NCBI RefSeq assembly: GCF_902686445.1 | Contig: NC_062220.1 | Location: 114,190,643-114,254,642 of the forward strand | Origin: Sciurus carolinensis | Taxonomy: Eukaryota; Chordata; Mammalia; Rodentia; Sciuridae | Reading direction: 5' to 3' | DNA: 64,000 nt | Shown here: piece after piece, positions 1 through 64,000 of the stretch | Position numbering within the stretch: the stretch's first letter is position 1 | Layout: every line of letters begins with the position of its first letter | Program-made: the position numbers and the translations under genes | Notes under the pieces: generated by a model | Told to the model about the DNA's origin: nothing | The model's input: the letters and a program-made list of their open reading frames with translations, nothing else | Database searches by the model: none

Positions 1-1232
1 CGAAGTATAGTCCCAATCTGTATCATGATTAATCAACCATTGTAATTGTTTAACAGTATAGGGAGTAATAATAAACCTTGGATGTGTCCCAAATGTAGAT
101 ATGCAGCTTTCTATGCCTTTGAATATTAGCTGGGACACAACTTGGGGTAGGATTGAAGCACCTTAGAGGGAGAACTAGGCAAATTAAGGTTACATAAGGG
201 ACCCCCCTGCCAGATAATACCTGATGGACTGCGTGCTTCCGGGATGACAATAAATGACAGGGGTTGAGTTAAATCACAGCGAGATACCTGACAAGATTTT
301 AGACGTTCCTGAACTAGCTGAATAGCCTGTCTAGCTTCAGGTGTGAGAACTCTTATAGAATTTAAGTTAGGATCTCCCTTGAGCAAATCAAAGAGAGGCT
401 TCAGCTCTCCTGTAGATAGTTTCAGATAAGGCCTAATCCAATTGATGTCTCCCAATAACTTTTGAAAATCATTAAGCATCTTTAAGTGATCTATTTTTAT
501 GGTAAGTTTTAAAGGTTGTACTATAGTAGCTGATAATTTAGTTCCCAAATAGTCTTGTAGATTTCCTGTTTGTATTTTGTCTGGGGCGATAATTAGACTC
601 CACGATGCCAATTCTTTGGTTATAAGTATTAAAGATTTCTTTAAAAGGGCTATTTCTTTATGGCATAAGAGGATATCATCCATGTAATGATAAATTAAAA
701 GCTGTTTAAATCTTTCTCGAGTGGATTTTAAAGCTTTATCCACATAAATCTGGCACAAGGTAGGACTATTAGCCATACCTTGGGGCAATACAACCCATTT
801 AAATCTTTGATCAGGTTGAGCATGATTGATAGAGGGTAAGGTGAAAGCGAATCTCCAGCAATCACTTTTATGTAAAGGTATGGAGAAGAAACAGTCTTTT
901 ATATCAATAATAATAGTAGGCCATCCTTTGGGCAGAGCTGAAACTAAAGGCAGGCCACATTGAATGGGCCCCATAGGGTACATCTGATCATTAATTGCTC
1001 TGAGATCATGAAGCAGTCTCCATTTCCCTGATTTCTTTTTAATAACAAAAATAGGTGTATTCCAAGGAGAGGTAGAAGGTTGAACATGACCAGCATCAAG
1101 CTGTTCCCTGACTAGATTTTGGGCAGCCTCTAATTTTTCTTTGGTTAGGGGCCACTGAGGTATCCATCGAGGCTTATCATCTTTCCAAATTATTGGAATT
1201 TTATCTGTTTCAGTGGCCCCTAGGAAAAACCC
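1..1232 (-). pseudogene. pol: pol, reverse transcriptase part (truncated by window, frameshifted)
   Basis: The frame entered from the pro-pol slippery site (1226-1232) encodes the N-terminal reverse transcriptase fingers and palm. Visible landmarks are LPQGMANSP, the catalytic YMDD near 690-700 in YHYMDDILLCH, and the connection region after it. Compared with the second provirus, a single base is missing at about 139-142 (gacacaactt against gacacagcatt), so this frame stops at 126 and the following pol sequence (1-135) continues in another frame. RNase H and integrase lie outside the window. Product if intact: RT/RNase H/integrase made as a Gag-Pro-Pol fusion. The deletion makes this copy non-functional for pol. 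Confidence 0.92.
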
Positions 1233-2119
1233 AGCCCTGTGGTATTAACTTTTGGGATAGGTATACTTGAAGGGGAAGTATTACCTTGATTGTGTTTGCC
1301 TAAACCTTTTCCTTCTTTATACCCCATATGTTGTAACATATTTTTAATTGGGGTACCTTTATAGATTTGATCAGTAGTTAGTTTAACATCCATTTGTTGT
1401 AAAATATCCCTTCCCCATAGGGAGATGGGTAAATTACATACATATGGCTGAAATATTCCAGAATGACCTTCATTATCTTTCCATTGTAAGGAAGCTGCAC
1501 TCTGGTCAGGACTGGAAGCTACGCCCAGTCCTCTTAGGGTCTGGTTGGCTGTAACAAGTGGCCAGCCTTTTGGCCAGTCATTGGAAGAGATAATGCTTTT
1601 ATCTGCTCCTGTATCTAATAATCCTGTAAATTCCTTTCCCCCTATGGTAAGTTTTAATAATGGACGGTCCCCAAGATTCATAGTGAAGCAAGCAAAAGGA
1701 TCCCCAGCAGATCCAAATTCTTGAGATCCCCTAATTTTATCGCTTCTGGACCATAGGGTATGATTACTTGGTAGAATTAACATCTGAGCAATTTGATCTC
1801 CCGGAGATATTACTGTAATTCCTCTTGGAGATGAAACCATAATTTTTACTTTTTCCTCAAAATTAGAATTAATAACCCCTGGATGAACTATAAGTCCCTT
1901 TAGAATAGTTGAGCTTCTTCCTAATAATAGTCCTACTGAATTTTGTGGTATTTTGTCATTCCAATCCAAATCTATCATTTGAACTCCCATATCAGGAGTT
2001 AAGACCAGTCTGGAGGTGGCACAGATGTCCAGTCCTGCATTCCCTTTAGTAGCTCTGGATTCCCTCCTTTCTCCGTAGGGGGGTACCATTGCCTTGGAAC
2101 CTGTTGAATTACCCCGCAA
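1220..2119 (-). CDS. pro: pro: dUTPase + aspartic protease + G-patch (left provirus)
   Basis: This 299-codon frame is reached by -1 frameshifting from gag; the TTG at 2117-2119 is not a real start. Residues about 28-140 carry the five dUTPase motifs (GLDICA; GRSS; HPGVINSNFEEK; PGDQIAQM; RGSQEFGSAG), for hydrolysis of dUTP to dUMP. In motif 3 the usual Asp is Asn here (GVIN) but Asp in the other provirus (GVID), and the usual Tyr is Phe. The retroviral protease follows, with active-site DTG at residues 169-171 (LLDTGADKS) and a WGRDIL segment. A C-terminal G-patch (about 259-280, GYKEGKGLGK) is a known betaretroviral feature. The frame is open throughout and the family fit is strong. Confidence 0.92.
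   Translation of the reverse strand: MRGNSTGSKAMVPPYGERRESRATKGNAGLDICATSRLVLTPDMGVQMIDLDWNDKIPQNSVGLLLGRSSTILKGLIVHPGVINSNFEEKVKIMVSSPRGITVISPGDQIAQMLILPSNHTLWSRSDKIRGSQEFGSAGDPFACFTMNLGDRPLLKLTIGGKEFTGLLDTGADKSIISSNDWPKGWPLVTANQTLRGLGVASSPDQSAASLQWKDNEGHSGIFQPYVCNLPISLWGRDILQQMDVKLTTDQIYKGTPIKNMLQHMGYKEGKGLGKHNQGNTSPSSIPIPKVNTTGLGFS
1226..1232 (-). promoter_or_regulatory. pro-pol -1 frameshift slippery site G GGT TTT (left provirus)
   Basis: On the minus strand the heptamer GGGTTTT is split by the pro frame as G GGT TTT, the X XXY YYZ pattern. The pro stop codon (1220-1222) follows two codons later, and the -1 frame continues open into reverse transcriptase. The same site occurs in the second provirus. 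Confidence 0.85.
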
Positions 2120-3743
2120 ATTGTTGTGGGCCCCGGGGTAGGCCCTGCTTCCCGTTTTTTGTCAGTCTTGGGTTAGGTCCTAAATAATTACCATTTTTGT
2201 CCCTAACTGATTGGCACATATTTGCCCAATGATTACCCTTTTTACATCTAGGACATAAACCTGGATTACATGGTTTTTGAGTCTTTTTATTTGGACAATT
2301 GACTTTGTAATGTCCAAATTGTCCACAAAGAAAGCAAGTCCTGGAAGTTATTTTATATGATGGGTTGGTATTATAGGGTTTTTGTAACCCTTGTACAATG
2401 GCTGAAGCTAACACTTGTCCCTGGATGGTAGAATCATTTATATCCCTGCAAATTTTTAAATATGCAGATAAATCTTTATTTTTCCAGGGTCTAATGGCCT
2501 CTTTACACCATTTATTAGCTTGTTCATATGTTAGTTGTTTGACCAAAGGCATAGCTTGATCAGCTTCCCCAAAGATTCGACTAGCTGTTTGTATTAGTCT
2601 GTCTACAAAATCTGCATATGGTTCATTAGAACCTTGTATTACTTTAGACAATTGACCTTGTAGATCCCCTGAGCCTTGAAGAGTTCTCCAAGCCTTTATG
2701 GCGGCAGTAGCAATTTGTTGGTATACTGCAGGAGGATATTGAATTTGAGCTTGAATATTATCATATTGCCCTTGCCCTGTGAGCATATCTATGTTCCAAT
2801 CAGGATTGCCCGCTGCTGCATTTCTTCTGGCTGTATCTAAACAGATCTCATGGTGAGTTGTTTTCCACATTAAATATTGCCCACCAGTCAAAGTAGCCCT
2901 AGCTAAATTTTCCCAATCTCTAGGGATCAAATTTAAAGATGAAATAGTCTCTACAAGTGACATGGTGAATGCAGCTTGAGGGCCATAAGTACCAGCTGCT
3001 TCTTTTAATTGTTTTATTAATTTAAAATCCAGCGGTTGGTGATATCTCTGATTTTGTGGATTTTCAAATACGGGAAAACAAGAACTAGTATTGGGCTCAC
3101 ATTCCTTCCAGGATTGTTTTAGGGGGTTCTCTGGGTAATTATATTCAGGAAGAGGCACTTTAGGAGGTTCCTTGGGCTCCGGGAAATTAAACTGTATATT
3201 GGAGCCATAGGATGGTGGAATTGATTGTGGTAATGGGCTATTAGAGGATTTTTGTATGTTAAAACTAAAGTTTTTAAGCGAAGGATATATTTTCTTACTA
3301 CCAGGTGGCGCCAACTGTATATCATTGACCCTTGGTTCAGGTTCCTCATCTGATAGTTCCTTTTCTGACTCGCTTTGGTCAGATTTAAGGGGAGGAAAGG
3401 AACATAACGATCTTTGTTCTTTTACTTCCTCCAAAATATTATTTCCTTCATTTAGAGGGGGTTGAAATTTCTCTTTTTGTGAGGTCAAACAACCTTTTAC
3501 AAGAGACCATATAGCCAAGGTGCCAACAGGTAATATTTCCTGTTGATCAGCTTTAAGTAAGTCTTCACCCAAGTGTTCCCATTGTGGGACATTTAATAAT
3601 CCTTTATCTAAAAACCAAGGAGATATATTTTCCACTGTCTGTAAAAATTTTCTTGCTGAGGAGGCCTTTAAGGGTGTTCCATTGATTTTTAAAAGAGCAT
3701 TTAAAGGCCCCTCCATATGGGCTCTAGACATTTCTGAACCCAT
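2109..3743 (-). CDS. gag: gag polyprotein, intact 544 codons (left provirus)
   Basis: Structural polyprotein of the virion core, starting at ATG 3741-3743 and ending at TAA 2109-2111. The N-terminus MGSEMS fits an N-myristoylation signal (Gly2 with Ser6), as expected for plasma-membrane-targeted betaretroviruses. PPSY at residues 176-179 is a PPxY late-budding motif in a proline-rich region. The capsid holds a major homology region around QGSNEPYADFVDRL. The nucleocapsid has two CCHC zinc knuckles (CFLCGQFGHYKVNC, about 470-483; CPRCKKGNHWANMC, about 497-510). The slippery site lies about 17 codons before the stop. No internal stop or frameshift, unlike gag of the complete provirus, where the equivalent frame is broken. 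Confidence 0.94.
   Translation of the reverse strand: MGSEMSRAHMEGPLNALLKINGTPLKASSARKFLQTVENISPWFLDKGLLNVPQWEHLGEDLLKADQQEILPVGTLAIWSLVKGCLTSQKEKFQPPLNEGNNILEEVKEQRSLCSFPPLKSDQSESEKELSDEEPEPRVNDIQLAPPGSKKIYPSLKNFSFNIQKSSNSPLPQSIPPSYGSNIQFNFPEPKEPPKVPLPEYNYPENPLKQSWKECEPNTSSCFPVFENPQNQRYHQPLDFKLIKQLKEAAGTYGPQAAFTMSLVETISSLNLIPRDWENLARATLTGGQYLMWKTTHHEICLDTARRNAAAGNPDWNIDMLTGQGQYDNIQAQIQYPPAVYQQIATAAIKAWRTLQGSGDLQGQLSKVIQGSNEPYADFVDRLIQTASRIFGEADQAMPLVKQLTYEQANKWCKEAIRPWKNKDLSAYLKICRDINDSTIQGQVLASAIVQGLQKPYNTNPSYKITSRTCFLCGQFGHYKVNCPNKKTQKPCNPGLCPRCKKGNHWANMCQSVRDKNGNYLGPNPRLTKNGKQGLPRGPQQFAG
2154..2160 (-). promoter_or_regulatory. gag-pro -1 frameshift slippery site A AAA AAC (left provirus)
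   Basis: On the minus strand AAAAAAC is read in gag as A AAA AAC, the slippery heptamer also used at the MMTV gag-pro junction. A GC-rich stretch (2130-2151 on the plus strand) follows and could fold as the stimulatory structure. The -1 frame runs uninterrupted into dUTPase in this copy. Confidence 0.88.
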
Positions 3744-4440
3744 TGTTTTAGTAGTACTGATGGAAACAACGCGGAGAAAAGAGATACCACCAATTTTAAT
3801 GAATCAGATTTATTGTTTTTTCCCTGCTTTTTGTCTCTTTGTTCTAGTTATAATGGCCACCCTCTGTGTGCCTGTTTTTAATTTAAATGGACCGCTTTTC
3901 TGCGTGTCCTCGGACTTCTTTTAAGGAGTCCTGATTGCTTGTTTGTGATTGTAGTTGCTTTACTGTGATACTTTTATTAACTGGACCGCTTTCCGCGTGT
4001 CCTAATTTAATTGCTATATTGCAATGTAATGTCCTTGGACTACCTTTTTCTGTTTAATTGCTTTATTGTAATGTAATGTAATGTCCCCGGACCACCTTCC
4101 GTGAGTCCTGATAGTCGCTTTATCGCGAACTTTCACTTTAATTGGACTACTTTTCGTATGTCCTGATAATTGTAATGTAATGTCCCTGGACCACCCTTTT
4201 AATCGCTTTATTGTGATGTAATATTAAGGCTGCCTTTATTACTATTTTATTTTTATAACATTAATCTATAAAACTTATTATAACATTAATCTTAAAAATT
4301 TAATCTTAAAAACTTATTATAACTTTAATCTTAAAAACTATTTATAATATTAATCTTAAAAACTTATTATAACTTTAATCTTAAAAACTTAATCTTAAAA
4401 ACTTATTATAACTTTAATCTTAAAAACTTAATCTTAAAAA
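3744..4440 (-). other. proviral 5' leader with GGAC/GTCC hairpin units and a TTTTTAAGATTAA array
   Basis: Untranslated leader between the splice donor and gag, unusually long (about 700 bp). Its distal half (4245-4440) is a degenerate tandem array of an AT-rich unit, aatcttaaaaactt on the plus strand. Its proximal half has at least five short units beginning ggac and ending gtcc (3889-3909, 3912-3931, 3983-4002, 4089-4108, 4144-4163), each able to form a small hairpin. Roles in packaging or translation are possible but only inferred. No ORF of note is present. Confidence 0.75.
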
Positions 4441-4443
4441 CTT

Positions 4444-4445
4444 AC
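4444..4445 (-). promoter_or_regulatory. major splice donor (left provirus)
   Basis: On the minus strand the sequence reads CTACCTAG|GTAAGTTTTT, a near-perfect 5' splice site just downstream of the primer binding site. It is where the major donor for spliced env RNA sits in retroviruses. GT is at 4445-4444. Confidence 0.7.
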
Positions 4446-4461
4446 CTAGGTAGTTGCTGCT

Positions 4462-4501
4462 GATCTAGAGGTCCCTGGTTCGTTCCCGGGTTTCGGCACC
4501 A
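4462..4501 (-). promoter_or_regulatory. Primer binding site for tRNA-Phe, extended to about 40 nt
   Basis: The canonical 18-nt PBS (4484-4501; minus strand TGGTGCCGAAACCCGGGA) is complementary to the 3' end of tRNA-Phe. On the plus strand, homology to tRNA-Phe continues without a gap to 4462, covering tRNA positions 37-76. Only two mismatches occur: A43 to G (4468) and A58 to T (4483). Position 58 is the conserved m1A. The PBS lies 2 nt from the LTR end. tRNA numbering is from memory of human tRNA-Phe(GAA). Confidence 0.9.
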
Positions 4502-4503
4502 AA

Positions 4504-5121
4504 TGTCGCGTTCCTTCTGCCCGCAGAGAGAGACACAACACATCAGTTGTTCATCAGAGCTCTTTATTCTTCTCTCTTCCTCCTCTGATCATCCTCTGAT
4601 GATCCTCTGATGATCTTACAAGGCAGTTACAGTCATATTTATATGAATCATGAGCCAATCAGGTTACAGAGGATGTGGGGAGAGCAAGATTACAATGTAG
4701 TACAAAACGGGGTAAAAAGAGGGTACACAGAAGAACAAGATTTCAATTTAATGTATCAAGAGAGTTCATGATGGGCATGGGTCACTTCATCCAATCAGAG
4801 CAATTCTTTTTGGTACTGGCTTAGTGCCGGGGCAGCTTCCTTAAGCAGTGTCAGCTATTTGTTGCAAACCAGGCCGCCCCGGCTCAGCGCCAGGTTGCTC
4901 TGGCTTAGTGCCAGACTGAAAGTCCTTGATGTTGCAAACCAGGTTGCCCCGGCTTAGTGCCAGTGTGGAAGTCCTTGTCAGCGTTTGTTGCAAACCAGGT
5001 TGCCCCGGCTTAGTGCCAGGTTCCACACTGAAGTCCTTGATGTTACAATCCACTGTCTCGGCATTAGGGCCACACTGAAATCCTGAAAGCCAGGCTAGGA
5101 TGGGGTCTGCAGCCCCCAACA
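4504..5121 (-). repeat. 5' LTR of left provirus (618 bp)
   Basis: Runs TG...CA on the minus strand: it begins TGTTGGGGGCTGCAGACC at 5121 and ends GGAACGCGACA at 4504. TATAAATA is at 4643-4636 and the poly(A) signal AATAAA at 4568-4563, followed by a short R-U5. U3 (about 4800-5090) contains at least three repeats of a roughly 33-bp unit containing gttgcaaaccagg...cccggcttagtgccag (4861-4893, 4931-4963, 4987-5018), probably enhancer repeats. Both LTR ends are closely similar to those of the LTRs at 35577 and 44463. Confidence 0.93.
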
Positions 5122-5127
5122 CTACAT

Positions 5128-7615
5128 GTTATGAAAATAACATATGTTCTTTATTATTGCAACCATAATATTTTCTGTGGCAGACCTTCATCCTAGAAAT
5201 AGTAGACAGCCACAATGAATCCCCACTACCAACTACTTTTAGTGTAATTTCAAAAAAGATGAATGCAAACTGCCAGAGGTTTTATTTTCTAATAAAGATG
5301 TATATAATATAAGCATTCCTAAATGACATTTATACTTGCCTCAGTCATCTAACCAATACAAGCTATGTTTTTTTCTGTTTGGTTAGAAAATACTGCACTT
5401 AAATACAAAGAAACTAACAATCAATTTCATAATGTATTCGGGTTTTAAAAATAATCAATATTTACATATCTGCATCTATGTTACTATAATAACATTTATC
5501 ATCTTTTCAAAATTCTCAGGCATAGAGATGGAAACTGCAAGAAAAAGCACTATTTTACACTAACACTGATTTTTGGGTTGATTTTGGATGCTTTTTTTTT
5601 TTTTAATAACAAAAAAGGAAAGTTTTACCTTCCCCCTAAAGTGTATTTTTTTGAAGTAAAACCAAGCAATTGATTGATGAGAATGTGTGTGTATATTTTT
5701 GAGTCAAAATAATTTTAAGTTTTACAAATTATTTATTACTAATTTTTCACATAGCTAGCAGCTGGAGTTCACCCATTAATAAGCCTTTAGGAATGATATG
5801 AGGAGACTCATTTCCATATTAATTTTATGTGTACCATCCTCTACACAACTCCGGATAATATAGGGAGAGTGCAGCAGTTCAGTTCTCCATGTTTGCCTCA
5901 CTTGTATATTATAATTTCAGAGGCATTTACTTTTTCAAGCCTTTCATGTCTACATAAGACACATAGCTTAATCTTCATAAATGTTTATGCTTTTTTTCTT
6001 TTTGCACACTTTCAAGGAACTGTTTTGGAGAAATTAAAAAAACTAAATTTCAATAAATACTACATTAATATAAAATATATAATTTTAATAACTGACAGAA
6101 AATTATGGTACATCACATATACTATGCAATTATACACCACATAAATAATATAATACTGAATATGCCATATAAATAGACATTACTAAATGCTTTAGTCAAT
6201 TCTGTGATTACCCATAGAATGTATAAATTAGAAATAGTAGAATAAATTTTCATATGCAATACTCAAAATGATTTTGCAGTTATCACCAAAGAATCAACTC
6301 TCTTCATCTCTCCTGTACATGATCCAATCTTCCTCTACTGCTCCCTAGTTACTAAACAGGGAGTTAAGTGGGAAAAAAAAAAAAAAAGTGTAATTTTGTA
6401 GCTTCCCAGTACAAGCGTGTCACATCAGACTATAAAATGGTAGGCTTGAGAATGGGAGACAAGAACATAATGTTTGATACCTCATTGGCTTTTGGCTTCT
6501 TGTAATAACATAGTCAGATCCTTTTGGGGTGCTTAACCTCTTCAAACAACCATTAGATGTGGCCAAAATGTAAAAAGCAATCAGCTCAAGGTACAGGAGT
6601 TTTATCAACTGACAAGCTGTTAAGGAGTGCACATGCAAAGGAGCTAGGTAGACAGCTTTTTGAAGTACTCATTTCGTAGCCTACCTTCCTTAGTCCAGCT
6701 GGTGGGACATAGGTAATGAGATGGTTATGCCCCTAGTAAGAAACAATCTTTGTGGTCAGGGAAACAAGAAACTGCACCTGGTAAGCAGGCAATGAAACAC
6801 ATTGTGGAAAATTCAGAAAACTAGAGATGGGATCTTCATATTCTATCCACAATTCTACCAATAAATACCTGATTCATACATTGGTTGCAGTATACTTAAA
6901 ACAACTATAATAAACATGACTTTATCTTAACTGTTATTGAAGCTCCTAAGAAAATGCTTCAAAGTAAAGAACAGCTAGAATAACTGCTGATTAAACAGCT
7001 AGGTATGACTGTTTCTTCCCTAATACAGACAAAAATATCACAATTATGTGAAAAAAGAATGTGTATGCATGAGCATATGTTTTACACGAGATGATACAAC
7101 AGTAAATGTGAATGAGCTTAGAAAAGTTAAGTAAGTATTAAATCCCTAGAATTTAAATTCCTAATATTTTTGGAAAAATACAAAGAAGCATATTTACAAA
7201 GCTGAGAGGAAAATTAAAGGTAATTCTAATGCAAATTTTAAAAGTTTTGATAAGAAAAAAGAAAATGCAAGAGTACATAGTAGGATATACTTAAAATGGT
7301 AGACAAAATAAAAATGTCAACAATTTTATTAAAGTTTAATAATGAATTAAGAGCAAATTTAATGGCAGAAGCTGAGAAGATGGACTTAAAACATTATTAA
7401 GTATATGCTGTCTACAGGTCATAAGTTTTAAATATAAAGAGTAAATAAATTCTAAGTAAGTTAATAGAAAAATGTGTCATGAATTCAGTAAATGTAAGCA
7501 TACCCGAATGTCTGATAAAATAGATCTCAAGATAGTGTGTATTAGCAAAGTTATGGAGGAATAGATCATCATAAAAATGTGGTAAATCATAAGGACACAA
7601 TAGCAGTCATACCTG
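5128..7615. other. AT-rich intergenic DNA, no gene seen
   Basis: Low-GC sequence with short homopolymer tracts (for example T-rich at 5591-5604, A-rich at 6374-6387). No coding region, RNA gene or well-preserved repeat can be supported. Parts after about 7100 may already be degraded L1 leading into the clearer fragment at 7620. Confidence 0.5.
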
Positions 7616-7619
7616 CTTT

Positions 7620-8045
7620 ACATATTTAAATATAGTTTCCAAATACAGTGAAAAATTTTTACAGAATTAAAGCAAAAAATAGAACATTCCAAAATTATAG
7701 TAGGAAGTATTAATATTCAAAAGAATCTGCCAATAAACTAGAAGATATGAAGAACACTGCAAACAACTTGTTATTTTTACAAAACACTATACCTAACAAT
7801 AGCAGAGATTTTTCAAATATGTTTGGCACACTTACTGAAATGACCACATACCAGGCTATGAAGTAAGTCTTAATGAACTTAAAAACACTGAAATCATATC
7901 AGTTATATGCTCTGACCACAATAGAACTGTTGTAATCAATAGCAATAATAAAATAATATAAAATAGCACCACAAAATATCAGAAAAATGAATATCTTCTA
8001 AGTAACTGATTGGTCAAAGAAGAAATGACAGGGGCTATTAGCAAA
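7620..8045 (+). mobile_element. Old L1 ORF2 fragment
   Basis: The stretch including 'aatagaacattcc', 'gaccacataccaggctatgaagtaagtcttaa', 'ctctgaccacaat' and 'ggtcaaagaagaaat' follows the endonuclease/RT portion of mammalian L1 ORF2 in plus orientation, heavily diverged with many stops. It has no coding capacity. Confidence 0.7.
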
Positions 8046-8870
8046 CAACTTCAAGAGAATGACCCTCAATATGCAGACCTAAGCCCAGACTGGGTCTGGA
8101 AAGCCCAAGTTTAGCCTGTGCAGAGGCTAGTAAGGAACCTCAGCAAACATTCACCTCTCATTGCTCTGTGACCCTTGGGAACAGGTGAGATAGTTAAAAG
8201 TGGATAAACTTTTTTCTTACACACCAAGGTTAAACCTAGTATCACTATGAAAATAGTAGAGAGTTCCTAAAATATTGAGATAATTCAACATTTTCAATAT
8301 TTCACAGGTCAACTCTCAGTCAGCCTGAGTTACAAGCCAATATTGTAGTGCTTTAGTGACATTGGTAAATTCACCCTATCACACTAGCCCATTTTGTTCA
8401 AGGAAAGAAATTCCACAGCTTAAGATGCTTAAAGTCACAAATAAGATACACTTTAATTTGTGAGGGGAAAGCCACAAAAATCCTGATAAAACTGGAGTTA
8501 AAACATTTGGAATAAATTTTAATTATATGATAAAAAAATGCGTGTACGTTTATGCATATAAGCACACAAGCACATGTAAATCAAGACTTAACACATTATT
8601 TCATTTAGGGGTTCTTTTTGTCTCCCCTGCACATTTATTTCTTGTTTTTCCTGAAATTACTATCTAACTACTTCAAATTTTCTTACATCAGAATCTGAGA
8701 TTTCAGATATCTCACCCATAAACAAACAGGGTTTTGAGGAAAAAAGAATTTTCACAGGAAAGACAAAACACCTTTTGCATTTTCCAAACAAGGGGAAAAT
8801 GAAAGGAAAAAGTCAGTATAGGAACCCTAAGAGCATACTGACCTCTGGAAGTTCAAAAAGAAATGCTGTG
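8046..8870. other. Intergenic DNA, nothing recognised
   Basis: Unique-looking AT-rich sequence. Short ORFs around 8775-9017 have no recognisable features. Confidence 0.4.
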
Positions 8871-8879
8871 AAACTGGAC

Positions 8880-9640
8880 GCACCCCACTCCCCGGACCCG
8901 CCGCAGTGCAGGGCACCCCAGCAACTCACCCTCTTTTTCTTCCAAAGTTCTTCCCTCTTGAATTTGAAGAACACCATCCACCCGCCAGAAAAAGCATTCG
9001 TGGAAGATCAAACATAGAACCCAGAACCGGAGCAGGTCTAGGCAGACCTCCCAGTAGATATTCTTCCTCCAAATGTGTTCGACAAATGGGGGTAAGGGGG
9101 TCTATATAGCACTTAGGTTACTGTGATTGGTCCACAGTTATGCTAATTAGGGTTTGCAAATGTACCAATGCTATTGGTCCAAAATGTGCAAATTCTATTG
9201 GTCAATTCTTGAGTCTGGCATTCATTCAGCTCTGCCCCACTTCCATTTTCTCAATGCAAGTGGAGAAGTGGAGATTGAGATTGGGATGGGCCCGCAGTGC
9301 TTCGTGGGCCCAGCTACTGCGACAGGCCTCCCTACTCCTTCTGAGTCTGAAGGCTGCAGGTTGACAAGTCAGCGAGCCTTGGTTCCCCTTGGTGCTGGCT
9401 CGCTGTGCTTGTGTGGCAACGTTCATGCTGCAGCAGGGCCTCCAGTGCTCAGACCCACTCAGGTCCGACTCCACCGCTCCATCCTTCCACTGCTGCTTCT
9501 CAGCCGGAGTCAGTCGGCAGGCTGTGAGGCCCAGAGCCTATCAACAGTACAGCATCCATTGCAGAAAATGTGCAAAACACTGAAATTTCCATCTCCTGGG
9601 CATCTTCAAATTTTATGTACTTTCTAGTTTATATTGTTCT
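8880..9640 (-). repeat. LTR-like promoter module (possible solo LTR)
   Basis: Abruptly GC-richer than its flanks. On the minus strand it has three CCAAT-type motifs (GACCAAT at about 9204, 9181 and 9133), two octamer-like ATTTGCA/TTAGCAT motifs between them, and a TATA motif (CTATATAGAC at about 9109-9100). This is the usual layout of a retroviral U3 promoter. I could not define terminal TG/CA ends, a target duplication or a PBS, so this may be an old solo LTR or another repeat promoter. Overlapping ORFs (9140-9627) look spurious. Confidence 0.4.
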
Positions 9641-9649
9641 TCACAGAGA

Positions 9650-10740
9650 GATAAGACTAGCTTTCAAGGTGAGCATCCCAGAGAGCACAGACAGAATAGT
9701 TTTTGTTCAGAAGGCAAGGCTAGCCACTTGTTTTTTATAATCGAGTATATGAGGAGCGCAATCAATTGTCAAACGGAATCCTTCCTATGCCGAGGAGAAT
9801 GACTCGGTTTTTGTAAATAAGACCAGAGCAACTCTATTAAGGCAGTCATTCTAATGGAACTTTTCTATTTATTTCTAAAACACATTGACAGTGTTCACTC
9901 ACTCATGTGAATTTATAGTAACAACAATTATATGAAATTTCTATTTGATGGACTTTGAACAGTGTGATGCAGGCTATGTTAAAAATAAAGCTGTAGCTAC
10001 TGACGTGAGCTCATCTATCTAATACAGGAGCTTTAATGTAAACAGCTATCCATGAGAGAGACATAGACATGCAAGTATTTGCCAGGGAATTTATTGCATT
10101 CTCTATTGGAAAACACATTAGAGAAAAATGTACATAAGCCTTTCAACAGTAAAGAATCAACTAGAAAACAAAGCTGTCAAAAACCATATTCCCAAAAAGG
10201 CAGAGGGTGATTACAGATTCCCAGAAATACAAAGTAAATCAAATAAATTTCAGTTTTTAATTTAGTTTCTGTGAGTGAAGCCTTCCTATAAAAGAAGGAA
10301 ATATTTTCTTCCCTTCCTAAATGTTACCTTCATTTTCTTTATTTGAAGCAGTTGTGAAAAATAAAATTTGGAGCTAAGTTGAAGATAACATTTATATTAA
10401 CCCAAAATTTATTTGCATATACCAGCATAACACACCCACATGGGAAATTAGTAAAATAGAACAGATGGAAGCACTGTGTTCTGTGTATAGACTAGACAGC
10501 CCTGAGAAAGTTCAATTCCAGGTATGGCACTCAGCTTTGTCATCATCAACATTCTTGTTACTATAATGATCTAATTTAATTATGAATTTTCAAATTAGAT
10601 AGGCAATTTAATTGAATTAGTTTATCCTCTTATTACTCTAAAAGACAACCTCCTGCATGTGGTGATCAATGTGACAACATTTTCTTAAATTCACATTTTC
10701 ATGTAACATCCAATGCTAAGGCATGCCTGTACCAGTTTGA

Positions 10741-10741
<1 letters not shown>
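9650..10741. other. Intergenic DNA, nothing recognised
   Basis: AT-rich sequence without long ORFs or identifiable repeats. Confidence 0.4.
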
Positions 10742-10777
<36 letters not shown>

Positions 10778-10792
10778 TACATATATATGTAT
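10742..10792. repeat. (CA)n microsatellite with TA/CATA tail
   Basis: About 15 CA units at 10743-10772, then acatacatacatatatatgta. Confidence 0.95.
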
Positions 10793-11260
10793 GCAAGTTC
10801 TTGAAGGACATTGAGAAGATCATTTCATCAGCAAGCAGGGATAATTTTGTTTTTTCTTGCACTTTGGATGCCTTTTCTTTTCCTTGTCCACTTTTTTGGT
10901 TAGAATATCCTGTTCTATGTTAAATGGAAGATGTAAGAGTGGGCATTCTTACTTTTTCCTGATCATCTAGGGTAAAGCATTCATCTTTTCACCTTTGAGT
11001 GTGAGGTTAGCTATGAGTTTTCACATGTGACCTTTATTGTGTTTATTCCTTTTAAACTTCATTCACTGAATGTCTTAATCCATCAACAGTATTGAATTTT
11101 GTCAAATGTTATTTAAATGTTAGGATGATCATGAGATTTTATTCTTCTTTCTGTGAATGTTGTGTCACATTGATGGAGACCTGTTCAGTGTAATAGACAC
11201 TTATGAAAGATGAATATGTTCTGGAGATCTCCTGAACTATGGTATTCCAATAGTGAACAA
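10793..11260 (-). mobile_element. Old L1 ORF2 fragment
   Basis: The plus strand carries the reverse complement of L1 ORF2 (for example 'atttcatcagcaagcagggataattttg', 'gtgggcattctt', 'ttattcttctttctgtgaatgttgtgtcacattgatgg'), so the element lies on the minus strand. It is diverged and non-coding. Confidence 0.75.
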
Positions 11261-12520
11261 AACTATATAGTGCCCTTAAAAATTTTTTAAGAAAGTAAGC
11301 CACTAGATAGTGTTTTTATCACCAAAATCAAAAACAAAATATCCCAAAACAGTAAAAACAACAATAAAAGAGTATGAGAGGTGATACACCTATTTATTAC
11401 CTTGATTGCTGTGACTATTTCACAGATATATAAATAAATCAATGAATAAAAATAAATATTTTTAATATATAAAATTTAATCTCCAAAACTTAAAAAATTT
11501 GAATTCTGATCCTTAAAGGCAATTTTTGAATAAATTTAAGTAAATATTTTAGTAATTAGGTACAGAGTTTAAAAAGTTATTTCTGAGGGGAAATGCAGAC
11601 AACAATTTGGAAAGGTAGAAACATGATGGAGAAAGTTCATGTAATTTGTATTTTAAGAGTAAACATATGGAAGTGCAAACCACAGAGTTTTAGAAGTGGA
11701 GAGGCTAAGTCTACAATCCTCAAAAAGTACTGATCATATGCAACAAGTTTGTTTAGCTATTATGTCTGATAGGGTAATAAGTGCTGTTCAGAATACTAAG
11801 TCTAATGTAAATTATAGGTAAAATTTGCTCAGGCCATGAGGTTCTGATCCTGTGAATCGAAAACACTGTAAATACATAATCTATTTTTTTTTAACAGTTA
11901 GTGAGTTCAGGACATCTCCTTTGTAACAAGAGTTATATATTTAAAATGACAATTATAAAGGGTTAAAATTTTTATTTATGTGAGGCACTGGGAGCAATCC
12001 TTAGCACCACATAAAAATAAACAAATAAACTAAAGACACTCTGTCCATCTACAACTGCAAAAAATTTTTTTAAATATTTTATGCTACATAGAATTTTATT
12101 TCCCTTGCTAATCAAACAAATGGATGGGATTTACAGTTTCACATTATTTATTGCTTTTTAATTTTTCTTAACACAAAATATCTTACCAGATGTTGATTTT
12201 TGAGCATATATACCTAAAACTAAGTATTTGTACAAAATATTTGTAGCTCAGTAGCAACTTATTTGTTGATGTTTGACTAACTATAATATTACTGTTATTA
12301 CAAAAAATATTATTAAATATACATAAGTTCCATTTAAAAAGCCTTATTGGAGCTACAATCACAACTCAATACTATTAAGTATATAACTAAATTCATCTAA
12401 AAAAACCTTATACTTTGACATCAATGTACAAAACACTAAATTAGGCACTTTATGTAATATATTATTAATTTGAACCACTTGTGAGTTATTATTAGTGTCT
12501 TTTTAAAAAAATACTATTTG
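11261..12520. other. AT-rich intergenic DNA, nothing recognised
   Basis: No coding region, RNA or clear repeat can be supported; a fragment at about 11985-12060 (gaggcactgggagcaatccttagcaccacataaaaataaa) is a degraded ID-type SINE 3' part. Confidence 0.45.
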
Positions 12521-12589
12521 GTAAAACTGAGTCTGCTGAAAGAAAACAATTTCAAAAAATACTCTCCATCAGTGTCAACTTCAAGGACA

Positions 12590-12860
12590 CACAGCCTATG
12601 CAGTCATCCTGTCTCTTTCAGCTCCTGTGGCTCCCAGCAACTCTTAACAGTCCTTGGTTCTGGCTACATCACCCCATCTCTATCCAACTTTCCTCTTCTC
12701 ATGATCCAGGAATTGAACTAGGACCCACCCTTACCCAGGAGGACCCCATCTTCATTTTATGACATCTGCACAGACCCAAAGAGCAAATAGTCATATTTGC
12801 AGTATCAGGACTTCTGCTTATCTTGTGGGAGGCAGGGTTCAAGAATCAATGGGTTGCTAA
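12590..12860. repeat. Probable MaLR-type (MLT/MST-like) LTR fragment
   Basis: The words 'ggacccacccttacccaggaggaccccatcttcattt', 'gacatctgcacagacccaaagagcaaatagtcat' and 'ggacttctgcttatcttgtgggaggcagggttc' have the order and spacing of the conserved part of ERVL-MaLR LTRs. Recognition is by eye only. Confidence 0.35.
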
Positions 12861-13452
12861 TAAATCAATAAGATTTTTTAAAAGTTAGTCTTCCTCAATT
12901 TCCACTTTTTTTTTAATTCTAAGTACACATCAATTTCATTTGGGAACAGGAAAAATGTGAATATTTCAGAGTAATTTTAGTAAAGTAATAAGTGGTATTG
13001 AAAATTTTTTCATTGTTTTTTTTGTGACAGTAATAAATTTTTTAAAAAATTTTTTCCTATTCAATTTCCACTCTTTAAATCCAAAACATCCTTTAAGTGT
13101 ACACCAATCAGCACGTTGGCTCTAGACCTCCACAACCTAGAGAACTAACAGAGCCTGAGAGGAACCTAACTCGTCACATAACCCTGTCATCACTGGCCAG
13201 CCACACAGGGAAGATGATCCTGGGGCCACAGTATATCCACCAGCTGGCACCCCTTAGACTGCGGTCACGTGGTGTGAAGGGAGCGGAGTAGAATCATCCT
13301 GCGTGGAGGCTGGCATCTGCCATGTATCCTTCAGAAGCAAACTTTGCCTCCAGGGAGAAGCTGGCTCTAGGTCTGTTTACATAGAGCAAAATGTTTTCTG
13401 TGCCCCCTCTTGTAGAAAACCAAATCTACAAAATGTTGCTACCAACATTTTA

Positions 13453-13632
13453 CTTTTGGGTGGTATTGGTGGACTGAACCTAGGGCACTCTGTCACTGAG
13501 TTACAGCCACAGGCCTTTCTTCTTTTTGAGTCAGTCTTGTTAAGCTGATGAGTCTGGCCTTGAACTTGCAATCCTCCTGCCTTAGTCTACCAATTTGCTG
13601 GAATCACAGGTGTGTACTACCACACTTGGTTC
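13453..13632 (-). repeat. B1-dID type composite SINE
   Basis: Reverse complement of an ID-like tRNA part followed by a B1 part (gtctggccttgaacttgcaatcctcctgcct ... ggaatcacaggtgtg). Diverged. Confidence 0.8.
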
Positions 13633-13777
13633 CTCTTCCAACATTTAATAGGACACATCTGTCAATGTCTTACTACCAAACTTTTTAACCTTTTAAGGTT
13701 CAGGTCACATGGTGAAAAAAATATAAATGTTTCTAGTTAAAATCAATAAAGCTACAGTCACTTTGGAGAAAAACAAT

Positions 13778-13950
13778 TTGGGTGAGGTGGCACACCAGTG
13801 ATTTGGGAGGGTGAGGCAGGAGGATCATAAGTTTGAGGCCGGCCTCAGCAAGTTAGTGAGGGATCGTCTCAAAATAAAATAAAAAGGGCTGGAGATGTAG
13901 CTCAGTGTAAAGCACCTCTGGGTTCAATCCCCAGTACAAATAAATAAGTA
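13778..13950 (+). repeat. B1-dID composite SINE
   Basis: B1 part (gaggcaggaggatcataagtttgaggccggcctcagcaa...tctcaaaataaa) joined to an ID part (gggctggagatgtagctcagt...ggttcaatccccagtac). This dimer is characteristic of squirrel-related rodents. Confidence 0.92.
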
Positions 13951-14292
13951 AAGACAGTCGATTAGGAAAACAAGACAGACGGAACATTACAGTTTTGAAA
14001 GGACTTGTTCAGAGGCAGGAGGGAAAGCCAGTTCCACAGCAACCCCGGCAGCCTCCCTCAATGTCTGTGATTGACTGCCAGCCACCAACCTCCAGCCTGG
14101 GGGGAAGGAGCAGCTCTGCGAGGCAGGCACTCCACAGGGCCAGCACGTGAAGGGAGGCCACCTCCACTTCAAGAGCTGCTTGTCCCAGGTCCATGCTCCA
14201 CGTACTCCCTGGAGAAAAACTGCAGTCCTTTACTACTTGATGTGGAGACCTGGCTGGACATTTTCCAGGTATTGTATGGGCTTAAGTCATTA

Positions 14293-14799
<507 letters not shown>

Positions 14800-14839
14800 C
14801 TAGGTGAAGAAAAGATCCTTCTAAGGAATGTTAAGAGTT

Positions 14840-14955
14840 GCCCAGGATGGGCAATTTAGCAAGACCCTGTCTCAAAATTTAAGTTTTTAAGGTGACTGGG
14901 AGGTGACATAGTGGTACAGCACTCCTGGGTTCAATCCCCAGTACTGGGGGAAGAA
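14840..14955 (+). repeat. Partial B1-dID SINE
   Basis: Short B1 remnant (gcaagaccctgtctcaaaat) joined to an ID part ending ggttcaatccccagtactg. Confidence 0.75.
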
Positions 14956-15067
14956 AAGGAAGTTGTTGTTGCTAAGGGAAAACACCGGGTTGCTAAGAGA
15001 TTAAGACTCAAACTCCCATCTCTTACCAACAGTGAACTGCTCTATTACACTGTTTAAAATCAGTTGG

Positions 15068-15160
15068 TGCTGGGCAGGGGCTGCAGCTCAGTGGTAGAGC
15101 ACTTGCCCAGCATGTGTGAGGCCCTTGGTTTGATCTCTAGCACTGGAAAAAAATAAAATT
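15068..15160 (+). repeat. ID-type SINE
   Basis: tRNA-derived sequence (ggggctgcagctcagtggtagagcacttgcc...) with an A-rich tail. Confidence 0.88.
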
Positions 15161-15194
15161 AGCTGTTCCCAGAGAAATCTTGGCCTGATGCTTT

Positions 15195-15253
15195 AAAAAA
15201 ACAAAACAAAACAAAAACAAAACAAAACAAAACAAAACAAAACAAAAAAAAAA
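15195..15253. repeat. (AAAAC)n simple repeat
   Basis: About ten aaaac units followed by an A-run. Confidence 0.95.
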
Positions 15254-15689
15254 CAGTATTACCATGAGTAACCTTCCTAGTGCTCCATTTCAGTTTGGGC
15301 AGTGTGAAGGCATGATTTATTAAACAGAGGCAACACTTCAAATCTATGTGCTGATGTACTTCTGTGCACTTCTGCAAGTAGACTTCATTAAGAGCTGCAA
15401 GGAAACCATGCTGGGATTGGCAGTGTGGGGGTGCTGCTGACACGCAGGGACCTCAAGATCCTGTTGATCAGGCTGGCCACCTGAATAAAGAAGGCTGAGA
15501 CCATGATCCAAGTCTCATCCGGACCAGGTCTCTCACCTCCGTGATCACCTGCTCGCTAATGTGGGTGGCTAGAACATCCAGAGACCAAGAAGTGAGTGGG
15601 AGCAAAAGCCTGCATGGTACCCCACTCCTTGGAACATAAACAAAGCACAGGGTCACTCAGAAAGGACCACAGGCACATGGAAGTGGTTA

Positions 15690-15886
15690 AGAATGTGGGA
15701 GCATGCCTGCCTGTAAACCCAGTGACTTGGGAGGCTGAGTCAGGAGGATCGTGGCCAGCCTCAGGAACTTAGCAAGGCCCTTAGCAACTTAGGAAGACCC
15801 TGTCTCAAAACAAAAAATAGAAGGGCTGGGGACTTGGCTCAGTGGAAGAGCACCCCTGAGTTCAACCACCTGTACCAAATAAACAG
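15690..15886 (+). repeat. B1-dID composite SINE
   Basis: B1 part with an internal duplication of 'cttagcaaggcccttagcaacttaggaagaccctg', followed by an ID part (aagggctggggacttggctcagtgg). Confidence 0.88.
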
Positions 15887-16633
15887 GAATATGGTACTGG
15901 AACCACATGGTCTTGGTTCAAATCTTGGCCCTATCACTTCCTAGCTTAAGACCCTGAGCTCAACTTCTCTGTGCTTCGGTTTCTGCACACTTGAAAGAAG
16001 GAGGTAATGGAAGGGCACCACCTCCAGGCCTTTTGGGAAGACTACCTGAGGAGCTGAAAGCATGTCTCACCCATCTCAGCAGACATCAAGAGCAAGCTCT
16101 TTTCCTGAGGCTGTTCTCCTAATGACTGGTGCTGAGAAGCTCTTGGGTATCTGTTCACAGCAACCAGGACTGACAGAATCAGAGACCAGGACAGCTTCAT
16201 GTAGGCCCCAGCTTCCCTTCACTGATGACTAGCCAGGTTTGTGCTTGCCGCACAAAGCTTGTTATTAAAACCAAATTTCTTATGAGGCTATGATTTCATA
16301 TAAAACCTCAGAATTAAAGCTCAAACATTTCTAATCTTGGATAAAGTTGTGACCTCCTTCCAAACTTTTCAAAATTAAAAAGCATGAATATCTGGAACAC
16401 TGTGCTACTCTGCCACTTGATGACCTATTGTTTCTGAGGTAGACCAACCTAAGTGACAGCGCACAGAAACGCAGCCGCCGTGCACACAGGGAAGGCAGTG
16501 AACCTGCTGAGAGGGCAGTGGGGACACACACGCAGGAGGACCGTCTCAGCTGCAGCAGTCAGGAGTGTTCCCCCTCAGGAACCTCCCACAGGACCAGAGG
16601 TGGCGGGGCTGCCGGGTGGGAGTCAATACTCAC

Positions 16634-16745
16634 TTTGCCCTTGTGGGTTTCCTGGAGCCACTGGTGAAGTCGGATAAGGCAGTTCTCCTGGAGTATGGGG
16701 TCAGGTCCCCCAGGTACCTCTTGATGTAGTCTGCGTCGAGTTTGT
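16634..16745 (-). pseudogene. SEC14L1P: SEC14L1 pseudogene exon E (frameshifted)
   Basis: The 112-bp exon begins DKLDADYIKRYLGDLTP, which matches SEC14L1. After the proline codon two extra bases (TA) shift the frame. The remaining sequence still encodes, in a second frame, the expected LQEN-CLIRLHQWLQETHKGK tract. Splice signals TTGCAG|ACAAA and GGCAAA|GTGAGT are intact. The lesion is incompatible with a functional protein. Confidence 0.87.
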
Positions 16746-17819
16746 CTGCAACGTGAGTCACAGGGCACTGTTTACAAAGAGGGACTCTGGCTCCTGAGGC
16801 TTTCAGTCCTGCCCAGTGACATGGGTGTGGGGACTGGAGGCTGGGTGAAGGAGACTCAAGAGGACAGATTCAAAGCAGCTGCCCAGAGAACTTTGTGACG
16901 GGCTTGAAGACACCCCTGAGGGCCACAGGTGAACCTTCTCACTCAGCTACCTTTTCCTGATTGCCATGGAATCACCTCAATCCTGCCAGCCTCAATTCTA
17001 CCCAGGGGAGAAGCTCGGTGAGAGAAGACACTGGACGCTGGTCTAATTCAGTGACAGAGGCCTCTCGTGACATAAAACTACGAAATAATACCAATGAGTA
17101 CAACTAAGTCTATCTTGAGGACACAGCTACCATGTTCAGGAACACAAGCTCTTCATGATAAGGTAATAACCTGGACGGATGAGACAGCAAAATAAGTATA
17201 ACAAAAAAATATTCATCAGGCGAAAAATGAAACATATGGCCAAACCATCCCCTACCCCCAGTAAACTACCGAGGATCGACAGTCAGCTGCCAGCATAATG
17301 TATGCAAAGCCGGGCATGCAGCCAGCCCACCTGGGCACAATCTCAACTCTGTCACTGACTACCTGTGTCCCAGGCAAGTCGACTTCTCTGTGCCTCTGTT
17401 AATGCAAACACACTGAGGATCTTCAGCATTTCCCACCCACAAGGAGCCTCTATCAATGCGTGAGATCCACCCAGGGCCTAGGGGGTGCCTGGCACTCCGA
17501 GCAGGAGTTGCTCTAGGTGAAGGCCTGCTGGCCTGCATTCACCTTGGGCACCTTCAGCTAACCTGAAACAGCTGGCCCAATAAGAAAATTATCAGGAATA
17601 ACATTTCCTGCCTATTAAAAAGAAAAACTAAGAAAAAAAATCTCATGAATGTATTACATAAGCCAGTTCAAGGAGACGAGATCGGAAATGACAGGTGGAC
17701 CTTTTCCCCACATGGTATTTTATGTCCCTAGGAAACAAGAACAAGCAGGGCAGTAGAGAGGAAAGGCCCCCTGCGACTCCCCAGTCTAGCTGGAAGAAGG
17801 AAGCTGCCCTCAGACCCAC

Positions 17820-18010
17820 CGTCAGGGGTTCCCACCGCAGGCTCGGGGGTCCTGCCAGGGTTGCAGAGGGCCTCTCCGCCCAGCCCCTCCTTGAGAGCCG
17901 AGGAGGCCGCCTGACTCTTGCTGGACGAGGACGTCTCCGAGGCAGGCCCGATGGAAGGTGATGCCCTCCTCTTCGAGGTGACGGAGGTAGTACTCGATGA
18001 TTTCTTTCCC
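17820..18010 (-). pseudogene. SEC14L1P: SEC14L1 pseudogene exon D (deletion and frameshift)
   Basis: Starts GKEIIEYYLRHLEEEGITF, matching SEC14L1 downstream of the PRELI/MSF1 domain. Then about 20 bp expected for the VPRW... segment are missing. The following SETSSSSKSQAASSALKEGL tract is in another frame. Acceptor TCCTAAG|GGGAAA and donor GACG|GTGGGT are present. The serine-rich linker between PRELI and CRAL-TRIO is still recognisable up to EPAVGTPD. Confidence 0.87.
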
Positions 18011-18564
18011 CTTAGGAGAAAACCGACTTTCAGGTGAGCATAGTCAACACTATTCATCCCTACCCATCTGTAAGACTCAGGCTAGCATTTAGCATGCGTG
18101 CCGTCTCAGGCCCAATCTAGCACCACACTCTGAAAACAAAATGAGCCCTCCAGAGCCCTCCGCCCCCCGGCACAGCTAGGTTTAAAACCATGAGCCACGG
18201 CTCTGACCAGCGGCATGAGAAGGTCCAGGGAAGACGAGGCCAACAGTCCAAGGGGCTGAGAATCCCCTCAGCACAATGGCACTTCCATCGCAGTCCCAGG
18301 ACCCTCAACTTCCACTGTCCCCACAATTCCAAGCAGAGAATGTGGTAGACAGGAGTGACCCTGCTGTGCCCCCTTCACTCACCAGCAGCCAGCACTACCC
18401 AGTCCCCTACAGCTGAACAGGGGGCACAGGGCAGGGGATGGAAGCACTTCCTCTATGAGAAATGCTGGAACCCCAACTGAACCACTCCCAGCCTCCAGAA
18501 GACTAGTGCAGACCAGCTCAGGAGACCCCGCCCTCCCTGTTCCATAAAGTCCCAAGAGACTCAC

Positions 18565-18759
<195 letters not shown>

Positions 18760-19792
18760 TCAGTGACCAGGAGCAGTTCTCTTACTACAGAGCTACTCCC
18801 ACGAAAACAGCACAAGGACACATTACAGAGGGTTTGGAATTGTCAGGAAGCCAAAGCCTAACTCCAAGGCATCCAGAAAGTGGCCGAGTGGAGGGACTCA
18901 TCTCCCTTGTCCAGTCCCTCACTCTACTTACTCATGGGGCTGTTTTCCCATTAGGAACAAAGGAAAGACCCTTGATATGTCGCTGACAGCCTCATGAGGA
19001 CACATCCCACTAGCCTTGAACATAAAAGGCGAGAAACTTCCAACTGCTGGAAGATGAGAGCGATGGGGAAAGTTCAGAGCCTGGTTAGGAGCACCGGGTG
19101 GGGCTGCAGGCTGCACTATCCACTGGCCACTGAGAAGGGGTGAGCTGGGCAACCTGAAGGAGGCGTGAGGAGTCCAGAGGAAGGTGGGGTGCAGCCAGAG
19201 AGCGGCAGGCCCTGTGCAAGGGCAGAGGGCCCCCAGATGTGACGGGGGGAGGACACAGGGCCGCGTAAGCCACGGCAAGGACTCTGCTTTTTCTGAGGGA
19301 CACATAGAAGCAGTGTGTTGTGAGCTCAGTAACACAATTCAGCACTCTTTAAAGAGATGGCTTTGGATTCAGCATTGAGGATCGACTGGAGGCGGCTGAG
19401 GGCAGCAGCGAGACCACTTGGGAAGCCATGCTGACGATCTGGCAGGAGCAGCTCGTACAGCAGGGAAGATGACAGGCGGCCATGTGTGCCCACCTCTAAT
19501 CTCAAAGACTATGCCATCGTGCTCCTTGAGAACTCATTTCTCAAGAGGCAGAGGGGGGCAGTGAAGGAGTCACAGTGGAAACACAAGTCAAGGCGTTACT
19601 TGGCTGCTTTGACTGTCACCACAATGCAGTCCACCCTGCAGGAAGCCACACCACTCCTGCTGATCCACTCTCAGATTTGGTCATAGGTAACATCTGGCGA
19701 GGAACTGCCCAGGACAGAGATGTGCGGTTCCAGTGACGGCTGAGCCCCCTTTGGAGGCCTGGCCACTGCTCCCCCAGGGCTGGAGTACTCAC

Positions 19793-19912
19793 GGTGTAGC
19801 AGCAGTGCTCGTTAATGACCCGAGTAGAAAACGTGTCATTATGGGCCTCAAGGAGCAAAGTACATTCCCAAGAATTGAGTTTTTCTGCACAAAACTAATC
19901 AACTCCTGCAAT
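19793..19912 (-). pseudogene. SEC14L1P: SEC14L1 pseudogene exon B (internal stop)
   Basis: Reads IAGVD, then a TAG stop, then diverged sequence returning to EAHNDTFSTRVINEHCCYT. The exon is 120 bp, four codons shorter than the human exon as I recall it, and lacks one Ile of RVIINEH. Acceptor TTTAAAG|ATTGC and donor ACACC|GTGAGT are intact. It encodes part of the PRELI/MSF1 domain in the parent gene. Confidence 0.88.
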
Positions 19913-20030
19913 CTTTAAAAAAGAAATAAAGAGAAAAAGGCTTTATTGTTAACACCACTTGTGACAGAAGCTGGAAACATAAATTCACTGTCCTTTGGAG
20001 CATCACCTTCCCACAGTCCTCTGCAGCTAC

Positions 20031-20180
20031 CTTCTTCAGCAGCCCGACTGCGTCTATATCCAGCTTGCAGCACCTTTCAATGACATGAATGGCCCCGTCT
20101 TCGCTCTTGAATTCATTCACAGTGTCGCTGTCCACAAACATGGGAATCAGAGGACATGTAGGGAACCTCCTTTCATAGGC
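20031..20180 (-). pseudogene. SEC14L1P: SEC14L1 pseudogene exon A (PRELI/MSF1 domain start)
   Basis: The 150-bp open exon reads AYERRFPTCPLIPMFVDSDT then VNEFKSEDGAIHVIERCCKL and ends LLKK. It aligns with SEC14L1 (closer than SEC14L5, which differs in the SDTVNEFKSEDGAIH part) with several substitutions at conserved sites. Acceptor CCCTAG|GCCTAT is good; donor AAGAAG|GTAGCT is weak. The preceding exon with the start codon was not found by eye in the sequence to the right. Parent role: PRELI-CRAL-TRIO-GOLD lipid-binding regulator; this copy is a decayed, unprocessed duplicate. Confidence 0.88.
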
Positions 20181-20698
20181 CTAGGGATAAAAACAAACCA
20201 AGACAAAACAAAACAAAAAAACAAAGGAAGTGAACGAGGTCCCAACCTGACAGTCTCTGGTTGCTACTGACCCCCTAGTGGAGAGTGATGTCTCTCGATA
20301 CACACCCATGGGAGGCATCACAGTGTGCTGGTCATCTACAGCTTTCACTAAGAGGAAAAGAGAGCACATACATGCAGTCCAGAGAAGAGGTTGAGTCTGT
20401 CCACAGAGAGAAGGCCCAAAACATCCTACCAACATTCCAGCAAGTTTTCTTTGGAGCCTCAGGCAAGATTATTTTGCAATTTATAAGGAAAAGCAAAGGA
20501 ACTAGAGTAAATGTTTAATAAACTAAAGTGATTATTGAAAATGAATAAACTGAAAGGACTCCCACCCCTGGTCCCAAGGCTTACATGGAGCTAGAGTCAC
20601 ACAGTAGGTACATGGTATTGGTAGAGGATAGACACACAGAACAATGGGACAGAACCCAGAACTAGACTCAAACAAATACACCCAAATGATGTTTCCCT

Positions 20699-20762
20699 TT
20701 TTTTTCTTTTTCGTGCTGGAATGGAACCCATAGCCTGCACATGCTAATCATGCACAAAACCT
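20699..20762 (-). repeat. ID-type SINE fragment
   Basis: T-rich start and 'gtgctggaatggaacccatagcctgcacatgctaa' are the reverse complement of an ID 3' part. Confidence 0.7.
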
Positions 20763-20802
20763 TGACATAAACCTCACATCTCATATACAAATTAACCCAA
20801 AG

Positions 20803-20884
20803 AAGGGCTGGAGGTGTGGCTCAGTGGAGAGTGCTTATCTAGCATGCTGGAAGTCCTGGGTTATGATCCCAGCACTGCAAAAAC
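20803..20884 (+). repeat. ID-type SINE
   Basis: agggctggaggtgtggctcagtgg...gatcccagcactgcaaaaac. Confidence 0.85.
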
Positions 20885-22059
20885 AGAAAACAAATGAAGA
20901 GAAACCAAAATGGACCACAGACTTTAATGTGAAACATAAAACTATACACCAGAAACTACAGTCTGTAAAAGGAAAAATATATACTTCATCAAAATCAAAG
21001 CCTTTTGCTCCCTTAAAGTCCCTGTCAAGAGGATGATAAAAGAGGTCACAGAAAGCACTCCCGAACCAGGCAATCTGGCAGAGGACTCACAACACACGGA
21101 CTGCAGCGAGCAAGGCTGGCTGCATGGCAACGCAGCCATAGGCAGCACCACTGAGCTGAAAAGGGTTGCAAGAACCTGCAGGCCCTTGTGTAGGGAGCGA
21201 GCCAGGCGGGTTAAGACCATAATTTTTAAAAAACTCAACAGCTAAAAAAATAATCCTATTAGAAAATGAGCCAAGACAGGCACAGACATCTCACCAAAGA
21301 GCACCTAGAGGTGAAGAGATGGTCATCGAGCAGTTAGCTATCACAAACTCAAAACCACAGGGAGGCCTCACCACCGATCCATCAGAATGATAAAACACAG
21401 CAACATCAAGTGCTGGTGAGGATGTGGAGAGACTGTCACCCAGATCCCACCCGCAGGAATGAAAAAGAGTGTCACCAGAAAATAGCTGGGTACTTTCTTA
21501 GCACCCAAACATGCAGCTGCCATGCAGCCCAGCACCACCGTCCTGGGCATCTGTCCCAGGGGAATGAAGACCATGTGCACACAGCCATGGCACGCAGATG
21601 CTCCAGGCAGCTGGACTCCTAAGGGCCCAACCTGGAACAACTCAGGTGTCCTTCAATGAGTGAATACTGGACAACCTGCCACCACAGAACACTGCTTGGC
21701 AACAGAAAAGGCTGAGCCACTGTCCACACAACTGACAATCCCCAGAAAGTACGCTGGATGAGGAAGGACAGCTCAGTTCCATGCTGTGTGGTCTCATTCA
21801 CTAACACCTGGGAAAGAGAACCACAGAGAGCACGAACAGACCTGTGGTTGTCCGGGGTCAGGAGGGACGCAGGGGTGGCTATAAGAGGACGCCAGCACCT
21901 GGGCTGCCATGCTGTGCTCCTGTCCTCCCAAGATGTCACCGTGGGGGACACGGTGAAGAGGGGGCAGGATCCATCCATGTTACTCTTTGTGACAATGTAC
22001 TATTAATATATTGTGAATCCACAATTACCTCGAAATAAAACATAAAAGACTTGCTACAT

Positions 22060-24285
22060 AATTTGAGAAGACTTTTAGAAAATGCACTTAAGCTGCAGAT
22101 TTAGTTTATTCCACAGCAGTCTACAGAGCTCACTGAGCTAAGGTCGCAGCTGGAAGCACACCTAACCCCAAGGCATCCCAGCCTAGGCAGGAAGCCAGAG
22201 AATGCAGGGAGCAGGTCTAGAGAAAGGCCACCCTGGCTGGCCTCTGCCGTACCCGCCCATAAAGGAGGCACTGCAGGATGCTGGTGCCCAGGTGCCATTC
22301 CTCTGTGGGACCAGACTAAAAATGGGGGGGAGGTTCTACAACTTCCCATCTTAATTCATCACAACCAAAACCAGACTTTAGGAAGACATCCATGGAGTTG
22401 GTGAGAATGGCTCAGCCGCTCGAGTCCACCTCCAACAGGTGCGCGCAGCTCATCAGCCAGAGCCAGGCCCTCCCTGCACACACTCCAGCTGCCTGTAGCA
22501 GCCTGCTCACCTGAGCGGCCAGCAAACTGCAGGCTATGGGGCTGCCACAGGGCTCCAGGGGCAGGGGGCACAGGGCACAGCAACTCCCAGGGCGCCTCTG
22601 CTGCAGTTCCAGGCAGGCGCCCTCACTTCTCAGATGAGCCCCACTTTCTGCCCTGACAGGACCAGGTGACTGGTTTATAAGGTGCATACTGGGCGGCGGG
22701 CAGGAGGCAGCTGCCCCCAACAGCTCAGGGGAGGATGGAAGGACGGGAGTGTCCTAAGCATGCACAGGTGCTACTGAGGTGGGGAGGCAGAGGACACAGC
22801 TGGGGCGGGGACAGGTCAGTGAGGGAAGCAGCACCTATCACTATCAAATAAGCAGTGATGGACAGCACATCCAAGAAAGAATCCAGCAGCACAAGGACCT
22901 CACTGTGGGCAGGGACCACAACCCGAGGGCAGGAGGGGAGACTGGGGTCACCACCAGGATGCTGACCCACAAGGTCCTCAGGGGCCTCTCTGCCTCCTCT
23001 TTGGGGACAGGGAGGACAAGAGTCACAGCAGCACGGTGATGCCCGATCATGCCTGCCTGTTAGACATTCTCGGGAGCTGGAGATGCATTCTCATACTTAC
23101 GCACTGACCTCTCACCCAAGGGGGTCTCCTCAGCCCCACCAGTAAGAGAACCCTGGTAAACCTCTCATCATAAACAGTACCTGCAAGGTGTCCCCAGGGC
23201 TGGACATCTTGATGAGCCTCAGGAGGCCCTAGGGATTGGTAGCATTAAGTACTGAACAAACGAGCAAATCTAGAAAGAAAACCCCAAATTGCCGACTTCA
23301 TTTGCTCCATGTTGACACTGAAAACCACCTAAACTGACTTTTAAATTGAACATTTAAAAGTACCAAAAAAAAAACAAAAACAAAAACAAAAACAAACCCT
23401 GTCTTTGCACATCCCAGCACAATAACACCCAGAAATTAAGTGTACAAGGACTTCAACACAACAGATCTGAGGTACTTATTCTCTCTCAGCTAATTAGAAT
23501 ATTTTCTAAAGACCCTCAGTATATTCAGGTTCTTGAAAGGGAGTCACAGGAGGCGCCACTCACAGGACCAAGCTGTAACTCCAGTCACACAAGCCCCTCC
23601 CAATGACAGCACCTCCTGCAGGCTACAGGGCAGAGGCCTCCCCGCTCCCCAGGACCACGCCTAAGGCCCACACCTCCACCTCTCTCCAGAGCTGCCTCAG
23701 GTCCACAGCCCCTGGCAAGCAGCTTCCCTTCTCCAGGTCCTGTCACTCTGCCACCAAACACCAGTTGGCCACAGGGCAAAGACCGAGTCCCACTTCTCTT
23801 TTTGCCCCCAAGAGAAAAAGAACCTCAAAGCCTAAAACAGGTCTTTGTTCAATATTTATGAATTATGGACTAAAAACATACTGAGTAAACTAAGGAATCC
23901 AGTCTTATTTCTGTCTCACTTACCCTGGCCTGTGTTTAGAGATGTTATAGCCAAGGAATTCTGCAGTCAGCAAAGAAAACCTAGCTTCCTAGAGGCTTAC
24001 AGGAAAAAGCTGATATTCCATCAGTCTCTGGAACTGTTTAGGAACATCAACCCCCTACTTTTCACTTACTTCCACAAAGTATGTAAGCAACCGCTGGAAA
24101 AAACAGAACCATTCTAGTTTTATTTAAAAACTATGTCCTAAGATGGGCATGGTGGTGCTGACGATATAGCCCATCCTGTAGGGCACTGTTTTTGCAAGAG
24201 GAAAGGCCGGGGTTCAAAACCCAGCACCAAGTGTTTGGGTAAAAAAACAAGAAAAAACACTTCTCAGGGTGCAAACCTTCTATCC
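22060..24285. other. Intergenic DNA, no gene seen
   Basis: Moderately GC-rich unique sequence with overlapping short ORFs on both strands and no recognisable domain. A degraded ID-like piece at about 24140-24240 and an (AAAAC)n tract at 23369-23395 are the only repeats I can name. Confidence 0.45.
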
Positions 24286-24291
24286 TCTCAA

Positions 24292-24484
24292 GATGGGCAT
24301 GGTGGCACACGCCTATAATCCCAGCAACTCAGGAGGCTAAGGCAGGAGGATCAAAAGCTCAAGGCCAGCCTCAGTGACTTAATGAAGTCCTAGGCAACTT
24401 AGTAAGACCCTGTGTCAAAAAAGGGGGGGCTGGAGACATGGCTCAGTGGTTAACTGCCCCTGGGTTCAATCCCCAGTGCCAAAA
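24292..24484 (+). repeat. B1-dID composite SINE
   Basis: gatgggcatggtggcacacgcctataatcccagcaactcaggaggctaaggcagg... followed by ggctggagacatggctcagtgg...ggttcaatccccagtgcc. Confidence 0.93.
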
Positions 24485-24892
24485 ACCCAGTGCCAAAAAC
24501 CACATCCTAGCTCTGTCCACTGGGAGGGCCTGGAAGCAACACTTCAGTAGCACTGAGCTACCTGGCATTCAGATCTTGATTTGTAAACACCTTCCTACTG
24601 AGAAGGAACCTGGCCTTCTGGAGATGTGTAGGACTATGAGCAGGGACAACAAGGTGATGTGAAGTCCTTCGCACCTGAGAGTGAGGAAAGACTGTATGTC
24701 CCAAGGACACGTGAACCAGCCTGGAGGGGGTCTACCCTCCCATCCTGGGATAATGTGAGCACCAGAAAGAAAAAAGATGGCAGGTCATTATAAACCATGG
24801 AGTGCAACTAAGAAAAATGGTCAAAGGAAGAGATTTTACAGAAAAAAAAAAAATGACATCTAACAAACAGAGGAATGTTGTGATCAGGAAAT

Positions 24893-25093
24893 CATCAATG
24901 CCTGTAATTCCAGTGACTCAGGAGGCTGAGGCAAGAGGGCCACAAGTTCAAGGCTGACCTCTGCAACTTAATGAGGCCCTAAGCAACTTGGTGAGACCCT
25001 GTCTCAAAATAAAAAATACAATGGGCTGGAGATGTAGTTCAGTGGTAGAGTGTCCCTGAGATTGATCTCTAGTACCACAAAACAAACAAAAAA
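24893..25093 (+). repeat. B1-dID composite SINE
   Basis: B1 part (tgcctgtaattccagtgactcaggaggctgaggc...) followed by ID part (gggctggagatgtagttcagtggtagagtg...). Confidence 0.92.
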
Positions 25094-25163
25094 CTTTTAC
25101 TCTATCAATATTAAATTCCTTGGGTGGAATACTGATCATTCTTATGTGGGAAAATAGCTATCC

Positions 25164-25300
25164 TTTTTTTTTTTTAATTTTGTTGTTGTTGTTGGACCTT
25201 TATTTTATTTATTTATATGTGGTGCTGAGGATCGAACCCAGTGCCTCACACATGCTAGGCAAGAGCTCTTCTACCACTGAGCTACGACCCCAGCTCCAGA
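25164..25300 (-). repeat. ID-type SINE
   Basis: Poly-T start and 'tggtgctgaggatcgaacccagtgcctcacacatgctaggcaagagctcttctaccactgagctac', the reverse complement of an ID element. Confidence 0.9.
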
Positions 25301-25393
25301 ATAGCTATTCTTAAGCAATACACACTTTAGTACTTAGGAGTAAAGTATCAGGATATACACAACTTACTTTCAAATATTTCTACCAAAAAGTGT

Positions 25394-25455
25394 AGGGGGT
25401 GTGTGTACGTGTGTACATGTGTACGTGCGTGTGTGCATGCGTGTGTGTTGTGGGG
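25394..25455. repeat. Imperfect (GT)n microsatellite
   Basis: gtgtgtgtacgtgtgtacatgtgtacgtgcgtgtgtgcatgcgtgtgtg. Confidence 0.9.
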
Positions 25456-25500
25456 GGGAACGTTAGCTCCAAGGGGGAAAGTTCACATGTAAAATAAGTG

Positions 25501-25710
25501 GTTCCCAGCATGGTGGCACATTCCCGTAATCTCAGCCACGTGGGAGGCTGAGGTAGGATTGAAAGTTCCAGGCCAGCCTCAGCAATTTAGCGAGGTCCTA
25601 AGTAACTTAGTGAGAGCCTGTTTCAGAATAAAAAACAGAACAGGGTCAGGGATGCAGCTTGGAGGTAAAGTGCCCCTGGGTTCAGTCCCTAGTATTCCCC
25701 CACAAAAAGA
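25501..25710 (+). repeat. B1-dID composite SINE
   Basis: gttcccagcatggtggcacattcccgtaatc... followed by an ID part ending gggttcagtccctagtattcc. Confidence 0.9.
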
Positions 25711-25719
25711 AATATCAGT

Positions 25720-28225
25720 AAGGGTTTTATGACATCAAGTTAGACTATATACAGACTGGTACAAATCAAGAAGCCCGCATACAGCGCTGTCTTCTGCATG
25801 TGACTGATTAAACACAACACTTTACACATGAAAATGTATGCAAAGGCTGCTCTGCCCAAAGCTCTGCCCAGGTGCGCAGGCAACAGGTAGTGCTCTCCCT
25901 GGAACCCTGTCCACTTCCGGCCTCCAGGCCCAGGGTGCAAGCAGAAGCAGGGCAAGCCCTCTGGGTTTTCACAGGAAGTACCTCTACTTTAACACCATAT
26001 TAGGGCCCCAGAGCCACACCACAGGCCTTGGATTCTGACCTCTGCCCTAATCTCTGCCTGGGAGAACCCTTATCAACTGTCACCAGGGTCATGTCAAGTG
26101 TCAGAAGAGCAGAAGCAATCCCCAAAGGTCAACTTAGTCTTCCCAAACTCTCTGCCATGCTACCCAGCCATCCACTAATCACACCCAGCATTTATCAAAC
26201 CAGAATCAAGAGGCTGAACAAAACACACCCTTCTAGAAGCAATTTGCTCAGAGGGGAAGAAATGTCCCTTGATATCTCCCCTTTAAAGGAATATTTTTGT
26301 AAGAGAAGATGACTGTAATCATTTTCTCACTCTCTTTGTTTAACAGAGCAATTGTTTCAATAATAAAAACAAAACTAAGACTTTATCAACTTGGCCCAGA
26401 GGAAAGCTGCCTTCTGGTGAATCGCTTCCTCCCACTTTCCCACACCCACTCTTTCCCTTTCAAAGGATTTCTGAGCCTGCAATTTGGAAGCTTGGCAACA
26501 GTACTTTCAGCTTTTAACCAACCATTCAATGCAATTTTGACATATTAAAAGCTAGAACTGTGCTAATGAAAACCATATTTTAGTGAAGGCACTTCAACTT
26601 GAGAAATAATGAGCTAAATGGTGCTCTCTGCCAAGAAATTCCATTTAAAGAAACTACTTTCAAACCGAACTATCCTCATACCAAACTTTTAGCCAACAAA
26701 CCAAGCCAGCTATGTGTTCTATACAACAAGTGGGATATCTGATGGGACTGCATGGACCAGCAAACTCACTTACCACAGACCTGGCTTTAACCCTGGAGAG
26801 AACCAGCAGGTGAAGAAACTATCTTCCATCTCTCTTAGAAACTACCAGGGCGCAAATAGTCAAATGTTCGACATACTAAGAAAGTGTGGCCAAGTCCCTG
26901 GCAGTTCTAGTTCTGCCATTCACTATCAAAATCACAGCTACCGGGAGCACCCAGCCACACAGGCCAAGGCGGGGGTCCTAAGGCTCCGGAGACTCTAACA
27001 AGGGCAGACAGGCCCCCGCTTCGTCGGGGCTGTAACTGCACACGACAAAGAAAAGAAGACTGAAGAGGAGGTGTCCAAAGCTGGTAATGAAGTGGCTTAG
27101 GCCATGGAATCACCTTGGGCTGGGTTGGTGACAGCAGGCGCGCCTGAAGACAGGCAGCTGGGGAGAAATGACCAAAGGAAGGAAAAGCACCAGCCAACGA
27201 AGGAAGCCAGGCCCAGTCGACTTCAGAGACACCTCAGACCCACTGTAGGACGTCACTTTCCTCAGACACAGGCTGAGCAGAGTGGGAGCTTCAAGCACCA
27301 TGGTCTGTTGCAACCACCCAAAAGCACAGGCACAGCCTGCTGAAGGCTCCACAGCAAGGGACTGCTCTCCAGGAAGACTCGCCTGGTCACTATGCAGCCC
27401 TCTGTGGGCTTCTGTGCCCACCTCCTGCTTCCTCAGCAGATCACTAGGAGAAACTTCTGTTCAGTCAGCTGGTAAACTGAGGTGTCGCATTGCAATGCTA
27501 TTTATTAGTGAAGCACGTGTTCCCGAAGCACTAACAGGAACTAAACTTCACAACAACTTGATTCCTATTAAAGAGAACCGCGATCCAGTTAGTGATGGCA
27601 CCCTCCACTTACGCACCAAACACCAAACACCAAACACTTGGAGCATAGAAGCCGCTCCTGGCACTCCACCACCACCAAGGGCACCAGGGTTCCAGCAGCA
27701 GGGCTGCATCTAGACCAGATGCACCTCCCTCCATCACCAGGCTTCAGGGCGACAACAGGCGAGTCCTAACAGCATTCTGGAGTACCCGCCGGTAAGATGG
27801 AACGAGGAAACACAAACGCTGCTGACACTAAGGAGTATGTACATCTGTGACAGACTGCAAGACACAGCCTCTAAGATCAAACACGTCTGAAGTTTAAATT
27901 ACAAACTGCATCTGGGAAGACCTCAAATTCCACGATCCTGACACCACACCTTTTCCAGAGGTAATATGACCTGGAAAAGTCCAGAGCTCAACCTACATGG
28001 TGGTAAAGGCTGAGGAGAGGACACTGAGGCCTCAGGGGCTACTAGAACACCTGTGAGCCACGCAGGCCTCTGCTGAGCTGCTCAGCAGAGCAGGACCCGG
28101 AGGAGCGTGGCAGAAGGGTCGGCGGGGTGCAGCTGAAGGACAAAGCCTGCACAGAGTGCACGGCCCCAGCTCCGCAGGCTGTCCGATGCCCACTCTCGGT
28201 CCACCACGCAGGGGCACAAATCGAT
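25720..28225. other. Intergenic DNA, no gene seen
   Basis: Unique-looking sequence; scattered ORFs on both strands show no signal peptide, membrane segment or family motif that I recognise. Confidence 0.4.
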
Positions 28226-28229
28226 AGGT

Positions 28230-28322
28230 TTACTGTTTTTTTTTTGTTAGACAGGGTCTTGGTAAGTTGCCCAGACTGGCCTCAAACTCAAGAGCTCCCT
28301 GACTACAGCCACTGTGCCCAGC
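28230..28322 (-). repeat. B1-type SINE fragment
   Basis: Poly-T, then 'agacagggtcttggtaagttgcccagactggcctcaaactc...gccactgtgcccagct', a B1 reverse complement. Confidence 0.8.
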
Positions 28323-28949
28323 TGTGCTTACTTGTTTCAGCTGTCACTTCAACAAGAACCCCAGCATGCGACGGAAAGCAGCAGGGAGAGGCTGGCAACA
28401 GCAGCAGGGAAACCTGCCGAGAAACGCGCGTCTCTCCACGCAGCCCACCGTGCTGAGGATCCTGCTGTCTTGTAGGGCTGGGGACAGCACCTGGGGCATT
28501 GAGCCACCCCCGCTCCAATTCTAAACACCATCAATTTTTGTCAGAGGATAGGAGATAGAAACTTCTAAATTTCTTCCAAAATCTGCTATCTCCTCTCAGG
28601 AAACAGCATGCTGACTCCAGGTACCTGTCCCATTGGGGTGTGGGGACTGAGCTGAACGCACCCTCACCACCCTTCCTGACCCCTAGGGGTCCGAGAAACA
28701 AGCACTAGTCCATGCCTGTCTCCTGCTGCCAGCAACCAGCAGCACAGGGAGAGAGGAGTAGGCACACAGGAGCAGCAGGCGAGCACCTGAGAACTGGGAC
28801 ACCACCCACAGGCACAATCTGACAGCTCCCTGCTCCCCAACACTCCAAAGGACAGGGACCCGGGTGCTTTCACACTGCACATGACTGTCATGTGTCCTGT
28901 TCTTTCTGGTTCTCGGGAGAGAGTTAAGAATCAGTATGTCGAGTGTTCA

Positions 28950-29420
28950 GAAAAGAGTATTGTTTTAATCAGCTTTTGCACTGCTGTGCCCAAAATACCT
29001 GACAAGAACACTTTGGAGGATGGAAGGTTTATTTGGGGCTCGGGTTTCAGAGGCCTCAGTCCACAGTCAGCGGACTCCTTGCTCTGGGCCCAGTGAGGCA
29101 GCATGGGGGGGGCGGGGCAGGGAGGGGCCAGAACAGGAAAGCTGCTCAGCTCACAGCAGATCAGGAAGCAGAGAGAGGGAAGGGGCCCAGGGCAGATGCC
29201 CTTGCAGATGCACCCTAGTGACCCCCTCCCCCTGCCACACCCCAGTTGCCCAGTTACCACCCAGCTAGTCCATTCAAACCTGGGTGGACTGATCAGGCTA
29301 CAGCTCTCACAGTCCAGTCACTTCCCCTCCGAGGACTTCTACATGAACGGGGCTTTGAGGGACACCTCAGCTCCAACCCTAACAAGTATCATAGTTTCTG
29401 AGAGGTTGACCCCCTTACCA
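28950..29420 (+). repeat. Interspersed repeat family X, copy 1
   Basis: Shares an ordered set of words with 58640-59050: 'ctgtg(c/a)c-aaaatacctga', 'ggtttatttgggg/gtttattttag', 'ggtttcag', 'cagtccac/cagtccatggtcag', 'gatgcaccctagtgacc/acacccccagtgacc', 'ccattcaaacctgg'. I cannot name the family. The ORFs across it are not credible. Confidence 0.65.
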
Positions 29421-29600
29421 TAAGCACAAAAGGAGCATGAAAACTGAATTATGCTCAAAGGAAAAATAATCACATCAATCTAAAAGATTAGCATGTTTCC
29501 ATGTGGCTAAAGCAAGTCTACCACTCTGATCTAGCCTCAGGTATAAGGCATAAGAGGAGGATGGTTCCAGGTGATTCCTGATTAAAAACACACACAGCAG

Positions 29601-29704
29601 GGCTGAGATTGCGGCTCAGTGGTGGAGCGCTTGCCTAGCATGCATGAGTTCCTACTGGGTTGGATCCTCAGCACCACATACAAAACTAAATAAAATAAAG
29701 TTAT

Positions 29705-29745
<41 letters not shown>
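29601..29745 (+). repeat. ID-type SINE with (CA)n microsatellite in its tail
   Basis: cagggctgagattgcggctcagtggtggagcgcttgcctagcatgcatgag..., then an A-rich tail and about 18 CA units (29706-29742). Confidence 0.92.
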
Positions 29746-29960
29746 AGAATTCTCTCTCTCTCCTTGCTGAACCTAACATTTATCAACCATGCAGCTCAAA
29801 CCTTGGATTAACAAGATCTTCCAGAATATTTGATCTTTTTTTAAATTCTTGAATATTTTATTTTTTAAGAGTCTTTTTTTTAATCTTGAAGTACTTGTAA
29901 AGAATTCTTCAAGTGTTCCAGGATAAAGTTATTATTTTAAAAAATCCACTAAAGAAAAAA

Positions 29961-30095
29961 AAGGGCTGCGATTGCAGCTTAGTGGTGGAGTGCTTGCCTA
30001 GCACTTATAAGGTACTGGTTTAATCCTCAGCACCACATACAAAACTAAATAAAATAAAGTTACTATAAAAAAAAATCACTTAAAAAAAAAAGTTT
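29961..30095 (+). repeat. ID-type SINE
   Basis: agggctgcgattgcagcttagtggtggagtgcttgcctagc...cagcaccacatacaaaactaaataaaataaagtt, the same subfamily as 29601. Confidence 0.9.
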
Positions 30096-30099
30096 CCAG

Positions 30100-31395
30100 G
30101 CAAGACCTTCAGGAAACTTTTGTTAACATTAACAGACTGACAATTATTGAGCTTTCAAATAAGATTCAAAGCATAATCTAGTATGCTTGACTAACTCCAT
30201 CTTCTGCATTTTAAGTTAGAAAAATAAGGCCCATACTTGGCCAGTGTCTTATTTCTGAACAATCTCAGGATAGACATCCTGGACTGCAGCCTGTGCTCTG
30301 CCGCCTTAATCTTTCTCTCATCCTGAAGACACTCGCTTGAGGCCTTTCTAACTGCTTATCAGGTGGGAACATCTGTCTTCAAGCAACATCAGGCATGCCT
30401 GTCTCAGCGGGCACACAGCACCTTTGGTGGTGCAGCAACTTTCCCACGTGCCTCAAACCAGAATGAATACATTTATTAAGATACCTGGTCCAAATAATCC
30501 GTAAAGCATCTGGGTCTTAATAACTGAGCAAACTTTTTTTAAAAAAATTATACTCTTAAGTTGGAGGGGAAAAAATGGTTCCCTTCAATTCTTGAACTCA
30601 ATTCATCCTACTATTTATAAGGATGTGAGAGATGGACAAATGACATGGAGCACCTGTCCACTGCTGCTGCTCAGGGGCATGGAAGAGCGAGCCCAGATGT
30701 ACACTAGGATTTCAGTTAAAAACAACGTGACCAATACTGGCTATCAATTGTAACAAATACACAGCAAGATGTTAATAACTAGAAACTGTCAGGAATAAGG
30801 AAACTACGCTATCTGATCAATTTCCTATGAGCCTGGGAGAGGCAGACCTGGCTTCACACCCCAGGCCCACCCACAGTTGTCCTGGGGAAGGTTCCTTTCA
30901 CTGCGCTTCAGTTCCTTCACCTTCTTCAACTCACAGGGTTGTTACGTGTTCAACAGGCACTGACACAGAACAAAGACAAGACTCAATAAATGTGGCCACT
31001 GTCCCGTACTGTACACCAGCTCCTCAAGGGGCAAGAAAAAATTGAGCAGGAAATAAAGACCATGTAAAGCTGGTCCAACAGTCCAGGAACCAGTTGAGCT
31101 GACACGAAATGAGCAAACAGATTAACATTAAATAAGCTTTCCCTCTGGCATGTTATCTTTTTACTATGCTTTGACTATGCTTTGAAAATATATCAAATAA
31201 AACACATGTAGTCACCAAACTAAAATAATTATCTCCCCCATGACCCTAAAAGTATAAGATGTAAATCTCAAGAGGCTTTGTTGAAAATCAGTTAAGTTTA
31301 TATTTAGCCACATATAAAAGCAAATTCTAGGTATAAACAATAGTATACATCTCTCCTGTTAAAGAAGAAAAAAGACCGTAAAGATAGAAAAATGA
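30100..31395. other. Intergenic DNA, nothing recognised
   Basis: No gene or well-defined repeat can be supported. Confidence 0.4.
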
Positions 31396-31397
31396 TG

Positions 31398-31491
31398 TTA
31401 TGGGGATATAGCTCAGTTGGCAGAGTGCTTGCCTCTCAAGCACAAGGCCCTGGGTTCAATCCCCAGCACCCAAAAAAAAAAAAAAAAAAAG
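31398..31491 (+). repeat. ID-type SINE with intact pol III boxes
   Basis: ggggatatagctcagttggcagagtgcttgcctctcaagcacaaggccctgggttcaatccccagcacc plus an A18 tail. A box (tagctcagttgg) and B box (ggttcaatccc) are intact. It is tRNA-like but is a SINE, not a tRNA gene. Confidence 0.92.
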
Positions 31492-31499
31492 GATCTTAT

Positions 31500-34400
31500 T
31501 CCAATTTAGGCACTAAGACCAAAATATTCCCATTATAACTGAACACAGGAAATACATGGAGTGAGTTACTCACCTGATTAATTAAGTATACTACATTCAG
31601 TTGCTGGAGGCAGAAAATATGGCCCTGAAGACATGACTCAAGCTGAGAAGAAAATCTTCATAGAATAAGTGAGGGGGAGTACTGAAAACCCAGCTGCTCT
31701 AGGCAAAGGCGACTTTCCAGGTGGCCCTAAATCAGGCTTCATGGGATGGCCCTGCAGTAGGATGGCATCAACACCTTACACAGAGGGAGGAACACAATCT
31801 AGTGGAGGAGAAGGAACTCAGGTCAGGAACCAATGGCCAGGCACCAATAAATGTCCACATGAGCCTGCTGTTCCCACAGCCCCAGAGGGTCACCCACTGT
31901 TCTGGGGACAAAAGCTTACTGGGGCAATCTTGCACAGTCTGGACCACAGATACCACATCAGCACCACGGCCTCCTGCTACTTATGCACTGAGAGACTTTT
32001 CATTCACTCCCCCACCCGCACCAACCCAATTATCAGGCCCGCCACCCAGCGAACCTCCCCCAGCACTGTATTTTAAGAAGAGGACAAATTGGCGAGGCAT
32101 GTGCAGTACAAAGCTGGGCCCAGCCCTTGACAGAAAGCCCAGCTGTGCGACATTGCAGGCAAGAGTGGCCTGCTCAAGAGAAAAGAGCTTTTTGCCCAGC
32201 AGAGAGCCAGATCAGGCCAGGCAGTCCCAAGGAAGCAAGGTCAGGAAGAGGAAAGGGAAGGTCTTTCAAAGCAAAGACTGAGACTTGGCTCTTTGGGCAC
32301 TTAGGAAAGCCAGATGTCTGCGCTGCATGAGGCCTGCTCCCAATCTGCCCATGCCAGTTCAGGAAAGGCACCATGGCAAGCAGCTTAAGCCTCAGTTTCC
32401 TCATTTGTAAAGTGAGATAAAAGAGCCTGCCCACAAAGCAAGCATGAGTTGGAAAATGAGCTATTGGCACATGAGCACCCCTGTGTTGTTCTTGGACTTC
32501 TGTAAGCCTCTGTAAAAGGTGGATCAGTGTGGGGTGAGGGGGGTCTCAGGCTCTTTGGACCAGGCAATGTGGTCTTCTCATGCAGCCCTTGGAGATGGCT
32601 CTGATGCCCACCATGTACTCCTCTCCAGGGATAGCATGATGGCACGCACGTGTCAATCCTGCAGAAAATAACAAGACCCAGAAGGTAACCTGTGTTTTAA
32701 AGCTGGTTCCCAACCATATACCACATCACCCTCCTTTGTCTCCTTGGTACCTGACAAATGTTCTCAAACTACTCTGCTTCACAAGCTTCAAGTTTTAATG
32801 TTAAAAACATGATATAGTTGTATTTAGGGATTTTAACATCATTTACAAAAAGCCTTCTAAAATATCCCTCATGGAAAAGGAACGTGACCGTAAGAATCCA
32901 CCAAAGCACAGACTTTTAAAATCATCTTTCCCACTGCATGGTGACAACATCAAACATACATATGTGGTGATTTCCATAGATCTAAGTTACACCCAGCAGA
33001 GGCTGAAAACAGTCAGCCCTACTGTCCTCTGCTTCACCAGCCAGTGTGACCTAAATTAAAACTAGTGTCAAAGGACTAACACTCAGATTCACTGCACAGA
33101 AGGATGCCTGGGCATGTTAAAATATTTGAGCTAACATACTACTCGTGTCAAGCACAGGTAGGTCAATTCAAGAATGTCCACCCTACCCCAGCCTCTATGG
33201 TTTCAATGGCTGGGTTTCAAATAGAACCCAACTGAAGGAAGGGCTGACTTGGATTCAGGAAACTAAAGCAAAACCCCTACAACTCAGAGAGATCACTTAA
33301 AAGAGCAATACAGAAACCCCTTTTAAAAGAGAAGTGTTTCCTTGGACCTCTGAAAACAATCAGTGTTCACTGGTTGTTCTTACTATCATCTGTGGTCCCA
33401 GCCCAGGAGGCTCAGGCAGGAAGGTGTCTTGAGCCCAAGAGTGTAGGGCCAGTCAGGTAACAGAGGCAGATCCTGTCTCAGAAGAATACAAAGGAACTGA
33501 AGAGACCCCTGGCATGACAACAAAATCCAAACTAACAACACACATTTAATGGGGAAGACAACCTTACTTCCCCTGGATGCTAGCAGCACAGGGCTGAGCA
33601 GCTGCATGGAGCTGCTTTCAAACCAGCAGGCCCACTCGTGAGGGGCTGCCCACCGGCCCCAGTATCTCTATTTACATCCTGTTCATACAGCTGTGGTTTT
33701 GACTATACTTAACTCAAACACATCATATGCATTTTAATTCCATTTCTATCTTTTTGTACTTGCTTTCAATCATCATAATAGCATTCTCTGGTGCCCACAA
33801 AATATAAAAGCAAACCACTACTACTGTCTGCTCGTGCTTAGTCGGAAACACGATGTACTTCCAGAGGATCTCAACATGTTAACGCAGTGTTTTCACTATC
33901 AAAGGTACACTAACCAATCCCTGTTAGAGAATTAAAGGACACTAGTTAGAAAAAGAGTTGTACACATCTTTAAAGAGATCTTTAAATTTAAGATACCTTG
34001 TCTCTGTCAATAAATCTCAAATGTCAAATGCATCACAGACCACAATGACTTAAACCCAAGGCAAACAAGACTGTCCACAAAGCTATGGAAGGTTTTACTT
34101 CTCTTTTTTTGATGTTTAATTTGTATTTAAAGCAATCACATGATGCTAAACAGATCCAGTGAAATTTAAAATATGCCATGACTTTCACAAACCATTCCTA
34201 ATCCATAAAATTTTGGGTCTAATAAAGAACAAACTGAGCATAAATATATCTCCAACAACAAAACAACAGTTTTTCATATTTCTTCAAATCAAGATGGACT
34301 TGGCAGAGTTCTGTTTTACTTTTCAGAGTGTAAAAGATAAATTTGTGGACTTGAAAAAAGCATTTAGTGTTCCAGGGAACTGCAGCTGTCAGTTTTTAAA

Positions 34401-34625
34401 GATGCCATGTGTTTGCCCACATAAAAGAATACAATGAGATATGGAAATATTATCTGGTTCAGGAACCAGAATAAATGCTCATGGAGTCAGCAGGCTCAAT
34501 GTAGGAGTTAGAGAAATACATCAGGAAAATATCGATCCTGTAGTATTTATTGCATGGCTATTTTTACAAGCTGCACATCAGGGATCTTGAAACATTAACA
34601 ATTTAGATCACACTCAGGAGAACAA
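31500..34625. other. Intergenic DNA, no gene seen
   Basis: ORFs at 31721-32281 and nearby are open by chance as far as I can see: no domain, low complexity or codon signal. A degraded B1-like piece lies at about 33390-33490. Confidence 0.4.
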
Positions 34626-34630
34626 AGAAG

Positions 34631-34775
34631 AGGCTGGGGTGTGGCTCAGGGGGTACAGCGCTGCCTAGTATGGGCTTGGGTTCCTTCCCAAGCGCCACAA
34701 AAAAAAAAAAAAGAAAAAGAAACAAACAAACAAAGAGAAAGAAAGAAAAGAAAAGGAAGAAAGGAAAAGGAAATC
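34631..34775 (+). repeat. ID-type SINE with long purine-rich tail
   Basis: agaggctggggtgtggctcaggggg...tccttcccaagcgccac followed by about 80 bp of A/G repeat (aaac, aaag and gaaa units). Confidence 0.8.
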
Positions 34776-34947
34776 AGGAGGACTCAGGGTAGGAACTCAG
34801 TTTTTCTTTCACTGCTGTCCTGTGCTGAGGGAGCCCAGTCTTTGGTGTGTGGAGGATCACTCAGTCATCCTACTCTTAGGTGCTATTCTTGCTCTATTAA
34901 GATACAGAGCAGTGGCAATCACAAGATGTAAACTAAGGCTGTATTTT

Positions 34948-35055
34948 GAGATGGACTCTGGCTACAATGGCCAAGCTGTTCTCAAACTCCTGAGGGCAAG
35001 TTTTCCTTCCACCTCAGTCTCCTAAGGAGCTGGGAACACCACCACACCTGGCTCA
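34948..35055 (-). repeat. B1-type SINE
   Basis: ttgagatggactctggctacaatggccaagctgttctcaaactcctgagggcaagttttccttccacctcagtctcc, a B1 reverse complement. Confidence 0.8.
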
Positions 35056-35140
35056 AAACAGGGTTTCAATTCCTGAACTTGCCTTTTGGATGTGGAAACT
35101 ACCAGATTAAAAAAAATAAATAAATAAAAAGTGCTGAACA

Positions 35141-35235
35141 GGGTTGGAGATGTAGCTCAGTGGTGAGCACTTACCTAGCATGCATGAGATCCTGGTTTCA
35201 ACTCCTAGCACTTCCTAGCACCCCTCGCCTCCAAA
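35141..35235 (+). repeat. ID-type SINE
   Basis: gggttggagatgtagctcagtggtgagcacttacctagcatgcatgag.... Confidence 0.88.
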
Positions 35236-35259
35236 AAATAGAAAAGAAAGTACAGTAGA

Positions 35260-35576
35260 GAAAATAGTCAAAAGGTGGAAGCAACCTGAATATGTACAAT
35301 GAAAGAATGGATTAATAAAATGTGATTTAAACAAGCATGGAATGCTGCTCAGCCTTGAAAAGGAAGGACATTCTGACACAGCAGGGATGAACCTCAAGGG
35401 CACTACTCCAGGTGAAATTAAAAACACCACAAAAGGTCAAATACTGTCTGACTTCACTTACATGAGGTCCCCAGAGTAGTCAAATTCATAAACAAGAGTA
35501 GAAAGGGGTTTCCCACCCAAAAGCCTACAGGGGGCGATGTTCAATGTAATGTTCGATGTAATGAGTACAGAGCTTC
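35260..35576 (+). mobile_element. Old L1 3' UTR, left half (split by provirus)
   Basis: gaatggattaataaaatgtg, 'ggaatgctgctcagccttgaaaaggaaggacattctgacac', 'gatgaacctcaagggcactac' and 'actgtctgacttcacttacatgaggtcc' follow the L1 3' end. The sequence resumes at 45194 after the provirus (aacagtgctggtgtctgcacaccatcattaatgtgttc). Confidence 0.8.
35571..35576. repeat. Target site duplication of complete provirus, left copy
   Basis: agcttc immediately before LTR TG; the identical hexamer is at 45188-45193. Six bases is the usual length for class II retroviruses. Confidence 0.95.
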
Positions 35577-36301
35577 TGTCGCGTTCCTTCTGCCCGCAGA
35601 GAGAAACACGACACCTCAGTTGTTCATCAGAGCTCTTTATCCTCAGATGATCATGATGATGAATGAATTTACAAGGCAGTTACAGTCATATTTATATGAA
35701 TCATGAGACAATCAGGTTACAGAGTACAATAGTAAGATTACAATATTACATATCAAAAGGTACATAGTGGGCACAGATACAAGAAGGTACAGAAGAACAA
35801 TCAGTTATAGAATATGCGGGGAGAGCAAGATTACAATATAATACAATCAGAGTAATTAAAGAGCGCGTGCAAGCATGAGTCACTTTTGTCTAATCAAAGC
35901 AGTTCTTCTTGGCCCTGGCTTAATGCCGGGGCCGCTTTCTTAGATAGCATCCGCTGCTGGCTTAGTGCCGGGGCCAGTTCTTACGGTAGTATCAGTCATA
36001 TGTTGCAAACCAGGCTGCCCCGGCTTAGTGCCAGTCCTTAATGTTGCAGTCTGTGTTGCCCCGGCTCAATGCCAGGGTACAGTCCTTGTTGCAATCTGTG
36101 TTGCCCCGGCTCAATGCCAGGGTACAGTCTTTGATCAGTGTTAGCCAACTGGCTCAGCGCCGGGGCTCCTTCTACAAGCAATGTCAGCTGTCTGTAGCAA
36201 TTCTTTGTCTCAGCATCAGGGCTACACTGATGTCCTGCATCAGGGCCACACTGAAATCCTCAAGCCAGGCTAGGCTAGGATGGGGTCTGCAGCCCCCAAC
36301 A
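35577..36301 (-). repeat. 3' LTR of complete provirus (725 bp)
   Basis: TG...CA on the minus strand. TATAAATA is at 35696-35689. Where the left provirus has AATAAA, this LTR reads GATAAA. U3 carries two tandem units of about 40 bp (around 36049-36127) containing gttgccccggctcaatgccagg. Differences from the 5' LTR: acggt/atggt, gtcttt/gtcctt and ccaaca/ccgaca. Confidence 0.96.
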
Positions 36302-36302
36302 G

Positions 36303-36318
36303 CTCCCCCTTTCTTTTT
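36303..36318 (-). promoter_or_regulatory. Polypurine tract
   Basis: The minus strand reads AAAAAGAAAGGGGGAG, two bases before the 3' LTR TG. This is the plus-strand primer site. Confidence 0.9.
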
Positions 36319-36344
36319 ATTTAAAAAAGAAAAGGCTTGAGACC

Positions 36345-36500
36345 GTGCCTGTCTTAGGTTGAGGGGTCGAGCACATGTCCTTACCCGTCTTTGAATACTG
36401 TAGAGCATGCTACAGCACCCGTCTTTGAATACCGTAGAGCATGCTACAGCTTCTGTCTTAGGTTGGTACATGGCCACCTCCTACATTACCCGTTATCGGC
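36345..36500 (-). promoter_or_regulatory. CTE-like RNA export element
   Basis: On the minus strand, between env and the PPT, the order is AACGGGTAATG (about 36495), AACCTAAGACAG (36464-36453), a hairpin, CAAAGACGGGT (36427-36417), a second near-identical hairpin (CTGTAGCATGCTCTACAG type), CAAAGACGGGTAA (36393-36381) and CCTAAGACAGG (36358-36348). The repeated CCTAAGACAG and CAAAGACGGGTAA words are the internal-loop motifs of the Mason-Pfizer type D constitutive transport element, which binds NXF1/TAP and exports unspliced RNA. Here one hairpin plus the GACGGG loop motif is tandemly duplicated (about 33 bp). Motif recognition is from memory. Confidence 0.85.
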
Positions 36501-36685
36501 TTCCGGTCTAGCACTGCAGGTAGGTTAGGTAACAGATGAAGATGCTGGACAAGGCGATGGTGTAGGTAAGTGTTATTGAAGGCACATAAGTAAAATTGGA
36601 GCTTTTCTTTGTGGCTGGAAAAAAGAAGAGGCAAGGCCGTACCTGCAGGAGAGACTGAAGCTGGAAAATAGTTATCAAAAGAAGA

Positions 36686-38614
36686 TTAAACTTTGTGTTG
36701 GTGAATTATCATCATGGCCTGAATAGTGTCAAGTCTAAGTCTTATGAAATGGATTAATTTATTAAAAATACATGGCCCGAAAATCAGAATTAAGAGTAGG
36801 ATGATAAGGGGGCCAGTTATAGTGGATAGGAGGGTGGTGAGCCAAGGAGATTTATAAAACCAATGCTCAAACCATCCTTGTTGGGATTCAAATTCTTTTT
36901 GTCTCTTAGCTAATCTCTCAGTGACTTTTTCCATGGTTTCTCTGACTACTCCAGTATGGTCTGTATAGAAGCAACATTGTTCTTTTATAGCTACACAAAG
37001 GCCGCCTTCACGCAAGAAGAGTAAATCTAAGCCTCTTCTATTTTGTAAAACAACCTCTGACAGGGAGGTCAGAGATTTTTCTAGTGCAGAAATAGATTTT
37101 GCCATAGCTGCTAAGTCTTCATTCATAGCTGTTTGCAGAAGTAACAATTGGTTTTTATGTACAAAGGCGGCAGTTCCAGTCCCTATGCCTGCAGCTATCC
37201 CACCTATGCCCAGAAGGAGGGCTATAGTCATACTAATAGGTTCCCTAGGGTATCGATTACGTCCTTCAAGTGACCCTAACACATAGTCGGATGTTAAATA
37301 GGAAATACTAGGCCATAATTGGATTAATACACAAAAATCGGAACTAAAGTTTAAAACTGTGGTAGATATGCAAGGAGTTAGTCCTGTACTACAAGCCCAA
37401 TAAGTTCCACTTGGGCCCCAAAGATAATGGTTATCTTTATTATTATTAGCTAAAGTAAAATTAATACTACATAAATGTGAGTGAGAAGGGGGTATATTCC
37501 CTATACAAAGTCCTTGTCCGGAGATTTTTGTGATGGTAAGCTTGGAGCTAGGTAAAATGGCACATTTAGGATCAGGTTTACTACTATAATTCCAAAAAAT
37601 ATTTATGGCAATTCCTTCATAATAAGGAGGACTGGAAGTAAGACACAACCAGCATTCTTTGGTTCGGTTAGGATAAGTATGATTAAGAGCATAAAAAGCA
37701 CTATTGATTAGGTTAAATAAACGATTTTCAGAACTAAGAGTGGCAGGCATAGTTTTGAGTGAAATATCAGTTTTAGGATAAATAGAAGGAGTGATAATTG
37801 GGGCAATTGGTTGTTTAAATAAATGAAGTATAGATTGAGAAGGAGGTCTTTGATCTATAAGTACTGTATTAGGTCCTACAGCTATCGGAACAGTATTTTG
37901 TTGTAGTTTAATAGTGAACCAAAGGCCAAAATCACATCTGGGAGCATAAAATCGGAGACCCCAAGTTCTTCCTTTAAGCCAGTGGGGTAAATTATTTTCA
38001 TTTTTTCCTTGATTAGAAAAGGAAATATTTAATGGATTGCAGAGAAAATTAGAGCCGCAAATGGTTTGTGATAATTTGGATGCATAACAATTATCTTTAC
38101 CTGAAGGGGTAAAATTACGGTGTACCGTAATCCAATCCCAGGTGGACGAAAGGTTCCAATATGTGTCCCCTGTAGTTTCACATCCCCAGGTAGCACAGAA
38201 AAAGGACTCTATGTCCCCACATAATTTCTTTTGTTGGGGGTTTCGGCCATCTTTGGGGCAAACATAAAAGTCTGTGTTTCCAAGAAAGCATCTACGTTGT
38301 GGGTTTTGACACCCCTTATGGATCCACCCTTCTCCTAAATTATTACGGGGATAATTTTTTATCCTAATATTGGGATTTTTATTTTCTGGTGAATCCCAGG
38401 TGTCCACTCCAATAGTTAGTTGACATATGTCTGGGTGTAGAGTTGGCCACCATGTTCCGAGGGCATGTACATCCTCCACTGACCAGACTACTTTACCAGT
38501 CTGGGAATAAACTTGCCATGTGAGAGATATAGGGATATGGGGATTAATTCCTGATGTCAGGAAGGGAAGTAGTAGATGTAGGATTACCCTCCGGAACAGT
38601 ATCAGAGGTGTCAT
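36686..38614 (-). CDS. env: env, intact gamma-type envelope glycoprotein (642 codons)
   Basis: Envelope precursor with an N-terminal signal peptide (about 1-21), a cysteine-rich SU with many N-x-S/T sites and the CXXC motif CWLC (321-324), and a minimal furin-type site RYPR (454-457). TM follows: a hydrophobic Gly/Ala-rich fusion peptide (about 458-484), the immunosuppressive-type segment LQNRRGLDLLFLREGGLC (523-540), CX6CC (540-548), a membrane span (about 596-618) and a short tail. CXXC plus CX6CC marks gamma-type, covalently linked SU-TM, as in type D viruses, not the MMTV/HERV-K type. The start overlaps the pol end by 71 bp. No stop or frameshift. Expression would come from spliced RNA using the donor at 44423-44424. 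Confidence 0.95.
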   Translation of the reverse strand: MTPLILFRRVILHLLLPFLTSGINPHIPISLTWQVYSQTGKVVWSVEDVHALGTWWPTLHPDICQLTIGVDTWDSPENKNPNIRIKNYPRNNLGEGWIHKGCQNPQRRCFLGNTDFYVCPKDGRNPQQKKLCGDIESFFCATWGCETTGDTYWNLSSTWDWITVHRNFTPSGKDNCYASKLSQTICGSNFLCNPLNISFSNQGKNENNLPHWLKGRTWGLRFYAPRCDFGLWFTIKLQQNTVPIAVGPNTVLIDQRPPSQSILHLFKQPIAPIITPSIYPKTDISLKTMPATLSSENRLFNLINSAFYALNHTYPNRTKECWLCLTSSPPYYEGIAINIFWNYSSKPDPKCAILPSSKLTITKISGQGLCIGNIPPSHSHLCSINFTLANNNKDNHYLWGPSGTYWACSTGLTPCISTTVLNFSSDFCVLIQLWPSISYLTSDYVLGSLEGRNRYPREPISMTIALLLGIGGIAAGIGTGTAAFVHKNQLLLLQTAMNEDLAAMAKSISALEKSLTSLSEVVLQNRRGLDLLFLREGGLCVAIKEQCCFYTDHTGVVRETMEKVTERLAKRQKEFESQQGWFEHWFYKSPWLTTLLSTITGPLIILLLILIFGPCIFNKLIHFIRLRLDTIQAMMIIHQHKV

Positions 38615-41171
38615 CTTCAGTGGAGGCTTGTGCAGGCACCGCGGTGATTCGTATCAGTCGTTCTGGGACCCACACTGGAACTTGTTGATCCTGTGGAAAA
38701 ACACAAACAGACCCTCGGACCCTACGGAGAACAGGGTCTGGACCCTTCCATTGTCCAGTGAGGACATCTTTCCACTTGACCCATGGTTGAGGAGGGGAAT
38801 TAGGAGAACTATGACAGTCAGCAGCTGAACGCCCATTGTCATCTGATGTTAAAAAATTTAAAATGAAGAGAACTATGTTAAGTTTATCCCTGGGGGATCT
38901 ATAGGAGACTCCAATGCCTCCTTTTTGTTTTAATAATTGATTTTTGAGAGTAAGGTGGGCGCGTTCAATGATACCTTGGCCTTGAGGGTTGTAGGGAATT
39001 CCAGTTACCAATTGTATGGCAAATGTATCAGCAAAATGTTTAAAACTTTTAGAGGTATAAGCAGGTCCATTATCTGTTTTAATAATTTTTGGAATGCCCC
39101 AACAAGCAAATGTTTGTAAACAATGTTGAATAACATTGTTTACTTTCTCTCCGGTTAAAGGAGAGGCCATAATAACTCCTGAATATGTGTCAATAGACAC
39201 ATGGACATACTTTAGATTCCCAAATTCAGGGATATGAGTGACATCCATTTGCCAAATATGATTAGGCAAAAGACCACGTGGATTTACTCCAAGTGATTGA
39301 ACTGGAATAGGAGGTGCACAGTTTTGACAATCTTTGACTATTTGTCTGGCAATATCTTTTGAAATAGGAAATTTTCTGCGTAGGGTAGTGGAATTTACAT
39401 GAAATTTATCATGGAAAAGTTTGGCCTGTTCTGTAACAGAGAATACATAGGTTGCTTTAGTGGCTATATCAGCTAAGTTACTGCCTTTTGTTAAAGGTCC
39501 AGGCAGTTTGGTATGAGCTCTAATATGACCTACATAAAAGGGATGGGATCGCTCATGGATCAATTGTTGTAAGCTATTAAAATAGGAGGTAATGGTAGAG
39601 TGTTGAGAAATATAAGGCACTGTTTCTAACACAGCTAATGAATTTTTAACATAACAGCTATCAGTAAGTAAATTAAATGGTTTATCTTTTAATAATTTAA
39701 AAGCTAGTATAACTGCAGCTAATTCAGCAATTTGGGCAGAAGAGGCTGGAATAATAGGTATGTACTTCTTTATTATTACAACTCCAGATCCATTTTTGGA
39801 TCCATCAGTAAACACTATAACACCTTCTATTATGGGATTAACCTTCGTTATTTTTGGGAAAATAACAGGAGTGTTTAAACAAAATTGAATCCAGGGATGT
39901 TTAGGATAATGATTATCAAATTTTGCATTTGTAGTACATTGAAGTATATCCCAGTCTGTATCATTATTAATCAACCATAGTAATTGTTTAACAGTATAGG
40001 GAGTAATAATAAACCTTGGATGTGTCCCAAACGTAGAAATGCAGCTTTCTATGCCTTTAAATATTAGCTGGGACACAGCATTGGGGTAGGATTGAAGCAC
40101 CTTAGAGGGAGAACTAGGCAAATTAAGGGTACATAAGGGACCCCCTTGCCAGATAATACCTGATGGACTGTGTGCTTCCGGAATGACAATAAATGACAGG
40201 GGTTGAGTTAAATCACAGCGAGATACCTGACAAGATTTTAGACGTTCTTGAACTAGCTGAATCGCCTGTCTGGCTTCAGGTGTGAGAACTCTTATAGAAT
40301 TTAAGTTAGGATCTCCCTTGAGCAAATCAAAGAGAGGCTTCAGCTCTCCTGTAGATAGTTTCAGATAAGGCCTAATCCAATTGATGTCTCCCAATAACTT
40401 TTGAAAATCATTAAGCGTGTTTAAGTGATCTATTCTTATGGTAAGTTTTAAAGGTTGTACTGTAGTAGCTGATAATTTAGTTCCTAAATAGTCTTGTAAA
40501 TTTCCTGTTTGTATTTTGTTTGGGGCAATAATTAGACTCCATGATGCCAATTCTTTGGTAATAAATATCAAAGATTCTTTTAAAAGGGCTATTTCTTTAT
40601 GGCATAAGAGGATATCATCCATGTAATGATAAATTAAAAGTTGTTTAAATCTTTCTCGGGTAGATTTTAAAGCTTTATCCACATAAATTTGGCACAAGGT
40701 AGGACTATTAGCCATACCTTGGGGCAATACAACCCATTCAAATCTTTGATCAGGTTGAGCATGATTGATAGAGGGTAAGGTGAAAGCAAATCTCCAGCAA
40801 TCATTTTTATGTAAAGGTATGGAGAAAAAACAATCTTTTATATCAATAATAATAGTAGGCCATCCTTTGGGCAGAGCTGAAACTAAAGGTAGGCCACATT
40901 GAATGGGCCCCATAGGGTACATCTGATCATTAATTGCTCTGAGATCATGAAGCAGTCTCCATTTCCCTGATTTCTTTTTAATAACAAAAATAGGTGTATT
41001 CCAAGGAGAGGTAGAAGGTTGGACATGACCTGCATCAAGCTGTTCTCTGACTAGATTTTGGGCAGCCTCTAATTTTTCTTTGGTCAGGGGCCACTGAGGT
41101 ATCCATCGAGGCTTATCATCTTTCCAAATTATTGGAATTTTATCTGTTTCAGTGGCCCCTAGGAAAAACCC
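38544..41171 (-). CDS. pol: pol: RT-RNase H-integrase, intact from slippery site
   Basis: About 876 codons open from the slippery site; the ATG at 40922 is internal. RT has LPQGMANSP and YMDD (in YHYMDDILLC). RNase H shows TDGS, the Glu of AELAAV and the Asp of LLTDSCYV. Integrase has an HHCC zinc domain (FHDKFH ... CQNC) and catalytic D,D,E (MDVTHIPEF; KTDNGPAYT; PQGQGIIERAH), with a C-terminal WVKWKDVLTGQWKGP segment. All catalytic residues I looked for are present. Synthesis would need both -1 frameshifts; the upstream gag/pro lesions of this copy should prevent it in cis. Confidence 0.95.
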   Translation of the reverse strand, partial: GFFLGATETDKIPIIWKDDKPRWIPQWPLTKEKLEAAQNLVREQLDAGHVQPSTSPWNTPIFVIKKKSGKWRLLHDLRAINDQMYPMGPIQCGLPLVSALPKGWPTIIIDIKDCFFSIPLHKNDCWRFAFTLPSINHAQPDQRFEWVVLPQGMANSPTLCQIYVDKALKSTRERFKQLLIYHYMDDILLCHKEIALLKESLIFITKELASWSLIIAPNKIQTGNLQDYLGTKLSATTVQPLKLTIRIDHLNTLNDFQKLLGDINWIRPYLKLSTGELKPLFDLLKGDPNLNSIRVLTPEARQAIQLVQERLKSCQVSRCDLTQPLSFIVIPEAHSPSGIIWQGGPLCTLNLPSSPSKVLQSYPNAVSQLIFKGIESCISTFGTHPRFIITPYTVKQLLWLINNDTDWDILQCTTNAKFDNHYPKHPWIQFCLNTPVIFPKITKVNPIIEGVIVFTDGSKNGSGVVIIKKYIPIIPASSAQIAELAAVILAFKLLKDKPFNLLTDSCYVKNSLAVLETVPYISQHSTITSYFNSLQQLIHERSHPFYVGHIRAHTKLPGPLTKGSNLADIATKATYVFSVTEQAKLFHDKFHVNSTTLRRKFPISKDIARQIVKDCQNCAPPIPVQSLGVNPRGLLPNHIWQMDVTHIPEFGNLKYVHVSIDTYSGVIMASPLTGEKVNNVIQHCLQTFACWGIPKIIKTDNGPAYTSKSFKHFADTFAIQLVTGIPYNPQGQGIIERAHLTLKNQLLKQKGGIGVSYRSPRDKLNIVLFILNFLTSDDNGRSAADCHSSPNSPPQPWVKWKDVLTGQWKGPDPVLRRVRGSVCVFPQDQQVPVWVPERLIRITAVPAQASTEDDTSDTVPEGNPTSTTSLPDIRN

Positions 41172-42028
41172 AGTCCTGTGGTATTAGTTTTTGGAATAGG
41201 TATACTTGGAGGGGAAGTATTACCTTGATTGTGCTTGCCTAATCCTTTTCCTTCTTTATACCCCATATGTTGTAACATATTTTTAATTGGGGTACCTTTA
41301 TAGATTTGATCAGTAGTTAATTTAACATCCATTTGTTGTAAAATATCCCTTCCCCATAGGGAGATGGGTAAATTACATACATATGGCTGAAATATTCCAG
41401 AATGACCTTCATTATCTTTCCATTGTAAGGAAGCTGCACTCTGGTCAGGACTGGAAGCTACGCCCAGTCCTCTTAGGGTCTGGTTGGCTGTAACAAGTGG
41501 CCAGCCTTTTGGCCAGTCATTGGAAGAGATAATGCTTTTATCTGCTCCTGTATCTAATAATCCTGTAAATTCCTTTCCCCCTATGGTAAGTTTTAATAAT
41601 GGACGGTCCCCAAGATTCATAGTGAAGCAAGCAAAAGGATCCCCAGTAGATTTAAATTCTTGAGATCCCCTAATTTTATCGTTTCTGGACCATAGGGTAT
41701 GATTACTTGGTAGAATTAACATTTGAGCAATTTGATCTCCTGGAGATATTACTGTAATTCCTCTAGGAGATGAAACCATAATTTTTACTTTTTCCTCAAA
41801 ATTAGAATCAATAACCCCTGGATGAACTATAAGTCCTTTTAGGGTAGGTGAACTTTTACCTAATAAAAGTTCAACCGAATTTTGTGGTATTTTGTCATTC
41901 CAATCTGAATCTATCATTTGAACTCCCATATCAGGAGTTAAGACCAGTCTGGAGGTGGCACAGATGTCCAGTCCTGCGTTCCCTTTAGTAGCTCTGGATT
42001 CCCTCCTTTCTCCGTAGGGGGGTACCAT
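41159..42028 (-). CDS. pro: pro: dUTPase + protease + G-patch (complete provirus)
   Basis: Open frame of 289 codons from an internal ATG; the true protein would start upstream by frameshifting. Motifs: dUTPase GLDICA, GKSS, HPGVIDSNFEEK (motif 3 Asp kept), PGDQIAQM and RGSQEFKSTG; protease DTG in LLDTGADKS; G-patch GYKEGKGLGK. The block corresponding to left-provirus positions 1306-1707 is nearly identical, whereas the dUTPase half differs at about 5 percent. Upstream, an extra base near 42055 puts this frame out of register with the -1 frame entered at the slippery site. Confidence 0.92.
   Translation of the reverse strand: MVPPYGERRESRATKGNAGLDICATSRLVLTPDMGVQMIDSDWNDKIPQNSVELLLGKSSPTLKGLIVHPGVIDSNFEEKVKIMVSSPRGITVISPGDQIAQMLILPSNHTLWSRNDKIRGSQEFKSTGDPFACFTMNLGDRPLLKLTIGGKEFTGLLDTGADKSIISSNDWPKGWPLVTANQTLRGLGVASSPDQSAASLQWKDNEGHSGIFQPYVCNLPISLWGRDILQQMDVKLTTDQIYKGTPIKNMLQHMGYKEGKGLGKHNQGNTSPPSIPIPKTNTTGLGFS
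41165..41171 (-). promoter_or_regulatory. pro-pol slippery site G GGT TTT
   Basis: GGGTTTT read as G GGT TTT in pro, with the pro stop at 41159-41161; the -1 frame leads into RT. Identical to the site in the left provirus. Confidence 0.85.
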
Positions 42029-43684
42029 TGCCTTAGAACCTGTTGAATTACCCTGTAAATTTGTTGTGGGCCCCAGGGTAGGCCCTGCTTCCCGTTTTTT
42101 GTCAGTCTTGGGTTAGGTCCTAAATAATTACCATTTTTATCCTTAACTGATTGGCATACACTTGTCCAATGATTACCCTTTTTACATCTAGGACATAGCC
42201 CTGGTTTTAGATTTTTATTTTGAGTTTTATTAGGACAATTAGTTTTGTAATGTCCAAATTGTCCACAAAGAAAGCAAGTTCTGGAGGTTATTTTATATGA
42301 TGGGTTGGTATTATAGGGTTTTTGTAACCCTTGTACAATGGCTGAAGCCAACACTTGTCCCTGAATAGTAGAATCATTTATATCTCTGCAAACCTTTAAA
42401 TAGGCAGATAAATCTTTAGTTTTCCAGGGTCTAATGGCTTCCTTACACCATTTGTTAGCTTGTTCATATGCTAATTGCTTGATCAAGGGCATAGCTTGAT
42501 CAACTTCCCCAAAGATTCGACTAGCTGTTTGTATTAGTCTGTCTACAAAATCTGCATATGGTTCATTAGAACCTTGTATTACTTTAGATAATTGACCTTG
42601 TAAATCCCCTGAGCCTTGAAGAGTTCTCCAGGCTCTTACTGCGGCAGTAGCAATTTGTTGATACACCGCGGGAGGATATTGAACTTGAGCCTGAATATCA
42701 TCATATTGTCCTTGCCCTGTGAGCATTTCTATATTCCATGCAGGATTGCCTGCTGCTGCATTCCTTCTGGCTGTATCTAAACAAATCTCTTGGTGAGTTG
42801 TTTTCCACATTAAATATTGCCCACCAGTCAAAGTAGCCCTAGCTAAATTCTCCCAATCTCTAGGGATCAAGTTTGAAGATGAAATAGTCTCTACAAGTGA
42901 CATAGTGAATGCAGCTTGAGGACCATAAGTACTAGCTGCTTCTTTTAATTGCTTTATTAATTTAAAATCTAATGGTTGATGATACCTCTGATTTTGTGGA
43001 TTTTCAAATACAGGAAAACAAGAATTAGTATTGGGTTCATGTTTCCACCAAGGTTGCTTTGAGGGGTTTTCTGGGTAATATGGATTATATTCAGGAAGAG
43101 GTACCTTAGGAGGTTCCTCAGGTCCCGAAGGGGCAGGAGGAAAGAAATTGGGACTGTATATTAGAACCATAGGATGGTGGAACTAATTGTGGCACTTTAA
43201 AACTAAAGTCTTTAAGTGAAGGATACAATTTCTCACCACTAGGTGGTGCCGACTGTATATTGTCGGCTCTTGGTTTAGGTTCCTCATCTGATAATTCCTC
43301 CCCTGACTCAGAATGGTTAGATTTAATGGGAGGAAAGGAACACAATGACCTTTGTTCCTTCACTTCCTCTAGGATATTATTTCCTTCATCTAGAGGGGGT
43401 TGAAATTTCTCTTTTTTCTTTGAAGTTAAACAGTCTTTTACAAGAGACCATATAGCTAAAGTGCCAGCAGGTAATTTTTCTTGTTGATCAATTTTAAATA
43501 ATTCTTCACCCAATTGTTCCCATTGTGGGATATCTAATAATCCTGTATCTAAAAACCAAGGAGATATAATTTCTACTGTTTGTAAAAATTTCCTTGCCAT
43601 TGAGGCTTTTAAAGGTGTACCATTAATTCTTAAAAGAGCATTTAAAGGCCCTTCCATACGAGCTCTAGATATTTCTGAACCCAT
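41938..43684 (-). pseudogene. gag: gag, frameshifted (complete provirus)
   Basis: Two overlapping open pieces. 43118-43684 has the myristoylation-type MGSEIS start, matrix and the PPSY late motif; 41938-43170 has capsid, major homology region and two CCHC knuckles (CFLCGQFGHYKTNC; CPRCKKGNHWTSVC). Compared with the intact gag at 2109-3743, the frame changes in the proline-rich linker after PPSYGSNIQ, where a larger insertion is present. An additional base near 42055 also removes the normal gag stop, so the second piece reads on about 57 codons to 41938 in an unrelated frame. Confidence 0.92.
42094..42100 (-). promoter_or_regulatory. gag-pro slippery site A AAA AAC
   Basis: Same heptamer as in the left provirus, but the -1 frame here meets a TAA after 16 codons because of the extra base near 42055. 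The site is intact; its downstream path is blocked. Confidence 0.85.
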
Positions 43685-44422
43685 ATTCTAGTTGTTTTGT
43701 CTAATTGAATCGGCGCAAAGAAAAGAGACACCAGTTTAATAAATCAGTTTTATTGCGTCCTTCCTATTTTTTGTTCCTTTATTCTATAGCTATTATGACC
43801 GCCTTTTGTGTGCCCTTGGACTTTTTAATAAGTCCTGATCGCTTTTTTGCGATTGTAATCACTTATTATTACTTTTAATTGGACCGTTTTACACGTGTCC
43901 TTTTTTAATTATTATAATGTCCCTGGACTACCTTTCTCTGTTTAATTGCTTTGTAATGTCCCCGGACCACCCTCCGTGTGTCCTAATTGTCGCGAACTTT
44001 CACTTTAATTGGACTACTTTTCGTATGTTCTGATAATTATAATGTAATGTTAAGGCTGCCTTTATTTCTTTTATATCATTTATCTATAAGACTTATTATT
44101 ACATTAATCTTAAAAATTTAATCTTAAAAACTATTTAAAACTTTAATCTTAAAAACTTTATTATAACTTTAACCTTAAAAATATTTATTCTTAAAAACTT
44201 ACTATAATATTAATCTTAAAAAACTTAAACTTAAAAACTATTTTAAAAACTTTAACCTTAAAAACATTTAATCTTAAAAACTTATAATATTAGTCTTAAA
44301 AAACTTAAACTTAAAAACTTACTATAATATTAATCTTAAAAAACTTAAACTTAAAAACTTATAATATTAATCTTAAAAACTTAATCTTAAAAAATTTATT
44401 ATAATTTTAATCTTAAAAACTT
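43685..44422 (-). other. proviral leader with hairpin units and AT-rich array (complete provirus)
   Basis: Same two-part layout as in the left provirus. Units beginning ggac and ending gtcc occur at 43818-43835, 43881-43900 and 43964-43983, with a decayed one at about 44011-44030. A degenerate array of the aatcttaaaaactt unit spans about 44085-44420, longer and more reshuffled than in the left copy. No ORF. Confidence 0.75.
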
Positions 44423-44424
44423 AC
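44423..44424 (-). promoter_or_regulatory. major splice donor (complete provirus)
   Basis: The minus strand reads ACCTAG|GTAAGTTTTT, a strong 5' splice site just after the PBS. Confidence 0.7.
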
Positions 44425-44436
44425 CTAGGTAGTTGC

Positions 44437-44459
44437 TTCGTTCCCGGGTTTCGGCACCA
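44437..44459 (-). promoter_or_regulatory. Primer binding site for tRNA-Phe (complete provirus)
   Basis: The 18-nt core is 44442-44459, three bases from the LTR end. Five more bases (44437-44441) also follow tRNA-Phe, including T at the place of A58. Compared with the left provirus, 21 bp further along the tRNA-like tract are absent. Confidence 0.9.
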
Positions 44460-44462
44460 GAA

Positions 44463-45187
44463 TGTCGCGTTCCTTCTGCCCGCAGAGAGAAACACGACAC
44501 CTCAGTTGTTCATCAGAGCTCTTTATCCTCAGATGATCATGATGATGAATGAATTTACAAGGCAGTTACAGTCATATTTATATGAATCATGAGACAATCA
44601 GGTTACAGAGTACAATAGTAAGATTACAATATTACATATCAAAAGGTACATAGTGGGCACAGATACAAGAAGGTACAGAAGAACAATCAGTTATAGAATA
44701 TGCGGGGAGAGCAAGATTACAATATAATACAATCAGAGTAATTAAAGAGCGCGTGCAAGCATGAGTCACTTTTGTCTAATCAAAGCAGTTCTTCTTGGCC
44801 CTGGCTTAATGCCGGGGCCGCTTTCTTAGATAGCATCCGCTGCTGGCTTAGTGCCGGGGCCAGTTCTTATGGTAGTATCAGTCATATGTTGCAAACCAGG
44901 CTGCCCCGGCTTAGTGCCAGTCCTTAATGTTGCAGTCTGTGTTGCCCCGGCTCAATGCCAGGGTACAGTCCTTGTTGCAATCTGTGTTGCCCCGGCTCAA
45001 TGCCAGGGTACAGTCCTTGATCAGTGTTAGCCAACTGGCTCAGCGCCGGGGCTCCTTCTACAAGCAATGTCAGCTGTCTGTAGCAATTCTTTGTCTCAGC
45101 ATCAGGGCTACACTGATGTCCTGCATCAGGGCCACACTGAAATCCTCAAGCCAGGCTAGGCTAGGATGGGGTCTGCAGCCCCCGACA
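44463..45187 (-). repeat. 5' LTR of complete provirus (725 bp)
   Basis: Starts TGTCGGGGGC at 45187 on the minus strand and ends GCGACA at 44463. TATAAATA is at 44582-44575, and the poly(A) hexamer is GATAAA (about 44526-44521). U3 tandem units sit around 44935-45010. It would drive transcription toward lower coordinates. Confidence 0.96.
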
Positions 45188-45193
45188 AGCTTC
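45188..45193. repeat. Target site duplication of complete provirus, right copy
   Basis: agcttc, identical to 35571-35576. Confidence 0.95.
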
Positions 45194-45285
45194 AATCTAG
45201 GAAGAGGAAAGATTCTAGAGACAAACAGTGCTGGTGTCTGCACACCATCATTAATGTGTTCTGTATGCTTGAAAATGAGTTAGAA
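45194..45285 (+). mobile_element. Old L1 3' UTR, right half
   Basis: Continuation of the L1 fragment interrupted at 35576 by the provirus. Confidence 0.7.
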
Positions 45286-45370
45286 GGGCTGGGCAGCTGA
45301 AGTTCAGTGGCAGAATGCTTGTCCAGCATGCCTCAGGCCCTTGGTGTGGTCCCAGCACCACACATACAAG
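45286..45370 (+). repeat. ID-type SINE
   Basis: gaagggctgggcagctgaagttcagtggcagaatgcttg.... Confidence 0.82.
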
Positions 45371-45425
45371 GTTAAAAAGAAATGTTATGTGCATCTTATC
45401 ACAATAAAAGCTTTTTTATACATTT

Positions 45426-45498
45426 TTTCCAGTGCTGGGGGTAAAAGCCAAGGTCCCAAGCACACCAGGCAAATGCTGAGATACACCCCTGGCCCCAC
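45426..45498 (-). repeat. ID-type SINE fragment
   Basis: cagtgctgggggtaaaagccaaggtcccaagcacaccaggcaaatgctgagatacacccctggcccc. Confidence 0.75.
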
Positions 45499-45885
45499 AA
45501 TGTTTAATGCACGGTACAAATCTACTCTACCAGTAAGTTAGCAAATAGTCACACAAATGATTAAGACAAGTTCAAGGACACACGTTTGTCAATATAACTT
45601 GGGTATCACTAAATAAACTCAGGAAAAGTAATCTGGAAAGACCCATGGAGTAAGCCAAGGAGTCTCCTGGGATATGTGAAATCCTCCGCATGAAAACACA
45701 ATGCACTGAGGGTCTGCAACACAGCCTCTTAAAGAACCTACTCCTTTCAGAAGTTTTTTGATTAAAAGTTATAATGAAAACCAATCTCCTTTCTTCCTAT
45801 TATCCTATTTACTGCAAAATCAAATTAAGGATCTAAACCTGAGCAGACATCAGAACGTGAGAACTCCCAGTGGAGGTTGGAGTTG

Positions 45886-46025
45886 GCATTGGGGCTGCGG
45901 CTCAGTGGTAGAGCACTTACCTAGCACAAGTGGGGCACTGGGTTCAATCTTCACCACTGCATAAAAATAAATGAATGAATAAATAAATAGATGTACTGTG
46001 TTCATCTACAACTAAAAATACTTTT
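45886..46025 (+). repeat. ID-type SINE with A-rich tail
   Basis: ggggctgcggctcagtggtagagcacttacctagc..., then an (aaat/gaat)n tail and 'ctgtgttcatctacaactaaaaata'. Confidence 0.88.
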
Positions 46026-46159
46026 CAAAAAAGAACTCCCAGGAGGCTTGTGAAAGCTCAGACTGCTGGGCCCACTCCAGAAATTCTCATCTGGTAAAGA
46101 ATCAGAATTTAGAATGGTCAGAACTTGCATTCTAAGCCAACTGTGTTAAGAAAATTTAA

Positions 46160-46240
46160 ATGGGGACAAAAATACAGCTCTACAGTAGAGGCTGCCTAGC
46201 TTGAGACCCTGGGTTGCATCCCCAGCAAGGGAGGGAAGGA
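46160..46240 (+). repeat. ID-type SINE, diverged
   Basis: atggggacaaaaatacagctctacagtagaggctgcctagc...gcatccccagcaa. Confidence 0.65.
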
Positions 46241-46244
46241 GGAG

Positions 46245-47540
46245 GGAAACTGGTGGGGGGCACAAGCAAGCAGAAGTTTACATGAGGATAACAGTTGTTT
46301 GGGGAAGCACTTTCTAAATACTTGTAGCATAAATCCTGCAACACACCAACAACTGCTTAAACCAAATTACTTGTTAATACATATACTTGTTAGCTTTTAG
46401 TTCTGGTCTTGGTTTTTAACAAATACACAGGCATTAGTTAAACTAGGAAAAAGAAGAAACACATGCATTTTATGATTATAACTATCTATTAAGAAAAAAA
46501 GTATCACTTAACCAACTTCTAGGGTTTAAACTTGGAAAAATCATGAAAAAATTAAATTACCATTCTATCAGAGTAAAGATGAATTTCAGGTTCTGCAGGA
46601 GAATCAGAGAAATGGTGCTTTTTACATGCTCTGTGTTTACCACTATGAGAGAAAGTCACCTGACCAAACACAAGTGATATACACACAGGGGACTGTAGAA
46701 ATTTTAAGTTTCAGTTCATAGGATATAAACTATTTTACTCACAAAATTACCATTCAAATCAGAATCTTTTGAAACGAGATCTAAGTACTATATACATCCA
46801 ACCAAAAGAATAGGTTTCAACATGACCCTTTGTCAAAACTGTCCTAACCGAAAGTAGAAGTAATACAGGAAGCACAAGCATAAGTTCCAAGACTCACTTA
46901 TTCTTTAGACAAATCTATTTGAGAGTTTAGTACATGCTCAGGATAAAAAGCAAGATGGTTTGGTCTATGTGTGTGGGGGGTGTTGTGTTCTTTGCAGGCA
47001 TTAAAAGCAGGTGAATTCTGCTTCAGGTGTACTAAATCTGCCCTGGTATAGTCCAACAGATATCTAGCCAGCTAGGAGTCTGGGAGCATCTGAGAGGCAC
47101 CTAGGCTAGAGAGAAAGCTTTGAGATCTTTGGTTTATCAAGAGATAGTTGAAGCCACAGATTTAGTTAGATAAGGCTGCCCAGAAGAAATCAGGTGAGAG
47201 AGCTGGACAACTATTTATAAAACAGCATCAACTACTAAATAAAGTGTCCATCATGACCGGGAAGTACAAAATGTACTAGTAGGTGTCGCAAATAACACAC
47301 TAGATGAAAAGGAAGAAGAGTCCACCTGTACCCAAGAAGGCAAGAAAGTGGGGCGGAGAAAGAAAAGCCAGAAAGATCCAAACGGGAGGGCCAGGAACTG
47401 AAGAGGAAGAGAGTTACGCACATAGCCATCTCATCAAATATGCAAGGCATTTACAAACGAACTCAGCAATAACTCAAACCCTCCAGCACAAAAGCAGGGC
47501 AGTACAGAGCTATGAAATGCACAGACTGATTTCCTTTCCT
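46245..47540. other. Intergenic DNA, nothing recognised
   Basis: No gene or clear repeat. Confidence 0.4.
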
Positions 47541-47544
47541 TCTT

Positions 47545-47662
47545 TCTGAGACATGATCTCACTATGCTGCTCAGGCTTGTCCTTGAACTCCTGGGTTCAA
47601 GCAATCCTCCTGCCTCAGTCTGCCAAGTAGGCAAACAGGCATGTGCACCACATGGCTTAAGA
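47545..47662 (-). repeat. B1-type SINE
   Basis: tctgagacatgatctcactatgctgctcaggcttgtccttgaactcctgggttcaagcaatcctcctgcc, a B1 reverse complement. Confidence 0.85.
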
Positions 47663-47669
47663 GTTTTCT

Positions 47670-48465
47670 TAAATTAAAAAAAGAAAAAAAGCTAGTACTC
47701 TTAACATCAAATTGCATCTTTCAAGAGAACCACCATGCTTTCTACTAGGACTTTTAAAACAATTCCACAGAAATACCAGACTGTTAATAGAGTTTGAAAA
47801 TAAAGAAAGATGGGTGAATGATAACAGCACAAGGGGACCCCTTGGACCAGTGCTCCAGCCACTCAGACGCAGCCACACATCGCCCTGCAGGACACTGAAG
47901 CCTCCTCATTCCTCTGGAGAAATATGGCCCAAGTCAGTGGGTTAAAAAGAAACTACAAGTAGAATGGCCCTTGTCTAATTTGGGAAAAGACATTTTGCAC
48001 CTTATTTGCAACCCCGAATTACCTAGAGACATCATGGGAACGAAGGGTTGTGAGCGGCCAGTCTCAACCACTAGTGCTGGTCCCTCAGCTCGTGTTAGAA
48101 CAAACAGCACTGGACAGTGGCGGGGCTGGCTGCACAGAGGCCCAGCCTCTGCCTGTCAGCACCACCAACGGTTAAATCAGCCAAAGGCTAAGGTGAAGGC
48201 ACAGGACAAATGACCCAGTTTCTCCACCAAACAGTGGCATGAAAGGGAACAGAAGGGAGGGAAAATGATGGAGAACACAGAGACTTAAGACACACCCTGG
48301 TCAAATGTGAGCGGTTTTATTCAAATCAGGATTCAAACATTTATAAAGACGCTTTTAGACAATCAAGAAAATCTGGATAAGGACACAGTATTAAGTGATA
48401 TCAGGGAATTATTCATATTTTCATCAGGTATCATGATGATGTAGTGGTTATGTTTAAAAAAGAAA
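47670..48465. other. Intergenic DNA, nothing recognised
   Basis: Short ORFs only; no gene can be supported. Confidence 0.4.
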
Positions 48466-48470
48466 AGTCT

Positions 48471-48562
48471 TGGGCTGGGGAGGTAGCTCAGTTGGTAATA
48501 GTGCTTGCCTTATAAGCACAGGGCCCTGGGTTCGATCCCCAGCACCAAAAAAAAAAAAAAAA
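48471..48562 (+). repeat. ID-type SINE with intact pol III boxes
   Basis: gggctggggaggtagctcagttggtaatagtgcttgcc...ggttcgatccccagcacc plus an A18 tail. The B box ggttcgatccc is perfect. Confidence 0.92.
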
Positions 48563-48786
48563 GGGAAGTCTTGAATGTTAAAGATGCATGCTGAAATATT
48601 TCTCAATGAATTAAGATACCTGAAATCTGCTTGAAATACACCAGAAAATAAGGTGAGGAGAACAGATGGAATATCAGAAATGAGTGGCAGTACATGGCAT
48701 TTGTTGGATGATTTCCCTTGTGAATGCTTGAAAGTTTCCATAATACAAGTTTCTAAGTTTTTGTGGAATTTTTGTTTTGTGCCTAT

Positions 48787-48829
48787 TTTTTTTTTTTTTT
48801 TTTTTTTTGGTTTGGTTTGGTTTGGTTTT
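48787..48829. repeat. Poly-T and (TTTGG)n
   Basis: About 21 T followed by four tttgg units. Confidence 0.95.
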
Positions 48830-49236
48830 AACTGATCCTGCCTTATTTCTTCTTGAAATAGTTCCTCCAGCACAACTACCTTCATACCTTCAATGAACGT
48901 AGCAGCTGAATGGAGCACAGCTGAGCTAGGAGAACGGCGTGGAGAAAGGCAAGGCCCGGCAAGCCACGACACAGCCTGGAGGGAGCAGACGCTCGCCGTC
49001 CACTTCTAACACCAAATAAATCTGACTAGTGACACCCCAGCTTTTGTCAAATACAACAGGACTCACATTCAAAACCTTCACAGATGAGACGTGCACAATC
49101 CCCCACTGAAAACTGACTGGGATCTCGAGTTCACCTCAGAGAAATTGAGTCCTCTGCCCAGACTCGAGCCAAGCTGGGTTTTATTAAGTCAGCCTCTCCC
49201 AAAAGTAGCGTGTTTATTCATGTGAGGCAAAATGAA

Positions 49237-49500
49237 CTCGAGCTGGGTGTCATGGTGCAAGCTTGAAACCCCAGCTACTGGGGAGGCTGAGGAAGGAGGA
49301 TCACAAGTTCAAGGCCAGCCTGGGCAACTTAACAAGATCCAGTTTCAAAACTAAAATAAAAAGGGCTGGGGATGTAATTCAGGGGGAGCACATCCGTGGG
49401 TTCAACCCCCTGTACCAAATCCTGGGGCCCCATCCTGTCATCCCAGCTACTCAAGAAGGGTCAAAAGTTCCAGGTAGGCCAGGCAATGCAGTGATGCCAC
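49237..49500 (+). repeat. B1-dID composite SINE followed by a second partial B1
   Basis: gagctgggtgtcatggtgcaagcttgaaaccccagctactggggaggctgaggaaggaggatc..., an ID part to about 49422, then another B1 start (cccatcctgtcatcccagctactc). Confidence 0.88.
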
Positions 49501-49509
49501 GCTAGGCTG

Positions 49510-50900
49510 CTGGAAGACCTAACCACACTTCAAGGCATGAAGAAAAAGGTGTATTTCAATTCCATACTGTACTGAACCTCCAGGAACTTGGAAACCAGAA
49601 TCAGAAATATACAAAGGTCCAGGGATGAAATCTAAGACGAGGGTAGCTGGGCTCTGAGAAGACTAAAGGTGGAGTGAAAATATTTCATAATGACAAAATC
49701 ATGCTGAAAATATGACATACACAGGACAAGAGTCGGAAAAAGGGAAAGTCAGGCAAAAGGAACAGGCAGCTCGAAATAGCTGCAGGCCAGAAGGGCCAGG
49801 AGCATGGATGGGGCTTCCAAGGAGAGCAGCCGCCACCCAGGGAACGGGCGAAGCAGGACAGTAGGCCAGGCCAAAGGCCTGCACCACCTCACAGCAGAGC
49901 CAGAGGCCTGGCAGCTCTCAGGCCTCAGCAACCCACTTCCCCCAGCAGATGGACTGAAGTGAGTGCTCCTAAGGCCACAGTAAGGTAAACAAGGCCATGG
50001 AGGCCACCACCTGTCTCCTGTCTGAGGGGCTGTTTATAGATGAAATTGAGCTGAAATGCCCATTTGGTCTAAAAGAGACACACATCCAAACAGAGTTATT
50101 TACTTACCTCTAAGTAAGTAAATTCCCTGGGGTTTGGAGGTGGAAGGGGGAGAGTACCAGGAAGGGGACAGGGAGGACAGCGCCATCACCAGGCCGACAG
50201 CTCCTCACAGCTCCTCACAGCATGGCTAGTCCCCGGCCCAGTTACCAGGGCACAGAACTAGCTGGTGCTGAGTCTAGAATTGCACCTGGTCTCCAGCAAA
50301 TCCCTTTCTTCTTTCATCCTCTAGTCTTACTGGGAAGGGAAGTGACACCCTTGAAAGAGCTTAAAGAGCCAGACACACACACAATATGAAGTAGGATAAG
50401 GAAAGCAAAAGCGAATTTTGGTAAGTGGACGATATAATCAACAGTTGCACACAAGTAAATAGGTGTTTGGTTAATCAACCTGGAAAAGTAAACCACTTAA
50501 ATTGTTATTACACTGTTTGCCAACAAAATTTTGCATAATTTATGGAGACATTAAAAAAACTAGCCAACTTCACCACAGAAGGTCTTTGCTCTTTGCAGAG
50601 GCACTGGGTAATTGAAGGATCATAGCAAGTTATTTCTCTTCCATGGAGAGACACAAATCCCTTGCTTGAAAACAGGACTGAAGTTACATTTTAGATGTTT
50701 CTACCAAAGCCATTAAACATTCCTCACATTCGAAGTTCACCAGAAAAAAAAAAAAAGCCACTGAACACACACATCACTCTAAAGACCAAGGGAGATAACA
50801 AAAGGCTTCTGCTCTGGAGGAACATGCAAAATAGCTGAAGAGTAACACTCAGGACCTTTGAGAAGAACAGTACATACTGACAGTAACACTAACAATGCAG
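49510..50900. other. Intergenic DNA, nothing recognised
   Basis: No gene or clear repeat beyond a short direct duplication 'agctcctcac' at about 50200. Confidence 0.4.
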
Positions 50901-50905
50901 CAAGG

Positions 50906-50980
50906 CTGGGGGTGGAGCCCAGTGGTAGAATGCTTGCCCTGCAGGAGAGGCCCTGGGTTCCACCCCCAGCGAAAGGGGAA
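50906..50980 (+). repeat. ID-type SINE
   Basis: ggctgggggtggagcccagtggtagaatgcttgccctgcagg.... Confidence 0.85.
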
Positions 50981-50984
50981 TGTC

Positions 50985-51855
50985 ACAGAGGGAGGAGGAG
51001 AAACATGAGGCACCCTTGAGAAGCATCAGGGACAGGGCAAGACAAGATGAAGGAGATCTAAAGAGACCATGGGAAAGGCAAGCATCTGAGGCAAAGAAAA
51101 GGGGTGGGGGCAGGAAAGCCGCTGCTGTTGGGCAGACAGGACAGTAAAGAATAAAAGTCAAGGTTCAAATTGGGACGTGTGCACAATTTGTGATATAAGG
51201 CAAAACAGGTAGGGCTGGACACAGGCAGGAAAGGACTTGACCACAAAGCCAAGGGGTTTAGAAGCAGGTGACAGGCAGCGGGATCCCGCAGCAGAGGACT
51301 CCCAGGACAGAAGGTGTGCACAGCAGCGCAGCAGGACTGGAAAGGCTAAAGATGGGAGGAGGAAAACCAACAAGTAATGTCTGTCCCCCGCCCAGATACC
51401 AGCTCAGGCTGAACTCAGATGCAGGTGGCTGGGAGAAAAAGGGACAGCCCTGTGAGACCTGAAGGTACAACTGACACAGTGTGCCTGTGAAGGGACAGAG
51501 ATGAGAAAAGGGTTTTGGGAGAACAGTAGCACTGCCAAAAGAGGAAACCGAGATGGGTGAGGTAGAGAGAAAAGGGGAGGAGCGGAGGAGCCAGGTGGCT
51601 AAGTCTGCCCAACAGAAACCAGAAAGGGTCCCAGGAAAAGACACGGACAGGAGTCAGTGGAGCCTCTTCTATCCCGTGCCCCAATATCCTCGGTGGAAAA
51701 CAGATCCTGGAGGCCAAGCCCTGGCCTCCCCTGTGGACCCTCAGTCCTGCCCTCCTCCCACACAACTCAGCCAGGGAGTCACTGGTCTGGGGGAGGGGCT
51801 GCACACGACAATGTCTCAACCCAAGCATCTCAGAATGCTGCTTCCCCTTCCAAGC
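50985..51855. other. Purine-rich intergenic DNA with overlapping ORFs, no gene seen
   Basis: GC-moderate, purine-biased sequence. Several long open frames on both strands (51158-51942) arise from the skew and from reading into the SINE poly-T at 51865; none has a recognisable domain. Confidence 0.4.
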
Positions 51856-51861
51856 TCCTAA

Positions 51862-51960
51862 TCTTTTTTTTTTTTTTTTTTTTTTTGTGGTGCTGGGGAT
51901 TAAACCTAGGACCTTGTGCTTGCAAGGCAAGCGCTCTACCAACTGAGCTATATCCCAGCC
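51862..51960 (-). repeat. ID-type SINE with poly-A tail
   Basis: T22 followed by tggtgctggggattaaacctaggaccttgtgcttgcaaggcaagcgctctaccaactgagctatatcccagcc. Confidence 0.92.
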
Positions 51961-52395
51961 TCCAAACTCCTAATCTGTGAGGCATGTCCTGTGCCCACAG
52001 AGTATACCCATCCTACGGGCACAGTCAGCTGGGGTGTCTGCCTGACTCATTTCTCCTCCCCATGCCAGGCAAGTAGCCCTGGGAAATGTGTGGGTGGCAC
52101 TAGATTTGAAGCCATCTTCATGGATAGACCTTTCATGAAATGTTTCGAGATTGACACTGGGAAAAGCAGTGTGATAAAAAGAACACTACCTCAAGAATCG
52201 ATCTCTGCCACAACTGCAAGCTGTTCTTCGGGGTCCTGGATTCCTCCCCAAGAGCAGAAGGGTCAGGTGCTATGTCCAACCGGCCACTGTTCATGTTCCA
52301 TTTCTAGGCTAACATCTAACAAAAGTACCTCAAAATGCTGCAAATGCCTACTAGAAACCTCCACTTCATACTTTAACTCAAATGAATTAATGGAG

Positions 52396-52470
52396 GGCTG
52401 GGATGGACATGGCACAGTGATTGCCTGGCACACACAGGTCCAATCCCCAGCATCGCAAGCCAAAAAGGTA
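52396..52470 (+). repeat. ID-type SINE, diverged
   Basis: gagggctgggatggacatggcacagtgattgcctggcac...ccaatccccagcatcgcaa. Confidence 0.7.
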
Positions 52471-52474
52471 ACGA

Positions 52475-54058
52475 GATCTTCAACTTGACTTTTTAATGCT
52501 ACTGACCCCAAAACAAATGATAAATCTTCATAAAATCAACTGAAATGCAATGGACATGTCTGAGCCCTGGTTACCTACTGCAGTAGAACTTTCCACCAGC
52601 AGTTTTCTATCATTGAATCCTAAACTACAACTAAACTCTTGGTTAAAGCAAGCCAAGAGTGCTTATGTTGGGCAGGTCCATTTCTCCCAATCTTTCTCCA
52701 CAGGGACACATAGAAACTGGGACTCCTAATTTATTAGGACCCTAATAAAATCAACTATTACCGAATGCCACCCCCACTTGTCCCTCCTCAGACCCTGCCG
52801 TGCAGTGATTTCTGAAGCATTCTTTCTGAGGTTCTCACAAATGTTTCAGTGAGAGCTACAACTCCATCCCCGCCTGGATTGCAGCCCTCCTTCCTCACTC
52901 TGTGAACACTCTTATCACACGACTGCTTCTCCTCAGTCTTCCTCCATGAGAAAAGAGGGAACTGAGTGAATGCTGAGGATGGTAGGCCGCCCAATCACAG
53001 TCAGAAGAGGGGCAGCTGCACTAGATAAAAATCCTAACGCCTTGGCAAAGAGTCTGGTTTTGGGAGGAGAAAAGCAGTATATTTTTTGATGCGAGAGGAA
53101 ATTTAACAACTGCCTAAAACAAAAGCAATTTACAAATGGCTTAATTTTTAAAGACTGGGGGCAATTCAAATTTGAATTTTGAATTCTGTAAATTCATGCA
53201 TACAATTTGCAAACTTCACAATTCTGAAAATAGTAAAGTAAGGGAAATAAACAAGTTTGAAAATTAGACAATCAAAATACTATTTATTAAATCTAGTGTT
53301 TGAAAAAGAGATCGGCAGAAAGTTTTTTAAATCACTCTTCAGGTTCTGGAAAACAACCCACCCTGTCCTAGTCCTCCCCTTGTAGGGCAGACACGCAGCT
53401 TCATTCCTGGCTGCCCTTCTATCCCTACTATCCCCACACCTCTCACCCCTACCCCATCAGCCCAGGGAGCTGACCCGGGGTCAGGCATCCCACCCAAGGC
53501 TGACACCAGGCAGGCTGGCCCACAGCTTGTAGTTCAGGTCTGGGGGGAGAAGTGGACCAGATCAAGTTTCTTTCAAGAATGTGAACTAGAAAATGTGACA
53601 AGAACTGGTCACTTAGAAACTAAAAGAACACAACAAGAAATGTCACAAAGTTGAATTGGGGCCAGAGGGGTTTTGGCCACCTGAGAAAGCACAAGAGCTG
53701 AAGCCACAGGGGAGGAGAAAGAGTGAGTGAAACAGCAAGTTGGTGATGGGACAGAAAAGTTCTGGCATATGGAGCAAGGTGGGGTCCCATGGGGTGAAGT
53801 TGCAGGGACAACTGCTGCCTATGCCCCTAGAGCTGCCAAGAGCCCCTCCACCACCAGGCTCTAGCCTATCCCAGCTGGAAATACTCAATGTCTGTGTGAT
53901 GCCTAAGGCTGCTAACAGAACTCCCTTTCAAGAGGGCTGGCGCAGCCTCTATCCATACAGTCAAAGCCTCACCAGCAGACAGATGCAGACAGCAGAGAGC
54001 TTTCAGACAAGTCATTCACTAGTTAGGGCAGTACCACTTAGATACATTTAAGGGAGAC
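52475..54058. other. Intergenic DNA, nothing recognised
   Basis: No gene or well-defined repeat can be supported. Confidence 0.4.
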
Positions 54059-54059
54059 A

Positions 54060-54438
54060 CAGGACTGCTTTTTTTTTTTTAATTTATTTTTATTGTAAAC
54101 AAATGGGATACATGTTGTTTCTGTTTGTACATGGAGTAACAGCATACCATTTGCGTAATCATACATTTACATAGGGTAATGATGTTTGATTCATTCTGTT
54201 ATTTTTTCCTTCCCCCCACCCTTCCCACCCGTCTTTTCCCTCTATACAGTCCCTCCTTCCTCCATTCTTACCTCCCTCCCACCCCCCATTATGTGTCTCA
54301 TCCACTTATCAGCGAGATCATTCGTCCTTTGGATTTTTGAGATAGGCTTATCTCACTTAGCAAGATATTCTCCAATTTCATCCATTTGCCTGAAAATGCC
54401 ATAATTTTATTATTCTTTATAGCTGAGTAATATGCCAT

Positions 54439-54477
<39 letters not shown>

Positions 54478-54921
54478 GCGCCACAGTTTCTTTATCCATT
54501 CATCAATTGAAGGACATCTAGGTTAGTTCCACAGTCTGGATATTGTGAATTGAGCAGCTATGAACATTGATGTGGCTGTATCTCTGTAGTATGCTGATTT
54601 TAAGTCCTTTGGGTATAGGCCAAGGAGTGGGATAGCTGGGTCAAATGGTGGGTCCATTCCAAGTTTTCTAAGGAATCTCCACGCTGCTTTCCAGAGTGGC
54701 TGCACTAATTTGCATCCCCACCGGCAATGTATGAATGTACCTTTTTCCCCACATCCTCGCCAACACCTATTGTTGCTTGTATTCTTGATAATCACCATTC
54801 TAATTGGGGTGAGATGGAATCTTAGTGTAGTTTTGATTTGCATTTCTCTTATTACTAAAGATGGGGAACATTTTTTCATATGTTTGTTGATTGCTTGTAG
54901 ATCTTCTTCAGGACTGCTTTT
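54060..54921 (-). mobile_element. 5'-truncated sciurid L1 with 13-bp target duplication
   Basis: On the minus strand: C-terminal ORF2 (open at 54523-54942, with segments such as [26 protein letters not shown] and [14 protein letters not shown]), then the 3' UTR with 'aataataaaattatggcattttcagg' and an A-rich tail at 54069-54090. The 13-mer caggactgctttt occurs at both ends (54060-54072 and 54909-54921), the target duplication of a retrotransposition. A (TG)n(TA)n tract is at 54439-54476. Confidence 0.93.
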
Positions 54922-55127
54922 AAGAAACACCCATACACACAAATAAAAGTCTCACCACTGCCAGAGAAGAGCACAAGGGAACTTTTTGGGGGTTCTGTCT
55001 TGACAGAGGTGTGGGTGACTCTTCTTAAAGCTGATCAAACTATGTGACTAACACGCAGCCAATCTATTATATGTAAGTTACACCTCAATAAAACACAACA
55101 CTTCCCCTTGATCCCTTAGAAGGACTG

Positions 55128-55230
55128 AAATTTTCTTTTGACTTTGGGGTGGGGGGTGCTAACTGGCAATGGAACTCAAGGCCTTGTGAATAACAGGTAT
55201 GGGCTATGTCACTGGAGCAAAACCCCAGTC
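55128..55230 (-). repeat. ID-type SINE, diverged
   Basis: ttggggtggggggtgctaactggcaatggaactcaaggccttgtgaataacaggtatgggctatgtcactggagc. An old L1 3' end (ttatatgtaagttacacctcaataaa) precedes it at about 55065-55095. Confidence 0.65.
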
Positions 55231-55239
55231 CATTATTTT

Positions 55240-57180
55240 GTTTTTCAAAATTGTACTGATCTAGACAAAGCTCACAACATAATGCAGAAGCAGCCAGATC
55301 AAAAACAACCAAGTTTCTATTTATATGAAGAACACACACAGGCGATAGTCACCTTCAGCGTCAAAATCAAGATAGTGGCACACTTTGAGAGGGTGGGGAG
55401 CAGGGACCCAAAGAAACCAAGTGCAACTTCTAATGGGGCTACTATGTTCTGCTTCCTGACCCTGGGGTCAGGAACCTGGTATGTTCAGTGTGACATTTCC
55501 TCAGGGTATGTGATAGTGAGAGCCTTTTCCTGTAGTTATCCTATGTTCCTGAATACATATCATACCTAATAATAACAGAATAGAAGGCAAGGAATATCAT
55601 ATAGTAACCTACAAGTGACTAGAACCATTTTTCTGTCCAGTAAAATGTTGATTTTTAGCCAAATTTTTAGGCAAGTAACAAAAAAAGAAGAAAATGAGAC
55701 TTCAGTTATCTCATGTGTGAGATTCGACTCAGATTTGTGTTAGGTGAGAAACTGGAGCAGCAGATGCCTAACAACATCCGTGGGACTCCACCCTCCAGCG
55801 CCCCTCCTGAGACTACCAGCAGTCACCCACGACCACAGCAGGCCTCCACATACTGGAACCCATGCGCCACATCCCTGTGCCACTTTAACTGAAAAGAAAA
55901 AAACAAAACAAAATTCATAGGAAGTGTTTAGTCAGAATCCCACTTCTGTGTTTTGAAAGGGAGAATTAACGTGAATTCACACATGATCCTGAGGTGTGTT
56001 TTTAAAAAACAAAGGTGCAGATTTTCAGAGGCTTATTTTAAAAACATCTTACAGATGATATAGTTCATGAGCATATAAACAGAGTAAGTGAAGCAATGAA
56101 AACAAAGAACGTTAAGTTTATACGGCAACAAATTCTAAGACTTAAAAAAAAAAGAAGCCAAAGAGTAAATGGAAATGTACAGTACTTAGAGCCATAATTA
56201 ATTCAAAGGGGTGTTTATACACCCTCACTGGTGACTGATATTTTTGCACCATGATTGTAGTACAATAGCAATCCTCTCGCACCTGCAAAACATAACCATA
56301 TGTGTTAAACCACCACTATACAGAAAAAAATCAGTCTGCATCAACACATCATCCCACATTCTAAAGCTAAAAAGGAACCACAATAAGTCATGATTCTATG
56401 CACACATAGATCAAAAGATACTGAAATACACAAGGGCAGGGGGAGGTAGTTAAGACAATAAAAAAGGCAAAGAACGCCCAAGTGGAACAAGGTGAACCTC
56501 GCTCGTCTGAGGGTGGAAGCCTCCGTTGCCCTCATCTGCATGGCCGGACCCCTAAACTGGGTTCCATAAACTCCTCCTTCCTAGAAAGAAAATGCTAGGA
56601 TTCAACTATTCCAATAATTTTCTCTTGAACAACTTCAACTGGAGACAAATAAAAAATGGCTAACATCTTACTCAGCTCTGGGGAAAACACAAAAAAGCAG
56701 GGGGAAAAACACTATGTATCTCAAATCATGGAGTACTCCTCAAAAAGCTGTTTCCAAAGAGTATTTTTATCATGTCCTGTCTTCTGTGGATACTATAATT
56801 TCAGAGGCCTGTCTTCAATGGCTGCAAGGCTAAGCACTCTGGCTCAAGGGGCTCCCTGACCTCTACAGCCTCAAAGAGCAGTGATGCTCTAAGGTTTCCA
56901 CCCTGCTCAGGCTTCATGCACACATCAAGGAAACCCTTCCAGCAAAAGGTCACTCTAGTGCCAGCCTACCTGGAGTTTCCTGAAGACACACCTGGGACTC
57001 TACTCACCTAACTTAAAGGAAGGAAGGAAAAAATAAGGATGAAAAATAAATCCAATAAGTCTACCTGTCCTGCTGAGGATAATCATTAAGAATGTTATCT
57101 TAGGTTGAATATGGTGAGAGGATATTCAAAAGTGCATAGCTGAATATCCTCAAGGATCCCAAAGTCTAGCTGTAAAAAAA
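55240..57180. other. Intergenic DNA, nothing recognised
   Basis: Mostly AT-rich unique sequence before the CpG island; no gene can be supported. Confidence 0.4.
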
Positions 57181-57189
57181 GAAATTATG

Positions 57190-57660
57190 AGGATTTTATT
57201 GCAGAAAACTGCTCAACCGCCGGTTCCGGGGACGGGGCTGGGCGGGAGGCAGCGAGAGTGGTGGTGAGGGCTCCGGCGGTTGCTACGGCGACGGCGAGGG
57301 CGGGGCCGGGTGCCGAAAGGGGCACGCGTGCGCAGACTCGTCCTGGGCGGGGCGGGCGGCGGTTGCTGGAGAGTGGGGTGAGAACCGGGACCGGGACCGG
57401 ACTGCGCAAGCGCGCATTCGGGTCCGAGAGCGTGGGAGGAGCTCGAGAAGACGTCCGTCCTGACGCACGGCGGGTCTCGCCGGAGGCCCTGTGGCCCCGC
57501 CCAGTTTGCGTCCCGAGGCGGGGCAGGGAGAGGGGCGGGGCTCTCCTTATAGCGGCGTGGCTTGGGTCGTGAAGAGGCTTAGAGCAACGCTGGGAGCTCG
57601 GGATCCCTGGAGCTCCGCGGAGCTGCACGGGCAGATCTGTGAACGGTGAGAATAGGCTGG
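57190..57660 (+). promoter_or_regulatory. CpG island promoter with candidate first exon
   Basis: About 470 bp very rich in CpG with GGGCGGGG Sp1-type boxes, an NRF1-type tgcgcaagcgc (about 57402-57412), a TATA-like ttata (57547-57551) and, downstream, gaacg|gtgag (57641-57650), which would be a good 5' splice site on the plus strand. CpG retention implies an unmethylated, probably active promoter. Which gene it serves is not visible: plus-strand exons would lie to the right, and minus-strand transcription would head toward the SEC14L1 pseudogene. Long ORFs across it are a product of GC richness. Confidence 0.7.
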
Positions 57661-57664
57661 GTCT

Positions 57665-58365
57665 CCTTCGCTGCTGCTGCCCGGAATAGCGCCTGCCTCT
57701 GAAGTTCTTCCTGGTCTTCCTAATTTTTTTTTGGCTGCCCAGAGCAGCAGGCACCCGACAGTGCCCTGACCACATTCTTGCCGGTTATGGACAGGATGCC
57801 AACACCAGGACTGGGGAGGGGCTGGGTGGAACCCAGAAGCAGCCCTGTCAACAGCCCTACATCTCTAGTGTCAGGCCGTGGGATGGAGCTAAGACAAGCA
57901 ACGAGCGTCATCCGTGGATTGCTAGACAGGTCTCTCTTGGCAGCAAGAGCACAGCCGCCCCAGCTCTGGTTCTAAAACTTAAGTGCAACACATTGAGAGA
58001 TGCAAGGGTCCGGAAAAGGGGCTAATGACTACGAAAGAATGTCTGACATGTCCACCCACACAGAAAAGTGGCTGTATGAGCACCATGCATTTTCTCCATC
58101 AATGTCACTGTTGTTTAGATCACATTAGTCACCTGGGTGGCTGCATTTGGGGCTGCCTTTGCACGGAACAGTTTTGGAATTTCCTTCAGGGCCTGTTTAC
58201 CAGCTTCACAAGTAAATAATTTTTTACGTGATCACACCTTATTTTTCAACTCATACTGTCATTTTTCAACTCAATCACCCACATGACTCGCTACACTCAG
58301 TCTGAATGGATTTTGCTTGTGTGTAGAAATCACATCCATGATCAAAAGATGCTTTGAAAGAGACA
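57665..58365. other. Sequence downstream of the CpG island, no gene seen
   Basis: Contains short ORFs without recognisable domains; would be intron 1 if the donor at 57646 is used. Confidence 0.4.
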
Positions 58366-58369
58366 GCTC

Positions 58370-58455
58370 TCTAGCGATGTAGGTCAGTGGTAGGGTGCTT
58401 GCCTGGCATGTGGTGAGGCCCTGGGTTAGATCCCAGCACTACAGAAAAGGAAGGA
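58370..58455 (+). repeat. ID-type SINE
   Basis: tagcgatgtaggtcagtggtagggtgcttgcctggcatgtggtgaggccctgggttagatcccagcac. Confidence 0.87.
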
Positions 58456-58639
58456 AGGAAAAAAAACATTGCTGGAAAAGACTGTTCAGTTACAGTGAGT
58501 CTCCTGGTTGTAGTAAACAGCTATTGAAATGATCTTACCAAAATGCCAACCTGATCTGATGAACCTCTAGATGTAATCATCAATTTATAAGAAATTGAGA
58601 ACAGAAAAACACGCAAAATGGGAAACACCGTGGGAAATG

Positions 58640-59050
58640 ATCCCGTTAGTTTTCTGTCGCTGTGACAAAATACCTGAGAAAATCAACTTAAAAGGAAGAA
58701 AAGTTTATTTTAGTTCATGGTTTCAGACGTTTCAGTCCATGGTCAGTTGGCTCTGTTATTTGGGGGTCTACGACAAGGCAGAATAGAATAATAGGAGCAT
58801 GTGATGGAGCAAAGCTGCTCATCTCAAGGTGACCAGGAAGAAAGAAGAAAGGGTCAGGGTCCCAATATACCCTTCATGGGCACACCCCCAGTGACCTGAC
58901 TTCTTCCACTGGGTGCCTCCTCCTAAAGGTTTTACCACCTTCTTACATTGCCATGAGCTGGTGACCACACCTTCAGCATGTGAGCCCTTGAGAGAGTGGG
59001 GGGTAGGGGGGGCACATTCCAGATCCAAACCATTGCAGATCCAAGAAGTA
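58640..59050 (+). repeat. Interspersed repeat family X, copy 2
   Basis: Starts gttagttttctgtcgctgtgacaaaatacctgag and shares its word order with 28950-29420. Family not named. Confidence 0.65.
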
Positions 59051-59383
59051 AAGACCTGGGGATTCAAAGCAGACATTCATCATCAATGAATTCTAAAGGG
59101 AAAATAAGAAATTCCAACCTAAGTATTAAAAGAACTTGGGGAGACCATTGAGCCATACACTTAGGTTCATATTCTCTTTTTCTATGTATATTATCCCTTC
59201 AATTAAAAATTTTAAAGGAAACAGACATGAATCATCACCAATAGCTACACATGAACTTTATTTCCATCTTGTATTGAACAAATAGTAAAAAAAAAAATTA
59301 AATGCCATTCGAAATACATATATTAGGAAATCATGATGAATTTTGAGGTGGGATAATGGAATTATGCCTGGTGTTTTTAAAAA

Positions 59384-59465
59384 AGCTGGAGGTGGAACTC
59401 AGTGGTACAGTACTTCCCCAGCATGTGCAGGACCCTGGGTTTGATCCCCAGTGCCCCAAATAAAT
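59384..59465 (+). repeat. ID-type SINE
   Basis: gctggaggtggaactcagtggtacagtacttccccagcatgtgcagg.... Confidence 0.87.
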
Positions 59466-59486
59466 AAGGAAATAATCCTTTTCCCC

Positions 59487-59680
59487 AGGCATGGTGACAC
59501 ACACCTGTAATCCCAGCAACTCCTGAGGATGAGGCAGGAGAATCACAAGTTCAAGGTCAGCCTCAGCACCTTAGCAAGACCCTGTCTCAAAATAAAAATG
59601 GTCAGTGAGGTGGCTCAGGGGTAGAGCACCCTGGGTCCAGTCCCCAGCAGCAGCAGCAGCACCACCACCACCACCATCCT
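59487..59680 (+). repeat. B1-dID SINE ending in a (CAG)n(CAC)n trinucleotide tract
   Basis: caggcatggtgacacacacctgtaatcccagcaactcctgagg..., then an ID part; the 'cccagcag' end has expanded into five CAG and five CAC units (59647-59677). Confidence 0.9.
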
Positions 59681-60295
59681 CTTTCAGGAACACACTGAAA
59701 TATTTGCAGGTGAAATAATACAATATATGGAATTAGCTTCAAAATAATCCATATGGAGAAAGGGAGAAGCCGGGCACAGATGGAATAAGATGGTCCTGAA
59801 GTGATCATCATTGACTAGGGTATCCTGTCCACTTTCAAATATGTTTGAAATTATCCATACAAAGAGGTTTTGAGCAAAAAGACAGTCTACTCTGTCAATC
59901 ACCAGGATGCAAATCAAGCTGTAATTATAAGTTATTTTAAAATGTCTCCAGCAGTACTGGTATTATTAAGATAGATGAGCAAATTGCTAAGGTAAATAAG
60001 TGGAAGGGAATAATGCCTGCCTAGACATATACTTTATGGTATTGTGTGTGTTTGTGTTGGGGTGGGGGGGGGCTGGGGACAGAGCCCAGGGACTGGAACC
60101 TACATGCTAAGTAAGCTGCACTCTTGGCCCATTTGATTGAGAGCCAGTTTTGTTGGGCTCACATCAAAACGTACAAGAAATGCTACAGCTCAACATGCCC
60201 CAGCGTGAGACCACATGCTCTGGTCCTATGCCTTTCTCAGGTGCACAGCTCCTATGTGGTAGCCCCATGTGAGGCATGGAGATGGCCGTGGTGAG

Positions 60296-60386
60296 ACTAG
60301 GGATGTAGCTCAGTTGGTAGAGTGCCTGCCTCATGTGCTCAAGGCCCTGGGTTCAATCCCCAGCACCAAAAAAAAAAAAAAAAAAG
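60296..60386 (+). repeat. ID-type SINE with intact pol III boxes
   Basis: ctagggatgtagctcagttggtagagtgcctgcc...ggttcaatccccagcacc plus an A17 tail. Confidence 0.92.
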
Positions 60387-61415
60387 GAAAAGATGGCCGC
60401 AGTGTGGAGGGGGAGGGTACGTGCCCTGGGATCACTGCCAGTGATCAAAAACCCAAAGTAAAAGTGTCCTGATGAGATAGAAGTTTAGGTCCCTCTCATG
60501 TGAATGAAGTCCAGGGCTGATACGTGCCCCCCAGGATCACTGTCAGCTGCCAGTTCCCCTGAAAACCACCAGGGTAGCCTGCTGACGAACCAAAGCTAGG
60601 TCCTGGAACCAACTGCAGTAGGAGAGAGGGCCACCTAAGCAGTCCCCTGAGGACACTGTGTGGGGTGAGGGACCCAGGCAGTGTTGGCAGGTGTAGGGGT
60701 CTTGACTCGAGTATCCAAAGCAGATCTCTCAGTGCTGGGATCTAACAGGATTGGGTCCAGTTTTGATGTGACGTTTAGGCCTGGTGGACACACCGAGTCT
60801 TGAAAATTTGAGTCTTGATGGATAAATTTCAGTTGTTTGATAAGTGAGCTGTTTGCCTAGGAGAACAATCTGTCCCGCTGAGGTGGGGTTATTGGCCAAG
60901 GTGAGCAAACTTTTGTTAGAATAAATTTTCTCATAAATTTCCTGAAGCAAACATTGAAACTAGTTATTGGTTTATAGTCAAATCTTGCTGAACAAGAATT
61001 TTTATGGATCACAGAGTAAATTGCATTGACTCAGGAGGTCTTGGACCTCAGTCCTGATAGTTGACCTATGTGGATGCAGGTGTCTCATCCCTCACCCTGG
61101 GGACTCAGGTTCCTTCTGTCCCCCTGCTTTTGCCTTTACTACAGAGTATGGTCCACCTTGAGAGAGCCAGTAGGAGCAAGGACCGGCATCAAACCTCTGA
61201 CGTGTGCTGCACATCCCCCTTATATCCCACTGGCCAGAACTTGGTCACTTGGGCACACATAACTGCAAGAAAGGCTGAGAAATGGAACCTGTTTATATAC
61301 CCAGCTAAAAGTGGTCACATTGCCAGCTAAAAGTGATGGGCTCTGTAACCAAGAAAAAATCAGAGGGTGGCTGCTGCAGGCTCTCTTATGAAGGGTGTAA
61401 TCAAAGTGCAGTGTG

Positions 61416-61510
61416 GAGGCTGGGGATGCAGCTCAGTGGCACCATGCTTGCCTGGCATAGGCAATGGCCTAGCATATGTGAGACCCTGGCTCCAACCCCA
61501 GGAAAACACG
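61416..61510 (+). repeat. ID-type SINE
   Basis: ggaggctggggatgcagctcagtggcaccatgcttgcctggc...; an internal duplication (gcctggcataggcaatggcctagcatatg) is visible. Confidence 0.85.
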
Positions 61511-61800
61511 CACCCACAATGCAGTGTGAATGTGTGTTTGAAATTTTTCAATATAAAAGGAGGGACAGATACGCCATCAGATTAAGTGCTATAAATGGGA
61601 AATGGAGAAACTGCCATGGAGCCAGTGCCTGGGGAGCTGAGGAAGACCTCAGAGAGGAGAAACAGTGGGACAGGGATACATCCAAGGACAAAACGAAGTC
61701 ACTGGTGGGTGTGCTGTATCCCCAGGATTGTGTGTGGAAGTGTGCACACTGATGCAGAGAAGGCAAGGGCAAAATTCTCAAGAATGCCAATAAGGGTTGG

Positions 61801-61985
61801 GGCTGGGAGCAGTGTTATAGGCATTAATCCCAGGAACTCGGGAGGCTGAGGCAGGAGGATCTCAAGTTCAAGGCCAGCCTCAGCAACTTAGCAAGACCAT
61901 GTCTCAAAATAAAAAATGAAAAGAACTGGGGATGTGAATCAGTGGTAAAGTACCCCTGGGCCCATCCCCAGTATCAACAAATTAC
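61801..61985 (+). repeat. B1-dID composite SINE
   Basis: ggctgggagcagtgttataggcattaatcccaggaactcgggaggctgaggc..., then aactggggatgtgaatcagtgg...ccatccccagtatc. Confidence 0.9.
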
Positions 61986-61989
61986 CAAT

Positions 61990-64000
61990 GATAAAAAAGA
62001 GCTGGGACCTGGGCAAGACCCAGGAAGGATGAGGATACACAGCTGGAGAGGTGGAAGGAGAGCAGGAGAGAGTGGTGACATCCTGGTCACCAAGAGAAAG
62101 TTCAAAGCTGCGTGGAGTCAACAGAGCCAAAGGCCAGGATTTGGCAGTCAGAGGGTCACTGGTTTCCTACTGGACACAAACTCATCAGGTTTCAGGGACA
62201 GAAGGCAGACTGCAGAGAACAGAATGGACGCCAGGAAGTGAGTGTGCAGACTCAAGCAATGTTAGGAAACACAGCATTCTCTACAAAAGGAGAACGAGGA
62301 GGGGAGGAGACAAGGAGGAGGGAGGAGAAGAACTCTAGGAATCCTTTGCAGGTGTCACCCTGTGCCTCTCTCTAATCCCTGGCTCCTAGTGCCATCCGCG
62401 GGCTGAAAAGCTGCAGGCGTCCCCCACCTAACCTGTGAATCACATCAGGTACTGCCCAGAGGACGGGCGATGTCTTCCCAGGGACCCAGCACTGCGCTTG
62501 TCTGTGGGGATGCTCTTCTCCTTTCTCTGAAGTTGTATTCCCAAATACTTCAAGAGTGCCCCTCACTCCATGAGCATTTTTATCGGCTGACTCCTTTTCT
62601 GTGTGTGGTCACCTCCTCCCTGGCAGATGGAAGCCTTGATGGATGTGACATAAAGGTCCCACTTGTCAGGTGCCATGGGTCGGAGCCAGGACTCCACAGC
62701 CAGGCACTCTGGCTCTTTCCAGCTGCTCAGCTGAGTCCCCATCCGAACCTGAATCTGAAGCTGTCATTCCCTTTAGTCCTGCTGGCTGACATCAGATGCA
62801 GGATCAACAGCTTGCACACACCTGCGTGGGCACCATCATCAGCAGACAGGAAGCACTGTGGCAGATGGCACCTTCCCCAACAGGATTAACCTGAGGTGGG
62901 GACCAATCATTGGCTTCTGGGTCACATCTTCTCCACCCCTCTTCACACAGTGTTAGGAGACATCTCAAGGAAAGCCCAAAGCTGGCAGTGCCAAAGGCCT
63001 GGGGTAGAGACCAGGCGAGGGCCACTGCAGGAAGACAGGCAGCAAGCGAGATCTTAACTAGGATTTTGGGCTCCAGAGCTCACACTCTCTTCACCACTGT
63101 AGCTGAAATGATGATGCTGAGAGCAAGTTCAGCTACTTAGGGGGCTGCCGACCCCTTCTTACTCCCTGGTGTCCCTGCATACCCTGGCATTGTGTTTCCA
63201 CATGTCACTCAAGAGCACGTCCAAACCTACTTCTGGAAGTGGCCACTTTCCCACTTGGTGGTAAGAGTTGAGACAGACTTGCAGAGTCTCCTGACATGGG
63301 CTATCTGGCAAGGTTTCCAGCCTGGAAAAGTGCTGAAAATGTAGGTTACCCTACAGGCACCATTTCCTAATTGAGCCTTGCCATTAATCCAGTGGCCTTG
63401 AGTTCATACACTGCATCATTCCCAAGTCGGGAAAACTTCTGGCCAAGAAGTCAGATCTGCAAAAGTTATCACCCAGCCTCATCTGTTTCTAAAATCCCTC
63501 CTTTCAGTCTGGAAGGACCAAGTTGCCTGGAACGTGGCTGTTTTCTCTGCCCAAGTCTCCCCTCTTTCGGGGCACTCTCCACACTGCTGGCAGAATTTTC
63601 TTTCAAAAACACAGATGAACTCTCCCTCCCTTGCTCAAAATGACATTAACTACAGTCTGAAATGTAAGCTTCAAAGCCTGCCTGCCATTCAAGGTCTCTG
63701 TAAATCTGGTCCCGGCTGTCATTTGTGCAGGATGACCTGGCTGTCTTCTCCACTCTGTTCGTTTATTCCTCTCTTGACAATGCAGCGAGCTTGGTTTCAG
63801 CACCCTCGTTGATTCAGACACCATGGGGCGCACTGGAGTCTAGAAAGGCATGCTACTTAGGACAGACAGTTGAGACGTCCAGCAGCTGCTCTTGCTCTCC
63901 CCCGCTGCAGCCTTTTCCAAGGCCTCTGCTGGTGGGTCTGTGCTGCAGAGTGGGTCCGCCTCCTGCAGGGACTTGTAAGTGGCTTGGGTTCTGAGACCAT
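61990..64000. other. Intergenic DNA, no gene seen
   Basis: Overlapping short ORFs on both strands without domains; no exon with convincing splice signals and homology can be supported. Confidence 0.4.

Follow-up and report, generated by a model that had tools for sequence, protein, structure and literature searches.

The genome of Sciurus carolinensis seems to keep a record of reverse transcriptase (RT) running past the m1A58 stop of a primer tRNA. In the 64,000-nt stretch of DNA analyzed here (the window), a rodent-type endogenous retrovirus (ERV) carries a 40-nt tract in which the primer-binding site (PBS) continues, without a break, into further complement of tRNA-Phe. The explanation that we consider best overall, and to which we assign a probability of roughly 0.7, is that the primer was read through past m1A58 and the resulting tail joined to the viral leader, and that partial losses and rewriting of the base at 58 followed. 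A PBS is normally 18 nt long because m1A58, which mammalian tRNA-Phe presumably carries, stops the plus strand.

The 40-nt tRNA-Phe Tract

Sequence comparison aligns tRNA-Phe nucleotides 37–76, including CCA, with window positions 4462–4501 on the plus strand. The viral sense is the minus strand, on which the PBS runs from 4501 to 4484 and the tract continues directly to 4462. When the host assembly (2.8 Gb) was queried with the mammalian tRNA-Phe sequence, one gene (L031) was identical to the query at 73 of 73 positions and was called tRNA-Phe(GAA) by ARAGORN; a second ARAGORN tRNA-Phe gene (L032) is 72 nt long, with a T arm one base short. Of the 40 positions of the tract, 38 agree with L031; the other two (tRNA sense) are A>T at position 58 (window 4483) and A>G at position 43 (window 4468). 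The original prediction had given this match with these coordinates and two mismatches, and had proposed checking the host genes for T58 and G43; both genes found have A58 and A43, so neither is a variant that would account for the mismatches. A 32-nt core taken from the tract is found only once within the window, and none of 100 dinucleotide-preserving shuffles gave a match at three or fewer mismatches. The tract is real. Its features and those of a second, related ERV copy are as follows.

Copy 1
126..1244, minus strand: start of pol, with RT and thumb (Pfam); the window ends within copy 1
1223..2161, minus strand: pro, with dUTPase, aspartyl protease and G-patch (Pfam)
2112..3803, minus strand: gag, with p10, p24 and zinc knuckles (Pfam)
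4252..4444, minus strand: AT-rich tandem-repeat leader, between a splice-donor-like site and gag
4462..4483, minus strand: tRNA-derived extension, complementary to tRNA 58–37 at 20 of 22 positions (comparison with the tRNA and with copies L117–L129)
4468..4468, minus strand: position 43, C in viral sense, specific to one subfamily; T, the tRNA match, in the other long subfamily
4483..4483, minus strand: site opposite m1A58, A in viral sense; six states genome-wide
4484..4501, minus strand: PBS, 18 nt, perfect complement of the tRNA-Phe 3' end (59–76; sequence and L031)
4502..4503, minus strand: 2-nt spacer between the 5' LTR end (..ACA) and the PBS
4504..5121, minus strand: 5' LTR; the matching 3' LTR lies outside the window

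Copy 2
35571–35576 and 45188–45193: 6-bp target duplication, AGCTTC
35577–36301, minus strand: 3' LTR
36689..43687, minus strand: coding frames for a gamma-type env, pol, pro and gag (Pfam)
44437..44441, minus strand: short extension, A opposite 58 and then tRNA 57–54 only
44442..44459, minus strand: PBS, identical 18 nt
44463..45187, minus strand: 5' LTR

The tRNA query returned 36 rows, 25 of which span exactly tRNA 37–73 and two more 39–73 and 41–73; the remaining nine comprise the two genes along with partial or weaker matches. Among these matches are copies of the 5' part of tRNA-Phe alone (L036, 1–42; L037, 1–44; L039, 1–38; L051, 5–37), three of which (L036, L039, and L051) have short repeated flanks, as expected of retro-inserted tRNA 5' halves. 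They are the mirror of the ERV tract. A list in the accessible text of PMC13191261 gives yW37 for tRNA-Phe of mouse T cells, and the primer tRNAs listed there with m1A58 do not name Phe.

Two Related Proviruses in the Window

Copy 2 (35571–45193) is a young full-length relative about 30 kb from copy 1 and in the same orientation. Its LTRs are 99.45% identical over a 728-column alignment, with three mismatches and one gap, which dates the insertion to about 0.5–0.9 My when substitution rates of 2.2–4.5e-9 are used. Its gag is split between two frames. Across 3.9 kb that takes in gag, pro, and the first part of pol, the two copies share 91.3% identity, and in both pro combines a dUTPase, a retroviral protease, and a G-patch (Pfam). 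Betaretroviral gag p10/p24 and CCHC knuckles are also present (Pfam), and copy 2 env matches TLV_coat (Pfam, E 1.2e-179); env of copy 1 lies outside the window. Placed by these domains, the family is a type-D-like betaretroviral one; we say "like" and do not file it as a type D member because its PBS is that of tRNA-Phe and not the tRNA-Lys PBS of betaretroviruses. The leader arrays (4252–4444 and 44104–44423) lie between the donor and gag, consist of short AT-rich units with periods of about 14, 25, and more, and differ in length from copy to copy. The CTAG/GTAAGT 3' of the tract in copy 1 is presumably this splice donor, judging from the general motif.

Relative to copy 1, copy 2 lacks 21 nt corresponding to tRNA 53–37 and four leader bases, AGCA. 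The base at 58 is the same in both, so this base and the long tract are separable, contrary to the expectation that one event produced both.

Six tRNA-like elements lie elsewhere in the window on both strands (25217–25292, 31402–31472, 35146–35216, 48483–48543, 51885–51957, and 60304–60365); they are probably SINEs and, with the tRNA-Ala call, point to a rodent host, as ID-type SINEs would. An open frame on the minus strand (14290–14799) resembles what we assume to be an exon of a SEC14-like gene.

Subfamilies and the End of the Tract

Copies were gathered by searches with both window PBS regions, tRNA-Phe, and one subfamily member, together with fetched pieces. The classed set comprises 99 distinct copies with a PBS (a place listed under several locus ids was counted once), recognized by a finder that allowed up to four substitutions and no indels; three later additions (L130–L132) stand outside the 99. 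Seven loci were dropped for having no recognizable PBS (L016, L019, L020, and L023–L026) and others for not being ERV copies (L031, L032, L036–L039, and L051). The tRNA query ranks hits by likeness to the tRNA and thus over-represents T at 58, so genome-wide counts were taken from pattern searches, which detect only copies free of other decay inside the pattern and miss decayed ones.

The copies fall into seven classes. F1 (18 of 99) has the long tract and the change at 43, and F2 (26 of 99) the long tract with the tRNA base at 43; L097, L098, and L101 were filed under F1 by their base at 43, yet have F2-like spacers. F3 is the short class (20 of 99). The tRNA match extends to 49 in F4 (11 of 99) and is followed by a different middle piece. 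In F5 (12 of 99) it ends at 48–45 (at 41 in L092), followed by a second partial PBS, recognizable or decayed, and then the leader, and in F5d (1 of 99) a tail to 45 is followed by the leader. Empty copies make up the remaining 11. Genome-wide, an exact PBS followed by the tRNA complement to 49 occurs at 57 places (slot 58 open; CpG decay at 57/56 allowed), as was expected if many copies share the tract, and the idea that it is unique to one copy is ruled out.

Walking along the tRNA complement from 57, the tract ends at 37 in 40 of the 44 F1/F2 copies and at 39, 39, 44, and 47 in the other four. None of the 44 continues into tRNA 36–32, and AGCAG follows directly in 39. A sharp end at 37/38 had been predicted and is found, with the qualification that base 37 itself is ambiguous: the junction between tail and leader reads CAGCAGC, so that the C at 37 can be assigned to either. 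The C may therefore be of leader origin, in which case the last base copied would be 38, just short of the hypermodified one, instead of 37.

The tRNA is matched at every position from 57 to 37 in 18 of the 26 F2 copies, so the change at 43 is a lineage change. Ten of these 18 have an exact PBS and A in the slot, 58 being their only difference from the tRNA; three have an exact PBS and T and match at all 40 positions; and five have a PBS change or an AT slot. The ends at 54, 49, 48–45, and 41 in other classes could reflect later deletions rather than RT stops. The F3 extensions to 54 may be overruns to m5U54 or deletions, deletion being the simpler reading because F3 lacks leader bases common to the empty copies, F1, F2, and several F5 copies.

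Nine copies (L103, L105–L107, L111, L112, and L114–L116) carry a tandem duplicate of a tRNA-derived unit (57/58 to 47). The duplication occurs in two different subfamilies and ends one base before position 46, where we assume m7G46 to be a candidate cause. LTR/PBS type and gag type are reshuffled among subfamilies, with an F4 PBS beside an F1-like gag in L086 and L090, which points to frequent recombination between subfamilies. The LTR and gag trees differ in topology, their signal being blurred by recombination and, in the LTR region, by tandem repeats as well; comparison of LTR ends and leaders to polarize the classes gave a weak gradient only.

Empty Copies and the Gain of the Tract

A second partial PBS (ACCCGGGA-like) lies within the leader of L017 (the same place as L077), L092, and L108–L110, as if transfer had landed twice. 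After the tRNA tail, L108–L110 and L092 have (A)CCCGGGA-like bases, the same with which the PBS ends, followed by AGACAACAAACCAGCAGC, with one change in L109 and one base fewer in L092. If the tail landed back inside the PBS, the ancestor is predicted to have had its PBS joined straight to AGACAACAAACC. A search for this empty state, with a pattern that contains the A after the PBS and tolerates up to three mismatches, found 10 exact places, three with one mismatch, and three with two or three; the reversed-pattern control found three places. The 13 best (L117–L129), which represent 11 distinct pieces, all carry the family LTR end together with the leader AGCAGCAACTACCTAGGTAAG, in which no more than one base is changed, and A directly follows the PBS in all 13.

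Since the empty state was predicted beforehand and then found, we conclude that the tract is a gain, and a long tract ancestral to the whole family is ruled out. That the empty state is the earlier one is argued from the leader that follows the second PBS piece. Some empty copies could be secondary losses by way of the repeated ACCCGGGA (L108–L110), with exact loss of the tract. These data fit a single capture with subsequent deletions as well as several captures.

The Site Opposite m1A58

The base opposite m1A58 was surveyed genome-wide with the exact PBS and the tRNA complement to 49, leaving 58 open and allowing CpG decay at 57 (and at 56 too in the version with one extra base). At the 43 places without an insertion, the viral base is A in 36, T (the correct complement) in six, G in one, and C in none; the 14 places with one extra base read AT (six), AG (six), or AA (two). 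The site thus has six states among 57 places, and the reversed-pattern controls of both searches found nothing. Within the 99 copies, T occurs in F1 (one), F2 (five), and F5 (one), G in F2 and F3 (one each), and AG in eight F4 copies; AT is found in five copies with F2-type flanks (three filed under F2 and two under F1) and in three F3 copies. The three later additions are of F5 type, one with AT and two with AA.

The T copies have A copies among their nearest relatives and fall into at least three separate clusters. A tree of 62 copies built from LTRs, L047 being excluded for its very long branch, requires 13 changes for the five states (minimum four) and five for T against the rest; within F2, the best tree has four T changes, of which well-supported branches force one only. 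A census that allowed a single mismatch comprised 50 places, 29 exact and 21 with one change. The changes were T>A (five) and T>C (one) at 58, CpG-type at 57 (seven), and eight at all other positions together; five of the eight transversions fall at 58 among 28 positions, a binomial probability of about 3e-6 if the copies are treated as independent, which they are not. The 88 captured copies that were classed all have a 1- or 2-nt slot. To find CGAACCAGG (CGAA in the short class) in them at up to two mismatches, no further indel had to be assumed, with a finder to which indels within the PBS are invisible.

The original prediction explained the internal change by a single event, which the six states and their scatter rule out: position 58 is a rewritten site and not a frozen scar. 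Recurrence of T in separate clusters is as expected of repeated RT passage past m1A58. That the A at 58 is a misincorporation agrees with its being the commonest state (36 of 57), but A is also the first leader base of the fetched empty copies, and the founding A could thus have been inherited. With a library-preparation RT in vitro, the context 5'-m1A-U-3' is described as giving very efficient misincorporation of dATP (accessible text of PMC4787781). Since U59 follows A58 in the host tRNA, a misinserted base would be expected to be A, which is also the state most often observed.

Variability after the PBS may be general and not special to the long tract. The exact tRNA-Phe PBS occurs at 1,763 places in the host genome, and we sampled 20 (L133–L152, 16 on one contig and four on another) among the 100 matches listed. 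CGAACC follows the PBS in none of the 20. One to three bases after the PBS vary in these Phe-primed ERVs, with AC, AG, or GG before ATGAA and CC, CCC, or AC before TCGA; in L138, CC is followed by TCGAA, the complement of tRNA 58–54 shifted by two bases. General variability would widen the interest of the site and weaken its link to the long tract.

Proposed Mechanism and Alternatives

We hypothesize that, in an ancestor of the family, plus-strand strong-stop DNA passed m1A58 of the tRNA-Phe primer and copying continued through the T arm, the variable loop, and the 3' side of the anticodon stem to position 38 or 37. Instead of being trimmed, this excess tail of about 20 nt would have been joined to the leader (F1/F2) or, alternatively, have landed back inside the PBS (F5, L092), so that the provirus gained primer complement beyond the 18-nt PBS. 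Later lineages would have lost parts of the tract, as far as 54 in window copy 2, or duplicated them, and passages of m1A58 would have rewritten 58 by substitution (A, T, G) or by a one-base stutter (AT, AG, AA). The orientation, the collinearity with the PBS, the end at 37/38, the lack of tRNA 36–32, and the empty state are observed, and use of the primer as plus-strand template predicts exactly this orientation and collinearity. From them we infer RT copying of the primer as the source and a block at the hypermodified base 37 as what set the end. By analogy with lentiviruses, the tract probably then acted as a primer over-extension sequence, along which a read-through tail still anneals to the minus strand and with which read-through would no longer be lethal; annealing of later overruns along the tract would explain why 58 goes on changing. 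The central idea of the original prediction, read-through of the primer to 37/38, thus survives, whereas its view of 58 as a single frozen scar does not.

The tail might instead have been copied from a cleaved primer, a tRNA-Phe 3' half beginning at 37/38 from whose 5' end RT ran off, and the end point would then be uninformative about a block at yW37. Cleavage in the anticodon loop is well known to yield tRNA halves, and both the exact end, including a base matching 37, and the four 5'-part copies described above, which suggest that tRNA-Phe broken near the anticodon loop enters germline RT, agree with this source. Those copies are explained equally well as products of RT arrest in another pathway, the leader C matches 37 so that the end may be 38, and copies with shorter ends exist; we regard cleavage as rather improbable, at something over one chance in five. 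Capture of a tRNA gene or pseudogene beside the PBS as DNA, or slow, selected growth of complementarity, has nothing beyond the similarity itself in its favor. The tract is collinear with the PBS and stops at 37 with neither tRNA 36–32 nor a tRNA-gene flank after it, stepwise gain of some 20 matching bases is not credible, and the empty copies point to gain as a block, so both routes seem very improbable.

Two other readings concern position 58. The A there could be the first base of the original leader if the tRNA stretch was inserted one base downstream, and we consider this possible though unlikely. A stands right after the PBS in all 13 fetched empty copies (the search pattern held this A), and AT, AG, and AA all start with A; against this, RT would have had to leave the tRNA and return to it a single base further on, and the continued change of the site (T at six of 57 places, in separate clusters) is left unexplained. 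Selection may have kept the mismatch for weaker silencing by 3' tRNA fragments, which are 22 nt long, so that 58 would be nucleotide 4, in the seed, while priming from the 18-nt PBS is untouched. The accessible text of PMC7472051 makes the case that silencing of mouse ERVs by such fragments is relieved by PBS mismatches, which are commoner in younger copies. Selection would account for retention and not for the one-base insertions or the T state, and a fragment with m1A58 would presumably not pair there anyway; this makes it a doubtful explanation, less probable than either a leader-derived A or a cleaved primer.

Within the read-through explanation, we put forward more tentatively, at somewhat under even odds, that ERVs document the tRNA epitranscriptome in the base that follows the PBS, each copy storing one germline RT event. 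T would then be a correct copy of m1A58, A or G a misinsertion, and AT, AG, or AA a stutter, and rare copies would store the next stops (m5U54, m7G46, and base 37). If so, the modification state of primer tRNAs could be read from genomes over millions of years, and the squirrel family would be one whose record reaches position 37. One genome holds, side by side, empty copies, copies with 40 nt of tRNA, partial losses, and an allele series at the blocking base; the germline fidelity of m1A58 bypass thereby becomes countable, and there is a natural test of whether long primer complementarity helps or harms an ERV.

Comparison with Known Systems

In a literature search that took in few subscription papers, none described a provirus whose PBS reaches position 37, which need not mean that no such report exists; a scan of viral contigs with the 18-mer PBS gave no matches and was uninformative. 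The domain content of the family resembles that of MPMV-like type D viruses and the Gunnison's prairie dog retrovirus (GPDRV), which share the dUTPase, protease, G-patch, and gamma-type envelope features according to the accessible text of PMC7354474. The primers differ: the PBS of GPDRV is that of tRNA-Gln (PMC7354474) and betaretroviruses are users of tRNA-Lys (accessible text of PMC3621094), whereas the squirrel family uses tRNA-Phe. A tRNA-Phe PBS in a rodent ERV has a parallel in mouse IAP/IAPE, for which the accessible part of PMC7472051 analyzes an 18-nt PBS and describes no extension. HIV-1 has an extended PBS helix of 22 bp (accessible text of PMC8096811).

The closest parallel is the primer over-extension sequence that lentiviruses and spumaviruses carry, as described in the accessible text of PMC13191261. 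There, as in the squirrel tract, complement of the primer past m1A58 directly adjoins the 18-nt PBS on its downstream side, and it is said to keep plus strands that run past m1A58 capable of transfer. That text describes overruns of m1A58 in test tubes, in cells whose m1A58 methyltransferase is mutated, and as short extensions in lentiviruses. In vitro, most plus-strand strong-stop DNA made on tRNA-Lys3 ends at m1A58, and lesser amounts end at psi55, m5U54, and hypermodified base 37 (PMC13191261); the tract ends seen here likewise include 54 and 37/38 among the stops of products P2–P5 (58, 55, 54, and 37). The lentiviral and spumaviral sequence is tied to overruns to psi55 (PMC13191261), whereas the squirrel tract runs to 37/38, lies in a betaretrovirus-like ERV primed by tRNA-Phe, shows an allele series at 58, and can be compared with an empty state. 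In the tRNA-Lys3 system only P2–P4 were active templates and P5, which ends at 37, was not (PMC13191261); in the squirrel family a tract of that length has been inherited and multiplied.
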